A DNA stretch of 60,838 nucleotides from a virus. The translations under genes and the position numbers were made by a program. Of this stretch, positions 1-60,838 are shown in pieces; position 1 is the first letter of the stretch, and every line of letters begins with the position of its first letter. Under the pieces are notes generated by a model that worked only from the letters and a program-made list of their open reading frames with translations, was not told the DNA's origin and did not search any database. Location: the IMG/VR virus record IMGVR_UViG_3300048635_000011, positions 1 through 60,838 of that record; one strand, 5' to 3'.

Positions 1-21
1 TCTTCTTCTTATCTACTCCTA

Positions 22-110
22 CTATATAAACTATCTGGTGAAGCTTAGAGGGAGCAACGGAGCGTAGCGAGTAGCGGACTGATAAAGCTGTAGACAGATA
101 GTTTATATAG
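22..110 (+). other. Structured hairpin element, copy 1 (16-bp stem around a conserved 57-nt core)
   Basis: A perfect 16-bp inverted repeat (22-37 with 95-110) encloses exactly 57 nt (38-94) that is much richer in G and C than its surroundings. The core recurs at 48093-48149 inside a different 16-bp stem, and at 48202-48258 in reverse. Ten of the eleven core differences between copies 1 and 2 are compensatory base-pair changes (core pairs 10-46, 13-42, 18-37, 20-35 and 26-30). I do not recognise the family. It could act as RNA or as extruded DNA. Confidence 0.7.
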
Positions 111-167
111 ATATTAAATACAAAATTATACCTCCACACTACCTATTATTTCTTGGTTCAAACACTA

Positions 168-188
168 CTGTATAATATATATAAGAGA
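168..188 (+). promoter_or_regulatory. Putative phage-type promoter, copy 1
   Basis: A 21-nt stretch with core GTATAATATATATAAGAGA is repeated exactly at 48008-48028 on the opposite strand. In both places it lies upstream of the triple-palindrome array and of a gene start. It has a TATAAT block but no -35 box at normal spacing, so recognition by a phage polymerase or with an activator is more likely than plain sigma-70. The promoter role is inferred. Confidence 0.5.
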
Positions 189-233
189 GAATTTCTAATT
201 TTCCTTATACTACAATCACTTACGAGAAATGAT

Positions 234-295
234 GTATATAGATCCATATACATTTGTATATGAGCTGATATACATCTGTATATAGATCCATATAC
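234..295 (+). promoter_or_regulatory. Triple-palindrome operator-like array, copy 1
   Basis: Three 18-bp imperfect palindromes start at 234, 256 and 278, an exact 22-bp period (about two helical turns). The outer two are GTATATAGATCCATATAC and the middle one is GTATATGAGCTGATATAC. They lie between the putative promoter and the start of the first gene, as expected for cooperative dimer binding. The same three-unit array, with the same period, occurs at 47901-47962. An 18-codon leader ORF beginning at 232 also runs through the array. Confidence 0.6.
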
Positions 296-318
296 ATTTA
301 GGTATTATTGGGGAATTT

Positions 319-768
319 ATGACCACAATACAGAAGCAAATTATTCTTGAGCAACTGGATACTTCTACAGGTGAAATTGAAACTACAGCAGTAGAAACTC
401 ATACCTATACAAAAACCAAAACAAAGAAATATGCTTGGTTATTTATAGAAGAACTCCATAGGTTATGGTTGTTAAACGAAATGGAATTAAAACTATTTAC
501 TCACATGATAACCATAATGGATGGTACAACTAACACAGCGGCTTATACTGCTCCTGAAAAGAAGTTAGTAATACAATCCCTCACAGAGAAAGAACTCACT
601 CCTAGAAGCGCAGGAATGCGGTTTAGTCAGCTAGTTTCTGGACTCTGTAAAAAAGGAGTTATTACCAAGGTAACCACCTGCTCTTATTTACTTGATCCTG
701 ATTTAATATCTTATGGTTTTGATGGGTTTAAACAAATAGAGAAGAATAGAGCTATATTTAATCAATAA
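319..768 (+). CDS. Winged-helix RepL-like DNA-binding protein
   Basis: This 149-aa protein has a C-terminal part with the feel of plasmid RepL-type winged helices: a helix, then a segment around residues 105-133 (LVSGLCKKGVITKV...YLLDP) typical of their wing and following strand. The N-terminal 40 residues are Thr/Lys-rich and probably flexible. The start at 319 follows GGGGAA at good spacing. It is the first gene after the promoter and palindrome array, so it may bind those palindromes and regulate itself, or act in replication initiation. The fold is a recognition by eye; the role is inferred. Confidence 0.5.
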   Translation: MTTIQKQIILEQLDTSTGEIETTAVETHTYTKTKTKKYAWLFIEELHRLWLLNEMELKLFTHMITIMDGTTNTAAYTAPEKKLVIQSLTEKELTPRSAGMRFSQLVSGLCKKGVITKVTTCSYLLDPDLISYGFDGFKQIEKNRAIFNQ

Positions 769-770
769 GT

Positions 771-790
771 ATATTAGAATATTCTAATAT
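771..790. promoter_or_regulatory. Perfect 20-bp palindrome
   Basis: ATATTAGAATATTCTAATAT is a perfect palindrome directly after the first gene. Its 16-bp core recurs at 47866-47881 in the leader of the late gene at 47850. It may be a protein binding site. It has no T-tract, so it is not an obvious terminator. Confidence 0.5.
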
Positions 791-821
791 AGAACCGAAA
801 AAAAAAATAAGGGTGCTGAAA

Positions 822-1034
822 ATGAGAGAAACAAACGATAAATTAGTTGGTACATTAATAGGAGTAGATAGTCATGCTATGAGTATTATTAATCACTTTA
901 CACAAGCTGCTAAAGCACAAGGATGGGTAGAAGAAGATATAAATGAAGTAGTAGAGGATGCTATGTCAAGTACTTATGAATATTTAATACAGACTATCAC
1001 AAACCAGTTTATTATGAGAGAAGAAGTAGTATGA
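822..1034 (+). CDS. Small acidic conserved phage protein
   Basis: The protein has 70 aa from the ATG at 822, which has AAGGG about 8 nt upstream; a GTG at 813 in the same frame overlaps that site and is less likely. The helical pattern (AQGWVEEDINEVVEDA, then a tyrosine-rich helix) resembles small conserved phage proteins of unknown function. The stop overlaps the next start as ATGA, so the two are probably translationally coupled. Confidence 0.6.
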   Translation: MRETNDKLVGTLIGVDSHAMSIINHFTQAAKAQGWVEEDINEVVEDAMSSTYEYLIQTITNQFIMREEVV

Positions 1035-1339
1035 AATACTTAAAGTTAAGAAAATTATTAAGGGACTCTGCTCCTTCTATGAGTGAATATAGAGAACCTT
1101 TTATTAAGCGAGTTAATTTCCTCTTAAACGAAAGAAGAAGACTACGAGAGCATTGGCTAACTATAGAGGATGTAAACAAGTTTACAGAGTATAGAAAGAA
1201 GAACCAAATAGCTTTAAAAGATTTATTAGAATTTATGCAAAAAGATCCTAACACATTTGGGACTAACATAGGATACTGTGTATCCCCTATTGCTTGGATT
1301 GAACAAGAACTTAATCACAAATATGAGGAAAGACAATGA
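1031..1339 (+). CDS. Hypothetical basic helical protein
   Basis: The 102 aa are rich in Arg, Lys and Leu in the first half (YREPFIKRVNFLLNERRRLREHW), suggesting a basic helical region that could bind nucleic acid. No family is recognised. It starts and ends in ATGA overlaps with its neighbours. An opposite-strand ORF here (1012-1269) is a shadow. Confidence 0.6.
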   Translation: MKYLKLRKLLRDSAPSMSEYREPFIKRVNFLLNERRRLREHWLTIEDVNKFTEYRKKNQIALKDLLEFMQKDPNTFGTNIGYCVSPIAWIEQELNHKYEERQ

Positions 1340-1818
1340 ATACCATTAAAAAAACTTTACTGGGTATAACCTTAGTACTAACCGTAGGAGTAGCTTACCC
1401 ATTAGATAAGAGCACACCTAAAGCACTTAAGACTTGCCATGATGGGAAGAAAGCTATTGGTAGACAAATTAGATTTATCCGTAATTTTAAACGATTACGC
1501 CCACTTATAGTAACTAGAGCTAAATTAGCTGATATGATTAAGGCATCCCCTTGGTGTAAATTGGTTAAACCTAAAGGTAAGCACGGAGGTAATCACATGG
1601 TTGTTCTTCATTACAACTCTAAAGGTATTGTCGGTAAGCAATATAAGTTTAATTGGGAAGACACTAAAAGAATAAATCCTGACAGAGCTAGATATAGAAC
1701 TTGTGCTGCACCTTATGATGTTAGTGTGTTAAAGCAAGAAATAAAGTTATTAAAAGCTATGCCTGACGGAAACTTTAAAGGGGTCTGTGTATTAACAGCA
1801 GGTAACTTTAACTTTTAA
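1336..1818 (+). CDS. Predicted secreted basic protein
   Basis: The 160-aa product begins with a signal-peptide-like segment (basic MNTIKK, then a hydrophobic stretch to about residue 21) followed by a Lys/Arg-rich mature part with several cysteines (TCHDGKK, PWCKLV, RTCAAP, GVCVLT). This pattern suits a periplasmic protein with disulfides. No family is recognised. It starts in an ATGA overlap and belongs to the same small-gene operon. Confidence 0.6.
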   Translation: MNTIKKTLLGITLVLTVGVAYPLDKSTPKALKTCHDGKKAIGRQIRFIRNFKRLRPLIVTRAKLADMIKASPWCKLVKPKGKHGGNHMVVLHYNSKGIVGKQYKFNWEDTKRINPDRARYRTCAAPYDVSVLKQEIKLLKAMPDGNFKGVCVLTAGNFNF

Positions 1819-1828
1819 AGGGGCTAAC

Positions 1829-2221
1829 ATGGATATTACTAAGTTTATTTTATTAGAACTTATTAGATTAGGTGACATAAGACACTTAAACAATAAGCAT
1901 AAAGAGTTAATTAATACGACTTCTTACACTGTAGAGTATATTGAAAAGTATATTAAAGATAATATTAGAGTTACAGGAGAGAATGGTATGTTTACTTGTT
2001 ATGAGGACACGCTAGTTTTCAAAACTTGTAATGAAGAAGTAGAGAAAGAGCTACTAGAGATTATGGAGGGTACACCAGAGTTATTAGACTTATTACCTAA
2101 TGAACCAACTGATATACCTACTTACCTACGCAAAGGTATAGAGCTGCTAAAGAGCTACACAAAGGAAGAGAACCCTAAAGTGGTCGCTAGAGCATTATTA
2201 AAATTTAAGGAAAAACAATGA
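1829..2221 (+). CDS. Hypothetical acidic protein
   Basis: This 130-aa protein is helical, with a long Glu-rich middle (EEVEKELLEIMEGTPELLDL). No motif is recognised. An AAAGGGG site precedes the start, and the stop overlaps the next start by 4 nt. Confidence 0.55.
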   Translation: MDITKFILLELIRLGDIRHLNNKHKELINTTSYTVEYIEKYIKDNIRVTGENGMFTCYEDTLVFKTCNEEVEKELLEIMEGTPELLDLLPNEPTDIPTYLRKGIELLKSYTKEENPKVVARALLKFKEKQ

Positions 2222-2418
2222 AATTTTTAGAATTAACACACCCTAATGATAATACAAAAGTACTAGTTAATATGGCTTTGGTTACTGATATAGAGGCAGC
2301 TCCAGAAGGTACATACTTGTTCTTTAACTATCATGATGCAAGTATGGGTGAACCAGCTTTTAGACGTGTTAAAGAGCCTCTCAGTGAGATTATATTATTA
2401 ATAAAAGGATTAAAGTAA
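2218..2418 (+). CDS. Hypothetical small protein
   Basis: The 66 aa show alternating beta-strand-like segments (KFLELTHPNDNTKVLVNMALVTDIEAA), as in small phage beta-sheet proteins. No family is assigned. AAGGAAAAACA precedes the ATGA-overlapped start, and the last base is shared with the next gene. Confidence 0.55.
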   Translation: MKFLELTHPNDNTKVLVNMALVTDIEAAPEGTYLFFNYHDASMGEPAFRRVKEPLSEIILLIKGLK

Positions 2419-3029
2419 TGATTAACTGGTCACACGATGAATATATGCCTAATGGTTTACAACTACGCATAGAAACAACAGAAAACGATAGTGATTATCC
2501 AGAATTTTATACCTATGATGTTGGTAAACAACAAGCAGTTGACATTATAAGAAAACTTTTATTAGCCCCTGAGACTACTGAAGAGTTAGAGGAGTTAGAT
2601 GCTTCACTACAAGAATTTTACATTAGCTATCTTGGGTATGATTATGAAGGAAATAACCTACGGTTATTTGCTGGGTGGACTCTCTATAAGTATAGAGTGA
2701 AAGACGCAAAGATTGTTAAAACCTACTACAAACTAGGAAAGAAAATAATGAGAGTACTTGAAGCGATAACTTCACTAGAATTATTAGTTGTAAAACAACC
2801 TAATAATAAAGAATTGGTTGGTCTAATAGAAGACTGTAAGAAGTACTTACTGGACTCTGCAACTAGAGATAAATGGATAAAAAATGGTGATGAAACAGGC
2901 ATTAATAGTAATACATTAGAGAAGACTTTATATAGTATTGGTATCCAAAATAATACCCCTAAAGTAGTAGACTTAGCCTTAGATTTAAGAGAGCTTCGTA
3001 TTAATCGAGAACAACGGAATTCAAAATGA
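2418..3029 (+). CDS. Hypothetical protein
   Basis: This 203-aa protein has an N-terminal third that looks beta-rich (NGLQLRIETTENDSDYPEFYTYDVG) and a helical C-terminal half. No known domain is recognised. It is tightly packed in the run of small genes between 822 and 4030. Confidence 0.55.
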   Translation: MINWSHDEYMPNGLQLRIETTENDSDYPEFYTYDVGKQQAVDIIRKLLLAPETTEELEELDASLQEFYISYLGYDYEGNNLRLFAGWTLYKYRVKDAKIVKTYYKLGKKIMRVLEAITSLELLVVKQPNNKELVGLIEDCKKYLLDSATRDKWIKNGDETGINSNTLEKTLYSIGIQNNTPKVVDLALDLRELRINREQRNSK

Positions 3030-3226
3030 ATGAATTACTGGACTTTGTAGAAGAATTTTTTAAGCAACATAAGGAAGCTGTTATGAAAGCAGTTAAAAGT
3101 ACGGATGCTGGTAAAGCACTAGCAGATGAAATCAAAGTAATGCAACAACGTAACCAATATGAAGAAGCAGGTGAAATGCTTAGTATCTTGGTTAAGTACC
3201 ATCAAATTAAAGGAAAGGTAAAATGA
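3026..3226 (+). CDS. Hypothetical small helical protein
   Basis: A 66-aa, all-helical, Lys/Glu-rich protein with no recognised family. It overlaps its neighbours by ATGA at both ends, which supports it as a real coupled gene. Confidence 0.55.
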   Translation: MNELLDFVEEFFKQHKEAVMKAVKSTDAGKALADEIKVMQQRNQYEEAGEMLSILVKYHQIKGKVK

Positions 3227-3615
3227 GTAATAAAAAAGTAGGTGCAATTAATTTATTGTTAGCAGGAACTGTAGGAGGGATACTCCCTTTTGCTATGACT
3301 TCTGTAGCTGCTAACTTAATGGAAGCTAGTACTTTAGTAACGTATATATTGTGTACTGGAGTCTTTATTCTAAACTTAGTTATCAGTATGAATAGTAATT
3401 CATGGGGTAAAGCATGGAGTACAGGGTTCTACCTTAGTAGTACTATGGCTTTCCTAGCACCAATAGCTTCATTTATAGGTGTATTAGTATCACTACAAGT
3501 TATAAATGCTACTGTTATTATGGGAGCTTTAGTAGTTAATATTATTACTGCTATCCTATTCACTTCAGTATCATTAGCTTTATATGTTGTTGGTTCAGCT
3601 CTAAGCAAACACTAA
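3223..3615 (+). CDS. Four-helix integral membrane protein
   Basis: The 130 aa contain about four hydrophobic helices (roughly residues 7-28, 38-54, 66-90 and 94-122) with very short loops. It is probably an inner-membrane protein. Its position among middle genes, far from the lysis cassette, argues against a primary holin role, but that cannot be excluded. No family is recognised. Confidence 0.6.
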   Translation: MSNKKVGAINLLLAGTVGGILPFAMTSVAANLMEASTLVTYILCTGVFILNLVISMNSNSWGKAWSTGFYLSSTMAFLAPIASFIGVLVSLQVINATVIMGALVVNIITAILFTSVSLALYVVGSALSKH

Positions 3616-3624
3616 AGGAAACAT

Positions 3625-3816
3625 ATGAAACTACCTCCTTGGTTGTACCTTCATATTCAAGCATTAGGGGCAGACCCTAGTTTAGAGTATGAAGAGTTAA
3701 TCTTATCTATAGACAAACTACTAGATGAGATTAACTACAAGGATTATGCAAGACACTATGCACTAGATGATGCAGCTTGTATATTATTAACAATGAAACA
3801 AAGAAAGGAAATTTAA
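3625..3816 (+). CDS. Hypothetical small protein
   Basis: A 63-aa acidic helical protein with an AAAGGAAA site before ATG. No family is recognised. It is the tenth gene of the first operon. Confidence 0.5.
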   Translation: MKLPPWLYLHIQALGADPSLEYEELILSIDKLLDEINYKDYARHYALDDAACILLTMKQRKEI

Positions 3817-3817
3817 T

Positions 3818-4030
3818 ATGAAATCAACAAAGCGTAGAGCTATTGGTTTAGGTACAGCAGATAACGATACTCCAGTAGGTACAATACCTGCTCTATTAAC
3901 TAAAGCTCAAAAGGATGCTTTTACTAAAGGAGACTGGAGAAGAGCTTGTGACATAACAGATGTAACTATTGATATGTTAAAAGGAGCTGCTCTAGCTACA
4001 GGTATTAAAAATATAAGAAACAAATATTAA
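3818..4030 (+). CDS. Hypothetical small protein
   Basis: The 70-aa product has a basic start (MKSTKRRAIGLG) and no recognised motif. AAAGGAAATTT precedes the start. A terminator hairpin follows at 4039, so it appears to close the first operon. Confidence 0.55.
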   Translation: MKSTKRRAIGLGTADNDTPVGTIPALLTKAQKDAFTKGDWRRACDITDVTIDMLKGAALATGIKNIRNKY

Positions 4031-4038
4031 AATATGAG

Positions 4039-4055
4039 AAGTCCCTCTGGGACTT
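4039..4055 (+). terminator. Intrinsic terminator
   Basis: A perfect 7-bp stem (AAGTCCC with GGGACTT) has a TCT loop and is followed by TTGTG. It lies after the stop at 4030. Confidence 0.65.
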
Positions 4056-4089
4056 TTGTGAAATTAACCAATTAAATAGAGGATAGTAT

Positions 4090-4560
4090 ATGGCTAGTTG
4101 GCTACAGAAGAAAAGACAAGCATTCAGTAAGTGGAATAAGCAAGATGAAGATAAAGCCGCCGCTAAAGCAGTTGATGACCACAATAAAGGTAATGGTATT
4201 ACTGGTTCTGATTATACAACAGCAGATGCGGTTAATAGTAGAGTACAAGAATATAGACGTAGTACTCATAGCGGTGGTAACTCTACTAATGCAGCGGATA
4301 TGTACCTTAGAGAGTTGGCTGAACGTGATGCAGCAGACAAAGCATACGCAGCTAGAGAAGCTGATTATAAATTGCTATTAGGTTTATGGGAACACTCTGA
4401 TATGATTGGTACACCAGCTTATAAAGCAAGACGTATAGCAAGCATGTTAAATAGTCGCCCTAGAGCAATAGAAAGAAGAATACATGACGCTAAGATTCAC
4501 TCCTTTGAATGGTGTGAACGAGAAGACGCTAGAGCAAAGTTACTTGGAGGTAACCGATAA
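4090..4560 (+). CDS. Hypothetical Ala/Asp-rich protein
   Basis: This 156-aa, highly charged, alanine-rich helical protein begins with a basic segment (SWLQKKRQAFSKWNK). Tryptophans at both ends and abundant Arg suggest nucleic-acid contact or a structural role, but no family is recognised. AGAGGA precedes the start, and the stop shares one base with the next start. Confidence 0.5.
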   Translation: MASWLQKKRQAFSKWNKQDEDKAAAKAVDDHNKGNGITGSDYTTADAVNSRVQEYRRSTHSGGNSTNAADMYLRELAERDAADKAYAAREADYKLLLGLWEHSDMIGTPAYKARRIASMLNSRPRAIERRIHDAKIHSFEWCEREDARAKLLGGNR

Positions 4561-4892
4561 TGGCTAATAAAGTAGAAAAGAGAGGTAGCAACAAACGCTA
4601 CTACGCATTAAAGAAGGGTATTAGTACAAGTCGTACTGGCTACCGTAGGAATGGGCATAATCGTACAGAAAAGTGCCCTACGGTGAACGCAGACTTAGGA
4701 AACACCATTGCTTTACTACTAGTACAACTAGCTACTAAACATGGGGTTAGAACCTTAAAAGGTAAACCAGTTACTAAGTGGACACCAGCAGAATCTTGTA
4801 CCACAGGAGGGGGATTTAACGTATTGCGTCCTTATGTGAATACACACAGCTTAAACGCTGAATTTAATAAGTATACCCATACACCTGTGTAG
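4560..4892 (+). CDS. Hypothetical basic protein
   Basis: The 110-aa protein is very rich in Lys and Arg at the N terminus (KVEKRGSNKRYYALKKG). No domain is recognised. GGAGG lies just upstream within the previous gene. A terminator follows at 4911. Confidence 0.55.
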   Translation: MANKVEKRGSNKRYYALKKGISTSRTGYRRNGHNRTEKCPTVNADLGNTIALLLVQLATKHGVRTLKGKPVTKWTPAESCTTGGGFNVLRPYVNTHSLNAEFNKYTHTPV

Positions 4893-4910
4893 GTAAAAAA
4901 TAATATTTAA

Positions 4911-4938
4911 AAGCCCTAGTTACAGGGCTTACTTTTTT
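4911..4938 (+). terminator. Intrinsic terminator
   Basis: A perfect 7-bp stem (AAGCCCT with AGGGCTT) is followed by ACTTTTTT. Confidence 0.75.
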
Positions 4939-4952
4939 AAGGAAATACTCTA

Positions 4953-7004
4953 ATGAGTGAATTTAAGATTTTTGCGGATGCTGTAAACAAAGCATTAAAT
5001 GATTTACAAAATACTACTACCTTATATGTAGTAAATACACGAAAGAAAGAAGTTTTTAACAAATACTTAAGTCTATTCCCTGATGGTACAGATAAAGTAT
5101 CCGAAAGAACAGGAAATACCCATCATCAATGTAATTGCTGTAGTCATTTCATACGGGATGTGGGTAATGTTGTAGCTATTAGTGATGATTTATCTATTAC
5201 TACTATATGGGGGGATTTGGATTTACCTTACCCTTATGATGTAGTAGCCAAAGGTTTAGATGAATTTATAAAAACTAAAGCTATTAAAGGTGTCTTTTTA
5301 TTAAACACTAATAAAGTAGGGGAAAAAAGTAATATTCAAACTACTTTTGGGTTTGAACAAACCCCATTACCTACTGCTATTAAATGGCATCACTTTTATG
5401 GTGTAGTTAAATCAAGATATATTTCACAGGAAATTAGCACCAAACAAGCAGAAGCTGCTAGTTCTGTACAAGTTATTAAACGTGTGCTTACAGAATTCTC
5501 CATAGATGTTGCTGAGTACATATTAGAGTTAATTCAAGATCCTACTCAACCACTCTATAGAGGGGAAGAGTTTAAACCTTTAGTAAAAGAATTTATTCTC
5601 AACAAACAACTCTATGATTCAGTACCTTTAGAATTAAAAAATACTTATATTTGGGCAGGTAAAGCCAATAAACTACGTGGGTTACGTAATTCCCCTATTG
5701 GTAAATTAATTGAGAATATCACTCAAGGAGTAGATAAACAAAAAGCCATCTATAAATATTTAGACATGGTAGCTCCTGATAACTATCAACGTCCTAAAAA
5801 TATCGCAATAACCCAATCTATGTTGGAAAAGCATATTAAACTAATTGATAATTTAGGTTTAACTCATTCTTTAGGTAGACAACATGCAAGCCTACAAGAT
5901 ATGAGCCTTAAAGATATTTACTTTGGTTCTCAAACTCATATTGATACTTTTAAAGACACTAATCCTTTAATGGATGTATTAAAGAGTGTAGTAACCCACA
6001 AAACTTCTACTAAAGGGGCACTACACATTGGTATTGAGGAGTTCTTTAATGAAGTATTACCTAATATAGACACAATGGAGTTATTACTAACTAATGATAT
6101 TACAAATAACTTAGTAAATATTACTAAAAATAGTAATCCTGATAGTAAAAACATATTCAAATGGGATAACCCTTTTGCTATTAGTTATATAAATAATACT
6201 GCTGATGCTAACCCTATTAAAGACTTAGTTGAGAAACGAGGTGGTGATGTAAATGCTCATTTACGTGTATCCTTAGCATGGGAAACTCGTTCTGATTTAG
6301 ATATATCAGTAAATACCCCTAATATGGGGCATATTGGGTTTAGCTCTAAACAAGGTGTATTAGATATAGATGCTAATTTCAATCATATTGTAACTGATCC
6401 TGTAGAAAACTTACGTTGGTCTAAGAATCAATTAGCCACTGGGGATTACCCTATTCACGTTAATAATTACAGTATTAGAGAAGGAGGTAATTCTTTTACT
6501 ATTCAAGTTGAGTTTAAAGGTGAAATAACCAATTATACTTACCCACTAAATCTTACTACACGAGTGGATGCTTTCACTTTAAAGTATAATAAAAAGAAAG
6601 ACACTATTAGAATTGTTAAGTTAGATAAGCGATTTACTAGTGATGCTGTAGCTAAAGAAATATGGGGTTTAAAAACCAATACATTTATTCCAGTTACTAT
6701 GGCTACTTTATCCCCTAATTATTGGGGATTTGACAAAGGTAATAAACATTACCTATTCATGTTAGAAGGGTGTAGAAACCCTGATCCTGTTCGTGGTATA
6801 TATAATGAGTTTTTGGTGGATACTTTGCGTACTGCTAGAAAGTCCTTGGAGTTACTAGCTAATAAAACCATGTGTGAATACTCGGACAACCAATTAGCAG
6901 GAGTTGGATTCTCTTCTACTGTAGATAATACTATTACTGTTAAAACAAAAGGGGATTTATCCCGCACTTATATAATTAAATTTGGAGGCATTCAGAATGC
7001 TTAA
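4953..7004 (+). CDS. Large protein with YfaP/DUF2135-like beta domain
   Basis: This 683-aa protein is the largest unknown of the middle region. Around residues 430-480 it carries an AWETRSDLDISV...GHIGFSSKQG...LDIDANFNH pattern, like the calcium-binding-type beta-sandwich of YfaP/DUF2135 proteins (a 'Trp-x-Thr-x-x-Asp-Leu-Asp' strand followed by a 'vDvn' strand). The N-terminal part has a Cys/His cluster (HHQCNCCSHF) that could bind zinc. Function is unknown. The domain call is pattern recognition by eye. AAGGAAA precedes the start. Confidence 0.55.
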   Translation: MSEFKIFADAVNKALNDLQNTTTLYVVNTRKKEVFNKYLSLFPDGTDKVSERTGNTHHQCNCCSHFIRDVGNVVAISDDLSITTIWGDLDLPYPYDVVAKGLDEFIKTKAIKGVFLLNTNKVGEKSNIQTTFGFEQTPLPTAIKWHHFYGVVKSRYISQEISTKQAEAASSVQVIKRVLTEFSIDVAEYILELIQDPTQPLYRGEEFKPLVKEFILNKQLYDSVPLELKNTYIWAGKANKLRGLRNSPIGKLIENITQGVDKQKAIYKYLDMVAPDNYQRPKNIAITQSMLEKHIKLIDNLGLTHSLGRQHASLQDMSLKDIYFGSQTHIDTFKDTNPLMDVLKSVVTHKTSTKGALHIGIEEFFNEVLPNIDTMELLLTNDITNNLVNITKNSNPDSKNIFKWDNPFAISYINNTADANPIKDLVEKRGGDVNAHLRVSLAWETRSDLDISVNTPNMGHIGFSSKQGVLDIDANFNHIVTDPVENLRWSKNQLATGDYPIHVNNYSIREGGNSFTIQVEFKGEITNYTYPLNLTTRVDAFTLKYNKKKDTIRIVKLDKRFTSDAVAKEIWGLKTNTFIPVTMATLSPNYWGFDKGNKHYLFMLEGCRNPDPVRGIYNEFLVDTLRTARKSLELLANKTMCEYSDNQLAGVGFSSTVDNTITVKTKGDLSRTYIIKFGGIQNA

Positions 7005-7434
7005 TAAATATAGAGAAGCTTTATTAAAAAATACTCAGTTCCCTACTTCAAAAGGTAATGTACCTCTTCGTGTACTTTTTTCTATGCCTATTGTACGTGA
7101 TAGTAAATATAGAAAAACAGGCTCAGCTCCTGTAGATAACTTTACCTTAGAGTACACAGCTAATTTGTTGGCTAAAGACATACATAATCCTTCAACTATT
7201 AGCTTTTCCACTAAGAAGCCTACTAAATCTAAAGCAGAGCTTAAATTAGAGCTTGTGCAAGATATTGTAGAGTATCGACAGGAGAAAGAAAAGAAAGCTG
7301 TAGAAGCTAACATACAACGTACTGCTACATTGCATAGAAAACAAAAGTTACAAGAACGTTTAGTAGCTATACAAGAAGGCAAAATTGAAGAGCTAAGTGA
7401 AGAAGAAATCCGTAAAGAACTTGGTTTAGATTAA
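6997..7434 (+). CDS. Hypothetical protein with C-terminal coiled coil
   Basis: This is 145 aa from the ATG at 6997, chosen because GGAGG lies 8 nt upstream; a TTG at 6982 in frame would place the ribosome site inside the gene. The C-terminal half is a strongly charged helix likely to form a coiled coil (residues about 80-140). It overlaps the large upstream gene by 8 nt and probably works with it, since the pair form one unit. No family is recognised. Confidence 0.55.
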   Translation: MLNKYREALLKNTQFPTSKGNVPLRVLFSMPIVRDSKYRKTGSAPVDNFTLEYTANLLAKDIHNPSTISFSTKKPTKSKAELKLELVQDIVEYRQEKEKKAVEANIQRTATLHRKQKLQERLVAIQEGKIEELSEEEIRKELGLD

Positions 7435-7443
7435 TTTATAGGA

Positions 7444-7466
7444 AGGTTAGGGGGTAACCCCTACCT
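7444..7466 (+). terminator. Terminator-like or attenuating hairpin
   Basis: TAGGGG pairs with CCCCTA around a GTAA-containing loop, extended by an outer AGG/CCT. There is no T-tract, and a gene starts 10 nt later, so it may modulate rather than end transcription. Confidence 0.4.
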
Positions 7467-7475
7467 ACAATTAAA

Positions 7476-7766
7476 ATGAAAACATTATTAACGACTACAC
7501 TGACTACATTATTACTAGCTACAACTCCTATATTTGCATCCTGTGGAAACTTGTTTGATACAGAACATGATGCGATTGCAGATGATCTGCAAGATTCTTA
7601 TCCAACATGGATTGCATATGACATTAAATATAAAGCTGTGGTGGGCAATGTATCTCATCTTGACTTAGTAGTAGACCTACCTTATGGGCATACTGCTTTT
7701 ATTAAGGCTTTACCAGTAGAAAATAACCCCACTTACACCGCTTATATGGTACGTTGTGATGACTAA
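7476..7766 (+). CDS. Predicted exported small protein
   Basis: The 96 aa begin with a typical signal peptide (MKTLLTTTLTTLLLATTPIFA, cleavage near residue 21), followed by a short mature domain with two or more cysteines. It is probably periplasmic. No family is recognised. No clear ribosome site is visible apart from the nearby hairpin. Confidence 0.55.
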   Translation: MKTLLTTTLTTLLLATTPIFASCGNLFDTEHDAIADDLQDSYPTWIAYDIKYKAVVGNVSHLDLVVDLPYGHTAFIKALPVENNPTYTAYMVRCDD

Positions 7767-8391
7767 TATTAATAAAGTCTATGCAGAATCTAATAGATTC
7801 CAACGATTATTTAATAGTAATATAAATAGTAAGCTGCTCGGCTCTATGCTATTAAGTGAAATTAACGAAACTATAGAAGCATTTATAGCAGAGGATACTA
7901 CAGAAATACGTGACGGGTTATGTGATATAGCAGTATTATCTTTAGCTGCTTGTATTGTTATAAATACTCCTACAAGCACCTTAAATTATTCAGGGAGTAC
8001 TTCAGTAAACTATAAACGCTTAATGACTAATGTATTAGGGCAAGCATCTTACATTGTAGGGGAACTCCTTGTAGTAGAAGATACCCCTACTAGATTAGAT
8101 ATAGTTGATATAGATGACGTACTAGACGCTATCCAAACGTACTATTTAAGCAAACTACCTAATCACTCTTTTATCGCTGATTTACATGAAATTGTTACAT
8201 CCAATATGAGTAAATTTTGTAAAACTAATGAAGTAAATTCCACTATCAGCAAATATGAAGCTTTAGGTGTAAAAGTTGACACTCGTTGTATTGATGAAAA
8301 TCTATACGCTTGCTTTGCAGCTACTAATACTAAAGTAGCTCCAAAAGGTAAGCTTCTTAAATGTATAAATTACAAGCGACCAAACTTATGA
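7759..8391 (+). CDS. MazG/PRA-PH-like nucleotide pyrophosphohydrolase
   Basis: This is 210 aa from the ATG at 7759. The first 60 residues carry the all-alpha NTP pyrophosphatase signature: E34-x-x-E37 (LLSEINETIEA) and E49-x-x-D52 with D56 (EIRDGLCD), the Mg-binding acidic cluster. The C terminus (NMSKFCKT...KGKLLKCINYKRPNL) matches phage PRA-PH/MazG-like proteins. The family hydrolyses (d)NTPs to monophosphates, either to clean the nucleotide pool or to lower alarmones. It overlaps both neighbours and lies in the nucleotide-metabolism block before nrdB. Confidence 0.75.
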   Translation: MTNINKVYAESNRFQRLFNSNINSKLLGSMLLSEINETIEAFIAEDTTEIRDGLCDIAVLSLAACIVINTPTSTLNYSGSTSVNYKRLMTNVLGQASYIVGELLVVEDTPTRLDIVDIDDVLDAIQTYYLSKLPNHSFIADLHEIVTSNMSKFCKTNEVNSTISKYEALGVKVDTRCIDENLYACFAATNTKVAPKGKLLKCINYKRPNL

Positions 8392-8630
8392 AAGTATTAG
8401 TAAAAAAAGCTGTAGTTAATGTACCTCCAGAAGATATAGGGGTACTACTAACTAAAATGACTCCTTCGGAGTTAATATGGTGCTTTCAAAGCTATAATAA
8501 ACAAGCGTACATAAGCACTCCTACTGAATGGCACAAGAAAAGTACCATTATAATGCAACAACTACATAACCTCGTATGGGATAGAGGTGTACCTATTATA
8601 AAGAAGGATAATACCCATGACAAAAAGTGA
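8361..8630 (+). CDS. Hypothetical basic protein
   Basis: This is 89 aa from ATG 8361. A second ATG at 8388 forms an ATGA overlap with the previous stop and is an equally plausible start (80 aa); neither has a strong ribosome site. No domain is recognised. Its stop overlaps the next gene. Confidence 0.5.
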   Translation: MYKLQATKLMKVLVKKAVVNVPPEDIGVLLTKMTPSELIWCFQSYNKQAYISTPTEWHKKSTIIMQQLHNLVWDRGVPIIKKDNTHDKK

Positions 8631-9165
8631 TATTAAAAAACTTTTAGAGAAAAGCAAAGCAATACTTATTGGTTCGGAAGCACTGGAAGCTTCTACAGAA
8701 GATTCTGATTTAGACTACATTATGCTACAAAGTGAAGTAGCTGACATTGAAAATTTACTTCCTTTAAGAGTAATAAATACTCGAAACACATTAACAGATA
8801 GCCCTTCATTCGACCTAGATAGACATAGTGGTATTTATCAATACCATTGCTACGATTTAGAAGCATCTACAGGCTTTAAAATAGATTTCTTATTATTTAA
8901 TGATGTAACAAAGTTTAGAGCTACAAAAAATGCTGCGCTAGTAAGTAAATTTATCCATCATAATGTAGCTAATTTACAGAATAAAGATGAACGTGTTCGC
9001 ACATTTGTTAATTTATACCAACATTTCTATGAACATCCTAATAATAAATTATTATCTACTCCTCCTATTGATACAGTTTCTGTAAAAGATGATGTGTATC
9101 ATAGATTACATGAAGAGTTAAACTATGCTGAAAGACCATACTTAGAATTACATACAACATTTTAA
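8617..9165 (+). CDS. Polymerase-beta-type nucleotidyltransferase-like protein
   Basis: The 182-aa protein shows the minimal catalytic pattern of the fold: G19-S20 after a strand (AILIGSEAL), D31-x-D33 (EDSDLDYIML), and a third acidic residue, D90, in a strand (FKIDFLLF). All three metal-binding positions appear intact. Phage relatives include adenylyl- or nucleotidyl-transferases of unknown target and relatives of MNT antitoxins. It sits between the MazG-like gene and nrdB, so a nucleotide or RNA substrate is plausible, but the target is unknown. Confidence 0.65.
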   Translation: MTKSDIKKLLEKSKAILIGSEALEASTEDSDLDYIMLQSEVADIENLLPLRVINTRNTLTDSPSFDLDRHSGIYQYHCYDLEASTGFKIDFLLFNDVTKFRATKNAALVSKFIHHNVANLQNKDERVRTFVNLYQHFYEHPNNKLLSTPPIDTVSVKDDVYHRLHEELNYAERPYLELHTTF

Positions 9166-9174
9166 TTATTACCC

Positions 9175-9197
9175 CCCTACTAAGTTATTTAGTAGGG
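9175..9197 (+). terminator. Hairpin between genes, overlapping the ribosome site
   Basis: CCCTACTAA pairs with TTAGTAGGG (9 bp, GTTAT loop). The 3' arm adjoins the GGAAGGA used by the next gene, so it could act as a weak terminator or as a translational control hairpin. Confidence 0.45.
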
Positions 9198-9207
9198 AAG
9201 GATTTAT

Positions 9208-10365
9208 ATGAATATACCAGAAAAAATAGAAGCAGGTTATAACACTCGTAGAGATACCTATTCAGGCAAACTAGCCTATGTTACTTGGATTAACCCTCGT
9301 GGCAAACGTATGAAAGAACCTTCATGGGAAAAATGGAGGGATAAAAAATTAGGTTCAGATATTTATGACAATACACCTTTAGAAGGGTTTGTACTTAATA
9401 AAAAAGCAGGGGATTACACAACGCATTGGAATAAGCGTTCAACTTATGCAAGAGTACATGACCCTCGTGGATTCGAGGTGGAACTCACCATTGAAAATTT
9501 ACTTTATATCTTGGATTATGCAGATTGCCTAAAAGGTAAAGGATTAGAAGGAGAATTTGTATATGGTATGGAAGGTAGAGATTTATGGTTAATACCTATT
9601 ACATCTCCTATATATAAAGATTCTATTGTAGTAAAAAGTACCCCAAAAGAATCCTTAGACCAGTTTACTACTCCCTCAAAACTAATTGTGGGTAACGTAT
9701 ATGAGTTACATGGTAAAGGTAAAGACTACACCTACATGGGCAAGTACCCTACAACGTACACTGCGAAAACTCATCATACATTTGCACGTATGGGCACATA
9801 TACTTGGGGGGAAGGTTCAAAGTACCTCCAAGTTGAAGGATGGGCTGCATTAACTCGTAAAGTATTTAAACCTGTGGTAGAAGTAACTAACCCTGATTTT
9901 AAGAAATTAGAAGCTACCTTTCATCGTGATTCTTGGGCTTACTGCAAAAAAACCCGTACTAGAGTATTTCTTACAGAAGAAGAAATTGAAGTACAAGCAG
10001 CTATTATTCGTAAAGGCGTTGTTAAAGCAATACAAAAGTTTACTCGACCTAAAGACTTATTAGTACAAGGATACTTCACCGTTACAGTACATTATTTAGA
10101 TAAGGACGCTTGTTCTTACTTATCTCATAATAGAGTAGAAACTCAAGTAGCTAACACAGAAGATGCTCTTGCTTTAACAAATGCAGAACTATTCCGTAAA
10201 GGCAAACCAAGTAAAATTATAGTAGGTAATCAATACTTCTCTGAAGAAGAGCCTATTGATATAAACTATTCTGTTTTATTTTATGGAGTCCCTAAAACAC
10301 AAAAAGATACTAACTTAGCCACTAATTTTTACACACAAGTAAAAGGCTTACACGAGGACATTTAA
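9208..10365 (+). CDS. Conserved phage protein of unknown function
   Basis: This 385-aa protein has the block DPRGFEVELTIENLLYILDY followed by ADCLKGKGLEGEFVYG, which recurs in many large Gram-negative phages as a protein of unknown function. Residues about 160-260 repeat a similar YTYMGKYPTTYTAKTHHTF-type pattern, suggesting duplicated beta-rich modules. AAGGATTT precedes the start. It probably forms a pair with the next gene. Confidence 0.6.
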   Translation: MNIPEKIEAGYNTRRDTYSGKLAYVTWINPRGKRMKEPSWEKWRDKKLGSDIYDNTPLEGFVLNKKAGDYTTHWNKRSTYARVHDPRGFEVELTIENLLYILDYADCLKGKGLEGEFVYGMEGRDLWLIPITSPIYKDSIVVKSTPKESLDQFTTPSKLIVGNVYELHGKGKDYTYMGKYPTTYTAKTHHTFARMGTYTWGEGSKYLQVEGWAALTRKVFKPVVEVTNPDFKKLEATFHRDSWAYCKKTRTRVFLTEEEIEVQAAIIRKGVVKAIQKFTRPKDLLVQGYFTVTVHYLDKDACSYLSHNRVETQVANTEDALALTNAELFRKGKPSKIIVGNQYFSEEEPIDINYSVLFYGVPKTQKDTNLATNFYTQVKGLHEDI

Positions 10366-10366
10366 T

Positions 10367-10789
10367 ATGAAAGCTAAAGATATTGATAAAACAATTGCTG
10401 TTAAATTGCATCAAATTAAAAAATACAAATTACTCTATAATAAACGTTTCCGTTATATTACTACTGGTAGTTTATTATATTTAGGTACAACCTACAAAAT
10501 ACAAACATTATCCCCAGCTATTGCTTCTGAAGTACTCACATTACTTCGTTTAACTAAACAAACACTTGTAGAGTATGACCTAGTAAATAGTAATTACCAT
10601 AATGGATTCACTATTGATGAGTTTATCAAAGATTTAGACACCCGCTTACTACAAATTAAACAAGTAGAAGGTAAAGCGGATTTACTTCAAATGGAAAAAC
10701 AATTAAAAACTTTACAAAGCGAAAAAGCAAAACGCATAAACACTCTAAAGGGGTTAGAAAAACAATTAAGTAAATTAGTAGGTAAATAA
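10367..10789 (+). CDS. Hypothetical coiled-coil protein
   Basis: The 140 aa end in a long Lys/Glu/Leu heptad-like helix (about residues 95-138: EGKADLLQMEKQLKTLQSEK), likely a coiled coil. GAGGACATTTAAT precedes the start, 1 nt after the previous stop. No family is recognised. Confidence 0.5.
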   Translation: MKAKDIDKTIAVKLHQIKKYKLLYNKRFRYITTGSLLYLGTTYKIQTLSPAIASEVLTLLRLTKQTLVEYDLVNSNYHNGFTIDEFIKDLDTRLLQIKQVEGKADLLQMEKQLKTLQSEKAKRINTLKGLEKQLSKLVGK

Positions 10790-10827
10790 GATGCCGATAG
10801 ATTTAAATAAGCTAAATGGAGACTTTT

Positions 10828-12756
10828 ATGAAGCGTGTAATTAATGGTAAGGATGCTCTTAATCTAGCTCCTATTAAGTATAAGTATGCTTATGAATTCT
10901 TTCTAAATACAGGTAAAAATTTCTGGATACCCCAAGAAATAGCCGTAGGGGAAGATATTAATTCATTTAAGTATGGTTTGAATGATGCTGAACGGCATGT
11001 ATTTACTCATGTGTTTGCTACGCTAAGTACTATGGATAAGTTAGCAGGTAATATTCTTAATGAATTGTCTACCAAAATTACCAGTCCAGAACACCAATTA
11101 GGGATAGCTGCACAGATTTACCAAGAAGCTTACCATAGTGATAGCTACTTATACTGCTTAACGCCTGATCATGAGGTTCTAACTGAACATGGTTGGAAAG
11201 TTATAGGAGATATAACTACTACTGATAAAGTACTTTGTTATGATCCTGACACTTCATCAAGTAGCTTTCATACACCATCAAAGGTACATAACTACCTATA
11301 CACAGGGGATTTAAATTACTTTGAGGGCAGATACTTTAAACAAGTGACTACGGATGATCATAGAATGCTTTGTATTGGTGCAAGAAGTAGGAAGAAAAAA
11401 GTAAAATTAGCTAAAGAGTTTCCAGTAAACTCTAAAGTAAACTTTACTTTATTAAACCAAGCCCCTTTACAGAGTGTAGGAGTAGGCTTAACAAACCACC
11501 AACGTCTACTAATAGCACTACAAGCAGATGGTACAGTATATTACAATAAATGGCACTTTACACTCTCAAAACAACGCAAAATTAAAAGGTTATTAACTTT
11601 GTGTGCATCACTAGGGTACACAGTTACTACTTCACCTACAACTAGACAAAACATTCCTAATCAAAAAAACTGCACTATATTTAGGGTAAGTGTCCCAAAA
11701 GGAGTGGTAGCTACGAAAAGCTTCTCAGACTGGGTAGAATATAATCAATCTACACAATACTACACTGATTTTATGGATGAACTACAGCACTGGGATTCTC
11801 ATATTAGGGTAGACGGAAGACCATCATTTGTGTATTGCTCTACAAATAGTACTAACGCTGATATAGCTTTAACTATAGGGGTACTGGCGGGTAAGAGAGT
11901 AAGTAGAAATGTTCAAATTGGTAAAGGTACACGTAAAGATTCTTATAGAATAACTTTCGTAAATGCTGACACTGCTAAAGGTACTGTAGTTAAAACTACC
12001 AAAAAGGTTTTTAAACAACAAGTACACTGTCTAACAGTACCCACTGGGTTTTTTGTGGTTAAGGCAGATAATAAAGTGTCAATAACAGGTAATTGCGCTA
12101 CTCATATTGGTTTGGATGAAGAATGGTTATGGAGTAGATGGGAACAAGTACCAGAAATAAAAGCTAAGATTGACTTCATGACAGATAGCTTAAAATCTCA
12201 AACCTTTCTAGGACAGTACTTTACTGTAGCAGCAGTGCTAGAGTCTGTATTCTTTATGACAGGTTTCAACCCTATATTTGCATTGGCTCGAAATAATAAA
12301 GTGAAACGTGTTACTGAGGTATTACAGTATATAGCAAGAGATGAAGACCTACACATTAAGTTTGGTATGGAAACCATTAAAAATATTATTAAAGAGGAAA
12401 ACTTAAAAAAAGACCTTATAACTAAACATTTTAGTAAAATTCTTAATGAAGCTTTACGTTTAGAATATGATTATATTAACTTCATTTATAGTGAAGGAAG
12501 TACTATGGGTTATAACCCTTTGGAACACATGCAGTATGCTTCCTTAAGAGCGCGTAATGCTATGCGTTACTGTGGACTATCAGAGAAACATTTAATACTT
12601 CCTGAAGCTCCAAAGTCCCCTACATGGATACATGAAATGCTTTTAAGTAAGAAAGAAAAAAATTTCTTTGAAGCTAAAGTAACAGAGTATCAATCAGGGG
12701 GGTTGGATTGGAGTAACCCAGACGTAGACCCTTGGACTTTAGAAATTAAAGGATAA
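10828..12756 (+). CDS. nrdB: Ribonucleotide reductase beta subunit, interrupted by an intein
   Basis: The host protein is about 329 aa after removal of an in-frame intein (11155-12093), normal for a short class I beta subunit. Diiron ligand motifs are visible: DAERHVFTH, the ExxH of YQEAYHSDSY, a Glu in VAAVLESVFF, and the DEDLH of the second ExxH. Its partner NrdA makes dNTPs from NDPs using the radical generated here. The ATG at 10828 is chosen because GGAG lies 6 nt upstream; the in-frame ATG at 10816 lacks a site. No NrdA is in the window, so it lies outside or comes from the host. Confidence 0.9.
   Translation: MKRVINGKDALNLAPIKYKYAYEFFLNTGKNFWIPQEIAVGEDINSFKYGLNDAERHVFTHVFATLSTMDKLAGNILNELSTKITSPEHQLGIAAQIYQEAYHSDSYLYCLTPDHEVLTEHGWKVIGDITTTDKVLCYDPDTSSSSFHTPSKVHNYLYTGDLNYFEGRYFKQVTTDDHRMLCIGARSRKKKVKLAKEFPVNSKVNFTLLNQAPLQSVGVGLTNHQRLLIALQADGTVYYNKWHFTLSKQRKIKRLLTLCASLGYTVTTSPTTRQNIPNQKNCTIFRVSVPKGVVATKSFSDWVEYNQSTQYYTDFMDELQHWDSHIRVDGRPSFVYCSTNSTNADIALTIGVLAGKRVSRNVQIGKGTRKDSYRITFVNADTAKGTVVKTTKKVFKQQVHCLTVPTGFFVVKADNKVSITGNCATHIGLDEEWLWSRWEQVPEIKAKIDFMTDSLKSQTFLGQYFTVAAVLESVFFMTGFNPIFALARNNKVKRVTEVLQYIARDEDLHIKFGMETIKNIIKEENLKKDLITKHFSKILNEALRLEYDYINFIYSEGSTMGYNPLEHMQYASLRARNAMRYCGLSEKHLILPEAPKSPTWIHEMLLSKKEKNFFEAKVTEYQSGGLDWSNPDVDPWTLEIKG
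11155..12093 (+). mobile_element. Intein with LAGLIDADG-type endonuclease region in NrdB
   Basis: This 313-aa insertion begins with Cys (CLTPDHEVLTEHGWKVIGDI, block A), has a block B VTTDDHRM and block F HCLTVPTGFFVV, and ends SITGN followed by Cys+1. A LAGLIDADG-like helix (LLIALQADGTVYY) and a later LTIGVLAGKRV segment indicate a homing endonuclease of that class; whether both acidic residues survive is unclear. The penultimate residue is Gly, not the usual His. It sits right after the ExxH-SxSYLY active-site motif, the kind of invariant site inteins target. Splicing would join SYLY to CATHIGLDEEW. Confidence 0.9.
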
Positions 12757-12760
12757 AACA

Positions 12761-12874
12761 ATGAATACAGTACATCAAACAGAAACATCTACTTCTATCC
12801 CTGATGAACAACGACCTCCTAAGCAACATCCAGAAGCACCTATACCTTCAGATAAAAAACCAACTAAGGGTTAA
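12761..12874 (+). CDS. Small Pro-rich hypothetical protein
   Basis: A 37-aa ORF that starts with AAAGGATAAAACA before ATG, 4 nt after the nrdB stop. It is rich in Pro, Thr and Lys and probably disordered. Position and ribosome site support it, but its size keeps confidence modest. Confidence 0.4.
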   Translation: MNTVHQTETSTSIPDEQRPPKQHPEAPIPSDKKPTKG

Positions 12875-12878
12875 TATA

Positions 12879-13061
12879 GTGGATATACAATTAACAGCAA
12901 AAAGTATTTGTAATAAATACCCTGATGTCATGGCAGCTTATAAGAAAGCCAAAGAAGATGGGTTTCCTTATATAGCTACTAAATATTGTATGTACTCTAC
13001 TTATAGATACCTGAATATTTTAGCTGACAAACGTAAATTGGAACTACAACTTAAAGTGTAG
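12879..13061 (+). CDS. Hypothetical small helical protein
   Basis: This is 60 aa from the GTG at 12879 (MDIQLTAKSICNKYPDVM), chosen because AAGGG lies 8 nt upstream and the previous ORF ends at 12874. An in-frame ATG at 12804 lies inside that ORF with no site. It has no recognised family. Confidence 0.5.
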   Translation: MDIQLTAKSICNKYPDVMAAYKKAKEDGFPYIATKYCMYSTYRYLNILADKRKLELQLKV

Positions 13062-13065
13062 TTAA

Positions 13066-13134
13066 ATGAAATTAGAGTATAACAATATAACTATTAAAGT
13101 TATTATGAAAAATATTAATGAGGAAAATATATGA
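13066..13134 (+). CDS. Possible 22-aa leader or micro-ORF
   Basis: This ORF fills the gap between two genes and ends in an ATGA overlap with the next start, as many genes do here. It has no clear ribosome site, so it may be a chance ORF. Confidence 0.2.
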   Translation: MKLEYNNITIKVIMKNINEENI

Positions 13135-13331
13135 AAAAATCAAAGGATTTTATTAGTTTAGCTGATAAAGCTAAACACGTATCTATCAAAAAGAAATCAG
13201 GGGACGGTGGTAAAGATGTGTATGTGGGTACTGTCAGTCTTACTGGTGGAGCGATTGATCAACAAGTACGGAGTAACACCCCAGTAGGTGTTATAGTTAA
13301 ATTACTCAATAATGAAGGTATGAAGGATTAA
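13131..13331 (+). CDS. Hypothetical basic protein
   Basis: A 66-aa protein with a Lys-rich N terminus, then a Gly-rich stretch (KKKSGDGGKDVYVGTVSLTGG). GAGGAAAATAT precedes the start. No family is recognised. Confidence 0.5.
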   Translation: MKKSKDFISLADKAKHVSIKKKSGDGGKDVYVGTVSLTGGAIDQQVRSNTPVGVIVKLLNNEGMKD

Positions 13332-13334
13332 ACC

Positions 13335-13829
13335 ATGATTTATGATTTAGAATTAAGTTTTAGTAAAATCCCAATGCTTGAGGTTTCACATGGAGATATG
13401 TGTGAGTTTATAGCTTTATTACAACGCACATTTATCCCTAATAGAAGCACTTATGCTTTCAACTGGAAATCTGTTAAAGACTTCTCAATGAGCTTAAAAC
13501 ATACTGTAAAAATTAAAGGTGTACCCCATGAATTATTCATTGGTAAGAATTCACATAAATTACATGAGTATTCTCATGCTTATGAATTCTCCTTTGGGCA
13601 ACATAGTGGGTCTATTCGTTGCTATGTACACAATGATGAATTGGAGCTACAAGAGAGTTTAGAATCTATGCTAGGGGTGCTACATGAAGCAAGTCCTAAT
13701 AATATTAGTTGGAGTAAGAAAGTTGCTAGAATTATTAAAGGTGACACTAGTTTAGCTTATGAGTTAGAACCCAACATATATGATGAGTATAAGAAGGAGC
13801 AAAATAGTGAAGAAGGAGAGGAAGACTAA
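13335..13829 (+). CDS. Hypothetical protein with acidic tail
   Basis: A 164-aa protein with beta-rich N-terminal and middle parts, ending in an acidic tail (EQNSEEGEED). No motif is recognised. Its 3' end overlaps the next gene by 23 nt. Confidence 0.5.
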   Translation: MIYDLELSFSKIPMLEVSHGDMCEFIALLQRTFIPNRSTYAFNWKSVKDFSMSLKHTVKIKGVPHELFIGKNSHKLHEYSHAYEFSFGQHSGSIRCYVHNDELELQESLESMLGVLHEASPNNISWSKKVARIIKGDTSLAYELEPNIYDEYKKEQNSEEGEED

Positions 13830-14193
13830 CCTCAAACTTAAACAGTATGCTGACTTATCCTTATATGTTGTACCCCCTATGAAACGAGTACTCGATGAAA
13901 GGGGGTTTATATATATAGTACTTGATTCCGTTTTCCCTGATTACGTTAAAATGGGAAAGACTAAAGATATGAAAAAACGTATCGCAATGTATAATACTGA
14001 TAAACCGTTCCCTACTACTAAATTACATTTTATTAGTAGGGAATTTGTTGACTGTAAAAAAGTAGAGGAAGCTATTAAAGTTACTATTTATGATAGTATA
14101 TCCCCTACTACTTTAAAACAAGAGTGGTTTGAAATTAAACATTTAGACTATATTAAGGGACTTATAACAGAAGCAGAGGATATTTATGAATAA
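13807..14193 (+). CDS. GIY-YIG nuclease-like protein (T5orf172 type)
   Basis: This is 128 aa from the GTG at 13807, chosen because AAGGAG lies 7 nt upstream and inside the previous gene. The pattern GFIYIVLDS...DYVKMGKTKDMKKRIAMYN followed by REFVDCKKVEEAI and EWFEI is that of the T5orf172/MUG113 branch of GIY-YIG domains, with the second 'YIG' strand seen as YVKMGKT and an Arg on the helix. These are DNA nicking or homing-type nucleases. It stands free, not inside an intron. Confidence 0.7.
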   Translation: MKKERKTNLKLKQYADLSLYVVPPMKRVLDERGFIYIVLDSVFPDYVKMGKTKDMKKRIAMYNTDKPFPTTKLHFISREFVDCKKVEEAIKVTIYDSISPTTLKQEWFEIKHLDYIKGLITEAEDIYE

Positions 14194-15118
14194 ATTATAT
14201 AATTACTTTTTAGCATTACTTGTATTAATTGGGTTACATGGTTGTATAGGGGATTACCCTATGCGATTGTATAATAATATTGATATATACGAACCAACTA
14301 CATTAACAGAGGATAAATATGGTGTTACATACCATGTGTATAATACCCACTTAAACCTTAATAATTTTACCTTATATGGGGAAACTACTAAAGGCATTGG
14401 GCATGTAGCTGTAGTATTACATGGAACAGCTACAGTTAGTAATGGTACTATATCAGGTTACTACAACGGTATATCTGTAGATAATGAATTAGACTCTAGT
14501 GTGTACAATAAGAAAATATATAAAGTAACTAAAGAACAAGCAACTCGTATAGCTAAAATGTATATACAATTAAGCTCTTACGAGCCTATTGTGGATAGAT
14601 TAACTATTACTAATTCTTTAGAAGCAGGTATATATGTAAAAGCTTATGTGAATAGATTCATATTAACTCGATCTACTATTATTGGCTCAGGGTATATGGG
14701 AGTTTACTTAGATCATAATTCTTATGGAGCTATCATTATGCAAAATACTTTTGAAGCTAATGGCTACGCACCAAGAGAGCCAAAAGAAGGTATAGCTATG
14801 GATTCTACTAGTAATAATTTAATATCAGATAATACATTTATAGCTAATGCTAGTAGAGGTATATCTCTATACACAAATTATGGAGAAAATTCTTTAACGC
14901 GAACTACTTGTGATGATAATCTTATTACACATAACACCTTTAAAAATGGGGTAAATGGAGTATCTATAGCCGCAAGACAAAACCGTATGGTTATAGGGTA
15001 TAAAGGAGCTGACTACGCTAAAAACAATACTGTTAGTGATAATACTTTTATAAATGTAAAATTACCTATCGAAGTTTTAGACACTCCAAATTACATAAAC
15101 AATAATATAATAAAATAG
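14186..15118 (+). CDS. Beta-helix lipoprotein (pectate lyase/NosD-like fold)
   Basis: The 310 aa begin with a lipoprotein signal peptide with lipobox LHGC (Cys20). The remainder shows short Asn/Gly-rich coils (ISDNTFIANASRGISLY, ITHNTFKNGVNGVSIA) typical of a right-handed parallel beta-helix with about 20-residue rungs. It should be lipid-anchored in the envelope of the infected cell. Possible roles are surface exclusion, glycan binding or glycan modification. No catalytic residues can be assigned. It is unusual to find this among middle genes. Confidence 0.65.
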   Translation: MNKLYNYFLALLVLIGLHGCIGDYPMRLYNNIDIYEPTTLTEDKYGVTYHVYNTHLNLNNFTLYGETTKGIGHVAVVLHGTATVSNGTISGYYNGISVDNELDSSVYNKKIYKVTKEQATRIAKMYIQLSSYEPIVDRLTITNSLEAGIYVKAYVNRFILTRSTIIGSGYMGVYLDHNSYGAIIMQNTFEANGYAPREPKEGIAMDSTSNNLISDNTFIANASRGISLYTNYGENSLTRTTCDDNLITHNTFKNGVNGVSIAARQNRMVIGYKGADYAKNNTVSDNTFINVKLPIEVLDTPNYINNNIIK

Positions 15119-15125
15119 AGAGAAT

Positions 15126-16133
15126 ATGTTAAATATAAATAAACTACCTTTATCCGTAGCTGTATTCTTAGCTAGTGACCAGTATGATTATGATAGTAGA
15201 GATAAAGTTATCTCTGCTACTAGCATCCTACGTCCTGTTAAAAAAACCATTATGGGGTATAGAGCAGCTAAAGAGGGTATTGTAGAAGACTTAGATGTTA
15301 CAGATGTCTTAGCTAGTAGAGATGGTACTGCATTACATGATGCTATTGAAGCAGTATGGGGAGATGCTACTTTACGGTATAGAGCATTAACTAAATTAGG
15401 ATATGATTCTAATTTCATAGACCGTATTGTAGTTAATCCTACGCAAGTTGTTAATGGGCAAATCCCAATCTATATGGAAAACAGGGAGGAAAGAGAATTA
15501 GAAGGACATATAATTACAGGAAAATATGATATTATCTTTGATGGACAAGTAGAAGATTATAAGAAAACTAGTGCTTTTAAAGTTATTAAAACCTTAGATG
15601 ATTTAGCTAAATATGTTCCTTTAACAGAAGAGTATACTCCTACAGCATGGGAATACGCTATGCAAGGTAGTATATACAAATGGTTAAATCCTACAAAAAT
15701 ATTTGATCCTTATATGCGGATTAACTTTTTTATACGAGATTACAACTTACAAGCTAAAGCACGTGTTTCAACTAATCCTTTTAGTGTATTAATCCCTTTA
15801 TTTGATACTGTGCAAACAGAGAAATTTTTGGTTCAACGTATAAAGGATTTACAAAAGCAATCTGCTTTAAAACAAAGTGATATTACTCCTTGTACACCCC
15901 AGCAATTATGGATGGATAAGCCAAAATATAAATACTATGCTAACCCAAGTAAAACTACAGGTAGGAGTACACGTACATTCACTTGTCAAAAAGAAGCTGC
16001 TATACATAAAGCTAAAGTAGCCCCCAAAGGGGTTTGGGTGACAGATAGGGGCAAAGCTAGAGCATGTGCTTACTGTAGAGGTAGACCTATATGTAAACAA
16101 TACAAACAATTACACAAAGAAGGTAAAGTATGA
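15126..16133 (+). CDS. PD-(D/E)XK nuclease, Cas4/RecB-like
   Basis: The 335-aa protein has the catalytic strands GHIITGKYDIIF and QVEDYKK (Asp in the first, the D-x-K of the PD-(D/E)XK fold in the second). An early IHDAIE-type motif is represented by TALHDAIEAVWGD. Cysteines near the C terminus (TFTCQKEA, ACAYCRGRPICK) could form a Zn or Fe-S site, as in Cas4/AddB-like nucleases. It probably acts as a recombination exonuclease beside the helicase-primase, with which it overlaps by 4 nt. Confidence 0.75.
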   Translation: MLNINKLPLSVAVFLASDQYDYDSRDKVISATSILRPVKKTIMGYRAAKEGIVEDLDVTDVLASRDGTALHDAIEAVWGDATLRYRALTKLGYDSNFIDRIVVNPTQVVNGQIPIYMENREERELEGHIITGKYDIIFDGQVEDYKKTSAFKVIKTLDDLAKYVPLTEEYTPTAWEYAMQGSIYKWLNPTKIFDPYMRINFFIRDYNLQAKARVSTNPFSVLIPLFDTVQTEKFLVQRIKDLQKQSALKQSDITPCTPQQLWMDKPKYKYYANPSKTTGRSTRTFTCQKEAAIHKAKVAPKGVWVTDRGKARACAYCRGRPICKQYKQLHKEGKV

Positions 16134-18271
16134 CTTATTTAAAAGAAAAAGTTAGATTTAATAAAAGCGAAGAACTTGTAGATTTACTATCCAGACGTAT
16201 ACAAAATGATGATAAACAATTTTATAGGTTGCTTGTTGCTTACTTTTTTGGAAAAGTAGCTTCTAATATGCGAGCTAATATCCATTCTAAAGCAATAGGG
16301 AAACTCCCTATTAATCTATACGTTATTAATTTAGCTAATTCAGGAGCAGGTAAATCGTATAGTAATTCTATTTTAGAACACAGTATTTTTCACTTATTTA
16401 GACAAATATTTGTTACTCAAACTATGCCAGCAATGGTGGATAAAGCTGTAGTACGTATGGGTATGGAACAATCCCTTAAAACAGGTAACCCAGAAGAAGA
16501 GGAGCAAGAAGTAGCTCGCAAAGAAATTCAATCTCTTGGTTCTATGTTATTTAGCTTTGATAGTGGTACAAGCCCAGCTTTTAAGCAACTGCGACAACTA
16601 CTACTAAATACAGGTATAGGTGCACTTAGTTTAGAGATGGATGAAATAGCTCGTAATATAAGCTCTAATAGTGAGCTATTCACAGCTTTATTAGAAACCT
16701 ATGATAGTGGTTACATAAAAACAAAGCTTATTAAACATACTAAGGATCAACCTAGGAGTACTGAGATAATAGGGCAAACTCCTAGTAATATGCTTTTGTA
16801 TGGTACACCCTCTGTTTTACTTAATGGAGGAGCTATAGAAGAAGAATTTAAAGGGATGTTAGAAACAGGTTACAGCAGACGTTCTTTATTTGGGTATAAC
16901 CCATCTGGTAAAAAACCTTCTAATAAAACAGCTAAAGAGATATATAAAGCTTTAACCTCTGATAAAAACCAAGCCTTAACTACTCAAATGGCTAATGATT
17001 TAGCTTTACTAGCAGATATTTCTAATTTAGGTAGAACTATAGAAGTTACAGAAGATATTACTATTTTACTTATTGAGTATCGTTTATATTGTGAACGTAA
17101 AGCTGCGGAATTATCAGAATATGATAAAGTGGAAAAAGCTGAAATTATGCACCGATACATGAAAGTGTATAAATTAATGGGAGCTTATGCTTTTATTGAT
17201 AACAAACCTGAAGTTAGTAAACATCATTTAAATGCAGCTATCACTCTAGTAGAAGAATCAGGAGAAGCTTTTAAAGAAATTATTAAACGTGATCCTCCTT
17301 ATATTAGACTAGCCAAGTATTTAGCTGAAGTTAAGAAAGATTGTACACAAGCAGATTTAGTTAGTGTTCTACCTTACTATAAAGGTACAGAGTCCGCTAA
17401 ACAGACTATGCTCAAGTTAGCTACTGCGTGGGGTTATAGAAATAACATTACTATATATCGTAAAGAGCAAGATGGTATAGAATTTATTAAAGGTGAAACC
17501 CTAAGAAAAACAAATTTAAATAAAATTGTTATAAGCTATAGTACTAAAGTAGCAGAAGATTACTTAGGGCAATTTGTACCATTTAATGAACTCCATAAAC
17601 TAATGCAATCTCCTACCCATCATTGGGTAAATCACCATTTACAAGGTAATTACCGCAATGAAGATAATTGTCTTAAAGGTGTTGGGTTCAACTGTGTAGT
17701 GCTAGACGTTGAAAAAAGTGTAGATATTCCTACAGCTAGGTTACTAATGAAGGACTTTACATACTTACTATACACTACTAAGCGGCATACAGAGCAGGAG
17801 CATAGATACCGTATTGTATTACCTATATCCCATCACTTACACCTAGAAGCCGATATTTATAAACAATTCATGAATAATATTTATAGTTGGCTTCCTTTTG
17901 ATGTTGACAAACAAACCAACCAAAGAGCTAGAAAATGGCTGACTCATAAAGGTATGTATCAGTATAATGAAGCTACTATGTTAGATGCTTTACTATTTTT
18001 ACCTAAAACAGATAAAGCAGAGTCACTTAAAAGAAAAATTACAGAAACAAGCGATTTAACAAACTTAGAAAGATGGTTTGTTTCTAACGTAGATGAAGGT
18101 AGAAATAATCAGCTTATTAAGTATGGTTTAATGCTAGTGGATGCTAAATTTCCATTAGATGTTATACAAACTAAGATATTGAATCTTAATGCTAAGTTCT
18201 CTAAATCTTTAAGCGAAACAGAAGTACTTAGCACCGTAATGATAACCGTAGCTAAAGCAATGGTTAAATAA
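16130..18271 (+). CDS. DNA helicase-primase (DUF3987-type ATPase with C-terminal primase-like domain)
   Basis: The 713-aa protein carries a Walker A motif at residues about 70-76 (NSGAGKS) and Walker B/sensor-like strands (GALSLEMDEIARN), as in DUF3987 phage replicative ATPases. The C-terminal third has an LDVEK acidic strand, then YTTKRHTEQEHRYRIVLP and DKQTNQRARKWL, a pattern shared with archaeo-eukaryotic-type primase domains. It likely unwinds and primes the replication fork. The order helicase then primase is the reverse of T7 gp4. Confidence 0.7.
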   Translation: MTYLKEKVRFNKSEELVDLLSRRIQNDDKQFYRLLVAYFFGKVASNMRANIHSKAIGKLPINLYVINLANSGAGKSYSNSILEHSIFHLFRQIFVTQTMPAMVDKAVVRMGMEQSLKTGNPEEEEQEVARKEIQSLGSMLFSFDSGTSPAFKQLRQLLLNTGIGALSLEMDEIARNISSNSELFTALLETYDSGYIKTKLIKHTKDQPRSTEIIGQTPSNMLLYGTPSVLLNGGAIEEEFKGMLETGYSRRSLFGYNPSGKKPSNKTAKEIYKALTSDKNQALTTQMANDLALLADISNLGRTIEVTEDITILLIEYRLYCERKAAELSEYDKVEKAEIMHRYMKVYKLMGAYAFIDNKPEVSKHHLNAAITLVEESGEAFKEIIKRDPPYIRLAKYLAEVKKDCTQADLVSVLPYYKGTESAKQTMLKLATAWGYRNNITIYRKEQDGIEFIKGETLRKTNLNKIVISYSTKVAEDYLGQFVPFNELHKLMQSPTHHWVNHHLQGNYRNEDNCLKGVGFNCVVLDVEKSVDIPTARLLMKDFTYLLYTTKRHTEQEHRYRIVLPISHHLHLEADIYKQFMNNIYSWLPFDVDKQTNQRARKWLTHKGMYQYNEATMLDALLFLPKTDKAESLKRKITETSDLTNLERWFVSNVDEGRNNQLIKYGLMLVDAKFPLDVIQTKILNLNAKFSKSLSETEVLSTVMITVAKAMVK

Positions 18272-18276
18272 TATGT

Positions 18277-18296
18277 ACCCCTCTATATAGAGGGGT
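18277..18296 (+). terminator. Perfect palindromic hairpin
   Basis: ACCCCTCTATATAGAGGGGT is a perfect 20-nt palindrome 5 nt after the helicase-primase stop. No clear T-tract follows. Confidence 0.5.
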
Positions 18297-18329
18297 GCTA
18301 TCTAATAATAATAGAGAATAATAACAATA

Positions 18330-19049
18330 ATGAGTAATATAAATAATAATATTATCCTAATTACAGGACAATCTAATAGTGGTAAAACTACAGGATTAGA
18401 ATTCTGGAGTGACCATGAAACTAAAGTAGTAATTAATACAGATGCTAAAACTTTACCTTTCAAACATAAGTATAAAGAAATTAAATTAACAGACCCTAGA
18501 GTAGTTATTGATGCTATTGCTCAAATAGAGGCAGATGCTACAGTAACAGGAGCTGCTTTAGATACTTTAACTTTCCTTATGAGAGCTTATGAAAATCAAT
18601 ATGTTGTTACCTCAGCGGATACTCAAAGAGCTTGGGGGCAGTATGCCCAATTCTACATTGCTTATATAAATGCTATTAAAGCAGGTACTAAAGATTACGT
18701 AGTCATGGCTCATGAAGCTGATGTGTTTAATGAAAAAACTATGGAGTATGAAACTACTATACCTGTTAAAGGTGCAGTAGGTAAAACAGGAGTTAATGCT
18801 GACTTTAGTGTTATTGTAAGAGCTGTAAGAGTTAATATGGATGACTTAGAAGGTATTGAAAATGACTACTTACACATTACCGAGGAAGAAAAAGAAGATG
18901 GGGTTAAGTATGTCTTCCAAACTCGTATCACAGAAACTAGTAAAAACCACCCTATGAGGAGTCCTAGAGGATTATGGGAACGTAATGAGTTATATATTGA
19001 TAATAATGTACAGACTATTTTTGATAAACTACATAAATTTTATAACTAA
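18330..19049 (+). CDS. Sak4/RecA-like AAA ATPase (AAA_24)
   Basis: The 239 aa contain a Walker A at residues 13-20 (GQSNSGKT) near the N terminus and a Walker B-like strand (TGAALDTLTFLMRAY), the layout of phage Sak4 single-strand annealing/RecA-core proteins and AAA_24 nucleotide-binding proteins. It likely assists recombination-dependent replication with the nearby exonuclease, ssDNA-binding protein and RusA. No strong ribosome site precedes the start. Confidence 0.75.
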   Translation: MSNINNNIILITGQSNSGKTTGLEFWSDHETKVVINTDAKTLPFKHKYKEIKLTDPRVVIDAIAQIEADATVTGAALDTLTFLMRAYENQYVVTSADTQRAWGQYAQFYIAYINAIKAGTKDYVVMAHEADVFNEKTMEYETTIPVKGAVGKTGVNADFSVIVRAVRVNMDDLEGIENDYLHITEEEKEDGVKYVFQTRITETSKNHPMRSPRGLWERNELYIDNNVQTIFDKLHKFYN

Positions 19050-19069
19050 AAAAAAAAAAGGAGTAAGTT

Positions 19070-19486
19070 ATGGGTATAGATGCTATGGGTAATAAGCTCA
19101 TTATAGGTAATACCTATGGTGTTACGATTACTAACAAATGTTACACCACCACTTATGTAGGAACACTCCATAAGTTAAATACCTTTAAACCTACTATCAT
19201 TTTAACTTATATTAGCAGGGTTCTTACTACATCTGGGGAGAAAGGAAATTTACTTGGTTTACAAGTAGGTTCTAAATACTCCACTGAAGGCTGTAAGCTT
19301 ATTCCTATAGGTGCTCCTATAGGTAAACGCCCCACTATGTTAAAACGCCCTTTAAAAGGTGACTACTATTGGTATAAGCAAGGTATTGTAGATGGGGAGG
19401 AAATACTTTATAACCCCTGTAGTGATTGTGGAAATCCTGTCAAAGTAGGGTATATTTGTAATTTTTGTGGTAATGATAAAGGATAA
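19070..19486 (+). CDS. Hypothetical protein with C-terminal zinc ribbon
   Basis: The 138-aa protein ends in CSDCGNPVKVGYICNFCGNDKG, two CxxC knuckles forming a zinc ribbon. The N-terminal part is beta-rich, with no family match. A strong AAGGAG site, after a run of A residues, precedes the start. It may bind nucleic acid or protein. Confidence 0.6.
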   Translation: MGIDAMGNKLIIGNTYGVTITNKCYTTTYVGTLHKLNTFKPTIILTYISRVLTTSGEKGNLLGLQVGSKYSTEGCKLIPIGAPIGKRPTMLKRPLKGDYYWYKQGIVDGEEILYNPCSDCGNPVKVGYICNFCGNDKG

Positions 19487-19493
19487 ATAGGAA

Positions 19494-19766
19494 ATGAATT
19501 TTTCAATTGCATTAAATAAAGTAAAAATAGGATTGAAATTAGCTCGTAAAGGTTGGAGTGGTAAAAATATGTTTATATTCCTAGTTAATGGGAGCACTTT
19601 TAATGTGTCTCGCCCCCCTTTAAATAGGGTATTTTCAGAGGGTACAGAGATAATATATCAACCGCATATTGATATGTGCACAGCAGACGGACGTATTGTA
19701 CCTTGGTTACCATCCCAAAGTGATTTATTAGCCTCAGATTGGGAAGTGATTAATACTAAAGAGTAG
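19494..19766 (+). CDS. tad2: Tad2-like anti-Thoeris protein (DUF2829)
   Basis: The 90-aa protein reads almost like the family consensus: FSIALNKVKIGLKLARKGWS, then FIFLVNGSTFNVSRPPL, YQPHIDMCTADG and VPWLPSQSDLLASDWEV. DUF2829 proteins from phages were shown to be Tad2, which binds and sequesters the cyclic ADP-ribose-type signal made by Thoeris TIR proteins. Length matches the family. It lies just before the tRNA cluster as the last gene of its block, with its own terminator. Confidence 0.85.
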   Translation: MNFSIALNKVKIGLKLARKGWSGKNMFIFLVNGSTFNVSRPPLNRVFSEGTEIIYQPHIDMCTADGRIVPWLPSQSDLLASDWEVINTKE

Positions 19767-19775
19767 AATTAATAT

Positions 19776-19793
19776 AGCCCCTCTGGGGCTTTC
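19776..19793 (+). terminator. Intrinsic terminator
   Basis: AGCCCC pairs with GGGGCT around CTCT-type loop bases and is followed by TTTC. It lies 9 nt after the Tad2 stop. Confidence 0.65.
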
Positions 19794-19831
19794 ATGAAAA
19801 ATACTATAATTTAATTTTGCAAAAAGAAAAC

Positions 19832-19896
19832 TGTACCTTTTACTAAGACTTAGTGTAGAAGGCATAATATAGCGGTACAAGTCCGAATACACTAAG
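19832..19896 (+). ncRNA. Candidate pseudoknotted RNA
   Basis: Two helices interlock: TGTACC (19832-19837) with GGTACA (19874-19879), and CTTAGTGTA (19849-19857) with TACACTAAG (19888-19896). A competing local hairpin (ACTAAG with CTTAGT) uses the same bases, so a two-state RNA is possible. The segment lies in the non-coding run leading to the tRNAs. It is not a tRNA and no family is recognised. Confidence 0.35.
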
Positions 19897-19996
19897 CACA
19901 ATTTGACATGGTGTAGGGAGTGGTTACCCTAACTAAAAAAACTAACGGTGTGTTTCTTATCAATTAATATAAGATAAGTTTTATAAGCCGTATAAT

Positions 19997-20148
19997 CAGG
20001 ATGTACCTCAATGGTAGAGGACTTCATTATAGCGGGTAGCTCAGAGGTAGAGCAGTTAAGGCTAAGACCCTTTCCGTGTCGTTGGTTCAACTCCAACCCT
20101 GCTAACCATAGAAAGAAGCAGTAGTAGGTTCGATTCCTACCATCCTGA
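19997..20148 (+). tRNA. Outer tRNA gene, split in its anticodon loop by another tRNA gene
   Basis: The acceptor stem CAGGATG/CATCCTG (19997-20003 with 20141-20147) and T stem GTAGG/CCTAC with loop TTCGATT are perfect. The D arm CCTC-AATGGTA-GAGG has TA at positions 8-9. The anticodon stem CTTC/GAAG (20022-20025 with 20115-20118) closes around 20030-20108, which is itself a tRNA-like gene with CCA. With that insert removed the loop would be about 8-10 nt, so the anticodon cannot be assigned. CCA is not encoded. Whether a mature outer tRNA is made is unknown. Confidence 0.65.
20030..20108 (+). tRNA. Inner tRNA-like gene nested in the outer tRNA
   Basis: The acceptor stem TAGCGGG/CCTGCTA has one G-T pair, positions 8-9 are TA, and the D stem is GCTC/GAGC. 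The T arm is GTTGG-TTCAACT-CCAAC, followed by an A discriminator and an encoded CCA (20106-20108). The anticodon arm is irregular: AAGG/CCTT closes a 7-nt loop CTAAGAC that would show AAG (Leu, CUU), but spacing to the D stem is 2 nt longer than normal and no long Leu-type variable arm is evident. Identity is therefore tentative. Confidence 0.6.
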
Positions 20149-20161
20149 CCTAATTATGTAT

Positions 20162-20252
20162 TATTTATTAAGAGTATTTATAGAGTACTCTTAATAAATA
20201 GTGACATAGCAACTGGAACGAGGTATACATTTAGTACGTTGTTCTCACTATT
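20162..20252 (+). other. Two mutually exclusive hairpins between tRNA genes
   Basis: A perfect 15-bp stem (20162-20176 with 20186-20200, 9-nt loop) overlaps an 8-bp stem AATAGTGA/TCACTATT (20197-20204 with 20245-20252) enclosing AACG/CGTT. Only one can form fully at a time. The first could be a processing or terminator hairpin; the second has a tRNA-like 7-bp closing stem but no D or T arm. Confidence 0.4.
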
Positions 20253-20325
20253 AGGTTTATAGTTTAAAGGTAAAATAGGTAGTGTACCGCACTACAAGAC
20301 TTGGGTTCGACCCCCAATAAACCGT
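20253..20325 (+). tRNA. tRNA-Gly-like (anticodon ACC)
   Basis: Six acceptor pairs (GGTTTA with TAAACC) plus a 1-72 A-G mismatch, T8-A9, D stem GTTT/AAAT, anticodon stem GTAGT/ACTAC with loop GTACCGC, and T arm TTGGG-TTCGACC-CCCAA are visible. The discriminator is T73, normal for bacterial tRNA-Gly, and CCA is not encoded. One extra base follows the D stem. The ACC anticodon would read GGU, a frequent codon here. Confidence 0.6.
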
Positions 20326-20327
20326 TT

Positions 20328-20360
20328 AGCCCCAAAGAGTTCATTACTTGAGGGGCTTTC
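20328..20360 (+). terminator. Terminator-like hairpin after tRNA-Gly
   Basis: AGCCCC (20328-20333) pairs with GGGGCT (20352-20357), followed by TTC. The loop is long (18 nt), so it may also serve as a processing element between tRNAs. Confidence 0.4.
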
Positions 20361-20363
20361 TAA

Positions 20364-20448
20364 TGAGGAGCATTGCATAGGTGAGCAATCCAGACTGTAA
20401 ATCTGGTGTCTTAATTTGACTGTGTAGGTTCGACTCCTACCTCCTCAA
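20364..20448 (+). tRNA. tRNA-Tyr (GTA)
   Basis: All arms are canonical: acceptor TGAGGAG/CTCCTCA (7 of 7), D stem TTGC/GCAA, anticodon stem CCAGA/TCTGG with loop CTGTAAA (anticodon GTA), a class II variable arm with GTC/GAC stem, and T arm GTAGG-TTCGACT-CCTAC. Discriminator is A. CCA is not encoded. Confidence 0.93.
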
Positions 20449-20482
20449 TACCTTCTTTCTAATCAAAAACCATAGGATTCAT

Positions 20483-20704
20483 ATGGATAATATATCACTA
20501 CCTCAAGTACCTAGTATCTTTCGAGAGGTGGAATCTAAGGTAAACGCGCTAGCCATTGAACATTTTGATGGATATGTACTACCTTTGTTAGAGGTACATG
20601 GTGCTGATGCAGCAGAGATCAACAAAGCTACATTTCATTACATCACAGCATGGAAACATGCTACTAAGCACTTTCGAGAGGAGTTAGAACTTGAGCAAAG
20701 TTGA
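20483..20704 (+). CDS. Hypothetical helical protein
   Basis: A 73-aa acidic helical protein with a 6-nt spaced AGGA site. No family is recognised. It is the first protein gene after the tRNA cluster and overlaps the next gene by 14 nt. Confidence 0.5.
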   Translation: MDNISLPQVPSIFREVESKVNALAIEHFDGYVLPLLEVHGADAAEINKATFHYITAWKHATKHFREELELEQS

Positions 20705-20906
20705 GAGGAATTACGTACCTGTCTCCAAGTATGCAAGTAGATTTAATAAACAAACTTATTCAGATTTTCAGCTACTTGTTGATCACTTACAAAAGCATGT
20801 GAATGACAACACGGTTACTGAAGACTACGTTAATAGGTTGCATAAGAGTTTACTTGTATTAGTAGAGAGAGAAGCGGAATTGCAATATAACCTTGAAAGA
20901 GGTTAA
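20691..20906 (+). CDS. Hypothetical helical protein, TTG start
   Basis: A 71-aa protein with a TTG start at 20691, chosen because GAGAGGAG lies about 6 nt upstream. It has long charged helices and no family match. A terminator follows. Confidence 0.5.
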   Translation: MSKVERNYVPVSKYASRFNKQTYSDFQLLVDHLQKHVNDNTVTEDYVNRLHKSLLVLVEREAELQYNLERG

Positions 20907-20914
20907 TACTACAT

Positions 20915-20950
20915 TTACTATACTAATCTTGGGTATAGTAATTTATTTAT
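20915..20950 (+). terminator. Intrinsic terminator
   Basis: A perfect 9-bp stem TTACTATAC/GTATAGTAA is followed by TTTATTTAT. Confidence 0.6.
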
Positions 20951-20991
20951 ACACAAGATACCAACAACAATAATAATAAAAGAGAAATATA

Positions 20992-21693
20992 ATGGATTTA
21001 AGTAATTTAAAAGGCAGTAAAACAGATACAGACACTAACAAGGATTTTTTAGGAACTTCCTTTGGAGCAGTTGATTCTGATGTGTATGCTGTAGAAATTA
21101 AGACAGCATATATGAGTACCTCTAAAGGTGGGGCATTTGGTTTTAATGTTGAATATGCAACTGACAAAGGTAATGTTGTAAACATTACAGAGTGGGTTAC
21201 TAATCGACAAGGTAATACTACTTACACCCGTGATGGTAAAGAATACACTATGATGGGGTTAAATAGTGCTAATGCTTTGTGTAACACAATTTTAGGAGTA
21301 GATTTAAGCCAATTAAAAACTACTGAGAAAATTATTGATTTATACAATTATGACTTAAAAAAGAAAGTACCTACCCCCGTACCAATGTTGATGTCTTTAG
21401 TAGGTAAAAAGGCTTATGTTGCTTTTCGTAAAGTTATTGAGGACAAAAAGGTTAAAAATGATAAAGGTGTTTATGTACCTAGTGGGGAAACTCGTGAAAC
21501 TAATATTGTTTCAAAAGTCTTTGACTATGACACTAAGCGTACTCAAAGTGAAATTGCATTAGGGGAAGAACCAGCCTTTATGGATGCTTGGCTTGAGAAA
21601 TATAAAGGGGATACCCTTAATAAAGCAAAAGGAGCAACAACACAGGTTGCTTCTTCTCCTGCAAGTAATACTCCAACTAAACCTTTATTTTAA
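20992..21693 (+). CDS. DUF669-like single-stranded DNA-binding protein
   Basis: The 233-aa protein has the opening MDLSNLKGSKT...FLGTSFGAVDSDVYAVEIKTAYM, then GAFGFNVEYATDKG, as in phage DUF669-type ssDNA-binding (OB-fold-like) proteins. Residues 200-230 are Ala/Ser/Thr/Pro-rich and probably disordered, ending in PLF. It would coat ssDNA during replication and recombination. Only a weak ribosome site (AGAGAAA) is visible. Confidence 0.6.
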   Translation: MDLSNLKGSKTDTDTNKDFLGTSFGAVDSDVYAVEIKTAYMSTSKGGAFGFNVEYATDKGNVVNITEWVTNRQGNTTYTRDGKEYTMMGLNSANALCNTILGVDLSQLKTTEKIIDLYNYDLKKKVPTPVPMLMSLVGKKAYVAFRKVIEDKKVKNDKGVYVPSGETRETNIVSKVFDYDTKRTQSEIALGEEPAFMDAWLEKYKGDTLNKAKGATTQVASSPASNTPTKPLF

Positions 21694-21699
21694 TTGAGG

Positions 21700-21721
21700 A
21701 TACCCCTAGCAATAGGGGTAT
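21700..21721 (+). promoter_or_regulatory. Intergenic hairpin overlapping the next ribosome site
   Basis: A perfect 9-bp stem ATACCCCTA/TAGGGGTAT has a GCAA tetraloop. The only purine-rich stretch before the next ATG (AGGGG) is in its 3' arm, so folding would hide the ribosome site. A terminator role is an alternative. Confidence 0.45.
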
Positions 21722-21729
21722 ATAATTAT

Positions 21730-21894
21730 ATGAAAATTTATTTTGAACCTATTGCTAATACCCTTAAGCAAGCTTCTAAACAAACAACACGTAGCCCATT
21801 AGCCCCTAGTCCTAGTGAAACTCGTAGATTAGTAGAAGTAGCTAAAGAATACAATCGTAAAAAATTAGCCCGTAAGGTAGAGGATTCTAAATGA
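21730..21894 (+). CDS. Hypothetical small basic protein
   Basis: This is 54 aa from ATG 21730. The upstream in-frame TTG at 21694 would begin inside the hairpin and is less likely. The protein is Lys/Arg/Ser-rich with a basic C-terminal helix (KEYNRKKLARKVEDSK). Its stop overlaps the RusA start as ATGA, which supports coupling. Confidence 0.5.
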   Translation: MKIYFEPIANTLKQASKQTTRSPLAPSPSETRRLVEVAKEYNRKKLARKVEDSK

Positions 21895-22283
21895 TAATAT
21901 CCCCTTTAAGGGTTAATATAGGAATTAAAAAGCCTAACTTTTACACTTTAAATTTAAATATCTATCGTAATACCCATTACCAAAAGTTAAATATAGCTAA
22001 GCGTGTATATAAAAAAGAATTACAACCTCAGCTTAATAATAAACACTACAGCACCCCTGTAAGTATTAAGTATACTTGGTTTCCTAAAACTAAAAGATTA
22101 GGTGATATAGGTAACGTATGTTGTGTACATCAAAAATTTTTTGAAGATGCACTAGTAAGTTATGGATGTATTAAAGATGATAATTATCTCTTGGTTGCTG
22201 AAAGCACTTTCTGTTTTGGAGGTGTTGATAAAGAAAACCCTAGAGTAGAGATACAAATAAATGAAAATTTTACAGGAAAATGA
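21891..22283 (+). CDS. rusA: RusA-like Holliday-junction resolvase
   Basis: The 130 aa hold the RusA signature: LGDIGNVCCVHQKFFEDALVSYG followed by CIKDDNYL, with the D-x-x-N, K and D-A-L and DDN elements used for metal and junction binding. It should cleave Holliday junctions and branches before packaging. Length fits the family. It belongs to the recombination block with the ssDNA-binding and Sak4-like proteins. Confidence 0.85.
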   Translation: MIISPLRVNIGIKKPNFYTLNLNIYRNTHYQKLNIAKRVYKKELQPQLNNKHYSTPVSIKYTWFPKTKRLGDIGNVCCVHQKFFEDALVSYGCIKDDNYLLVAESTFCFGGVDKENPRVEIQINENFTGK

Positions 22284-22287
22284 CAAT

Positions 22288-22578
22288 ATGAAAATTATCT
22301 TAGATTTCGCAGAAATGAATCAAGCCTTATATGACTATGTTGTGGCACAAGGACTTAAAGGAACACCAACTAGTTGTAGTATTACAGTAGGTCGTGGTTC
22401 TAACAATGGGACATCTGCCACTTTAGAAGTAACTCCCTACAAGGAAAATATAGCTTATCCAGAAGAGTCTACTATTGAAGAATCTCTTGAGGAAACTACA
22501 ATAGACCCTACCTCATATGATGAGGAAGAGCCTGAAGAAGTACAAGAGACTGAAGAGAAAGACCCTTTTACAATTTAA
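22288..22578 (+). CDS. Hypothetical protein with acidic tail
   Basis: This is 96 aa from ATG 22288 (AGGAAAATGACAAT upstream). The in-frame ATG at 22261 lies inside rusA without a site. The C-terminal 40 residues are almost all Glu, Asp, Thr and Pro (ESLEETTIDP, EEEPEEVQETEEKDPFTI), a disordered acidic tail that may mimic DNA. The stop overlaps the convergent giant gene by 4 nt. Confidence 0.55.
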   Translation: MKIILDFAEMNQALYDYVVAQGLKGTPTSCSITVGRGSNNGTSATLEVTPYKENIAYPEESTIEESLEETTIDPTSYDEEEPEEVQETEEKDPFTI

Positions 22579-22591
22579 TGGGGAATTAAAT
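22573..22591. terminator. Weak symmetric hairpin at convergent gene ends
   Basis: ATTTAAT pairs with ATTAAAT around GGGGA, spanning the overlapping stops of opposing transcription units. It is AT-only and weak, so bidirectional termination is only a suggestion. Confidence 0.25.
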
Positions 22592-25500
22592 AACTCAAGT
22601 AATTGAGTATATTAAATTGGAACGCATCATCTATTAAACCTTCTGGACTAGATAATCTACTCAAGCTCATCTTGAAGGGTAGGAATGCATCAGGAATATC
22701 AGGTAAATTACCTAGAGCTTGTTGAAGTACTTCTACCCCTATTGCTGTAGCTGGGTGCTTAGAGAATATTTGTAGAATTACTCGTTGTATTCTAAATAAG
22801 AACTTGGTGTACATTAGTATACCAATATCATTTACATACTGAGCAGCCTTACTTGTATTCTCATTGTAGTCTATGAAGGTGTCCATGATGTCTTCTATAG
22901 CTGTTTTCTTATCTACTTTTTTCACTTCAGTAAGGTATCTATACATAGCATACCGAGCTACAAAGTCACTATACTGAGTAGCATTAGTTAGTATCTTACC
23001 TAACTTAGTATTAGGACTAATTACTGCAACATGGTAGATGTCTTTAATCTTATCAGGTATAGCATCACTAGCACCTTTTAACTTCTTAGCAGTCTCAGGG
23101 AAAGCATTACTTACTGCTTTAGTAAGTGAATCTTCTTTCTCTGTTACATCCTCTACTATAGTCTGGAAAGTGCCTTCCTCTATTAGATCATGTACTGGAC
23201 TCTTAGCTAACTCTGTTTCTAACCGATGTATCTTAGTCTCTAAAGCTTTCCTATTCTTTTGCTTAGGATTAGCCTTTAAATGACGCTTAGCCTTATTTAC
23301 CTTGGTTAGCATCTCCTGATAACTAATGATGTCTGCTACCCCTGAAGATTGGTACTTAAGAGCATAAGTGAATGGTACTCCCTTCACTACTGATAGCACC
23401 ATATTACTTACTACGTTAGCTGCTAGTACAGCAGGTGTTAGTATAACAACATTTCTTTTAGCTCTTGATACTACTGCTTGCCATATTTGACCAGTAAGCA
23501 ACATAGTTCTTTTTAACTCTTTATGCAGAGGTAACTTACTATCTAACCAGTTAGTAAAGGAAAACTTCCTGAACCCTAGAACCATATCTAGTAGATCGGT
23601 CTTTATGTACATATAGTCTCCACCCCAAGTCTGTTTCAAGTCTTGTCTCATATCGTAAGGCATCATTTCAAAATACTCTTTATACTTAGCATTGTCGGAG
23701 TCTATAGATATTTTTGTAAACTTATGCTCATTTCCTCGATAAGAAGCCATGAATTCATCATGTGCTTTAATCACTACCTTTTTATTAAAACTCTTTGCTT
23801 CAGTCTTCCGTATAATACTTCCGTACATTTGTCCTAATACAACATTGGCTTTGTCTTCTTTACCTAGTAATTCTACTTTAGTCTCTTCATTCATAAGATA
23901 AGAGAATGTATGTATACCATCCGCTGTTACAGTAGGAGATAATGGATTAGTTCCTTCATACTTGTAGTTACCAGCCCTTTGTCTCTGTAGTACCTTTATT
24001 CCTTGCTTACGCATCTTATCTAAGTCTACTTGAGCACTTATAGCATACTGATCATATACATCATTTTCAGCATCTATTCTCTGGTATATATCCTCTATTG
24101 AGCTACCTTTTCTATGTTGTGCTACTGTAGATACAATACCTGATTGCCATCTTTGTAAAGCAGCAGTCCTACTAGTCATTAAGTATACTTTAGTTTTATT
24201 AGGATCACGTATAGTCTGTTTAGACTTATCAAGTAAACCATGATTAATGTATCCTTGGTTCTCCATCTCTCTCATTTTATTAGCAGTTACAAATTGCATA
24301 TCTATATCTGAGTTAGTATTTTCTACAGTCCAGCCTTTAATAGTATTAAGCTTATTCCCTTGGAATAATCTATCTAAAGATTCTTGTTCAAAGTTTTGTT
24401 GTAAGCTCATCATAGTTTCAATACCATTGTATTCTACTTTCCTAGTACCTTCATGTTTGATATATCGAGCTGTAGTAGCCTTAACATCGCTGTCAGTGTG
24501 CTTAATAGCATAGAGGGTAGATAGCTCATCTATAAGAGACTCAGCCTTAGAATCGACCTCAAAGCCTTCTATAAGGTGTCCTTTAACGATAGTGTCTACA
24601 TTCTTATATTGCATCTCTATGTTACTGTTACCAGTAGCCATTAGCTTACCTAGACCTTCTGCTTGTGCTCTATAAAAGTTGTATTCTTTAGAAGCTCTTA
24701 ACTTACTCTCAGTTTCCTTGATCTTCTTAGAGAGGTATTGCTCACTTCTCATTAAACTCCCTATTTGAGCCAATGAATAAGTATTGATTAGGTTATGTAA
24801 ACTAGTCTTTAATACACCGTTGTTTAGCTTCATCCAATCTTTATCTGATATTCTCTTATCAGGATCAAACCCTTGTTCTACTGAAGTAGCTACCTCACTA
24901 GTAGTAGCCTCTGCTTGCCCATCCAATAATTTCTTAACTTGTCTCAACATAGCATTCCATGAACGTCTACTATTACTTGGTTTACTCATCTCTACATAAG
25001 TCTTCCGTAGGATGTTATCTCTGTGCATATCAGCTCTATCAAGTACTTCACTAGTTACTTTTCTAGTAGGTTCATTAGTTAATTTAAGAGCTATATTAAA
25101 TCCACCAGTAGCTATAGTTGCTAACTTGTGAGGTATATTGTACTTACTTGACTTAAATCTTAAGGTTTTAAGTGCTTTACTATTAAGAGTTGTAAGTGGT
25201 TGTACCACGTACTGTATTAGTAATCTACCAGTGGTTGAGTCTACAGTCTGCTTAGCTTTAGCTATTATACCTACACTATGATGAATACTAATCTCATTTA
25301 CCTTACCAGCTAAGGCTAATACACTTTGATCTAATGATTTAGATGTATCAGTTCCATAAAATTTACTAGCAATGAAATCCAGTATCTTAGAGAATATAGT
25401 CACTAAGTTATCTAGGAAAGACTTGTCTGTAGAGAGCTTCTTCTTACTTTTCTTAAGTGTTTTTAGAGCTTCTATAAACTTCTGATTAGTTAGAGCAAAT

Positions 25501-28500
25501 GTACCAAACTCACTTAAGGTATCTGTACTCTTATTATCAAAGATATACCCATAGGTCTGTTTAGCTACCTTACGCTCTGCTCTTTCATTAACAAATACAT
25601 TGTTACCATTAGCATCTTTATCCAAGAATATTTCATAAGCATTCTTACCGTATTTAGCTTCTAATTGCTTCTGTGCATCCTTAAATAGATTGACTAACTC
25701 TCTTCTAGCAAAGGTATTACCATTAAGACCTACATCCCATATAGCATGTGCTATCTCATGAGTGAATACTTCTTGTATAGGCATAGCACTAGTAACACTT
25801 GAACCAATATTAATAAAGATATTCTTTCCATTAATACGTCCTTCGTTATACTTTGTCTTACTTTGTATTTGTACTTTAACACGATCTACTTTCTTCAAGA
25901 AAGGAGTAATCAAGTCTTCCATAAGACTATCTAACCTCTCTTTATGACTAGCATCAATATTAGTTTTATCTTTATTACCTAGCTCATCGTACACATCTTG
26001 TACAGTTTCAGCAGTGACCCTCTGCTCTAATACATTCTCAAAATCTTTTTCGTTTATTAAACTTTCAAAAGTACTATTAAAACTTCCTCTTATAGCTTCT
26101 GTAACCTTCTGCCTGTTTCTAGGGTAGTAGTTCTTATTAACCAAAATCCCATATTTGATAGCTTCAGTAGCATTATCTAAATCACCTTCCTCAATAGCTT
26201 TCTTCTCTGCTTCAGTAAAGGTGAATACATCCCCTAGCTTATCCATATCAACCATATCGTTATTGACATAAAGTAAGTCAGTTCTAGCACTAAAGGTTAT
26301 TTCATTACCAAATCTATCAGTGTAGCTCAATAGATTAGCCCCACTACTTGTTATGATACCTTCTACTTGATTAGGTATATGTACATTATCATCTGATTCT
26401 AAACTGTTAAGCATATCCGTTATTATAATATGACGAGTATTTTCAGGTAACTTACCGTCTAATGTTTTAGAGAGTCGTTGTATAATCCTTTCATTAGATT
26501 TATCCTTAGCCTCTAGCTTACGCTCTTCTTTCTTGGCTTCTCTCTCTTCATTTATAACCTCTTCACTTAAGAAATCCTCCTTTAGTAAGTCATCAATATA
26601 CGTTTGTATAACTTCTTCTGGATTATCCCTCATCCACTTCCTTTGCTCTATCTGATCTTCTATCTTATTAATAGTGTCCTCTCCCTTATACTGGGGAGTT
26701 TTAGCAAAGTTTAAAGCAATCAACTGTAACTCAGCCTCTGCTATAGCTTCTTTCGGTTTAACTCTTAAATCAGAGTGCCTAGCAGCTTTTAGTTTCTTAT
26801 TATTACGTTTAATTATAGCTTCATAGTGCTTTATTTGAGTTTCTACCCCTTTAAGGAAGCCTTTCTTCTCTTTACTCTTCAAATCCTTTAAGGTTTGTAG
26901 TTGTTTTTCCATATTCTCTATACGTTCAGTAGTAGCTTGATCTGGAGTTACTTTAGCAGTTAAAGGGTTATCTACCTTATAGGCTGTACCAGTCTCTCTA
27001 AATTGCTCTGAAGAGATAACCTCATCAAAGAACTGATCTCTATTCTTTTCTACTTGATAAACTGTTTCATTAAACAATTTAAACCAATCAGATATTTTAG
27101 TGTGTGGTTCTCTAATACTGTTACCTGTAGTTTCATTAGTAGTTCCTCTAGTCAATAATGCTTTCTCTCCACCAAATAAGGCTTCTTGTAGTGCTTGTTT
27201 TTCTTTAGGGGTAAACTTCTGTACTTGTTGTAAAGCTCTTACTACAGTCTTCTGTGTCTCTTTCATAATAGAATGATTTCTATTAACTTCTAGGAAGTCT
27301 CTATTAACTGGCTTCGTATCTTTCATTACATCCTGAGAGTTAATCATCTGTGCATCGAATACATGAAGCATCTTACTTCTTAGCATAGCTCTGGAATTTA
27401 CATAGGCATCAAACCCTATATTTTGTGTCAGAAAGCCTTTAACGCCTATATCTCCACTTAAACTGTGTGCTTTAATAGTAGTTGTATTAGTTGTAACTGG
27501 GTCACTTTCCTTAGTAACTATCTCCCCATTCTCTAGTGTAGTAGCTATCTTGGTTATAGGTGCATTGAATCTAGTCTGTACTGAACCATCTTCTTTATTC
27601 TCAAGAGGTACACGTTCTAGCTCTCCGAAAGGAGTAGAATCATTAAAACCAGTACTAGCAGGGTTCTTCACACTAGTAAGTTCTCCATTACGTTGCATTA
27701 AATACATAATCTCATCCTTTTCTTTCTTGGATAGTTCATGTCCTTTTAACTGAGTCTTCTCTACTACTCTCCTCTCATATATAATTTTAGATATTTCAGC
27801 AGATAACCTAACAGCTTCTACTATTGCTTGACTGTTAGCTTTTAAGCCTCCTAATACTTCATCTACAGCTCCCACCATAGCAGTACCATAAGTTCTGTCT
27901 ATTAGACTGGCTGTGTCAAAATCCCCTTTAGGAAATACCCAATGTAATGGGTAGTTAGGGTCTTTACTATTAGTAACCTTATTATTTTTAATAAGGAACT
28001 CTTGGTTACTAAATTTAAAGCCTTTCTTACCTATCAATATACCTACTTGTTGTTGTAGTACCAATAAATCAGTGTAATCCCCTGTTTTATCTCCTTTAGC
28101 TTTGGCTTCTGCTAACTTCTTATAAACATCTAGTTTAAAGCTATTAACTATTTCTTCTTTAATAGAAGCATTACCAGCACTATATACAATAGTCATTAAA
28201 GGGTACTTAGCCATATTTCTAGCACCTTTAGATACTGTGAATACCTTAATACCCTCTAATGTTTCCTCTATTACTAACTTCCCAAACAACTCCTCTAGTA
28301 CAACAAACTTAGCTTTATCTTGATCTGAGAGCTTATCCTTTGCATACTTAAAGTGTGTAGTCATCTTCTTAGCAATGTTCTCATAGTTGTCTAAAGCTCC
28401 TTTACTTTCAAGGTACTCTTGAGCATTCTTCCAAGGGTCACCTTTAAAGAATAAACCACCACGTCTAAGTATATGCTTTACTGACTCTGTTAATGGAGGT

Positions 28501-31500
28501 AATAACTGTAAATGAGCATTAATAACACCATTAGTAGTACCATCTACCTCTCTTGCTAGGTTAGTAGTTATACTGGTTACTTTATCTTTACTGGTTAGTG
28601 CTTGTGTGTATTCTGCTAGAGCTACTAAACCATCCATAGAATGATACTTCTCCCCACCTTCTTCACTAATAGCCTTAAGTACTACCTTTCTCTCTGCATC
28701 AGTAAACTTAGCATCACCACTATTGATAATAGCTACTGCTTCAGCCCACTTACTATTTACATTACCTTTCTCATCCACATATCCTGTATCGAAATCTTCT
28801 ATTACAGTAGAAGAAATTTTACCTCCTAATGCTTCAACTATAGCTCTCTTATGTGCATTAATACCTTCCACATTAGACATCTCTATGGTTGCATCCCAAT
28901 CAGTTGCATCAAATGCAAATCTATGAAGCTTAGTATTCTGAGGATTAATTAGTTTATTAATGAAACCATTTCTAGCATTACTCCATGACTCCAATTCCAT
29001 AGATATTTTGGTTTCATAATCTAAGTTACCATCTGCATCTTGAAACTGCTTATGAAATTCTAATATAGCATCTATACCTTTTTCTGCTTCTCTATTCTTA
29101 CCTTTTAGACCATTACGCTCTTCTATATGTCTCTCTTCTATATTATCCACATAACCATTTATCTGCATAACACCTAGTTTACCTAACCGAGCCATGAACT
29201 TAAAGATGTTCTTCTTTGGTTTATATTGCACCTTCTGATTCTCAATAATAGCTTCCTTATGTAAAGGAGCTACATCAGCGTAAGTTTTCTTCATCTTATC
29301 AGGAGCAGTTGTTACTACTTCAGTAGGGTTTACTTTAACTACTTTCTCAAGATCAAATAGAGCTTTATTAAGTTCTTCTTGTTCCTTGTAAGTTTCAATA
29401 CTCTCTTTAGAGTCTTCATTTACTCTAGCTAAACCATTACCTGTATCTGTACGTTCTGCTTTAAGTCTAACAAAGTTAATCTCTGCTTCCTTATTATCTG
29501 TTTGGAACTCAGGGTTAAGTGTTTGCATAACCTCACTGGTTACACTAGTAAACTCTACATCTCCCATGTGCTTTAAGGTAACTAAACCATACTCACCAAA
29601 GCTAGTAATTAATCTAGTTTCAAAGTTACCATCTATATCATCATTCAACTTAAGGTTAAGTTGCTTGAGTACTGACCTACCTATGAAGTCTTGTGCATTA
29701 GGTAATAGAGTTCCTATCTCCTGTAGAGTCTTTTCAGCTCCATCAGGTAATACAGAATCTTTAGGTTTACCTAATAATGAGTTAATAGCTCCTTCATCAT
29801 TCATAAGAGTATCCATAGATTTAGTAGCTAACCACTCTCTTGTAGCTATAGCGGTAGCAGTAACAACATTTTCAGTCATTACTCCATCAATATCTCTAAA
29901 CATATCAGCAGGTGCTTTACCTAATACTGATCTATGTTGTTTACCATTACCAAACCAACTTCTTAATGTATTCTCTGTATATTCCTTATGGAACGGTACT
30001 AACCAGTCTTGTATTAATGCTTCTAATTGTCCTTCTGCTTCTGTGTTTAAATCGTAGGTGTCTACTACCTCTTTAAAACCTTCTTTAGTTTGGATTGAAG
30101 TAAGGAAGTTTACAGAATTACCAATAATACTACTTGAAGTTTTCTTAGCTTGGGAAACCATATTATATATTGGTTTTAAACTTTGTGTGTATTTACTATC
30201 TTTAACAGATGAGGCTACCTCTGTAATATTAGCTTGACTATTAATAGTGGGGTTTATATTACCCTTCAATAAATGTTCAATAGCATTATCTGGATCAGTA
30301 ACAACTTCTGTGTCTTTACTTTTATTAGGGGTTTGATTAGCTAAGTAACCTTGTAACTCTTCAATTGTAGGGCTTGTGTAGTCCGCTAGTGCGTTCTTAA
30401 TAGCTTTGCTTTTAGATAGTGTGCCTTTAGATATAGCACGTCTTATATCGGCTCTGAGTGTCTCTACTGTAGGCTTAGTATCCACATCCTTCTTAACTAT
30501 CTTTTTCTTCTTTTTAGGTACATACCCTTTAGTGAAAGTGTACTCTTTGCTACCATCAGAATTTACTTTAACAGTATAGGTAATGTCTTCTTTTTCTATG
30601 TGCTTAATTAGGTTTTCAACACCATCTTCTATACCATCAAAAGTTTTCTCATACCAAGTACCCTTCTTATTAATAGTTTCAATGACTTTTTTAGAATTTT
30701 TATCATGTAATTTTTGTTGCTTTTTATTAGCAGATATAGCTTCTGCTCTACGCACTAAATTATCTACGAATGTCTTAGCATCTCCTTCTAATCCTGCTTT
30801 TTGTAGTTTTCTAAGAGCGGGTAGGCTAGTAGAGGGATTTCCCGCTTTAGTCATTACTATAGGTTTAATTTTAAGGTCAGTGAATAGTAGTTTCTTTAAT
30901 TGTGAAGTACTCTTAGGGTTAAAATTTTTGGTTAATTTATCTAAATTAGACTCTTCTCTTTTAGTAGGCTTTTTAATTTCAACAGGCTTAACCCATTGCC
31001 CTACAGTAGTATTATCCTTAGTAACATCTGAGTAAATATACCCTGCTTTTTCTAAATCATTGGCTAGTGCTTGCTCTCCTTTATTATAAGTAGACTTAGC
31101 TAAGTACGCTTTAGAATCAGTTAGTATTTTAGCTCCTGCTTCTAATGCTGTAGTAACTTGAGCCAGTGTAGCCTTGTAATTTGCCCTACTAGGTGAGCCA
31201 TTAACACTTACAAATACAGTGTCTTTACTTGAGTATTTTCCACTATTAACAGGCATAACCTTATTGTCAGTAAGCTGCTTAGCGTAGCTTCCTGTAGACT
31301 TATTACCTATACCAATATACTGAGTAGCCATACTTAGCTTCACAGGAGCTTTAACAGCATCAGGTTTAGCAGTAACTTTAAGCTCAAATGGTTTAGTACT
31401 TGTCGGTTCTAATTTAGAAGCCAATCCACTTACTACACCCTTTACTGTATCTGTATGTACTAGAACAGCTTTCTCTACTTTTGTTAGGAATCTTTCTGCT

Positions 31501-34500
31501 TGAGGTAAACTAACATCTTTTCTCTTAAGGAAAGACTTTATATTAGTTACTTGAGAATCAGATAAACTTTTGGTTTTTAGTAAAGGGGTTACCTTATCTT
31601 TAATAGCTTGGATTGCTTGTACGTCTTTTTCAACTACTTTATTTTCTTTATTTAAGAGTTTTTTATAGACTGATCTAGCTCGTTCAATAGTGTAATTAGA
31701 GGACTTAAAGAAATCCTCTATCCAACCAAGTTCCCCCTCATTTAAATTTTTAGTCTTAGCTAATTCTAAAGTAGTTTGCTCTATCTCATCCTTTGTTTTA
31801 AGAGGTGTACCAGTATTAACATCAGTTAATTTAGTAACCATATCAAGAGCTGCTCTAGCTAGTTGAGCTTCTGGTAAGATACTATTCTCTAGTAGCTCAG
31901 GAGCATTCCTTACTTCATTGGTTTTTCTATACACAGGTATTTTATATGTGCCTGTACCGAAGTCTATAGTAATAGTTTTATTTTGCCTCTTAGCCTCCGC
32001 TATACCATCCTGTAACTGTTTAACTTTCAGTTCATGACTATCTACTAGTGTCTCTAACTCTTTGAATAAAGGAGCAGGGTCTTTTCCTGACTGCACTGCT
32101 TCAGTAATATCAGCAATATGTTTAGGTAACCCTTTTTTATCTACATTGTTACGATTAGTTGATAGTAAATCTTTAGCTACTTTACTGTTACTTGCTTTAA
32201 CTTTAGTAACTAAATCTTCATATACATTTACAGCAGCTAAAGCTTCTCTAGTTTTAGGAGCAAGCTCTTTCTTATCTATAGAGTCTAAAGTCTCTGTAAC
32301 ATTACCTGTAGAACCATAGTTACCTACGATGTCTAGTACATCTGAAACCAATACATCTTCATTAATGTTACCATCTTCATTTACTTGTTTATTGATGTCT
32401 ATAGCTCCTTCTTGTGCCATAGTATCCTTTAAGCCTTCTGTAATTCCCATTGACTGCGTGAGTACATTATAGGCTGAATCATATTCAGCTCCTTTTAGTG
32501 TCCCTAGTTCATCCAAAGCTTCACTTTGAGCTTGTACACGAGTAGTAATATTCTCCCTTATAGTTTGGTTAGGTCTTTCTTTTGAGTAAGTCTCAGTACG
32601 CATATTCCTTAGAGCTGCTATACCAGTCTTATGATCATTACTCATAGAAGGAGTAAACCCTTCATCTAAAGCTATATTCCAAGCTTCATCTTTACTTTTA
32701 CCTGCTTTAATAGCTGTGTTGTATTTAATTCTTGTTTGTTGTAATGCGTTTCCAAATTCTTTATGGCTGATGAAAGCCGCGTTATTCCCCATATTACTAT
32801 AGTAAGAACCATCTTGCTTAATACGTCTTCCTTTATAGCCCTTAGTACCATTAACTCCTATACTTGCCCATTCCATAGCACCAGCTAACTTAGCTCCTTC
32901 CAAGTTAGTAGATTTACCCATAATGTAATCTCTAATAGCAGGTCGTCTATCTTTCATTAGGTAATTCTTGAAGATATTCTCTTGCATCTCATTGGTCACA
33001 TAGTCAGTATCCTTAGCTCCTATAGCTTTTAAACCAAGCTTCATAGTATCAGGGGTAATCTGGTACTTACCTACTGTAAAGATTCTGTCATTATGCCCTC
33101 TTGGTAGAGATTGCCTTCTACGCATCTCTCCTACTGTCATTCTATTGAAGTTTATAGTAGCCCCATGTGCGTCACCTGCTTGTCCTTTATTAAAAGAGCC
33201 ATAACCTCCTTCTCCTTTAGATACTAAGCTTCCTATACCTCCTTTAACTATCTTAGGAGTATCGAAGGCTGCTTTAGTAGCACTACCTGCCATAGCTCCA
33301 ACAGTGGCTGCATGGAGCATTTTACTTTTATCTATAGACTTATTAGTGTGGTGAATACCGCTTAATTGTTCTAGTGCGTTAGTGCTACCTTCCTCTAAGA
33401 ATTCACTAGCACCCCCCACTACAACACCACCCACTAATTTAGCAGGTTTACTAGTAAGTAACTTATTTAATATTGTACCTTTAGATACCTTAGTTTTTTT
33501 AGCCAGTATCCCCAAAGCTTCTGATAATGCTTTAGACTCTAAAGGTTTAAATAAGCCCTTAAGCCCTTTACCTGCAATAACTTCTGCTCCTACCTTATCA
33601 ATCAAGGTAGCTGCCGTAGAATATGCTCCAATAACAACCATCTCTTGTCCATTAGGATCAACACCTTTATGGTTTTTCTTGAAGTCTTCTACACCTTTTC
33701 TGTACCTATCATTAGCTATAGCAGTGAAAGCTACTGGAGCTGCATACACCATTGCTAACATTTCAGGTAGGGACTCTGCTACTACTCCTGCCACTGCTTG
33801 AGGGTTATTAACAATACCTTTCCCTATAGTAGAAAGTACCGCACCTGCTGCTTTTAGACGATCTCCTTTACTCCAGTCCTTAATAGCTTTATCTGTTCTA
33901 AATTTAGTCTGCCTATTTAACTTCTTATCTTTGGAAGTATTAGTGTAGTCACTGATAACTTTATCGCTACTCTTCTTCATCTCTTGGAAAGTGCTTTCAA
34001 CTGTCTCAGATGCTTTTAGCAAGGTATACGCACTACCTGCTCTAACATTAGGAGCATTAATAAATGCTTTTTGCTCTTTAGAGTAGCGTTTAGCTTTCAG
34101 GTTTTGAGTATACTCTTCTTCATCAAACCTAGTGAATTTCTTAGCGAAAGCTCTCCTAGAAGCTTCCTTTTCTGTGTCCTTGGCTACTTTAGCATCTATT
34201 GCTTGTATACTCTTAAACATAGCTCTATCTGCTTTAGTAACGTCAGAAGTAGTACTTACATTGGCTACTGAAGCTACTGCTCCTAGTACTTTATCTACTG
34301 CTTTAGCAGATGCTCCAACGTATTTAACTCCTATATTAGCTGCTGCACCACTATAAGTATCAATAGCATCATCAGATAACCTTTTACCATTATCAGACTT
34401 AGTCCTATTAGTCCTGTCTTCTAATGTTTTAGCAATGTTGTATTGAGAATAGTAGTTACCAGAATATTCAGGTCTATTCATAAAATCATTAAGACTACTA

Positions 34501-35045
34501 CCATCAGGTAGCCTAAGATCAGCTAAAGTTCTCTTATTGTAGTAAGGATCTTGTCTTGAGTTATCAATCTCCATTGTAGGAGTTTTAGCCCCTACAAAAT
34601 CTTTAGGTACTGGTAGTTGCCCACTAACTATTTTGTCATAAAGAGCTTTCTTAGCTATTTCTCCTTGCCTAAATACATCTTCGTTGGTTACCTCACTTGT
34701 AGGTACACCTAAGAATGTAGCAAGGGTTTGTCTTTGTCCTGCCATTTTAATCTGGTTACGAGGAATAGATAACCACTTAGCATCTTTAGTAGTTTCGTAA
34801 GCATCAAAAGTTTTTAGTACTTCTTCAGCATAAGCCAATCTATAATCCCCTACACCATCTCCGTCATGTACAGGATTCTTAGCTAGGCTAATTTGCTGTA
34901 GTCTATTCTGTTTATCTACAGACTTATTTATTAAATTAGCTTTCTTCTGTTCTCCTAAACCAATGATAGGAGCTGATAGAACCATAGGCTCATCAGGTGT
35001 GTTATCAAGCCCATTAAATTCATTAGGGGATAATAGATCAGTCAT
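22575..35045 (-). CDS. Giant N4-like virion RNA polymerase with lysozyme-like and metallopeptidase-like domains
   Basis: This 4156-aa protein is probably packaged and injected. Residues about 605-750 look like a muramidase/transglycosylase (E612 in KGEGGYGSFNKG, then GKYQITPDTM). Residues about 2040-2565 hold single-subunit polymerase motifs: TKLHR (R2042) for TxxGR, motif A VDGTTNG (D2168), motif B R2276-K2280-Y2288 (ARNMAKYPLMTIVY), and motif C HVFDAQ (D2564). R-K-Y spacing is the same as I recall for N4 vRNAP, and A-B and B-C spacings nearly so. A zinc-peptidase motif HEIAH (H3096, E3097, H3100) lies C-terminal. AAAGG precedes the start. It is longer than N4 gp50 (about 3500 aa). Confidence 0.85.
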   Translation of the reverse strand: MTDLLSPNEFNGLDNTPDEPMVLSAPIIGLGEQKKANLINKSVDKQNRLQQISLAKNPVHDGDGVGDYRLAYAEEVLKTFDAYETTKDAKWLSIPRNQIKMAGQRQTLATFLGVPTSEVTNEDVFRQGEIAKKALYDKIVSGQLPVPKDFVGAKTPTMEIDNSRQDPYYNKRTLADLRLPDGSSLNDFMNRPEYSGNYYSQYNIAKTLEDRTNRTKSDNGKRLSDDAIDTYSGAAANIGVKYVGASAKAVDKVLGAVASVANVSTTSDVTKADRAMFKSIQAIDAKVAKDTEKEASRRAFAKKFTRFDEEEYTQNLKAKRYSKEQKAFINAPNVRAGSAYTLLKASETVESTFQEMKKSSDKVISDYTNTSKDKKLNRQTKFRTDKAIKDWSKGDRLKAAGAVLSTIGKGIVNNPQAVAGVVAESLPEMLAMVYAAPVAFTAIANDRYRKGVEDFKKNHKGVDPNGQEMVVIGAYSTAATLIDKVGAEVIAGKGLKGLFKPLESKALSEALGILAKKTKVSKGTILNKLLTSKPAKLVGGVVVGGASEFLEEGSTNALEQLSGIHHTNKSIDKSKMLHAATVGAMAGSATKAAFDTPKIVKGGIGSLVSKGEGGYGSFNKGQAGDAHGATINFNRMTVGEMRRRQSLPRGHNDRIFTVGKYQITPDTMKLGLKAIGAKDTDYVTNEMQENIFKNYLMKDRRPAIRDYIMGKSTNLEGAKLAGAMEWASIGVNGTKGYKGRRIKQDGSYYSNMGNNAAFISHKEFGNALQQTRIKYNTAIKAGKSKDEAWNIALDEGFTPSMSNDHKTGIAALRNMRTETYSKERPNQTIRENITTRVQAQSEALDELGTLKGAEYDSAYNVLTQSMGITEGLKDTMAQEGAIDINKQVNEDGNINEDVLVSDVLDIVGNYGSTGNVTETLDSIDKKELAPKTREALAAVNVYEDLVTKVKASNSKVAKDLLSTNRNNVDKKGLPKHIADITEAVQSGKDPAPLFKELETLVDSHELKVKQLQDGIAEAKRQNKTITIDFGTGTYKIPVYRKTNEVRNAPELLENSILPEAQLARAALDMVTKLTDVNTGTPLKTKDEIEQTTLELAKTKNLNEGELGWIEDFFKSSNYTIERARSVYKKLLNKENKVVEKDVQAIQAIKDKVTPLLKTKSLSDSQVTNIKSFLKRKDVSLPQAERFLTKVEKAVLVHTDTVKGVVSGLASKLEPTSTKPFELKVTAKPDAVKAPVKLSMATQYIGIGNKSTGSYAKQLTDNKVMPVNSGKYSSKDTVFVSVNGSPSRANYKATLAQVTTALEAGAKILTDSKAYLAKSTYNKGEQALANDLEKAGYIYSDVTKDNTTVGQWVKPVEIKKPTKREESNLDKLTKNFNPKSTSQLKKLLFTDLKIKPIVMTKAGNPSTSLPALRKLQKAGLEGDAKTFVDNLVRRAEAISANKKQQKLHDKNSKKVIETINKKGTWYEKTFDGIEDGVENLIKHIEKEDITYTVKVNSDGSKEYTFTKGYVPKKKKKIVKKDVDTKPTVETLRADIRRAISKGTLSKSKAIKNALADYTSPTIEELQGYLANQTPNKSKDTEVVTDPDNAIEHLLKGNINPTINSQANITEVASSVKDSKYTQSLKPIYNMVSQAKKTSSSIIGNSVNFLTSIQTKEGFKEVVDTYDLNTEAEGQLEALIQDWLVPFHKEYTENTLRSWFGNGKQHRSVLGKAPADMFRDIDGVMTENVVTATAIATREWLATKSMDTLMNDEGAINSLLGKPKDSVLPDGAEKTLQEIGTLLPNAQDFIGRSVLKQLNLKLNDDIDGNFETRLITSFGEYGLVTLKHMGDVEFTSVTSEVMQTLNPEFQTDNKEAEINFVRLKAERTDTGNGLARVNEDSKESIETYKEQEELNKALFDLEKVVKVNPTEVVTTAPDKMKKTYADVAPLHKEAIIENQKVQYKPKKNIFKFMARLGKLGVMQINGYVDNIEERHIEERNGLKGKNREAEKGIDAILEFHKQFQDADGNLDYETKISMELESWSNARNGFINKLINPQNTKLHRFAFDATDWDATIEMSNVEGINAHKRAIVEALGGKISSTVIEDFDTGYVDEKGNVNSKWAEAVAIINSGDAKFTDAERKVVLKAISEEGGEKYHSMDGLVALAEYTQALTSKDKVTSITTNLAREVDGTTNGVINAHLQLLPPLTESVKHILRRGGLFFKGDPWKNAQEYLESKGALDNYENIAKKMTTHFKYAKDKLSDQDKAKFVVLEELFGKLVIEETLEGIKVFTVSKGARNMAKYPLMTIVYSAGNASIKEEIVNSFKLDVYKKLAEAKAKGDKTGDYTDLLVLQQQVGILIGKKGFKFSNQEFLIKNNKVTNSKDPNYPLHWVFPKGDFDTASLIDRTYGTAMVGAVDEVLGGLKANSQAIVEAVRLSAEISKIIYERRVVEKTQLKGHELSKKEKDEIMYLMQRNGELTSVKNPASTGFNDSTPFGELERVPLENKEDGSVQTRFNAPITKIATTLENGEIVTKESDPVTTNTTTIKAHSLSGDIGVKGFLTQNIGFDAYVNSRAMLRSKMLHVFDAQMINSQDVMKDTKPVNRDFLEVNRNHSIMKETQKTVVRALQQVQKFTPKEKQALQEALFGGEKALLTRGTTNETTGNSIREPHTKISDWFKLFNETVYQVEKNRDQFFDEVISSEQFRETGTAYKVDNPLTAKVTPDQATTERIENMEKQLQTLKDLKSKEKKGFLKGVETQIKHYEAIIKRNNKKLKAARHSDLRVKPKEAIAEAELQLIALNFAKTPQYKGEDTINKIEDQIEQRKWMRDNPEEVIQTYIDDLLKEDFLSEEVINEEREAKKEERKLEAKDKSNERIIQRLSKTLDGKLPENTRHIIITDMLNSLESDDNVHIPNQVEGIITSSGANLLSYTDRFGNEITFSARTDLLYVNNDMVDMDKLGDVFTFTEAEKKAIEEGDLDNATEAIKYGILVNKNYYPRNRQKVTEAIRGSFNSTFESLINEKDFENVLEQRVTAETVQDVYDELGNKDKTNIDASHKERLDSLMEDLITPFLKKVDRVKVQIQSKTKYNEGRINGKNIFINIGSSVTSAMPIQEVFTHEIAHAIWDVGLNGNTFARRELVNLFKDAQKQLEAKYGKNAYEIFLDKDANGNNVFVNERAERKVAKQTYGYIFDNKSTDTLSEFGTFALTNQKFIEALKTLKKSKKKLSTDKSFLDNLVTIFSKILDFIASKFYGTDTSKSLDQSVLALAGKVNEISIHHSVGIIAKAKQTVDSTTGRLLIQYVVQPLTTLNSKALKTLRFKSSKYNIPHKLATIATGGFNIALKLTNEPTRKVTSEVLDRADMHRDNILRKTYVEMSKPSNSRRSWNAMLRQVKKLLDGQAEATTSEVATSVEQGFDPDKRISDKDWMKLNNGVLKTSLHNLINTYSLAQIGSLMRSEQYLSKKIKETESKLRASKEYNFYRAQAEGLGKLMATGNSNIEMQYKNVDTIVKGHLIEGFEVDSKAESLIDELSTLYAIKHTDSDVKATTARYIKHEGTRKVEYNGIETMMSLQQNFEQESLDRLFQGNKLNTIKGWTVENTNSDIDMQFVTANKMREMENQGYINHGLLDKSKQTIRDPNKTKVYLMTSRTAALQRWQSGIVSTVAQHRKGSSIEDIYQRIDAENDVYDQYAISAQVDLDKMRKQGIKVLQRQRAGNYKYEGTNPLSPTVTADGIHTFSYLMNEETKVELLGKEDKANVVLGQMYGSIIRKTEAKSFNKKVVIKAHDEFMASYRGNEHKFTKISIDSDNAKYKEYFEMMPYDMRQDLKQTWGGDYMYIKTDLLDMVLGFRKFSFTNWLDSKLPLHKELKRTMLLTGQIWQAVVSRAKRNVVILTPAVLAANVVSNMVLSVVKGVPFTYALKYQSSGVADIISYQEMLTKVNKAKRHLKANPKQKNRKALETKIHRLETELAKSPVHDLIEEGTFQTIVEDVTEKEDSLTKAVSNAFPETAKKLKGASDAIPDKIKDIYHVAVISPNTKLGKILTNATQYSDFVARYAMYRYLTEVKKVDKKTAIEDIMDTFIDYNENTSKAAQYVNDIGILMYTKFLFRIQRVILQIFSKHPATAIGVEVLQQALGNLPDIPDAFLPFKMSLSRLSSPEGLIDDAFQFNILNYLSYLIPH

Positions 35046-35061
35046 ATTTTTATACCTTTGT

Positions 35062-36882
35062 TTATCTAAAGTTTATTTTACCAGCAGATTTCTTCTTAGC
35101 TGTAGCTCTTAATTTAGCTTCATTATTCCTTTTGGCTACCTCTAGGAACATCTTAGGATTACTACTCATTAAGTCTCTTGTTAGAGATTCTAACATCTTA
35201 CCTACTTTTTTATGCCCATCATCCTTAAATTGAGCAAACCAATTTTGATCTGTAGTCTTTTTAATGAGTCCAGAGTACAACATTCCTTTTATATTGTCAT
35301 TTAAAGGTATCTCTGCACCGTCTACTTTAATAATATTAGTAAACTTAAGATCAGTCATCTTAAGTTTAATAGCATCATGGGTATCTTGAGATATACCACC
35401 AGCTAGACCATAGTTCTTCTGTCTTTCATCTAATAATTTACTGTAGGTATCAATAGCTTTACTATAAGAAGTACCACTTTTACCATTCTTACCCTTTAAT
35501 GAGGAATCCACTTTAGCTAATTCTTTAGCTCCTTTCTCTTGGTTCAGGTAGGTCTTACCCCATCTATCAGCTTCATTAGAGTCAGCAGCATTCTGTCTAA
35601 TAACACTAAGAGTTTCTGATGGAGTCTTGCCAGCTAATTGAGCAGCTTTAATAATCTCATTAAATCTCTTATACCTCGCAGGGTCTGAACCAGCTTTAAC
35701 TGTGGGTGTACGTTGTAAATCCTTTATACCTTTAGCTATATTTATGTTTCTTTGGAAGTTCTCTTGTCCCTGTTTATACTTATTATTCTGTGTAGCATCC
35801 CCTAGCAATACATTTTTAAAGCGTTCTGAAGTATTTTTATTTTGCAACTCAGTAGGTAAATTCGTCAATTTAGTAGCATCTGCTGTATTTTTAATACCCC
35901 TACCAGCATTAATTTGAGCTTTACCATAATTATCCAAATTAGCCCCATAGTTTTCTTGAGCTATTTTATTAGAAGTATTTTGAGCATGTAAGTAATCCAC
36001 GCTGTTTTGTATTTGTTTACCTGTAGTTACAGCTTGTGATGTAGTATGTTTATCATCATAAACTGTTTGTTTATTAGCATTGTCTATAACTCTACCATCC
36101 CCCATCAACCCAGCATTTCTTACTGTTGCTTGGGATTGAGCATGAGCGTCATCTTGTACGCGAGCTGTGTTCTGTAGCTTAGCTAGTGCTTGTGCATTAC
36201 CAGTTGCTTTACCTTGCTGATTTAGCCTAGCTGTCAACATATCAGAAGCAAACTTCTCTTCTAGTTTGCTATTAGTAAATGCCTTAGCATCTCCTGTTAA
36301 AGATAAATTGCGTATAGCTTGTGCTCTCTGAGCTTGTTGAGTAGCAAATAACTCAGGGGCTTGCTGTAATTTTAAGTGGTTTAAACTATTACTAATACCT
36401 ACACCTGCTTGTGCTAATGCTGCTGTACGCATCCTACTATCAAATGCTTGTTGCTGTGTATCTATACCAAACTGTAATCCTTCATTACCTAGATTGGTTC
36501 TCTGTAAGTTAGCACTTGCTTGAGCCATCTTTGCATTAAAAGCTTGTTGTTGGGTATCAACTCCAAACTGGAGTGCTTGATTACCTAAACCTGTGTGCTG
36601 TAAGTTAGCTTTTGCTTGTGCTTGTTGTGCTGCAAATGCAATAGGATCTTGCTCTAAATTAAGCTGTGCTTGGTTATTATTAATTACTAACCCAGCATCC
36701 GTTAATGCTCTAGTCTTATCTCTAGCAGCTCTCTCTAATGAGTCTACTGCTTGTTTACGGCTAATAGCTCCTAATTGCCCTACACCTTGTACTGCTTTAT
36801 TAATAGAACTGCCAGCATCACGCATGAGCTGATTACTACCACTAAAGTTTGGTGCATTTATATTTCTCCACGTAATTGGCAT
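35062..36882 (-). CDS. Internal virion protein with internal repeats
   Basis: The 606-aa protein is rich in Ala, Gln and Asn. Residues about 70-200 repeat a roughly 36-residue unit (LGNQALQFGVDTQQQAFN, then LGNEGLQFGIDTQQQAFD), suggesting a filamentous or channel-lining helical protein. By synteny (next to the virion polymerase, downstream of the capsid genes) it is likely an ejected or internal virion protein. AGGAGAGG precedes the start. Confidence 0.6.
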   Translation of the reverse strand: MPITWRNINAPNFSGSNQLMRDAGSSINKAVQGVGQLGAISRKQAVDSLERAARDKTRALTDAGLVINNNQAQLNLEQDPIAFAAQQAQAKANLQHTGLGNQALQFGVDTQQQAFNAKMAQASANLQRTNLGNEGLQFGIDTQQQAFDSRMRTAALAQAGVGISNSLNHLKLQQAPELFATQQAQRAQAIRNLSLTGDAKAFTNSKLEEKFASDMLTARLNQQGKATGNAQALAKLQNTARVQDDAHAQSQATVRNAGLMGDGRVIDNANKQTVYDDKHTTSQAVTTGKQIQNSVDYLHAQNTSNKIAQENYGANLDNYGKAQINAGRGIKNTADATKLTNLPTELQNKNTSERFKNVLLGDATQNNKYKQGQENFQRNINIAKGIKDLQRTPTVKAGSDPARYKRFNEIIKAAQLAGKTPSETLSVIRQNAADSNEADRWGKTYLNQEKGAKELAKVDSSLKGKNGKSGTSYSKAIDTYSKLLDERQKNYGLAGGISQDTHDAIKLKMTDLKFTNIIKVDGAEIPLNDNIKGMLYSGLIKKTTDQNWFAQFKDDGHKKVGKMLESLTRDLMSSNPKMFLEVAKRNNEAKLRATAKKKSAGKINFR

Positions 36883-36893
36883 AATACCTCTCC

Positions 36894-37349
36894 TTATCCT
36901 ATTGAATTACCATTAACACTGTGCTTACTCATGTAGTTAGCCAATGAACCATAAGGGTTCTTAGCACCTGAACGCTCTAACGAGGTCAATCTACTACGTT
37001 GTCTATCCTCAATAGTATTGTTAATAGTGGTTGCTTGGTTAGCTAAGTTCCTATTAGCATAATCCTTCTGAAAACTAAACTGCTTCTTAGCTTGGTTCAA
37101 TTGTTGTATACCATTCCAAGCATTAAACATACTCCCTGCTACACTAGCTCCACCTGTGAGCCAACCAATATTATTTGCTCCTCCTAACATAGATTGTTGA
37201 TTAAGACCAAATTCTATAGGTTTATATGCCCCTACAGTATTTTGAGGTACTTGTGCTGATACTGGAGGAGTAACCCCATACTGTAAGCTATTCCCTATGT
37301 TAGGTAACCCACTATTTATCCCTATTGGGAAGTTATAACCATTAGCCAT
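36894..37349 (-). CDS. Small structural protein
   Basis: A 151-aa protein, Asn/Gly/Gln-rich at the N terminus, with a hydrophobic segment near residues 60-75, then a long helix (NQAKKQFSFQKDYANRNLANQ) seen in podovirus internal virion proteins. The position resembles N4 gp51/gp52. AGGAG precedes the start. Confidence 0.55.
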   Translation of the reverse strand: MANGYNFPIGINSGLPNIGNSLQYGVTPPVSAQVPQNTVGAYKPIEFGLNQQSMLGGANNIGWLTGGASVAGSMFNAWNGIQQLNQAKKQFSFQKDYANRNLANQATTINNTIEDRQRSRLTSLERSGAKNPYGSLANYMSKHSVNGNSIG

Positions 37350-37353
37350 TATT

Positions 37354-39375
37354 TTATTCTCCTGTATTATCTGGTAAACGTAACTTCTTAGTTGTAAATG
37401 TTTCTACATCTTTTAAACTAAATGTACCTATATTACCTGTGTGTATTGTTCTGTTATAATAGTCCTCTGGGGACTCCCTTCTACTTGTGTAAGCCACTAT
37501 GCTATTTAACATATACATTGGATTACTTAGTAATTTTGTAGTATTAAGGGTTTCTAGCCCTTTATCTAATTCATCTTGTCGTTCTGATAATAAGTCTTCC
37601 CATTCTTTATATTCATTAACAAAATCCAAGTATTCTATACTTGTCTTGGCTGTGGTTATCTTTGTTAATAAAGTTACCCCTTTAATGAGTTGGTCTGCTA
37701 AACTAGCTCCATCAATACCTTTAAAAGCCCCTCCATATTGACTACTAATTAGTATTGTACCTAGAGTTAATAAGTCTCTTAGAGTTCCTGAAGTGTTCTT
37801 AGCAATAAAATCTAAGGTGTACTGTACTATAACCCCTTCTACTGTCATACTTGCTAAAGCCATAGCACTAGCTAGGGAACTAGCTGCTCCTGTTAAAGCC
37901 AATGACTTACCTGCTGTAAATGCCATTAACCCCACACCTATTATTTGTAGTAAAGAAGTAAAAGCAAATGTCTCATACCAGTGTAAATGTATTTTCTGTA
38001 TACTGTTGACTATGGTAAGTACTGATTTATACCCAATAAGCTCCTGCTCACTCTTACTAAAAAAGTCCATAACATGCCTATTAAGAGGTATCATAAACCC
38101 TATCTCTTCACTTGCATCAGCTTTGCGTATAGATTTCCTAACATTTAAATTAGAAGCTCCCCAATTACCTGATATACGCACAAAACTAGTAAAAGTTAAA
38201 TCATGTATTTGTAGTTCCTTATAGTTAGTACTGCTGTACTGATGTTTTAGTATTATGATGGGGTACACTACTACATTTGTTCCACCATTACCATCATCTT
38301 CTTGCGCTACTCCAGTTGTATAGCTTCTAACTACATCTCCCACAACTCCTATTGAACCAGAATGATAAGTAGTAGTAGTGTCTCTAAATTGTATATGAAT
38401 ATGTAAATCATCCTCATAATAGGTAGCTGTTCTCATACCATCAATACTATCATGAAAATATGTTTCACTAACTAGAGCCTCTAAAGAGAAAAAATTAGCT
38501 ACTTTAACCAAAGAATCTGTAGAGTATAGGCTAGTACCTATTACTATAAAAGCGTCATCTATTAAGTTTATATCAGGGTTATCATTAATACTATCTGTAA
38601 TTGCATCTAATTTAAGCCCTATCTTTTTTAAAGCTTTTTTTAAAGATTTAGAACGGGTATTTATAGTAGTGTTATAATTTACTTTGTCTTTTCGTATGGG
38701 GATTATAGGGTAGAACTCACTTCTATATAAGTTAGTATCTAAAATATCAAGGTTAGGGTAAGTATGTGTCTCAGGTAGGTAGTACCAGTATTTCGTCCTA
38801 TTATTATTATCTTTATATTTAACCCTGTACATATATCTATTAGAAGGGGAATTAGGTTCAAAAGGTAATACTCCAGTACCTATAGAACCTTCTGTGTTAC
38901 TTGAATCCAGAGAGTCATAGACTATGGTTGCTGTACCATTAGCATTCAAGGAATACCGTAGGTATTTTCCTAGCAAAGTTGTTCCGTTATATAAAAATCC
39001 ATCTGCTTTAATCCAACTATAGTTATCCTGTAGGTATTTCCATATAATATAGTCATTATCAATTACTCTATAATTAGAACCAATAACACTTGTGAAGGTA
39101 CTACCGTATAAATCTTGTAAGATTATAGCTATCCTACCATCTGAGGTAGTTGTGTTACTTAGATTAGAATTGGGTAACCCGTAGTAGTAATTAGTATTAC
39201 CGTACTTCCATAATGAATGAAGCCTCCTACCCATATTGGATATAGAGGCTTCTACTAAAGCATCCGACACATCATTATTTGTCATTATTGCTTCTACTAC
39301 TAACTCTTTTCTAATATTAGGCACTTCTGCAACCACCTCATTAATGGTTGTGTTTACTATTGTTTCTGTTGCCAT
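37354..39375 (-). CDS. Predicted virion structural protein
   Basis: The 673 aa have a beta-rich N-terminal two thirds with many Tyr, Asn and Ser residues (strands such as YRVKYKDNNNRTKYWYYLPE) and a hydrophobic Ala/Ser-rich stretch near residues 480-530 that could insert in a membrane. By position it is likely a tail or ejection protein. No family is recognised with confidence. Confidence 0.5.
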   Translation of the reverse strand: MATETIVNTTINEVVAEVPNIRKELVVEAIMTNNDVSDALVEASISNMGRRLHSLWKYGNTNYYYGLPNSNLSNTTTSDGRIAIILQDLYGSTFTSVIGSNYRVIDNDYIIWKYLQDNYSWIKADGFLYNGTTLLGKYLRYSLNANGTATIVYDSLDSSNTEGSIGTGVLPFEPNSPSNRYMYRVKYKDNNNRTKYWYYLPETHTYPNLDILDTNLYRSEFYPIIPIRKDKVNYNTTINTRSKSLKKALKKIGLKLDAITDSINDNPDINLIDDAFIVIGTSLYSTDSLVKVANFFSLEALVSETYFHDSIDGMRTATYYEDDLHIHIQFRDTTTTYHSGSIGVVGDVVRSYTTGVAQEDDGNGGTNVVVYPIIILKHQYSSTNYKELQIHDLTFTSFVRISGNWGASNLNVRKSIRKADASEEIGFMIPLNRHVMDFFSKSEQELIGYKSVLTIVNSIQKIHLHWYETFAFTSLLQIIGVGLMAFTAGKSLALTGAASSLASAMALASMTVEGVIVQYTLDFIAKNTSGTLRDLLTLGTILISSQYGGAFKGIDGASLADQLIKGVTLLTKITTAKTSIEYLDFVNEYKEWEDLLSERQDELDKGLETLNTTKLLSNPMYMLNSIVAYTSRRESPEDYYNRTIHTGNIGTFSLKDVETFTTKKLRLPDNTGE

Positions 39376-39390
39376 TATATTACCTCATTG

Positions 39391-40278
39391 TTAGCTACTA
39401 GTTGCTCCTGCTAGTAAGCCAATACCTACTTTGGCTTGTCCTATAACTGCATTAATTGATCCATCATCTAATTTACTAGGTATAGTATTATTTGTATCTG
39501 TTGATAATTTAACTGTATGTGCTTGCACCATTAGTCTAGCTAATTTTTGTTCTGCATCTCTAGCAAACCCATCTTTTTGGGCTGTATATAAGGCTACCTG
39601 TGCAGTCATAATATCTAGCTGTTTGACTTCACTATTCTTTTTAGCAGTTAGTAAATTACCCTCTAAACCAGTTTTAGTTACCTGTATATTAAGTAGGCTA
39701 CGTTGTGCGGCTAGATTTAGTTTCTCTTCCTCTAAGTTAAGCTTTTGTTGGGTTACTAATGCGTCATCCTTAGCTATTTTAGCTGCTTGGGCTGCCACCA
39801 ATAAACTTTCTTTTTGTGTTTTAGTGTTTTGACTATCAGATAAAGCACCTTGTAATACAACAAGTGCGGTGTCTTGCACCGTCTTTAATATTTGTTTATC
39901 TAACAGAGAACCTTGTTTTGGAATATTTAAAGTATCTGCCTCTAAACGTAACTTTTCTGCTGTTAGGTTACTTATTTGTTGAGTTACTAAATCTTTGTCT
40001 TTATTCAATTTAGCAACTCTAGCAGTCTCTACCTCTATTTGTTTAAGTGTTAAGTCTGCTTGAGCTGCTGCTTGATGCCTACCTAGTTCATATTGTACAC
40101 TCTGCCCTAATACAGCGGTTAATGCCCCTAAATACACAGTAGCATAATCAGAACTTTTAATACGTTGTTTCTTAAACTGATAGTCAATATGATCTTCTAC
40201 AGAAGCCATAAGTTTATCAAATATACCTGTTCCTGTTACTGAACCAGTAGTAATACTATTTATATCTATGGTAGTCAT
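39391..40278 (-). CDS. Predicted structural coiled-coil protein
   Basis: The 295 aa are dominated by Lys/Gln/Leu/Ala helical repeats (residues about 70-250), likely a long coiled coil. N4-like genomes have a similar protein, gp54-like, in this position. AGGAG precedes the start. Exact role is not assigned. Confidence 0.5.
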   Translation of the reverse strand: MTTIDINSITTGSVTGTGIFDKLMASVEDHIDYQFKKQRIKSSDYATVYLGALTAVLGQSVQYELGRHQAAAQADLTLKQIEVETARVAKLNKDKDLVTQQISNLTAEKLRLEADTLNIPKQGSLLDKQILKTVQDTALVVLQGALSDSQNTKTQKESLLVAAQAAKIAKDDALVTQQKLNLEEEKLNLAAQRSLLNIQVTKTGLEGNLLTAKKNSEVKQLDIMTAQVALYTAQKDGFARDAEQKLARLMVQAHTVKLSTDTNNTIPSKLDDGSINAVIGQAKVGIGLLAGATSS

Positions 40279-40290
40279 CTATAAACTCCT

Positions 40291-40797
40291 TTAGTCAATA
40301 CTTCTATTTAATGCTTGCTTAATTTTTAGTTCTTCTAATTCTTCTGGAGTTAAAGGGTCTAACACATGAATACTCAATTCAGGTACAGCAAAACCTACTC
40401 TACGATCTTTACCCCCCGCACCTTTAACTGTTTTAAAAGCTTGATATTTACGCTCTTGCATGTGTTTAAATATAATGTAAGGGACATGGTAACCATCTGT
40501 AGTATTAAATAATACAAACTTCTTGTGAGTGCCTACTATACTATTTGATACAGTATACACCTCTCCTTTAAGGTTAGTTTTATTAGGATTCATCATTGTT
40601 ACATTAACTCGAATAAGCCTACTTGCTTGTTTTCGTAAACGTGCATTACGTTGTACGTTTGATTCTTCTTGAACTACTAAATCTTCTGATACTTGAGCAT
40701 CCTCTAGTAATTCTTTTAATTTGGATTTTCCTGCTTTATGATGATACTTAATGTTCATCAAATCTAAACGTGACTTTAATAATTCTACTTCAGTCAT
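40291..40797 (-). CDS. Conserved N4-like structural protein
   Basis: The 168-aa protein has a helical N terminus, then a beta domain with MNPNKTNLKGEVYTVSN, GTHKKFVLFNTTDGYHVPYI and a closing LDPLTPEELEELKIKQ. This arrangement is familiar from small proteins next to the capsid gene in N4-like phages. Role unknown. Confidence 0.6.
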   Translation of the reverse strand: MTEVELLKSRLDLMNIKYHHKAGKSKLKELLEDAQVSEDLVVQEESNVQRNARLRKQASRLIRVNVTMMNPNKTNLKGEVYTVSNSIVGTHKKFVLFNTTDGYHVPYIIFKHMQERKYQAFKTVKGAGGKDRRVGFAVPELSIHVLDPLTPEELEELKIKQALNRSID

Positions 40798-40823
40798 TTT
40801 ATTTTCCTACTTTCCTTTAAAAT

Positions 40824-40846
40824 ACTCCCCTTATTATAAGGGGAGT
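40824..40846 (-). terminator. Intrinsic terminator after the capsid gene
   Basis: ACTCCCCTTAT pairs with ATAAGGGGAGT, followed on the minus strand by ATTTT. It sits 12 nt after the capsid stop and could lower downstream expression relative to the capsid gene. Confidence 0.6.
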
Positions 40847-40857
40847 TCTATATGTTT

Positions 40858-42276
40858 TTACCAAGCTGCTACAGTTTTAACTAAAGCAATACGCTCTGGA
40901 CGTAAAGCCATAAAACCATAGTAGTATTTCAAACTAGAGAAGCCAGTTTCACCATAAGGGTCACGAGCATAAGACTCAGGAGACTCAGGTTTAACATGCT
41001 TAGTCTTGAATTTGAAAGACTTACCATTAGTTTCAAAACCAATAGTTGTGAACGACTCGCTACCTACTACTAACATTGGGTAAACGTTATATTTACCACC
41101 AGTCTCATAATAACCAGCATTGTTAGTTACTGTTTTACCAGCTCCATCCCAATGTGCCATCTCAGGTACAACAACTAAACGGAATTGGTCAATAGCTCCA
41201 ATTTCACCACGTAGTAAAGTAGTACCAGCAGCATAGTGACGTGCATCAATAAATGCTTGATTACCAAATCCATCAACCATAGCTTTAACCATAGGGATAA
41301 GCTCTGAGCCAATATACATGATATAAGCAGAATTAACTGTCTTAGTATCAATCATACGAGTACCAGTAATTACTTTGGTATTTTTAGGTGTACGATTATT
41401 TGAAAGATCAATAGCTAAACGCATTAAATCATTATAAGTTACTTGAGATACGTTGCCTGTTTCACCGCTTAGCTCACTAGTAGTAAGAGCTGAACCTGCA
41501 TAACGAATAACACCCGCAGCATTGAGTAAATCTACTTGTAGAGCGTCCTCAGTTAGTTCAATAGCTCCACTCATTAACTCACGATTTAGGTGCATCTGTA
41601 ATTCAGCATCTGTGTCAAAGTCAAGAGATTCTTTAGTGTAGTCATAGTACATACCAAACTTTTCAAAAGTACCTTCTAAATCAACACGGGTAAACCCAAC
41701 TCGGTTTACAAATCCACCATTCTCTGTAAGAGCTGGTAGTTTAGCCGAAATAGTACCTACGTCTTTGCTAGAGCCATAAAGATTACCTGATACTGGAACT
41801 CCTGCGTTTGAATCATCAATAGTCCAAGCAGGGGTAGCTCCTGTAAGAGCTGTCTTAGTAGCTGCATAACTAGTAGTAAATACTTTAAGAGCTTTAAATA
41901 TATCTACTGCTTTAGCTTTAGCTGCTGTAAGAGCTGCTGCTGTAGTAGCACCTTCACCAACTGCATAATGGTTAGTGTAAATATTCTTTCCTTCTTCAGG
42001 ACGAGCAATAACAATAGTTACCTCAACAGTAGTGCTAACACCTGCTGCATCAATACCTTGGTCATTTACGTTAGCGTCATCTAGTAATGGTACATAATGA
42101 TAACGACGAATCTTTTTACCCATGTGCTTAGGCATAGAAGTAACGTCTGCTAACTGAGAGAAATAAGATTCTTTACGTGCTTCCTTAAGAGCTTTACGAA
42201 TGTAGTAATCTGTACGAAATTGTGTGCCAATAGTAGAATCAGTTCCACCAATAGGATTGTTGTATGTTTGTGCCAT
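40858..42276 (-). CDS. Major capsid protein, N4 gp56 family
   Basis: The 472-aa protein begins with RKALKEARKESYFSQLADVTSMPKHMGKKIR, the N-terminal pattern of the N4-gp56 family, and later shows the E-loop and A-domain segments (GTFEKFGMYYDYTKESLDFD, YIMYIGSELIPMVKAM). It forms the icosahedral shell. GAGGTGATTAATT precedes the start. It lies between scaffold and a terminator, as expected for a highly expressed gene. Confidence 0.88.
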   Translation of the reverse strand: MAQTYNNPIGGTDSTIGTQFRTDYYIRKALKEARKESYFSQLADVTSMPKHMGKKIRRYHYVPLLDDANVNDQGIDAAGVSTTVEVTIVIARPEEGKNIYTNHYAVGEGATTAAALTAAKAKAVDIFKALKVFTTSYAATKTALTGATPAWTIDDSNAGVPVSGNLYGSSKDVGTISAKLPALTENGGFVNRVGFTRVDLEGTFEKFGMYYDYTKESLDFDTDAELQMHLNRELMSGAIELTEDALQVDLLNAAGVIRYAGSALTTSELSGETGNVSQVTYNDLMRLAIDLSNNRTPKNTKVITGTRMIDTKTVNSAYIMYIGSELIPMVKAMVDGFGNQAFIDARHYAAGTTLLRGEIGAIDQFRLVVVPEMAHWDGAGKTVTNNAGYYETGGKYNVYPMLVVGSESFTTIGFETNGKSFKFKTKHVKPESPESYARDPYGETGFSSLKYYYGFMALRPERIALVKTVAAW

Positions 42277-42287
42277 AATTAATCACC

Positions 42288-43361
42288 TCATATAAAATTG
42301 TTAATATCTAATTTGTCAAATTCTTCATCACTCATCTCCAAAATATTAATAGGAGCTTTCTTAGATGAAGGTTTGCCTCTAGTAATAGAAGCTGCTTTAC
42401 GTCGAGCATTAGTTTTATTTGTCTGTGTGTTAGAATTATCTGCACTAGGTTTAGTGGAGTTGTTCTCTGGGTTGAAAGCACCTGCTTTGTCCATTGAGTC
42501 CCCTACTATCTTGTAAGCTTCAATATCTGATACATTAGTTAAACGCCCTAATATACGCTCTCTCGCTACATTATCACTGATCTGTTTATATACACCTGAA
42601 CCAATATGATCATTAATGTCTGCGATTATTTGTGGGGACTCAACTAAAATCTTACGACTAGTCTCATCCCATTGGTTAGAAATAACATCTAAAGTTGTTC
42701 GATAAGATGGTGTATCTTGAATAGCTTCAAGCACCTGATCTAACTCTACTTCTGAGTCACTAACCGCATAAGAGTTTGGTTCATACTTTGTTTCTTCTAA
42801 GTCAATATCAATAGGGTCTACACCACTATCTTTAACTAATTTAGCTATTGCATCTGGGTTCTTCTTACTTAAATCAATAAGGTAGCTAAGCTTATCTGTG
42901 TCTAATAAATCATTATTATCTAACATTTTAATAATGTTTAGATTTGGTTTAATAGCAGTCATCTTTTTGGAGTAATTAGCCCCCATTTGCATAAGTGTAC
43001 GAGCTTCATCTACTGACTTAACTTGCATATCAATACCATTAGCTCTGAAAGAGCTTAATAGAGCTTCATACTCTTTTTGGTAATCAATAGCAGGTTGTTC
43101 TTCAGCTACTTCCTCGTTTTCGGAAGTAGTATTTGTTTCTTCTTCACCATCAGACGAAGTGTCTTCTGTCTTCGTTGTTGCTTCAACTTCTTCTTCTTCT
43201 TCTGTTTCATTAGTATCTTGTTGCTCTGATGTATTTTCCTCATCGTCTTCTACAGTAGGAGCTTCTTCTTTATCCTCTACTACTTCTTCTTCCATATCGG
43301 ATAATAGGAGTTTATCTAACTCCTCGTCCGACATTCCCATTACGTCTAGTTCTTCACTCAT
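42288..43361 (-). CDS. Scaffold-like acidic protein
   Basis: The 357-aa product begins with about 100 residues dominated by Glu, Asp and Thr, then a helical region and a basic C terminus (TNARRKAASITRGKPSSKK). This acidic-to-basic layout just upstream of the capsid gene fits a scaffold protein (N4 gp57 position). GAGGTATTGTA precedes the start. Confidence 0.65.
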   Translation of the reverse strand: MSEELDVMGMSDEELDKLLLSDMEEEVVEDKEEAPTVEDDEENTSEQQDTNETEEEEEVEATTKTEDTSSDGEEETNTTSENEEVAEEQPAIDYQKEYEALLSSFRANGIDMQVKSVDEARTLMQMGANYSKKMTAIKPNLNIIKMLDNNDLLDTDKLSYLIDLSKKNPDAIAKLVKDSGVDPIDIDLEETKYEPNSYAVSDSEVELDQVLEAIQDTPSYRTTLDVISNQWDETSRKILVESPQIIADINDHIGSGVYKQISDNVARERILGRLTNVSDIEAYKIVGDSMDKAGAFNPENNSTKPSADNSNTQTNKTNARRKAASITRGKPSSKKAPINILEMSDEEFDKLDINNFI

Positions 43362-43702
43362 TACAATACCTCTTCATTAAGTTCTGCTTGAGTAATTCTG
43401 TCTTGAGCCAAACTATTCTCGGACATATTCCCTAACAACTGTAGTTTAGTAAAATATTGTCTTAAATACCCAATAGCATCTAATTGTTTACTAATGTGTG
43501 TCTGGTCTTCACTACCTTGGACTTGTGGTGCTGCTTTAAGTTCTACTAATGCGGAAGCTTCCTTTACAAAGTACCCATCTAGGATAACTTTCTTAAACAA
43601 TCTATTACTAAGAAGTTTATTCAAGTTATCACGAGCTGCAATGTTAGCTTCTGCTTGTTTAATACTAATTTCTATTTCTCTAATATCTGTATTCATATAC
43701 AT
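43361..43702 (-). CDS. Small helical protein between portal and scaffold
   Basis: The 113-aa protein is all helical (NTDIREIEISIKQAEANIAARDN). The start is uncertain: ATG at 43702 or the in-frame ATG at 43696. N4-like phages carry a comparable small gene here. The stop overlaps the scaffold start. Confidence 0.5.
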   Translation of the reverse strand: MYMNTDIREIEISIKQAEANIAARDNLNKLLSNRLFKKVILDGYFVKEASALVELKAAPQVQGSEDQTHISKQLDAIGYLRQYFTKLQLLGNMSENSLAQDRITQAELNEEVL

Positions 43703-43745
43703 ACTGTCTCTTGTGTCCCCTTAATGGGATATTATTAGTTAAGTC

Positions 43746-45713
43746 TTACTTTTTGGATTCTACTTGCTTATTTTGTTTTCTGTCAAGTTTCTCTAATTCC
43801 CTTTCTTGATTTACTCCTTCTTCTTGTTCTACATAATCTAAATCCTTAAGATCGGCTGTGCTACCTTCTGTTCTAGCTTTAGCTAATAGGTACTGAGCAT
43901 TAGCCTGTTTAACAGCTATATCAGCTTGTTTCTCTTGAAGCTCTGCTTGTAACATAGCTACCTCTAATTGAGCTTTCTGCTCAGCGATAGGGTCAGGTTT
44001 AGGCTCAAACTCTTTAATCTTTTTTGCTAAATAAGGCATTTTACGTAATGTTGCAAAATCAGTTAATATAATTTGCGTAAACTCAGGAGGCATAGTATTA
44101 CCAAGTGTTTGCAACATAAATGAGAGTTCTTCTGCCTTATCATTATCTGCCTCTGCTGTACTTATGGTTAAGCTAATATCAATGTTACCTGCTAAGTCAT
44201 CTCGTCTAACAGTCACAAACTCATCATTAGTAATTCTTACTACTTCTTCCTCTGATAAGAACACAGCATTCATACTAATGAACTTACGTCCTATTCTTTT
44301 AATACCTTCTGCTAATCTACGTAGTATACCTAATTCTCTTTTGCTAGTAGCATCTAAAGCACTTTTAATACCTGTAGCAGTTTTACCTAAACTATTACCA
44401 CTAATACCTTGACTAAAGGCTTTAACCCCACTAATACTTTCAGCCTCATTACTTTGTAATTGGAGCATTTCATGAGCCGATCTTGGTATCTCTGGGTACG
44501 TGTGCATATGAAATGCTTGGTTGGGATCTACATTAGGGTTAAATTCATAATCCAGCCCTCTATCAAACTTACGTTTATTAGTTACATCTAAAGCATCCTT
44601 ACGACTGCCCATTTGTCCATTAGCACTACGAGCCATAGAGTCAATCATACCTCTGGTTACTGCGCCTATTACTTTTTGGTTATCAATTAATAACTCTCCG
44701 TCAGGTTCACCATAGTTATGCTTTTTCCTTGGTAAGTATTGAATTAGTACGAAAGGCAACTTTTCATCAGGAAAAGGGTTCTCTTCCATTCTAATAAGAG
44801 TGTCCCCAACCCAAGTAGCTACAAATGGTTTAACAATTCCAGTACCTTCATAATCCCAGTAACCCCAATACTCAAATGCTACAAACTTCTTACGAGGAGC
44901 ATCATTAAAAGTAAAATCTGCTGTACTCTCATAGTTAGGATGCCCTTGTGTGGAGTTACCTTCTACATTAATATTATCTAAATTTTTATATCTACCATCC
45001 TTTTTTAATTCTGATAAGGAGGTTTCAAAACTATAAATAACAAAATTGGCTTTTTCTATATCGCCTTCTGCTGTAGGGTCAATAATAACATCTTTATAAT
45101 TGCATACCTCTACGGTAGGGTGATTTGCCACAGTAACCAACTGTTTAACCAACTCTGTACCTGTAACTTCTTCTTGTAAAGGGGGTAACCCTTGTTGAAT
45201 CATACTAGCTGCTTGTTCATTATCTAATATAGGCATCATACTAGTTACAGGAATCTCCACTTCCTTAATCTCTTGTACGTTAGTCCAACCAACCCTAACA
45301 ATAGCTGTCCCTTCATCTACTAGCGTCCTAACAATAGTATCTATAAAGTTTATCTTATCTATTTTAGTATTAAATTGGTTATTTAATATTAGCCCATTTT
45401 GTATAGCACTTTCTTTGTCCTCAAAACTAATGGGATCAGTATTAAACACATCCTCTGTACTAAGGAAAGGTTCACTTAAAGCAGCATACCTCCACTCTGC
45501 TTGTTTCCTAATTAATTTAGGTTGAATAGTGGATTTACCTTTACGTTTACCAAGTTTTGCTTGTCCCGTAATATTTAAGTGGTCTAACCAGTTGTCCACC
45601 TCTACTGTGTGGGCACTATGAGAAGTAGTTGCTTCTCTATAATCTTGTTTTAAATCACTCACCTTTGGAGGGTTAGCCCAATCCGTAAGTTTTGTTGTAA
45701 TTACTTCTTGCAT
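43746..45713 (-). CDS. Portal protein
   Basis: The 655-aa protein has the portal pattern: N-terminal WRYAALSEPFLSTEDVF, the beta region with EGTAIVRVGW and FVAFEYWGYWDYEG, the stem-loop region QKVIGAVTRGMIDSMARSANG, and a C-terminal Gln/Lys/Ala coiled coil. It forms the dodecameric vertex for packaging. AAGGAG precedes the start. It is shorter than N4 gp59 (about 94 kDa). Confidence 0.8.
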   Translation of the reverse strand: MQEVITTKLTDWANPPKVSDLKQDYREATTSHSAHTVEVDNWLDHLNITGQAKLGKRKGKSTIQPKLIRKQAEWRYAALSEPFLSTEDVFNTDPISFEDKESAIQNGLILNNQFNTKIDKINFIDTIVRTLVDEGTAIVRVGWTNVQEIKEVEIPVTSMMPILDNEQAASMIQQGLPPLQEEVTGTELVKQLVTVANHPTVEVCNYKDVIIDPTAEGDIEKANFVIYSFETSLSELKKDGRYKNLDNINVEGNSTQGHPNYESTADFTFNDAPRKKFVAFEYWGYWDYEGTGIVKPFVATWVGDTLIRMEENPFPDEKLPFVLIQYLPRKKHNYGEPDGELLIDNQKVIGAVTRGMIDSMARSANGQMGSRKDALDVTNKRKFDRGLDYEFNPNVDPNQAFHMHTYPEIPRSAHEMLQLQSNEAESISGVKAFSQGISGNSLGKTATGIKSALDATSKRELGILRRLAEGIKRIGRKFISMNAVFLSEEEVVRITNDEFVTVRRDDLAGNIDISLTISTAEADNDKAEELSFMLQTLGNTMPPEFTQIILTDFATLRKMPYLAKKIKEFEPKPDPIAEQKAQLEVAMLQAELQEKQADIAVKQANAQYLLAKARTEGSTADLKDLDYVEQEEGVNQERELEKLDRKQNKQVESKK

Positions 45714-45723
45714 AACTTACTCC

Positions 45724-47136
<1,413 letters not shown>

Positions 47137-47139
47137 ATT

Positions 47140-47850
47140 TTATACCCATCCATTCATTTCTAATTTTACATTATCAAAATTCTCTCTATGAAGTAGTGAA
47201 TTTCTTTCTATACTTACACAAGCTGCTTCAAACTTAGCTAAGTACCTTTCTTTTTCTCCATTAACTGTATCACCACTTAAACCTACACTCAATCTTGAAC
47301 CAATATACATTAGTAAAGGCTCTAGTAGCATATCAGGTAACTCTAACTCTAAATCAGGTAAATTACTACTGTTAATATCTATTTTAGGGTGGGAAGCTCT
47401 GTAGGTAACATGAATAGTGTTACCTGTTATTGGGTAAGGGTGCTCTATGACATTATAGGTAGGAGTAAATACAGATAGAGCATTATCTCTATTATTTAAT
47501 GGTAATTCTACCCCTACCTCATTCTCAACTCTTTCTACTTTAAGTACATCCCCTATAAAAGGATACATAGTTGAATCTGATATGTACTTAATAGGTTCTG
47601 TACTACTTATATTACTTTGGGCATATTTAGCATCTAATTTATATAAGGATAAATTACTCTGCAAGTCTAAGGTTACGCTATTAACTTTAACAGGTAATCT
47701 TTTATATATAGCTACTAATGCTATATTTATGTGAGGTATAATTCTAAAGTAATCCTCTGTCTGTATAGAGGTGTTCCCCTCAAAACCACTATACTCTATT
47801 AAGGATAACTCCCCTGATATTAAGTGATCGAATATTTCTTGTAACTTCAT
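47140..47850 (-). CDS. N4-like structural (head-tail) protein
   Basis: This is 236 aa from the ATG at 47850, which has AGGAG 9 nt upstream and gives the familiar opening KLQEIFDHLISGELSLIEY of a podoviral structural protein between fibre and terminase. The ORF is open further, to an ATG at 47964 that also has AGGAG; that 38-residue extension is encoded by the palindrome array and is Tyr/Ile-rich, so it looks like a leader. Translation from both starts is possible. Confidence 0.65.
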   Translation of the reverse strand: MKLQEIFDHLISGELSLIEYSGFEGNTSIQTEDYFRIIPHINIALVAIYKRLPVKVNSVTLDLQSNLSLYKLDAKYAQSNISSTEPIKYISDSTMYPFIGDVLKVERVENEVGVELPLNNRDNALSVFTPTYNVIEHPYPITGNTIHVTYRASHPKIDINSSNLPDLELELPDMLLEPLLMYIGSRLSVGLSGDTVNGEKERYLAKFEAACVSIERNSLLHRENFDNVKLEMNGWV

Positions 47851-47865
47851 TTTTTGTGCTCCTAT

Positions 47866-47881
47866 ATTAGAATATTCTAAT
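47866..47881. promoter_or_regulatory. 16-bp palindrome, second copy
   Basis: ATTAGAATATTCTAAT matches the core of the palindrome at 771-790. Here it lies just before the ribosome site of the gene starting at 47850. Confidence 0.5.
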
Positions 47882-47900
47882 TTACTTCTATATATCATTT

Positions 47901-47962
47901 GTATATAGATCCATATACGTTTGTATATGGATTCATATACGTTTGTATATAGATCCATATAC
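47901..47962 (-). promoter_or_regulatory. Triple-palindrome operator-like array, copy 2
   Basis: Palindromes start at 47901, 47923 and 47945 (22-bp period). The outer two are identical to the outer units of copy 1; the middle is GTATATGGATTCATATAC. Spacers are GTTT. On the minus strand the promoter-like 48008-48028 precedes it, as in copy 1. Confidence 0.6.
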
Positions 47963-48007
47963 ATCTTTTCTCCTAAGTGTATGTAAAATATAGGAAAAAA
48001 ACTTTTT

Positions 48008-48028
48008 TCTCTTATATATATTATACAG
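48008..48028 (-). promoter_or_regulatory. Putative phage-type promoter, copy 2
   Basis: This is the reverse complement of the 21 nt at 168-188, with every base identical. It would drive the late genes from 47850 onward. The promoter role is inferred from duplication and position. Confidence 0.5.
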
Positions 48029-48076
48029 GGTGTTTTTCATGTATATTTTTCTTTTTTCTTTTCCTTCTTTTTAACC

Positions 48077-48165
48077 AATAAATTAATAGTAGGTGAAGCT
48101 TCGATTGAGTAGCGGAGTGTAACGAGCAACGGAATGAGAAAGCTGTAGACTACTATTAATTTATT
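48077..48165 (+). other. Structured hairpin element, copy 2
   Basis: A perfect 16-bp inverted repeat (48077-48092 with 48150-48165) surrounds a 57-nt core (48093-48149). The outer stem sequence is unrelated to copy 1, but stem length and loop length are the same. Core ends are shared (GTGAAGCTT and AAAGCTGTAGA). Confidence 0.7.
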
Positions 48166-48201
48166 ATTCTTTTTCTCTTTTTTTCTTTATGTGCGCTTTC
48201 G

Positions 48202-48258
48202 GCTACAGTATTCTCCCTGCGATGCTCACTACGTTCCGCTTCTCAGTCGATACTTCAC
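48202..48258 (-). other. Structured hairpin element, copy 3, without the long outer stem
   Basis: Read on the minus strand this is again 57 nt and aligns to copies 1 and 2 without gaps. It adds further compensatory pairs (core 7-50, 13-42, 18-37, 25-31). The flanks no longer make a 16-bp stem; only a G-C at the base and a few further pairs remain. It lies inverted 52 nt from copy 2, so the two could also pair with each other. Confidence 0.6.
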
Positions 48259-48318
48259 CTCTCGCTTGTAATGGTATTGTTTTATGTGTTCTCTTCTTAT
48301 ATTGGCTCTCTGTTCGAT

Positions 48319-49908
48319 TTAGGCTATATATGAATCTATGTCTTCGTAATCATCTGTTTCTATAGTATCCCATAATTCAGGCGATTCTTTCTTTGGTTTG
48401 ATAGGTAGGTTTGCAGAAGGTTTCCAAGGTGTCATATTAGCTAACATGCTAATGGTATCTATAAAGTCATCATGCTTGCTTTTAAAGGCACTCTTAGTTG
48501 CTAACTTAAGCTCATTAAGTGCTTCTTGTATCTCCTTACTTTCTTTCCGTTCTTCTGGAAAATAAATCCTATTCATTTTGAACCAAGGTACTACCACATT
48601 AAACCTTGTTATCTTATCTGTTACAGGTCTTATACCTACTGTAGTACCATCTTTATCTTTTGCTAAGGGGAAGAACACATTTCTACTCATCATCTCATTT
48701 TGAATCCAAGATACAAATCCTTTTTGTTGTCCTGATATTTCGATACCTACTGATTGTGGATTGTACTCTTGGGCTAGTCTAAAGAGGTCTTCTATGTTCT
48801 TATCCATCAGTTGCTTCTCTACTATACCGTCTACCCAAAACCAATCACCATTATTATTATATGCCCATACACTTATAACAGAGTAATCAGCACTGTTCTT
48901 ACTACTAGTAGCAAAGTCAGTAGTAATGTAGAAGTTAAAGCTACCTCTATTCTTTAATAAGGAAGCTCTCCTATACCAACTAATATCACAATCTTGTATT
49001 AACCTATCTTCATCACTCATAATCCGTAACATAAGTTCTTGGTTAAAGGTATCAATCTTACCTGAGTTCCTAGCCTTCTCATATTGGCTCAATACATAGT
49101 CATAATCAAATCTGTCTTCCCATGCTCCTTTAAAGTCTTCCCTCTTAACAGGGAACTTCTCACATACAGGGAACACATTAGCGTACCAAGCACCTGATTC
49201 AATAGCCTTGTACAAAGGATCACGGGCATTAAACGGAGTACCAGACCATATAGTTTTTCTTCTGGTAGGATGTAATGCGTAGTCAACAGCTTTATAAATG
49301 GTGTCTTCTATACTTGCTATTACTGTTGGACTCCTAGCATCATCATCTGATATTAAGTCATCAAGTACAGCAAGTACTGGTCTTTGCCCTTGCTCTTTTG
49401 CACCTCTGACTCCAGTCTTAGCCCCATAGCCCCTAACTATAAACTTATGTCCTGATAAATTAGTAAACTCATAACGTACATCAGTAAACCTAGTATGTGG
49501 TATATAATGCTGTAAGAACTCAGAGTTTTGCCACCTATATTCTAAGTTCTTCCTCATATTCTTAACACCATTCTCTATACTATCTGAAACGTATAAAGCA
49601 AAGCTAATATCCCCAAACTGAGGTAAACTCCCATACACAGCTACATACAAGAAGAGATACTCTCCCAAAACTGTAGTTTTTGCAAGACCTCTACTACACA
49701 TATTACAGATACCTTTCTTACTACCTGCTATCTGGTCTAACATCTTATAGTGTACTACTGGAGTCTTATGTTCCTCTCCAGTACCACCATTAACTAATTT
49801 AATAAAACTAACAAACTCTAAAGCAAAATCACTTGGTATGTAATTTGGATTATCCTCATAATCTACATCATTTAAGTAGTCTTCTACTTGTTTTTTAATC
49901 ATTCCCAT
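48319..49908 (-). CDS. Terminase large subunit
   Basis: The 529-aa protein carries the N4/T7-type Walker A at residues 72-79 (SRGLAKTT), Walker B near residue 180 (VLAVLDDLISDDDA), and the RNase H-like nuclease start FYITTDFATSS near residue 325, with a later HDDFIDTISML holding the last acidic residues. It packages DNA and cuts it at genome ends. The start at 49908 has only a weak ribosome site and overlaps the previous gene by 14 nt. Confidence 0.88.
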   Translation of the reverse strand: MGMIKKQVEDYLNDVDYEDNPNYIPSDFALEFVSFIKLVNGGTGEEHKTPVVHYKMLDQIAGSKKGICNMCSRGLAKTTVLGEYLFLYVAVYGSLPQFGDISFALYVSDSIENGVKNMRKNLEYRWQNSEFLQHYIPHTRFTDVRYEFTNLSGHKFIVRGYGAKTGVRGAKEQGQRPVLAVLDDLISDDDARSPTVIASIEDTIYKAVDYALHPTRRKTIWSGTPFNARDPLYKAIESGAWYANVFPVCEKFPVKREDFKGAWEDRFDYDYVLSQYEKARNSGKIDTFNQELMLRIMSDEDRLIQDCDISWYRRASLLKNRGSFNFYITTDFATSSKNSADYSVISVWAYNNNGDWFWVDGIVEKQLMDKNIEDLFRLAQEYNPQSVGIEISGQQKGFVSWIQNEMMSRNVFFPLAKDKDGTTVGIRPVTDKITRFNVVVPWFKMNRIYFPEERKESKEIQEALNELKLATKSAFKSKHDDFIDTISMLANMTPWKPSANLPIKPKKESPELWDTIETDDYEDIDSYIA

Positions 49909-50098
49909 TACAATACTCTGGTTTAGTTTCTTTAGTTAATTTACGAATAATACAATTTGTTTTATATGCCCATATTAAAGTAGGTCTAACTCCTTCAGGT
50001 ATATCAGGTATACTACTTAGTGCGGAGTAATCTTTCACAAGTTTTACTTGGGTTGTACATCCTGTCAATAATATCGTCAATAGTAACATTATCTTCAT
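49895..50098 (-). CDS. Outer-membrane spanin-like lipoprotein (Rz1 type)
   Basis: The 67-aa protein starts MKIMLLLTILLTGC, a clear lipobox with Cys14, followed by a short periplasmic part with Pro residues. AAAGGA precedes the start. It overlaps the membrane protein gene 50013-50222 by 86 nt in another frame, the classical embedded Rz/Rz1 layout, and supports a Gram-negative host. Confidence 0.65.
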   Translation of the reverse strand: MKIMLLLTILLTGCTTQVKLVKDYSALSSIPDIPEGVRPTLIWAYKTNCIIRKLTKETKPEYCNGND

Positions 50099-50222
50099 TA
50101 TAATATCCTTTAATTTCTTTAGTTAAGTTAGCATGTTCTTCTCCTGCTAACACCCCCATCTTATACATACCACCTACAGCTATTGCTAATAAAATGGTAA
50201 CTCCTATATCTGATAAACTCAT
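50013..50222 (-). CDS. Inner-membrane spanin-like protein (Rz type)
   Basis: The 69-aa protein has an N-terminal membrane helix (IGVTILLAIAVGGMYKMGVLAG), then a charged helical periplasmic part. It is shorter than typical Rz. GGAGG lies 14 nt upstream of the ATG. Its position between endolysin and the overlapping lipoprotein supports the spanin call. Confidence 0.55.
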   Translation of the reverse strand: MSLSDIGVTILLAIAVGGMYKMGVLAGEEHANLTKEIKGYYNEDNVTIDDIIDRMYNPSKTCERLLRTK

Positions 50223-51880
50223 AAGTATCCATTATCCTCCAAGTACGCTTTCATTACTTTAAAATGTGGGTACAACGCTAATAAAAGTACCCCACCTAAT
50301 ATATAAGGAGTATAAGCAGTAGCTCCTAATTGAGCTTGTAGCGTAGTAATTTGGTTACTCAATTCGGTAACACTTTCTCTACTTTGAGTTAGTTGCTCTG
50401 TTATCTTAGAAAACACATCACCATTGCGTATTAACTCCTCTGCTACTCCAACTTTCACAACAGCCCCTGTTGTGTTGTTCCGCATTGTTCTACTTTTGTG
50501 TAGTTTTTTACGAGTACCACCTTGCTTAAGGGCTATAGTATAATTTTTTATTAATTTAGCTACGTAATCATCTTTACCATCATGGTTTTTATCTACTACT
50601 TTAACTCCATTATAATATCTTTTAATCTTTTTCCAATCCTTATTTTGTAAGGCTGTCATTAATCGGGTATTATTCTCTAAGAAACCTAGAAAAGCTAGTA
50701 GTTGCCCTTCTTCTGTGAATTGGGCATCATGGAATGCAAATACATCCTCAAACCCACTAACTTTCCAATTACTCCCTAATATTTGGTACTTACCCCAACT
50801 ACAAGCTTCAATAGCAGCTTCCTTATGCACCCTATATGCCTTTTTAAATCTATCTTGTTGCCTTTGTAACGTACCGTACTTGAAATAAGCCCTTTTACCT
50901 ATTAAATCTTTAATACTAGGGTCTTGCATTGCAAGTTTACTAGCACTTAGCCCATACTTCCTTAAAGCTTCTGTAAATTTATGTCTTTCAAATAGTATTC
51001 TTGGATTCCCCTTGTAGAAACCCTTGTTATCCGACTCACTTTTTATAATAGCCCACAATATAGCTAATTCTATATTATGAATTTCACTAAATTCTTCTAA
51101 ATTACTATACACTTTTGTAACCCCCTCTAATTCTTTGTTAGTAAACCCAATAAAGTTGTTATTAGTAGTAGCCCATACAGTCCCTTTTAACCCTGCTATA
51201 CGTATTTTACCTTCTAAAGTATTATTTATACCTCCTATAGTAGAATCTGCTAAAGAATTAAACACAATAGGATACACATAATGCCCAACTACACGTAGCT
51301 TATTTAAGCCAAGATTAAAATTACTATAATTACACGCCTCGCTACACATAATACCTTGGCTACCACCCATATCAACATCAATAGAATGTATTGTTATATT
51401 ACTAATACTGCCTTCTGTATCTATACTGTAACCATCCTCTTTAACTGCATACGCATGAAAACCTGTATCTACGTGATACCCATCAATATAACCTTTATTA
51501 AAAGCTAGTAAGGTAGAATCATACACCTGCTCATTATGTCGTATTAAACACTCTTCTACAGTCTCATTACCTTTTCTTTTACACCTACTATAGGGTCTAG
51601 TCGGGGTAGAGTTATAGGTAGTGTATTCTTTGATTAAGAGGTTGCTTGCTCTAATATTCATAGCGTCCCCTCCATAGTTTTTAAAGGTTACCTCTTCTAT
51701 AGTTACCATAGGGTTACCTAATAAAACCAAAGGGATAAACACATTACTAATAACTAGTTTTCTTATACTAACTGGCTCTTCTGCTTTTATGTATAATCCT
51801 ATATCTGTGTTTCTATTTGTACCCTCTATTTGTATAGTATCATACACACCACCACTAATCTTTCTTAGTATTGTGCTCAT
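50219..51880 (-). CDS. Beta-helix / N-acetylmuramidase fusion with C-terminal membrane anchor
   Basis: This is 553 aa from the ATG at 51880 (AGGAG 5 nt upstream; the GTG at 51886 is less likely). Residues about 25-230 look like a parallel beta-helix (VSIRKLVISNVFIPLVLLGN, ISNITIHSIDVDMGGS). Residues about 255-420 match the DUF3380 muramidase: IIKSESDNKGFYKG, NPRILFERHKF, ACSWGKYQILG, DWKKIKRYYNG. A coiled coil and a membrane helix (YTPYILGGVLLLALYPHF) end the protein. It should cut peptidoglycan from a membrane-tethered position. The N-terminal beta-helix on an endolysin is unusual. Confidence 0.75.
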   Translation of the reverse strand: MSTILRKISGGVYDTIQIEGTNRNTDIGLYIKAEEPVSIRKLVISNVFIPLVLLGNPMVTIEEVTFKNYGGDAMNIRASNLLIKEYTTYNSTPTRPYSRCKRKGNETVEECLIRHNEQVYDSTLLAFNKGYIDGYHVDTGFHAYAVKEDGYSIDTEGSISNITIHSIDVDMGGSQGIMCSEACNYSNFNLGLNKLRVVGHYVYPIVFNSLADSTIGGINNTLEGKIRIAGLKGTVWATTNNNFIGFTNKELEGVTKVYSNLEEFSEIHNIELAILWAIIKSESDNKGFYKGNPRILFERHKFTEALRKYGLSASKLAMQDPSIKDLIGKRAYFKYGTLQRQQDRFKKAYRVHKEAAIEACSWGKYQILGSNWKVSGFEDVFAFHDAQFTEEGQLLAFLGFLENNTRLMTALQNKDWKKIKRYYNGVKVVDKNHDGKDDYVAKLIKNYTIALKQGGTRKKLHKSRTMRNNTTGAVVKVGVAEELIRNGDVFSKITEQLTQSRESVTELSNQITTLQAQLGATAYTPYILGGVLLLALYPHFKVMKAYLEDNGYL

Positions 51881-52238
51881 GTACACTCCTTATTATAGTG
51901 ACATCTCCCTTATTATTTACTTCTAATCCATACTTTTGTAGTAGTTTCTTAGTGATAGCTGTGGGTAAATGTTTACTAATTAACGTAATTATAGGGATAC
52001 TAATCAAACTTGTTATAGTAGCAAGTGCTAATTTAACATCTTCTCCTAAACCAAGATAATCCACTACTGGTTCAATAATTCCATAAGTTAAAGTTACACT
52101 AGCTCCTACCGCGTATAACGTAAATAGTAGTGTAGCTTTACCTTTATAAGCTTGTAGTAAGGAACTGGTTAGTACTGCTCCCACTAAGGTTATTTTACCT
52201 TTATATATTACAAACCATGCTGATACTTCTGTGATCAT
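51855..52238 (-). CDS. Putative holin
   Basis: The 127-aa protein has about three membrane helices (roughly residues 15-30, 33-55 and 72-90) and a charged cytoplasmic C terminus (VRSVHEHNTKKD-like). Size, topology and position directly before the endolysin fit a class I holin. It overlaps the endolysin by 26 nt. Confidence 0.6.
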   Translation of the reverse strand: MITEVSAWFVIYKGKITLVGAVLTSSLLQAYKGKATLLFTLYAVGASVTLTYGIIEPVVDYLGLGEDVKLALATITSLISIPIITLISKHLPTAITKKLLQKYGLEVNNKGDVTIIRSVHEHNTKKD

Positions 52239-52930
52239 TAATCCCCCTTATGCTCTATTATTATTGGTTTATGCGCTATTTCCTTAGCAGTAGAAGCACC
52301 TGCTTCTAATAGTTTCCTTTGTTGAGTTACTAACTCATAGGTTGCTTTTCTTAAATCTGCAATACTCTGATCTTCTTTAATTGATACATCTAGCTCCACC
52401 TTAGTAGCTTCAGGTACTTTTAAGTGAGTTAGTAGACTACTTGCACTATCACTTCTTACTTTAGGGCTAATTGTTGTATCACTCATTAAGGAAGCCAATG
52501 TATTAATTGCCCGTTGGTGTACATCAGCGTTTAGTATATGACTAGGCACTAAAGTCTGCTCCACTATAAGATTTACTAACTTATTCTTATTATATGCAGC
52601 AACGAAAGCACTAATCTTCTTCTCAGTAGCACCTTCCTTCAGTAAACGGCTATACCTATCAGGGAATGTTTTAGTATAAGCTACTACATTAGTATCCCCT
52701 AACATTTTGTGACTACAATACCTTACAGCAGATAAATAATCTTGCATTTTATACTTACCTGTAGCTAGGACACTAGTGAAAGATAGTAAGTTCTCACGAT
52801 ACACTTCTCTTAAAGCAGTATCACCTTGAACCAAATTATTAATATTGGTTACCATTTCATCATTAATAGTAGCTCCTAATTGTTTATTAGGCATTACTCT
52901 TTTAAATTGTTCTATTGATATTAAATCCAT
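52238..52930 (-). CDS. Small terminase subunit-like protein
   Basis: This is 230 aa from the ATG at 52930 (AGAGGAAATATA upstream). An ORF extension to 52960 lacks a site. The helical protein with a charged C terminus (AHKPIIIEHKGD) is the first gene of the late operon, where N4-like phages carry the DNA-recognition terminase subunit. It contains KVRSDSASSLLTHLKVPEATK, resembling the DNA-contact and oligomer regions of podoviral small terminases. The call rests mainly on position. Confidence 0.5.
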   Translation of the reverse strand: MDLISIEQFKRVMPNKQLGATINDEMVTNINNLVQGDTALREVYRENLLSFTSVLATGKYKMQDYLSAVRYCSHKMLGDTNVVAYTKTFPDRYSRLLKEGATEKKISAFVAAYNKNKLVNLIVEQTLVPSHILNADVHQRAINTLASLMSDTTISPKVRSDSASSLLTHLKVPEATKVELDVSIKEDQSIADLRKATYELVTQQRKLLEAGASTAKEIAHKPIIIEHKGD

Positions 52931-53435
52931 TATATTTCCTCTATTGTAGTTGCGAATCATTCTTATTTAGAAAGTTGCACAGTATAATTTTTAAGATAGT
53001 ATGTAGAAAGATTATGTATTTCAAATTATTTTGACATAAGTTAGTAATCAGGTTTTTCAAAATTTTAAATTATTTTGACATAGTGTAGTACTACCTCACC
53101 TTACTATACCTAATAGGTATACCCCCCTATAGATACCCCTATAGATAGATATTAATAGTTCCTACTAGCTTATACTTATACCTCACCTATACTATACATA
53201 GCTTATACATATACCATACATCTAGTACATAACTAGCTCATAACTAGTACATAACTTATAGTGTAATACACAGTAGTTATCTCAATATAACTTATAGGTT
53301 CTACTCCTACCTAAACATACCCTCAATACTATACCATACCACACATCCTACCTATTGGTTACCTATACTATACATTATACTCCTCACATATCCCATAGTG
53401 GGTATACTACACTACCTACTAGTAGATACATCAGC
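52931..53435. other. Non-coding divergent intergenic region, candidate genome-end or origin segment
   Basis: About 505 bp without a credible gene. The left part holds a 16-bp direct repeat with core TTTTGACATA at 53023-53038 and 53067-53082, 44 bp apart. From about 53090 to 53395 the plus strand is very poor in G and rich in TATAC, ACTAG and TACATAAC words. It separates leftward late genes from rightward early genes. In N4 the early and late units start at opposite genome ends, so a terminal repeat junction here is plausible. Confidence 0.45.
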
Positions 53436-53469
53436 AAAACATATATTTAAAAACATAGCAATCATGCTA
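53436..53469 (+). promoter_or_regulatory. Early promoter-hairpin element E1
   Basis: The AAAACA block is followed 20 nt later by hairpin TAGCA-ATCA-TGCTA, 11 nt before AAGGAG and the first early gene. Confidence 0.6.
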
Positions 53470-53487
53470 CACATAAGGAGAAGTACT

Positions 53488-53739
53488 ATGCACAATACTT
53501 TTAAAGAAGCCTACCTAGAGTGGGAAACAGAACAGAAGAACAGTAGAAGAATGATAACTCGTACCTATAGAGTAAGAGGACTCGACCATAATAACTTTAA
53601 GCTACTAGGCTTGAAGGACATAGGGAGTACTGCCTATAGAGGTACAAGCTGGGAGCATTACTACATTGGTATTATCCGTAGTACCAATGTGGCTATTCTA
53701 GTTAATGGAGAGCATATAGTTATATCAGAATACTGTTAA
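53488..53739 (+). CDS. Early hypothetical protein
   Basis: This is 83 aa from ATG 53488 (AAGGAG at the right spacing); the longer frame from 53398 would run through the promoter. The protein is basic in the middle (KNSRRMITRTYRVRG) with beta strands after it. No family is recognised. It is flanked by element E1 and a terminator, so probably monocistronic. Confidence 0.6.
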   Translation: MHNTFKEAYLEWETEQKNSRRMITRTYRVRGLDHNNFKLLGLKDIGSTAYRGTSWEHYYIGIIRSTNVAILVNGEHIVISEYC

Positions 53740-53749
53740 GACCGCTAAC

Positions 53750-53773
53750 ATCACCTATTCAAACGTAGGTGAT
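53750..53773 (+). terminator. Terminator hairpin
   Basis: A perfect 8-bp stem ATCACCTA/TAGGTGAT lies after the first early gene. Confidence 0.55.
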
Positions 53774-53788
53774 AGAGTAAACTTTCGT

Positions 53789-53823
53789 AAAACATTTTTT
53801 TAAAAAACATAGCAATAATGCTA
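53789..53823 (+). promoter_or_regulatory. Early promoter-hairpin element E2
   Basis: The CTTTCGTAAAACA block and TTTTTTTA are followed by hairpin TAGCA-ATAA-TGCTA. Confidence 0.6.
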
Positions 53824-53844
53824 ATTAAACAAGAGGAAAATACC

Positions 53845-54186
53845 ATGTCAAATTCAAACAAAGAGCAAGTAAGAAATTCAGAGTTCAAGAAGCTAGGAAA
53901 GTGGGCTAAAATGTCGAAAGCAATAGACAATCTATTAGATGCAATCCTTGGTGGTACTAACACTGTTGCAAACGTAGTACTAGATGCAAGTGACGTTGTT
54001 GATAATACTTCTGCTACAGCTAAAGAGTATATTGATGGTGAGTTGCTAGGTTGGAGAATGGATGCAATCAAATCAACAAATGATGCTGTACACAAGTATC
54101 AAAAAGAGAAGAAGTCTATAGCTCAAATGAAGGAAGAGAATGATGCAACTTTCAAAGCTCTAAACCTTCGTGGCAAGAACAAGTAA
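53845..54186 (+). CDS. Early hypothetical helical protein
   Basis: This is 113 aa from ATG 53845 (AGAGGAAAATACC upstream). It is helical and Lys/Ala/Asp-rich with basic ends (FKKLGKWAKMSK, LRGKNK). No family is recognised. An opposite-strand ORF at 53751-54095 is a shadow. Confidence 0.55.
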   Translation: MSNSNKEQVRNSEFKKLGKWAKMSKAIDNLLDAILGGTNTVANVVLDASDVVDNTSATAKEYIDGELLGWRMDAIKSTNDAVHKYQKEKKSIAQMKEENDATFKALNLRGKNK

Positions 54187-54194
54187 CCTAACCA

Positions 54195-54220
54195 AACCAC
54201 TAGCAATCCTGTTAGTGGTT
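54195..54220 (+). terminator. Intercistronic hairpin
   Basis: The 8-bp stem AACCACTA/TAGTGGTT has a loop that repeats the TAGCAATCCTG words of the promoter hairpins. No promoter follows, so the next gene is probably read through it. Confidence 0.45.
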
Positions 54221-54239
54221 CAACCTTTGGAGTAATACC

Positions 54240-54458
54240 ATGAATAAAATAGATTACAGTGTAATGAGTGAGAAAGAATTAGTAGTAGCCTTTGATAAGT
54301 ATATGGTTAAGTGGAATAATATTGTTAATGCGATGGGTATTGTACCTAAGAAAATACCCACTTTCACTGATTGGCTTGAAGTTAAAGGCTTAGTGCATAA
54401 GTCACCTATGAATAAAGCAACAGAATTAGATGATTTCGATACTTCTATACCATTCTAA
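54240..54458 (+). CDS. Early protein with SSB-like C-terminal tail
   Basis: The 72-aa protein ends ELDDFDTSIPF, an acidic stretch closed by Ile-Pro-Phe, the same tip that bacterial SSB uses to bind its many partner proteins. The N-terminal part is a small helical domain. GGAG precedes the start. It may recruit or block host SSB partners such as RecO, RecQ, exonuclease I or PriA. This is inferred from the tail alone. Confidence 0.6.
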   Translation: MNKIDYSVMSEKELVVAFDKYMVKWNNIVNAMGIVPKKIPTFTDWLEVKGLVHKSPMNKATELDDFDTSIPF

Positions 54459-54468
54459 CCTAACTAAT

Positions 54469-54490
54469 AGCTTACCCTTCGGGGTAAGCT
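54469..54490 (+). terminator. Intrinsic terminator with TTCG tetraloop
   Basis: A perfect 9-bp stem AGCTTACCC/GGGTAAGCT with a TTCG loop is followed by TTAAACTTT. Confidence 0.75.
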
Positions 54491-54502
54491 TTAAACTTTC
54501 GT

Positions 54503-54536
54503 AAAACACCTATTTAGAAACATAGCAATCCTGCTA
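54503..54536 (+). promoter_or_regulatory. Early promoter-hairpin element E3
   Basis: AAAACACCTATTTAGA is followed by hairpin TAGCA-ATCC-TGCTA with the standard 20-nt offset. Confidence 0.6.
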
Positions 54537-54553
54537 ACTAACTGGAACATATC

Positions 54554-55129
54554 ATGATACATCATCAAACCAATATACCTAACTACCCTTCCATATACAC
54601 TAACAAATTGATAAACCCTGACTTCTGTGATGGTGTTGCTATTATTGGTTCACTTCACTTATCTGATATTGAATCAGAGTGGATACTATCCCAAACTCTA
54701 CGTGCTATTGCTGCTGGCTATACCATTGTAACAGGGAACGCTATTGGGGCTGATACTATTGGTGCTAGTCAAGCACTCCTTAATAAATCCCGCCTAATAT
54801 CTGTACTCCCACATTCATTGGATTGGTTGGATTGGGCTAGAAACCAACAACTAAATCGGGACTGTATGGCTAGTGATACTACTCTACTCTTATCACCCTT
54901 CAAACAGGGGACTAAACTAGTACGTGCTAACTTCTTATACCGTAATGGCTTAGTAGCCCAATTCAGTAAATACGTTATAGCTGTTAATAACGAGTCTCAC
55001 GGTGGGGGTACTGGTAACACCATAAACCATGCTCTTAAACTAAAACGACCAGTGCGCCTATACGATACCTCTGGTACAACTTGGTGGAAACGCTTACCTA
55101 ACAAGCATCTACTAAACATCATAACATAA
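54554..55129 (+). CDS. SLOG-fold (DprA/LOG-like) nucleotide-binding protein
   Basis: The 191-aa protein has a Rossmann-like SLOG pattern: strand VAIIGSLHLSD, a helix, strand GYTIVTGNAIGADTIGASQA (the GGxxGxD-type loop), strand LISVLPH, then TTLLLSPF and a Gly-rich GGGTGNTINHAL near the C terminus. SLOG proteins bind nucleotides or NAD-derived signals, or DNA (DprA). In an early phage gene it could act in counter-defence or nucleotide sensing. Which ligand is unknown. Confidence 0.65.
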   Translation: MIHHQTNIPNYPSIYTNKLINPDFCDGVAIIGSLHLSDIESEWILSQTLRAIAAGYTIVTGNAIGADTIGASQALLNKSRLISVLPHSLDWLDWARNQQLNRDCMASDTTLLLSPFKQGTKLVRANFLYRNGLVAQFSKYVIAVNNESHGGGTGNTINHALKLKRPVRLYDTSGTTWWKRLPNKHLLNIIT

Positions 55130-55134
55130 ACAAT

Positions 55135-55155
55135 AGCCTACCCTAGTGGTGGGCT
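55135..55155 (+). terminator. Intrinsic terminator
   Basis: AGCCTACC/GGTGGGCT (8 bp, one G-T) is followed by TACTCTTTTT. Confidence 0.65.
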
Positions 55156-55165
55156 TACTCTTTTT

Positions 55166-55203
55166 AAAACATTTTTTTAAAACCATAGCATAACTTTGTG
55201 CTA
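55166..55203 (+). promoter_or_regulatory. Early promoter-hairpin element E4
   Basis: The AAAACATTTTTTTA block is followed by hairpin TAGCA/TGCTA with an 8-nt loop. Confidence 0.55.
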
Positions 55204-55223
55204 CTATAACTGAGGAAATCACC

Positions 55224-55559
55224 ATGAACAATCACGTAAAAGCTTTAATCAGTCTCTTAGATTCAGAATACATGATCTATTCAGAGAACTTCGATCCTTC
55301 AACTTCACATCTTTCTAAGTCTTCTAAAATGATGACATTTGAAGAATTCTGCAAGCATGTTGACTTAGGAATAGCAAGTATGGCTCATGAATTTGAAGAG
55401 TACCTATTGAATATTGGATACCCACCTATCACACTAGCCGAGTATATAGAATACGATGTAGATGATGAAATAGCCTTTAAATCAGAGGAATCTCTAACTC
55501 CTGACGAATGGGCTAGAATCCATAATGATGATTATTTCATTAATGATATACCTTTCTAA
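55224..55559 (+). CDS. Early acidic protein with SSB-like C-terminal tail
   Basis: The 111-aa protein is strongly acidic and ends HNDDYFINDIPF, again an acidic IPF tip like SSB. It is the second such protein in this region. Its body (residues 1-90) is helical and Ser/Glu-rich, with no recognised domain. GAGGAAATCACC precedes the start. The proposed role, capturing or mimicking SSB-partner interactions, is inferred. Confidence 0.6.
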   Translation: MNNHVKALISLLDSEYMIYSENFDPSTSHLSKSSKMMTFEEFCKHVDLGIASMAHEFEEYLLNIGYPPITLAEYIEYDVDDEIAFKSEESLTPDEWARIHNDDYFINDIPF

Positions 55560-55569
55560 CCTAACTAAT

Positions 55570-55593
55570 AACCTAACCTTAACTGGTTGGGTT
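55570..55593 (+). terminator. Intrinsic terminator merging into promoter E5
   Basis: AACCTAACC/GGTTGGGTT (9 bp with G-T pairs) is followed by TAAGTTTTTT. The T-tract runs into the AAAACA block of E5. Confidence 0.6.
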
Positions 55594-55603
55594 TAAGTTT
55601 TTT

Positions 55604-55637
55604 AAAACACTATTTTAGAAGCATAGCAATATTGCTA
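55604..55637 (+). promoter_or_regulatory. Early promoter-hairpin element E5
   Basis: AAAACACTATTTTAGA is followed by TAGCAATATTGCTA, a perfect 14-nt palindrome. Confidence 0.6.
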
Positions 55638-55653
55638 ACTTAGGAGAAATACC

Positions 55654-55872
55654 ATGAACAAAGAACAGAAGTTAAGACATAGACGTTTAGGTAAGATGTA
55701 TCTTAAAGCTATCAACTCAACTATAAAGAGATTGGAGAGAGTTTTAGATGTACTTGACCCTAATATGACTGGGCAAACTCAGCAAGTTAAAGAGTTAGAA
55801 GAGAAGCTAATATCAGCAGTCCAACTACGTAGAAAGATGGTGGATTGTTATTGGAACTATAAGGAAATTTAA
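55654..55872 (+). CDS. Early hypothetical basic helical protein
   Basis: The 72-aa protein is a basic helical hairpin candidate (KEQKLRHRRLGKMYLKAIN, then a Glu/Lys heptad region). TAGGAGAAATACC precedes the start. No family is recognised. Confidence 0.55.
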   Translation: MNKEQKLRHRRLGKMYLKAINSTIKRLERVLDVLDPNMTGQTQQVKELEEKLISAVQLRRKMVDCYWNYKEI

Positions 55873-55880
55873 ACTAATAC

Positions 55881-55902
55881 AGAGTCTCTTAATTGAGACT
55901 CT
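55881..55902 (+). terminator. Intrinsic terminator
   Basis: A perfect 8-bp stem AGAGTCTC/GAGACTCT with loop TTAATT is followed by ATTGGTTT. Confidence 0.65.
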
Positions 55903-56078
55903 ATTGGTTTCCCCGATTACACAACACACCTACAACGAATACTCCTTTGAAGCCGTTACTCCATTCAGGATTGGAGATAGTAACCCTCAGTAGCAGAGGA
56001 TAGTACCAACAGATTACACAACATAGTAGTTGTAGCTACCTAAGAAGTAAAGGATAGTAATTTACTTTGTAGTTTTTT
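55903..56078 (+). other. Non-coding segment with GATTACACA and GGATAGTA repeats
   Basis: No ORF with a ribosome site is seen. GATTACACA occurs at 55915 and 56012, and again at 56797 and 59331 before other early genes. GGATAGTA occurs twice and GAGATAGTA once. A small RNA or binding sites are possible. Confidence 0.3.
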
Positions 56079-56115
56079 AAAACACTTTTTTAAAGGAATA
56101 GTACAATAAGTACTA
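56079..56115 (+). promoter_or_regulatory. Early promoter-hairpin element E6
   Basis: AAAACACTTTTTTA is followed by hairpin TAGTAC-AATAA-GTACTA. The stem sequence differs from E1-E5 but pairing is kept. Confidence 0.6.
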
Positions 56116-56145
56116 GTTATTTATACTTTATTAAAGGAGATCACC

Positions 56146-56472
56146 ATGATCACATTATACGTTAAAAACCAAGGCATTTACGACCTTACAAACGCAACTG
56201 TAATTATCGAAGATAACCATCTGCTTATTAACAACAATAATGTAGAGTTTACTACAGATATTACAGAGACAAGAAGCCGTGAAATATATGATAAAGATCC
56301 TCAGAACTTCCGTTTAAACATTGATAAGGCAGAAGAAAGCAACAAAAAAGAGCTAGTGGATGACTTGCACAACTTACTAGAAATACTATGGAAGTGGGAA
56401 ACCAATAGCATAGGAATACCAGCAGCAGGTAAGTGTTATATGTTCACTAACTTCCTAATATATATAAAATAG
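56146..56472 (+). CDS. Early hypothetical protein
   Basis: The 108 aa have a beta-rich first third (ITLYVKNQGIYDLTNATVII) and a helical, acidic remainder. No family is recognised. AAAGGAGATCACC precedes the start. It is cotranscribed with the next gene. Confidence 0.55.
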   Translation: MITLYVKNQGIYDLTNATVIIEDNHLLINNNNVEFTTDITETRSREIYDKDPQNFRLNIDKAEESNKKELVDDLHNLLEILWKWETNSIGIPAAGKCYMFTNFLIYIK

Positions 56473-56522
56473 CCTAATAAATACCTTACACCCTATAGGG
56501 TACTAAACTAAGAGAAATAATT

Positions 56523-56756
56523 ATGAACTACGAAACTTATGTAAAAGAACTAACCCCTAATAAATTTACTGCTTATGTATGTGAAGAAAATGCTATATGG
56601 AATAGTGATTCTCACTTACTCAATTTAGAAGACGCTATAACTGAGTACGATAGTATTGACTTCGACAATGAGTCATTTGTTATAGGAGTAGGAGTAGCCA
56701 ATTCTAAGGAGAATGCCTTAATAGAGGCAAGCATGGACTTAGGTAAGCAATTATAA
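56523..56756 (+). CDS. Early hypothetical acidic protein
   Basis: A 77-aa acidic protein with a strand-helix pattern (NKFTAYVCEENAIWNSDSHL; FVIGVGVANSKENALIEAS). No family is recognised. AGAGAAATAATT precedes the start. Confidence 0.5.
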   Translation: MNYETYVKELTPNKFTAYVCEENAIWNSDSHLLNLEDAITEYDSIDFDNESFVIGVGVANSKENALIEASMDLGKQL

Positions 56757-56770
56757 CCACTTAACATCTG

Positions 56771-56786
56771 GACTCCTTATGGGGTC
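56771..56786 (+). terminator. Intrinsic terminator
   Basis: GACTCC/GGGGTC (6 bp, one G-T), extended by outer AAC/GTT-type pairs, is followed by TTGGTGTTT. Confidence 0.5.
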
Positions 56787-56811
56787 TTGGTGTTTAGATT
56801 ACACAAAAGAT

Positions 56812-56844
56812 AAAACACTTTTTAAAAACAAAGGCAATTAAGCC
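56812..56844 (+). promoter_or_regulatory. Early promoter-hairpin element E7
   Basis: AAAACACTTTTTAAA is followed at the usual offset by a weak hairpin GGC-AATTAA-GCC. Confidence 0.5.
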
Positions 56845-56865
56845 ATTAACTAAAGGAATTTAGCC

Positions 56866-57702
56866 ATGTCAATAGCAAGAGATATTCTCAATAAGACAAT
56901 GAAAGTAGTACCTACAGCACCATACAAAGATTATGTAGAAAGCTGTGAGTTCAAACAAGTAAAACCATTAGCAGAAAGCACATTCAATAAAGCACAAAAG
57001 GAAGCAATTATGAACCAAGATACAAATGTAGTAGATACAGAAGAGCAAGATACAAAAGTAATAGTAGATGAGTTCACAGTGGGTACTTCAGCAGTAGCAG
57101 ATGCATTCACAGAGGAAACCAAAGAGGGGGATTCTAATAAGGTATTGGCTCAATTAACTAGCTCAAAGAAGTTAAGCCCTACTGTATTCCTTAATAACCT
57201 ATATATACCACTAGCTGAATGGGTTATAGGACAGGAGTCTAAGGTACAACATTACCCTGTAGAGACTGTAAACCATAACACTAGAGGTAATAACTACTCT
57301 CCAACTATATTTGTAACAGAGGATAACTTACCTTTAGTTAAAGAGTTATCGTCACCTAATTCTACTTATGGGTTAGCTATGCAGATAACTTACCGTCTAC
57401 CTGCCTCAGATACAAATCCAGATGGTTCAAAGCGTTTAGACCTATCCAATAAGGATACTACTGAATTATCTAATGGTACATTCACAATATATGCTGTAAA
57501 AGAAGGAGAAGAGCCTGTATATCTGGGCAAGATTCCAGTTTATTACAAGGACGGTGGTCATGTAGCTATTTGTAATATAATCGCAAATGACGCATACAAC
57601 ACGGAGGTACAGGGTGGAGTATTTGATCATGAGTATCTCTATCCTTTAAAGTATGGGACTATCAAAGGTTCTAACCCAACTATGCAGTCATTACTAGACT
57701 AA
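56866..57702 (+). CDS. Early hypothetical protein, beta-rich C-terminal domain
   Basis: The 278-aa protein has a helical, Lys/Glu/Thr-rich first 90 residues that look flexible, then a beta-rich domain (YSPTIFVTEDNLPLVKELS, GTFTIYAVKEGEEPVYLGKI). This is the largest early gene of unknown family here. AAAGGAATTTAGCC precedes the start. A terminator follows. Confidence 0.5.
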   Translation: MSIARDILNKTMKVVPTAPYKDYVESCEFKQVKPLAESTFNKAQKEAIMNQDTNVVDTEEQDTKVIVDEFTVGTSAVADAFTEETKEGDSNKVLAQLTSSKKLSPTVFLNNLYIPLAEWVIGQESKVQHYPVETVNHNTRGNNYSPTIFVTEDNLPLVKELSSPNSTYGLAMQITYRLPASDTNPDGSKRLDLSNKDTTELSNGTFTIYAVKEGEEPVYLGKIPVYYKDGGHVAICNIIANDAYNTEVQGGVFDHEYLYPLKYGTIKGSNPTMQSLLD

Positions 57703-57709
57703 TCAACAC

Positions 57710-57730
57710 GGAGTCCTATTCTGGGACTCC
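57710..57730 (+). terminator. Intercistronic hairpin
   Basis: A perfect 7-bp stem GGAGTCC/GGACTCC, with no promoter element before the next gene, so some read-through is expected. Confidence 0.5.
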
Positions 57731-57750
57731 TATAACCAAGGTAACATACC

Positions 57751-58122
57751 ATGAACAACAACGAAGCAACATTAATAGGTTTACTCATTGCAGTAGTTAC
57801 ACTCTCATTCAAAGCAGTAGTATTCATAGTAAAGATAATACTAGCTGTAGTAGCTGGTGTAGGAATCACTATATGGTCTATCTATATGGCTTCTAAACAT
57901 GGAGCATTATATGAGAAGAAAGAAGCAGAAAGACATGATTTACTCCTATCTATCTTAATAAATATGAGTAGCCAACCTCTCGGATTAAACCTTTTAAACC
58001 TAGAACAAGTAGCACAAGAAGCTAGTAATCACTGGTATCTACTTAATCGTCCTATTGATGAACCATTTGATGTTATAGAGGTAGAGTATGCTCTCAGTGT
58101 ATTAGACCTAAGCTTACTATAA
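57751..58122 (+). CDS. Early small membrane protein
   Basis: The 123-aa protein has one long or two short membrane helices in residues 6-48 (IGLLIAVVTLSFKAVVFIVK, then AGVGITIWSIYMA) and a soluble C terminus. It is probably in the inner membrane and could be involved in superinfection exclusion. No family is recognised. A ribosome site is not obvious. Confidence 0.5.
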   Translation: MNNNEATLIGLLIAVVTLSFKAVVFIVKIILAVVAGVGITIWSIYMASKHGALYEKKEAERHDLLLSILINMSSQPLGLNLLNLEQVAQEASNHWYLLNRPIDEPFDVIEVEYALSVLDLSLL

Positions 58123-58128
58123 TCTAAT

Positions 58129-58151
58129 ACCCTAGCCTTCGTGGTTAGGGT
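58129..58151 (+). terminator. Intrinsic terminator
   Basis: ACCCTAGCC/GGTTAGGGT (9 bp, one G-T) with loop TTCGT is followed by TTAACTTTC. Confidence 0.7.
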
Positions 58152-58162
58152 TTAACTTTCGC

Positions 58163-58196
58163 AAAACACTTTTTTAGATAGGTAGTAATTACGCTA
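58163..58196 (+). promoter_or_regulatory. Early promoter-hairpin element E8
   Basis: CTTTCGCAAAACACTTTTTTAGA is represented here by the CTTTCG prefix and the AAAACAC block, followed by TAG/CTA around GTAATTAC-like bases. Confidence 0.55.
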
Positions 58197-58212
58197 TAAC
58201 TGGAGAGAGCCA

Positions 58213-58464
58213 ATGATTAATAACACAACTAAATTTGCAACATTAAATGGATTAGAACTACATAGAATCAATGGAGAGTTTATAATCTATACATTTGAAA
58301 CAACTTACAACCGTATATTAGCAGAGTTTGATTATGATATTGAGATGTTTAAAGGATGGTTAGAGCAGTACCTTGATGCGTATAACTCACACTTTGGACA
58401 ACCAGCAGACAGTGTTGCATATATAGTAGAATTTAAACCAAAACTATCAGTGGTAGGAGAATAA
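58213..58464 (+). CDS. Early hypothetical protein
   Basis: The 83-aa protein mixes beta strands and helices (ATLNGLELHRINGEFIIYTF), with no recognised family. GGAGAGAGCCA precedes the start. It is cotranscribed with the NADAR gene 2 nt downstream. Confidence 0.55.
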   Translation: MINNTTKFATLNGLELHRINGEFIIYTFETTYNRILAEFDYDIEMFKGWLEQYLDAYNSHFGQPADSVAYIVEFKPKLSVVGE

Positions 58465-58466
58465 CC

Positions 58467-59276
58467 ATGTATAAATTAGTAGTAGGGCAAGTATGGGAAG
58501 CTAAGAATTTCAAGGGTGTGGTAGTGCCATGCCATCGTAAACATGCTAAGTATGATAACCAATGTGGAAACGCATACAACCATTTAGCTAACTATGCACC
58601 TTATGGATTAAACCATGATGAACAGATAGCTTGGCACAAAGGTAATTTATTACAACGTAGTAAGATGGATTATGATACCAAAGCTTCATTAAACTGTATT
58701 CTTAAGCTATTAAAGAGCAGTGATGTAATGTTAGCTTGCTTCTGTAGAAGTAAGGATACATTACCACATACAGGTAAGAGCTGCCATGCAGAGAACATAC
58801 AGCAACTGGTTAATGAACACAGAGGGAGTGGAAGATACAAACCAATGTTTAAACAGTATTATGATAACGTATCCCTTAAGTTCCTATCCAATATGTACCC
58901 TGTACCCATTGTTGAAGATGGTAGAGAGTACTCTTGTGTAGAAGCTGCTTTTGTAGCTAGTAAGACAGACTGTATTAGAGATAAGGAAGCTCTAACCTCT
59001 ATGAATGGATATGAGGCTAAGAAGTATGGTAGAGGGGTAAAGCTAGTAGACAATTGGAATGATATAAAAGGTGGTGTTATGTGGAGACTCCTTAACAAGA
59101 AGTTCCAGCATCCTAATTTAAAAGCTAAGCTAACCTCATTGCCTAATGATTACCTCTGTATTGAGTACAACCAATGGCATGATAACATTTGGGGTATTTG
59201 TAAATGCCCTAGATGTGAAAATAAGGTACAGCGTAACCTATTAGGTAAGATGTTAGAGGTTATACGTCATACATAG
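58467..59276 (+). CDS. NADAR-domain protein with N-terminal DUF4326-like domain
   Basis: The 269-aa protein has two parts. Residues 1-115 show a DUF4326-like layout ending VMLACFCRSKDTLPHTGKSCHA. Residues about 130-268 match NADAR/YbiA: LSNMYPVPIVEDGREYSCVEAAF, then WNDIKGGVMWRLLNKKFQ, and RNLLGKMLEVIR. NADAR enzymes cleave N-glycosidic bonds of ADP-ribosyl compounds, and some remove ADP-ribose from guanine in DNA. A CPRC pair near the C terminus is an insertion. In a phage it could reverse DarT-type DNA ADP-ribosylation. Confidence 0.75.
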   Translation: MYKLVVGQVWEAKNFKGVVVPCHRKHAKYDNQCGNAYNHLANYAPYGLNHDEQIAWHKGNLLQRSKMDYDTKASLNCILKLLKSSDVMLACFCRSKDTLPHTGKSCHAENIQQLVNEHRGSGRYKPMFKQYYDNVSLKFLSNMYPVPIVEDGREYSCVEAAFVASKTDCIRDKEALTSMNGYEAKKYGRGVKLVDNWNDIKGGVMWRLLNKKFQHPNLKAKLTSLPNDYLCIEYNQWHDNIWGICKCPRCENKVQRNLLGKMLEVIRHT

Positions 59277-59286
59277 CCCTAGATAG

Positions 59287-59317
59287 CCCTCAGATCGTTT
59301 CTAAGCGTTTCTGGGGG
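59287..59317 (+). terminator. Terminator-like hairpin
   Basis: CCCTCAGA/TCTGGGGG (8 bp, one G-T) has a 15-nt loop and lies after the NADAR gene. GATTACACA follows at 59331. Confidence 0.45.
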
Positions 59318-59394
59318 TATACCCTTGTCAGATTACACACATAACCTTAAACCGCTTAGAGAGCCTCTGAGTGCGTTGTGTAGTATAGTTTTTT

Positions 59395-59429
59395 AAAACA
59401 CTTATTTAGACATATGGAAATCAATCCAT
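59395..59429 (+). promoter_or_regulatory. Early promoter-hairpin element E9
   Basis: AAAACACTTATTTAGA is followed by hairpin ATGGA-AATCAA-TCCAT. Its stem is fully different in sequence from E1-E6 but still paired. Confidence 0.6.
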
Positions 59430-59445
59430 TTATCAGGAGAATATC

Positions 59446-60183
59446 ATGCAAGTAATATATCACACCAAGTTTGATAAACGTAACTGTAAACTAAACCCTA
59501 ACTCACTCTTTGTCTTTGGAGATAATGCAGAGGGTTGGGGTAAGAAAGGACAAGCCATCATACGTGATGAACCAAATACATCAGGTATTATAACTAAGTT
59601 ATACCCATCTATGGCTCAATCCAGTATGTTCATGGATAATTCAAAATGTCTATTTAAGATGTTGAAATCAATCATACAAATGGAGAAAGACTCAGTAATC
59701 TATGAACACGTTGTATTTCCTACTAACTGTTGGGGCAGTGGATTAAGTAAAATGCAAGCGCATAGCCCTAAACTGTTCAAAAGACTGTTCTTGTACCACC
59801 AATCCTTTAAGTATAAGTCTTATCAATCTAAAGATATACAGAAGTTTGTAGTGTGCAACAAGATGATAACTAGAGGGGGGGTTAGTTCGAGTAGTGATAA
59901 GTACCAATACACTTATGAACCAACTCATGAGATTAACGTAAAGCGGTATCATAAATATGATATAGTTGGCGTATCAGTTAATGGTAGACGTAGTAACCGT
60001 ATATCGTTCGATAAACATTTGATTAACTTAGCAATTAAAGCTGGGGTTACCTTTGTTTGTGATAACGAAGACAATCGTAATAGACGTTATAATATTGGTG
60101 AACAGGAGTTCGCACGATATATTAAAGAAAGAGGGTATAAACAAGTAGCAAACAACCAATTTCGTGCAGTATTTAAGAAGTAA
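59446..60183 (+). CDS. Macro-like (ADP-ribose-associated) early protein
   Basis: The 245-aa protein starts with the pattern NPNSLFVFGDNAEGWGKKGQA, then IIRDEPNTSGIITKLYP, known from phage proteins of a macro-related family (FGDN...GxGGQA...GIPTK). The C-terminal 110 residues form a second region (YDIVGVSVNGRRSNRISFDK) without a match. Standing next to NADAR, it may bind or process ADP-ribose derivatives. AGGAGAATATC precedes the start. It probably has its own promoter (E9). Confidence 0.55.
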   Translation: MQVIYHTKFDKRNCKLNPNSLFVFGDNAEGWGKKGQAIIRDEPNTSGIITKLYPSMAQSSMFMDNSKCLFKMLKSIIQMEKDSVIYEHVVFPTNCWGSGLSKMQAHSPKLFKRLFLYHQSFKYKSYQSKDIQKFVVCNKMITRGGVSSSSDKYQYTYEPTHEINVKRYHKYDIVGVSVNGRRSNRISFDKHLINLAIKAGVTFVCDNEDNRNRRYNIGEQEFARYIKERGYKQVANNQFRAVFKK

Positions 60184-60195
60184 CTTTTAATAACT

Positions 60196-60214
60196 TGGGG
60201 ACTAACCATCCCCA
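60196..60214 (+). terminator. Short GC hairpin between genes
   Basis: TGGGGA/TCCCCA with a 7-nt loop and no T-tract. The AGGAG of the next gene follows 3 nt later. Confidence 0.35.
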
Positions 60215-60226
60215 TAGGAGTAATAA

Positions 60227-60838
60227 ATGTCAAACCTAGAATTACAGTTAGAAAACGAGAAAGTAATTAAACAAACCAAACTAATAGCTATAGATCAATA
60301 TGTGAGCAATCGTAACTATGAGGAGATGCCTACATTCCAATTAGTACTCAATAACATTATGGGTTACATGGAGAACACAACTTATAATAGAGACATAGAA
60401 CTATATAAAGATATGACTCCTACTAAGGTAGTAGAGATAATGGTTGCTATTCTAAAGCAAGCAATGTTACACCCTGAAGAAACCAAAATTCAAGTAATTG
60501 GTTCGGGGGTTATACCAACTATCGGTGTGGAACACCTAGAAGACGGTATCTACATATTTGGGAACATTATCTTCCTAATGAAGGATAAGCTCATTGAGAT
60601 AAACAAGTCTGAGTTGACTGGTGAACACTACGTTAGCAGTAAAATATTACTGCCTAAAGAGTTAGACTATCCAACTCATTACCCTATGCCTATAGTACAT
60701 GGGCACAAGTATAAAACTATGTATGTAAACCCTATGTTAAAGGCTAAGGGCTATACTAAACCTTCAACTACTGTATTGGATATACTATCTAAGGTGAAGT
60801 TATCTCTTATCCCTCAAATCACTAGACTCCCATTCCCT
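60227..60838 (+). CDS. Partial gene, possibly N4 RNAP1-like polymerase subunit
   Basis: The frame is open for 204 codons to the window edge (3' end missing). AGGAG precedes the ATG. The helical N terminus is followed by ILLPKELDYPTHYPMPIVHG and a helical VLDILSKVKLSLIP, which recalls the region before the first polymerase motif in single-subunit RNA polymerases. In N4, RNAP1 lies among early genes. This is a guess; the remainder of the gene is needed. Confidence 0.4.
   Translation, partial: MSNLELQLENEKVIKQTKLIAIDQYVSNRNYEEMPTFQLVLNNIMGYMENTTYNRDIELYKDMTPTKVVEIMVAILKQAMLHPEETKIQVIGSGVIPTIGVEHLEDGIYIFGNIIFLMKDKLIEINKSELTGEHYVSSKILLPKELDYPTHYPMPIVHGHKYKTMYVNPMLKAKGYTKPSTTVLDILSKVKLSLIPQITRLPFP

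What the first reader, a model, noticed from the sequence alone, without database searches (positions are those of the whole stretch)
19997..20148. A tRNA gene nested inside the anticodon loop of another tRNA gene
The outer tRNA has perfect acceptor (CAGGATG/CATCCTG), D and T stems, but its anticodon loop is interrupted by 79 nt that form a second tRNA with its own acceptor stem, D and T arms and encoded CCA. RNase P cutting at the inner 5' end and CCA-end processing would leave the outer tRNA as two halves cut in the anticodon loop. These could be re-ligated (a split tRNA whose intron is a tRNA), act as decoy halves for anticodon nucleases, or be a dead relic. ATAG flanks both insert ends.
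Basis: partly seen in the sequence, partly recalled or inferred. Interest (0 to 1): 0.88.

Follow-up and report, generated by a model that had tools for sequence, protein, structure and literature searches.

The report
tRNA-like intron inside a phage tRNA
A phage tRNA gene is split in its anticodon loop by a second, complete tRNA-like gene; the same layout recurs in other phages, where removing the insert restores a perfect tRNA and the genome carries its own RNA ligase, pointing to an unrecognised way of splicing tRNAs, although the copy in this window looks imperfect and may be dead.

Summary
Confirmed. In an N4-like phage fragment, 19997-20147 is a tRNA (acceptor 7/7, D 4/4, T 5/5, anticodon stem 4/5) whose anticodon loop holds a 79-nt tRNA-like element with its own CCA (20030-20108). 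It exceeds chance: 0 of 60 shuffles reach its score. It is not unique. Scans of public viral contigs gave 13 distinct further cases in which deleting the insert leaves exactly a 7-nt anticodon loop and a standard tRNA (Lys, Gln, Arg, Leu, Ile, Pro, Asn). Inserts run from a full tRNA-Phe to bare 44-nt acceptor/T-arm minihelices ending in CCA: they keep what RNase P and CCA-end processing need and little else. All three CCA-type lineages with a long enough contig encode one RNA-ligase subfamily plus a kinase-HD enzyme; 1 of 50 control contigs had that ligase, and it too carried such an intron. I infer excision by tRNA processing and sealing by RNA repair. The window copy is a weak member: joined loop 8 nt, A31-A39 mismatch, no assignable anticodon, no ligase or kinase found in 61 kb; its outer tRNA may be a young relic. 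A tRNA inside a phage tRNA intron was reported once (Lak phages, 2019), without mechanism.

The parts
19997..20029 (+). 5' half of the outer tRNA (acceptor 5' strand, D arm, 5' side of the anticodon arm, loop nt TTA)
20030..20108 (+). inner tRNA-like insert, 79 nt, with encoded CCA (ARAGORN tRNA-Leu(AAG); acceptor 7/7, D 4/4, T 5/5)
20109..20147 (+). 3' half of the outer tRNA (loop nt TAGAA, anticodon stem 3' side, T arm, acceptor 3' strand); discriminator A at 20148, no complete encoded CCA (ACCT)
20029..20032 (+). first ATAG of the flanking 4-nt direct repeat
20108..20111 (+). second ATAG; makes the insert boundary ambiguous by up to 4 nt with the same joined product
20254..20324 (+). neighbouring tRNA-Gly(ACC) of the same small tRNA cluster
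20364..20448 (+). neighbouring tRNA-Tyr(GTA), class II

Best explanation
The insert belongs to a recurrent class of tRNA-like introns in phage tRNA genes. Its acceptor/T-arm domain and CCA end are read by the ordinary tRNA-maturation enzymes: RNase P cuts at its 5' end and tRNA 3'-end processing cuts or trims at its 3' end, so the element leaves the anticodon loop of the outer tRNA. RNase P leaves a 3'-OH on the 5' half and 3' processing leaves a 5'-phosphate on the 3' half, the ends that T4-type ATP-dependent RNA ligases join. In phages with the RNA-ligase and kinase-HD cassette the halves are sealed into a normal tRNA. In the window's own copy excision is likely, but re-joining to a working tRNA is doubtful (8-nt loop, no ligase seen), so the outer tRNA there is either an imperfect member or a recent relic. 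Shown: anatomy, exact 7-nt loop restoration, insert series and ligase association in other phages. Inferred: every enzymatic step.
For: Thirteen distinct further cases with a joined loop of exactly 7 nt: Ile, Lys x4, Gln x2, Arg x2, Leu x2, Pro, Asn. Every insert has acceptor 7/7 and a T arm of 4-5 bp; 11/13 end in NCCA, 11/13 have U at -1 and 12/13 have G at +1. With the anticodon masked, the body matches tRNAs of the type named by the joined anticodon in 10/13. Inserts grade from full tRNA-Phe (L065) to non-decoding tRNA-likes (L348, L397) to 44-nt minihelices (L069, L093, L150). Between L093 and L473 (95% identical locally) all 3 changes in the nested gene are unpaired. All three CCA-type lineages with contigs of at least 27 kb carry one RNA-ligase subfamily (56-69% identical), against 1 of 50 control contigs. 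That one control (G041) proved to hold a tRNA-Gln with such an intron. Ligase-guided search: 5 of 12 unselected ligase+ records carry introns, 0 of 7 ligase- controls. A kinase-HD end-healing enzyme lies 2-4 kb from the ligase where checked.
Against: No expression data: no splicing, halves or junction reads were seen. The window copy has an 8-nt joined loop, a mismatched 31-39 pair, no assignable anticodon, poor body similarity, A(-1)/U(+1) at the 5' cut and no ligase or kinase in the 60.8 kb held (a fragment). L097 restores a perfect tRNA-Asn but has no CCA, and its 116-kb contig gave no ligase. Ligase+ phages are loosely related, so the association may be partly shared descent. The finders favour intact outer helices, and the later ones also T33 and a 7-nt remainder.
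Confidence: 0.55

Rival explanations
1. Relic: in this phage a tRNA inserted (by slippage or recombination at the ATAG microhomology) into the anticodon loop of another tRNA. The inner RNA is still matured; the outer tRNA was killed and its halves are a young pseudogene.
For: Joined loop 8 nt, A31-A39 mismatch, anticodon unassigned; Pro-like body but loop not Pro, low similarity to any tRNA; no ligase or kinase in 60.8 kb; ATAG at both ends; many phage tRNA clusters contain broken tRNA 3' fragments.
Against: 20 of 21 outer pairs are Watson-Crick, which decay would soon erode; the same layout with exact 7-nt loops recurs in other phages.
Confidence: 0.4
2. Decoy halves: the outer tRNA is never rejoined; its two anticodon-loop halves act as decoys for host anticodon nucleases or bind RNA-repair enzymes.
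For: Processing would leave halves cut in the anticodon loop; several of these phages carry RNA repair genes.
Against: A decoy does not need an exact 7-nt joined loop or an anticodon matching the tRNA body.
Confidence: 0.06
3. The insert leaves by another route (self-splicing, or an unknown splicing endonuclease recognising the outer tRNA), and the tRNA-like fold only gives stability.
For: Lak phage tRNA introns carry a further 5' hairpin segment outside the tRNA-like part and have no CCA, so more than one route may exist.
Against: The window region matches only tRNA families in Rfam; minihelix inserts of 44 nt keep only acceptor, T arm and CCA.
Confidence: 0.12
4. Chance or assembly artefact.
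For: A single contig for the window copy.
Against: 0 of 60 shuffles reach the outer score. Exact cases recur in separate metagenomes: L069/L470/L484, L093/L473, L150/L435, L397/L437/L450, L552/L553/L559.
Confidence: 0.02

Closest known systems
Lak megaphage tRNA introns, including tRNA-Thr(TGT) whose intron may encode a tRNA (Devoto et al. 2019, PMC6784885)
   Same: A tRNA-like element inside the anticodon loop of a phage tRNA. Lak-A1/Lak-C1 comparison shows clean empty sites for Thr (114-nt intron at 36|37) and Gly (about 87 nt), and Lak genomes encode phrog_968-type RNA ligases.
   Different: Lak introns have a 27-31 nt 5' hairpin segment before the tRNA-like part and no CCA. The phage class found here starts at the tRNA-like acceptor stem, usually ends in NCCA, and splits at 34|35 or 35|36. 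Devoto et al. proposed no mechanism; they called the introns enigmatic.
T4 PseT/RnlA tRNA repair (kinase-phosphatase plus RNA ligase)
   Same: Phage RNA ligase and end-healing enzyme acting on a break in the anticodon loop (T4 annotation).
   Different: The ligases here are phrog_968/DRB0094-like and the healer is a kinase-HD fusion; the break would come from tRNA processing instead of a host anticodon nuclease.
Archaeal/eukaryal tRNA introns (splicing endonuclease, bulge-helix-bulge)
   Same: Intron in the anticodon loop; exons ligated.
   Different: Canonical position is 37|38 (PMC4090602: one nucleotide 3' to the anticodon); these split inside the anticodon and the insert is itself tRNA-like.
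Group I introns in bacterial tRNA anticodon loops
   Same: Position in the anticodon loop.
   Different: Self-splicing ribozymes of 200 nt or more (own knowledge); here 44-115 nt, and no group I match in the window.

Membership tests
tRNA-like phage introns with exact anticodon-loop restoration (class defined here) | Insert with 7-bp acceptor stem and T arm, in the anticodon loop of a second tRNA with intact helices | tested here: met
tRNA-like phage introns with exact anticodon-loop restoration (class defined here) | Encoded NCCA at the insert's 3' end | tested here: met
   ACCA at 20105-20108
tRNA-like phage introns with exact anticodon-loop restoration (class defined here) | Joined anticodon loop of exactly 7 nt with an assignable anticodon | tested here: not met
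   8 nt TTATAGAA, ARAGORN '???(atag)'
tRNA-like phage introns with exact anticodon-loop restoration (class defined here) | RNA ligase encoded in the same genome | tested here: inconclusive
   none in the 60.8 kb held, but the record is a fragment; not met in L097's 116-kb contig either
Lak-type phage tRNA introns | 5' hairpin segment before the tRNA-like element, no CCA | tested here: not met
   window insert starts at the acceptor stem and has CCA
tRNA (RF00005), inner element | Score above Rfam gathering threshold | tested here: met
   45.4 bits against 29
Group I intron | Match to a group I covariance model | tested here: not met
   only tRNA families match in the window
Archaeal/eukaryal tRNA intron | Bulge-helix-bulge at the exon-intron junctions and splicing endonuclease | not tested
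   no motif search was made
N4-like phage (Schitoviridae), host genome of the window | Giant virion RNA polymerase, N4-type primase, SSB and portal | tested here: met
   phrog_2206 vRNAP, phrog_2135 primase and phrog_743 SSB, phrog_1216 portal

The most novel reading that the evidence does not exclude
Some phages have a tRNA-splicing pathway in which the intron is a tRNA mimic: RNase P plus tRNA 3' processing serves as the splicing nuclease and a phage RNA-repair ligase joins the exons. This would be protein-assisted, non-self-splicing tRNA splicing in a bacterial system, arisen from tRNA processing plus RNA repair. The window shows an early or decaying stage in an N4-like phage.
Probability: 0.5. 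Interest if true: 0.9.

Novelty: new variant of a known kind. Interest (0 to 1): 0.72.

Why it matters
Bacterial tRNA introns known from the literature are self-splicing group I introns; a cut-and-ligate route without a dedicated splicing endonuclease has, as far as the held literature shows, not been described there. The series from full tRNA to minihelix suggests how an intron could arise from a misplaced gene, and bears on the old idea that tRNA splicing grew out of RNA repair. It also offers an explanation for the 'enigmatic' Lak phage introns and gives a marker (ligase plus kinase-HD) for finding more. Standard tRNA finders mis-call or miss these genes: ARAGORN with introns allowed did not report the window's outer tRNA.

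Tried and rejected
ARAGORN with intron options did not report the outer tRNA. No close DNA relative of the window in cultured phages, no exact copy of the 5' half in IMG/VR, and no primase relative by peptide pattern; cultured relatives are at about 46% primase identity. RtcB (PF01139), PF09511, PF09414 and TIGR02307 searches of the intron contigs were mostly negative; TIGR02306 and phrog_968 then found the ligase. T4 Rnl1 and the L433 ligase found nothing by phmmer, and a 366-aa KMDG protein of G010 is a DNA ligase. L238, L298 and L330 were rejected as 3'-half duplications (int/att-like), not nesting. Many hits of the T-arm patterns are an intact tRNA followed by a broken 3' fragment and were rejected. 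L173 has an RNA ligase (phrog_548) and a tRNA-like insert but an unclear outer anticodon arm; not counted. Remote ligase homologues (35-45% identity) showed no intron in their flanks. BLAST of exact cases against cultured phages found no full-length copy.

Full report
What is in the window. The window is a 60,838-base IMG/VR virus record from an N4-like phage: 4156-aa virion RNA polymerase, N4-type primase and SSB, portal. Between 19.8 and 20.5 kb lies a small tRNA cluster. ARAGORN and Rfam report three tRNAs: an inner element at 20030-20108, tRNA-Gly at 20254-20324 and tRNA-Tyr at 20364-20448. Around the first, two half-tRNAs (19997-20029 and 20109-20147) form a second cloverleaf with 20 of 21 possible pairs, all Watson-Crick, and the MFE fold of the 152-nt stretch contains the outer helices. 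No candidate of this quality with an insert of 130 nt or less occurs elsewhere in the window or in 60 dinucleotide shuffles of it. One correction: removing the insert leaves an 8-nt anticodon loop (TTATAGAA) above a mismatched A31-A39 pair; ARAGORN recognises a tRNA but assigns no amino acid.

Is it alone? I scanned public viral contigs for two T arms spaced too closely for tandem tRNAs and wrote a detector for tRNAs split in the anticodon loop. In block shuffles of the same loci the best score was 26.3; the real top cases score 33-36. Leaving out int/att-like 3'-half duplications, the top cases are tRNAs interrupted by a tRNA-like insert whose removal leaves exactly 7 nt: Ile(TAT) CTT|ATAA with a 44-nt insert (L069, L470, L484); Lys(TTT) CTTT|TAA with 44 nt (L093, L473) and with 86 nt (L348, later L552, L553, L559); Gln(TTG) CTTT|GGA with 45 nt (L150, L435); Pro(TGG) TTTG|GGA with 67 nt (L397, L437, L450); Arg(TCT) CTT|CTAA with a complete tRNA-Phe of 76 nt (L065); Asn(GTT) CTGT|TAA with 46 nt and no CCA (L097). 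L025 (tRNA-Ile inside) leaves 10 nt. The joined halves are called as the named tRNAs by ARAGORN.

Why this looks functional in those phages. First, exactness: 7-nt loops with Y32, U33 and a purine at 37. Second, identity: with the anticodon masked, the rest of the joined tRNA most resembles tRNAs of the type named by the joined anticodon in 10 of 13 cases (Gln 12/12, Pro 12/12, Leu 12/12, Lys 10/12 among the top twelve). The class II tRNA-Leu of L549 even has the long variable arm expected. Third, the inserts: all keep a 7-bp acceptor stem and a T arm of 4-5 bp, 11 of 13 end in NCCA, 11 of 13 have U before and 12 of 13 have G at the first insert base, while the anticodon and D arms may be deformed or missing. 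That is what one expects if only RNase P and CCA-end processing act on them; that minimal RNase P substrates are acceptor/T-arm minihelices with CCA is established knowledge, not tested here. Fourth, L093 and L473, 95% identical over 992 bases, differ at three positions of the nested gene, all unpaired. Joined tRNAs align without a gap over the junction to intact tRNAs elsewhere, including intron-free relatives that carry the ligase (L558 = G068).

Ligase association. RNase P and tRNA 3' nucleases would leave 3'-OH and 5'-phosphate ends, the substrate of ATP-dependent RNA ligases (established knowledge). Searching the whole contigs, phrog_968 RNA ligases were found in G004 (L348), G006 (L065), G010 and G013 (L470, L484), at E = 1e-48 to 1e-68. 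These form one subfamily, 56-69% identical. Among 50 other large contigs, 8 had a strong phrog_968 hit, but only one (G041) of this subfamily; the others are about 25% identical or not detectably similar. Scanning G041 then revealed a tRNA-Gln(TTG) split CTT|TGAC by a 91-nt tRNA-like insert with ACCA, so the association made a correct prediction. A search for this ligase gave further carriers. New exact introns appeared in L548 (Leu, 71 nt), L551 (Lys, 115 nt), G067 (Lys 50 nt and Arg 77 nt in one phage) and L549 (Leu, 47 nt). In all, 5 of 12 ligase-carrying records not picked for introns have one, against 0 of 7 ligase-free large contigs. A kinase-HD protein of about 290-306 aa lies 2-4 kb from the ligase in the cases checked. 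Caveats: the ligase carriers share 5-55 proteins pairwise, so they are not independent; L097 has no ligase in 116 kb; several intron contigs are too short to tell.

Prior art. Devoto et al. 2019 (PMC6784885) reported introns in Lak megaphage tRNAs and noted that the tRNA-Thr(TGT) intron may itself encode a tRNA. I checked Lak-A1 and Lak-C1: the Thr intron (114 nt, A1 only) and a Gly intron (about 87 nt, C1 only) are absent from the other genome without other damage, so empty sites exist. Both genomes have phrog_968-type ligases. Lak introns differ by an extra 5' hairpin segment and no CCA. Jumbo phages are known to carry RNA-repair sets (PMC7824862). I found no paper linking tRNA introns to tRNA processing plus repair ligation; only open-licence papers are held.

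Verdict on the window copy. It has the architecture, but its joined loop is one base too long, its anticodon stem has a mismatch, its body is the second-least tRNA-like of the set (best score 30 against 34-47 for the exact cases), the first insert base is U after A, and no ligase or kinase was found in the part of the genome held. I give about 0.35-0.4 that its outer tRNA is rejoined to something useful and about 0.4 that it is a young relic. The class as a whole is much better supported than this member; every enzymatic step remains inferred until RNA is examined.

Noticed in passing
L249, L296, L333, L325 (genome contigs): Patescibacteria (CPR) genomes also hold a whole tRNA + CCA inside another tRNA's anticodon arm, here after loop position 38 and mostly flanked by an inverted repeat such as CCCGCCTGCC...GGCGGGCAGGT.
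   Followed up: partly
L092, L106, L156: Short (about 50-60 nt) tRNA introns without a T arm that share a motif like GATCCTGATNAGGATAC...CAGCA; no Rfam match other than tRNA was seen among the listed hits.
   Followed up: no
L082: Three tRNAs in one 175-kb phage contig carry similar 64-73 nt loop inserts without a T arm, with a shared motif near GAATGG(G)TTACTT.
   Followed up: no
L213:9305, L135:6969: tRNAs with about 41-nt and 58-nt anticodon-loop inserts that restore CTGT|TAA and CTTT...TTAA loops but lack a T arm.
   Followed up: no
L145:3375 (- strand): A tRNA anticodon loop holds a roughly 210-nt insert that looks like a group I intron by eye.
   Followed up: no
L691-L694 (Lak-A1, Lak-C1): Three Lak tRNA introns share the plan 5' hairpin, then ATTAAA, then a tRNA-like element ending flush at C|(T)AA; this suggests one family.
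   Followed up: partly
window 58467-59276: NADAR-domain protein; the jumbo-phage survey PMC7824862 suggests some NADAR proteins act in NAD-dependent RNA repair.
   Followed up: no
window 20155-20208: Long inverted repeat (TATTTATTAAGAGTA...TACTCTTAATAAATA) just downstream of the nested tRNA.
   Followed up: no
viral contigs: Complete tRNAs followed closely by a lone tRNA 3' fragment (T arm and acceptor strand) are common in phage tRNA clusters.
   Followed up: no
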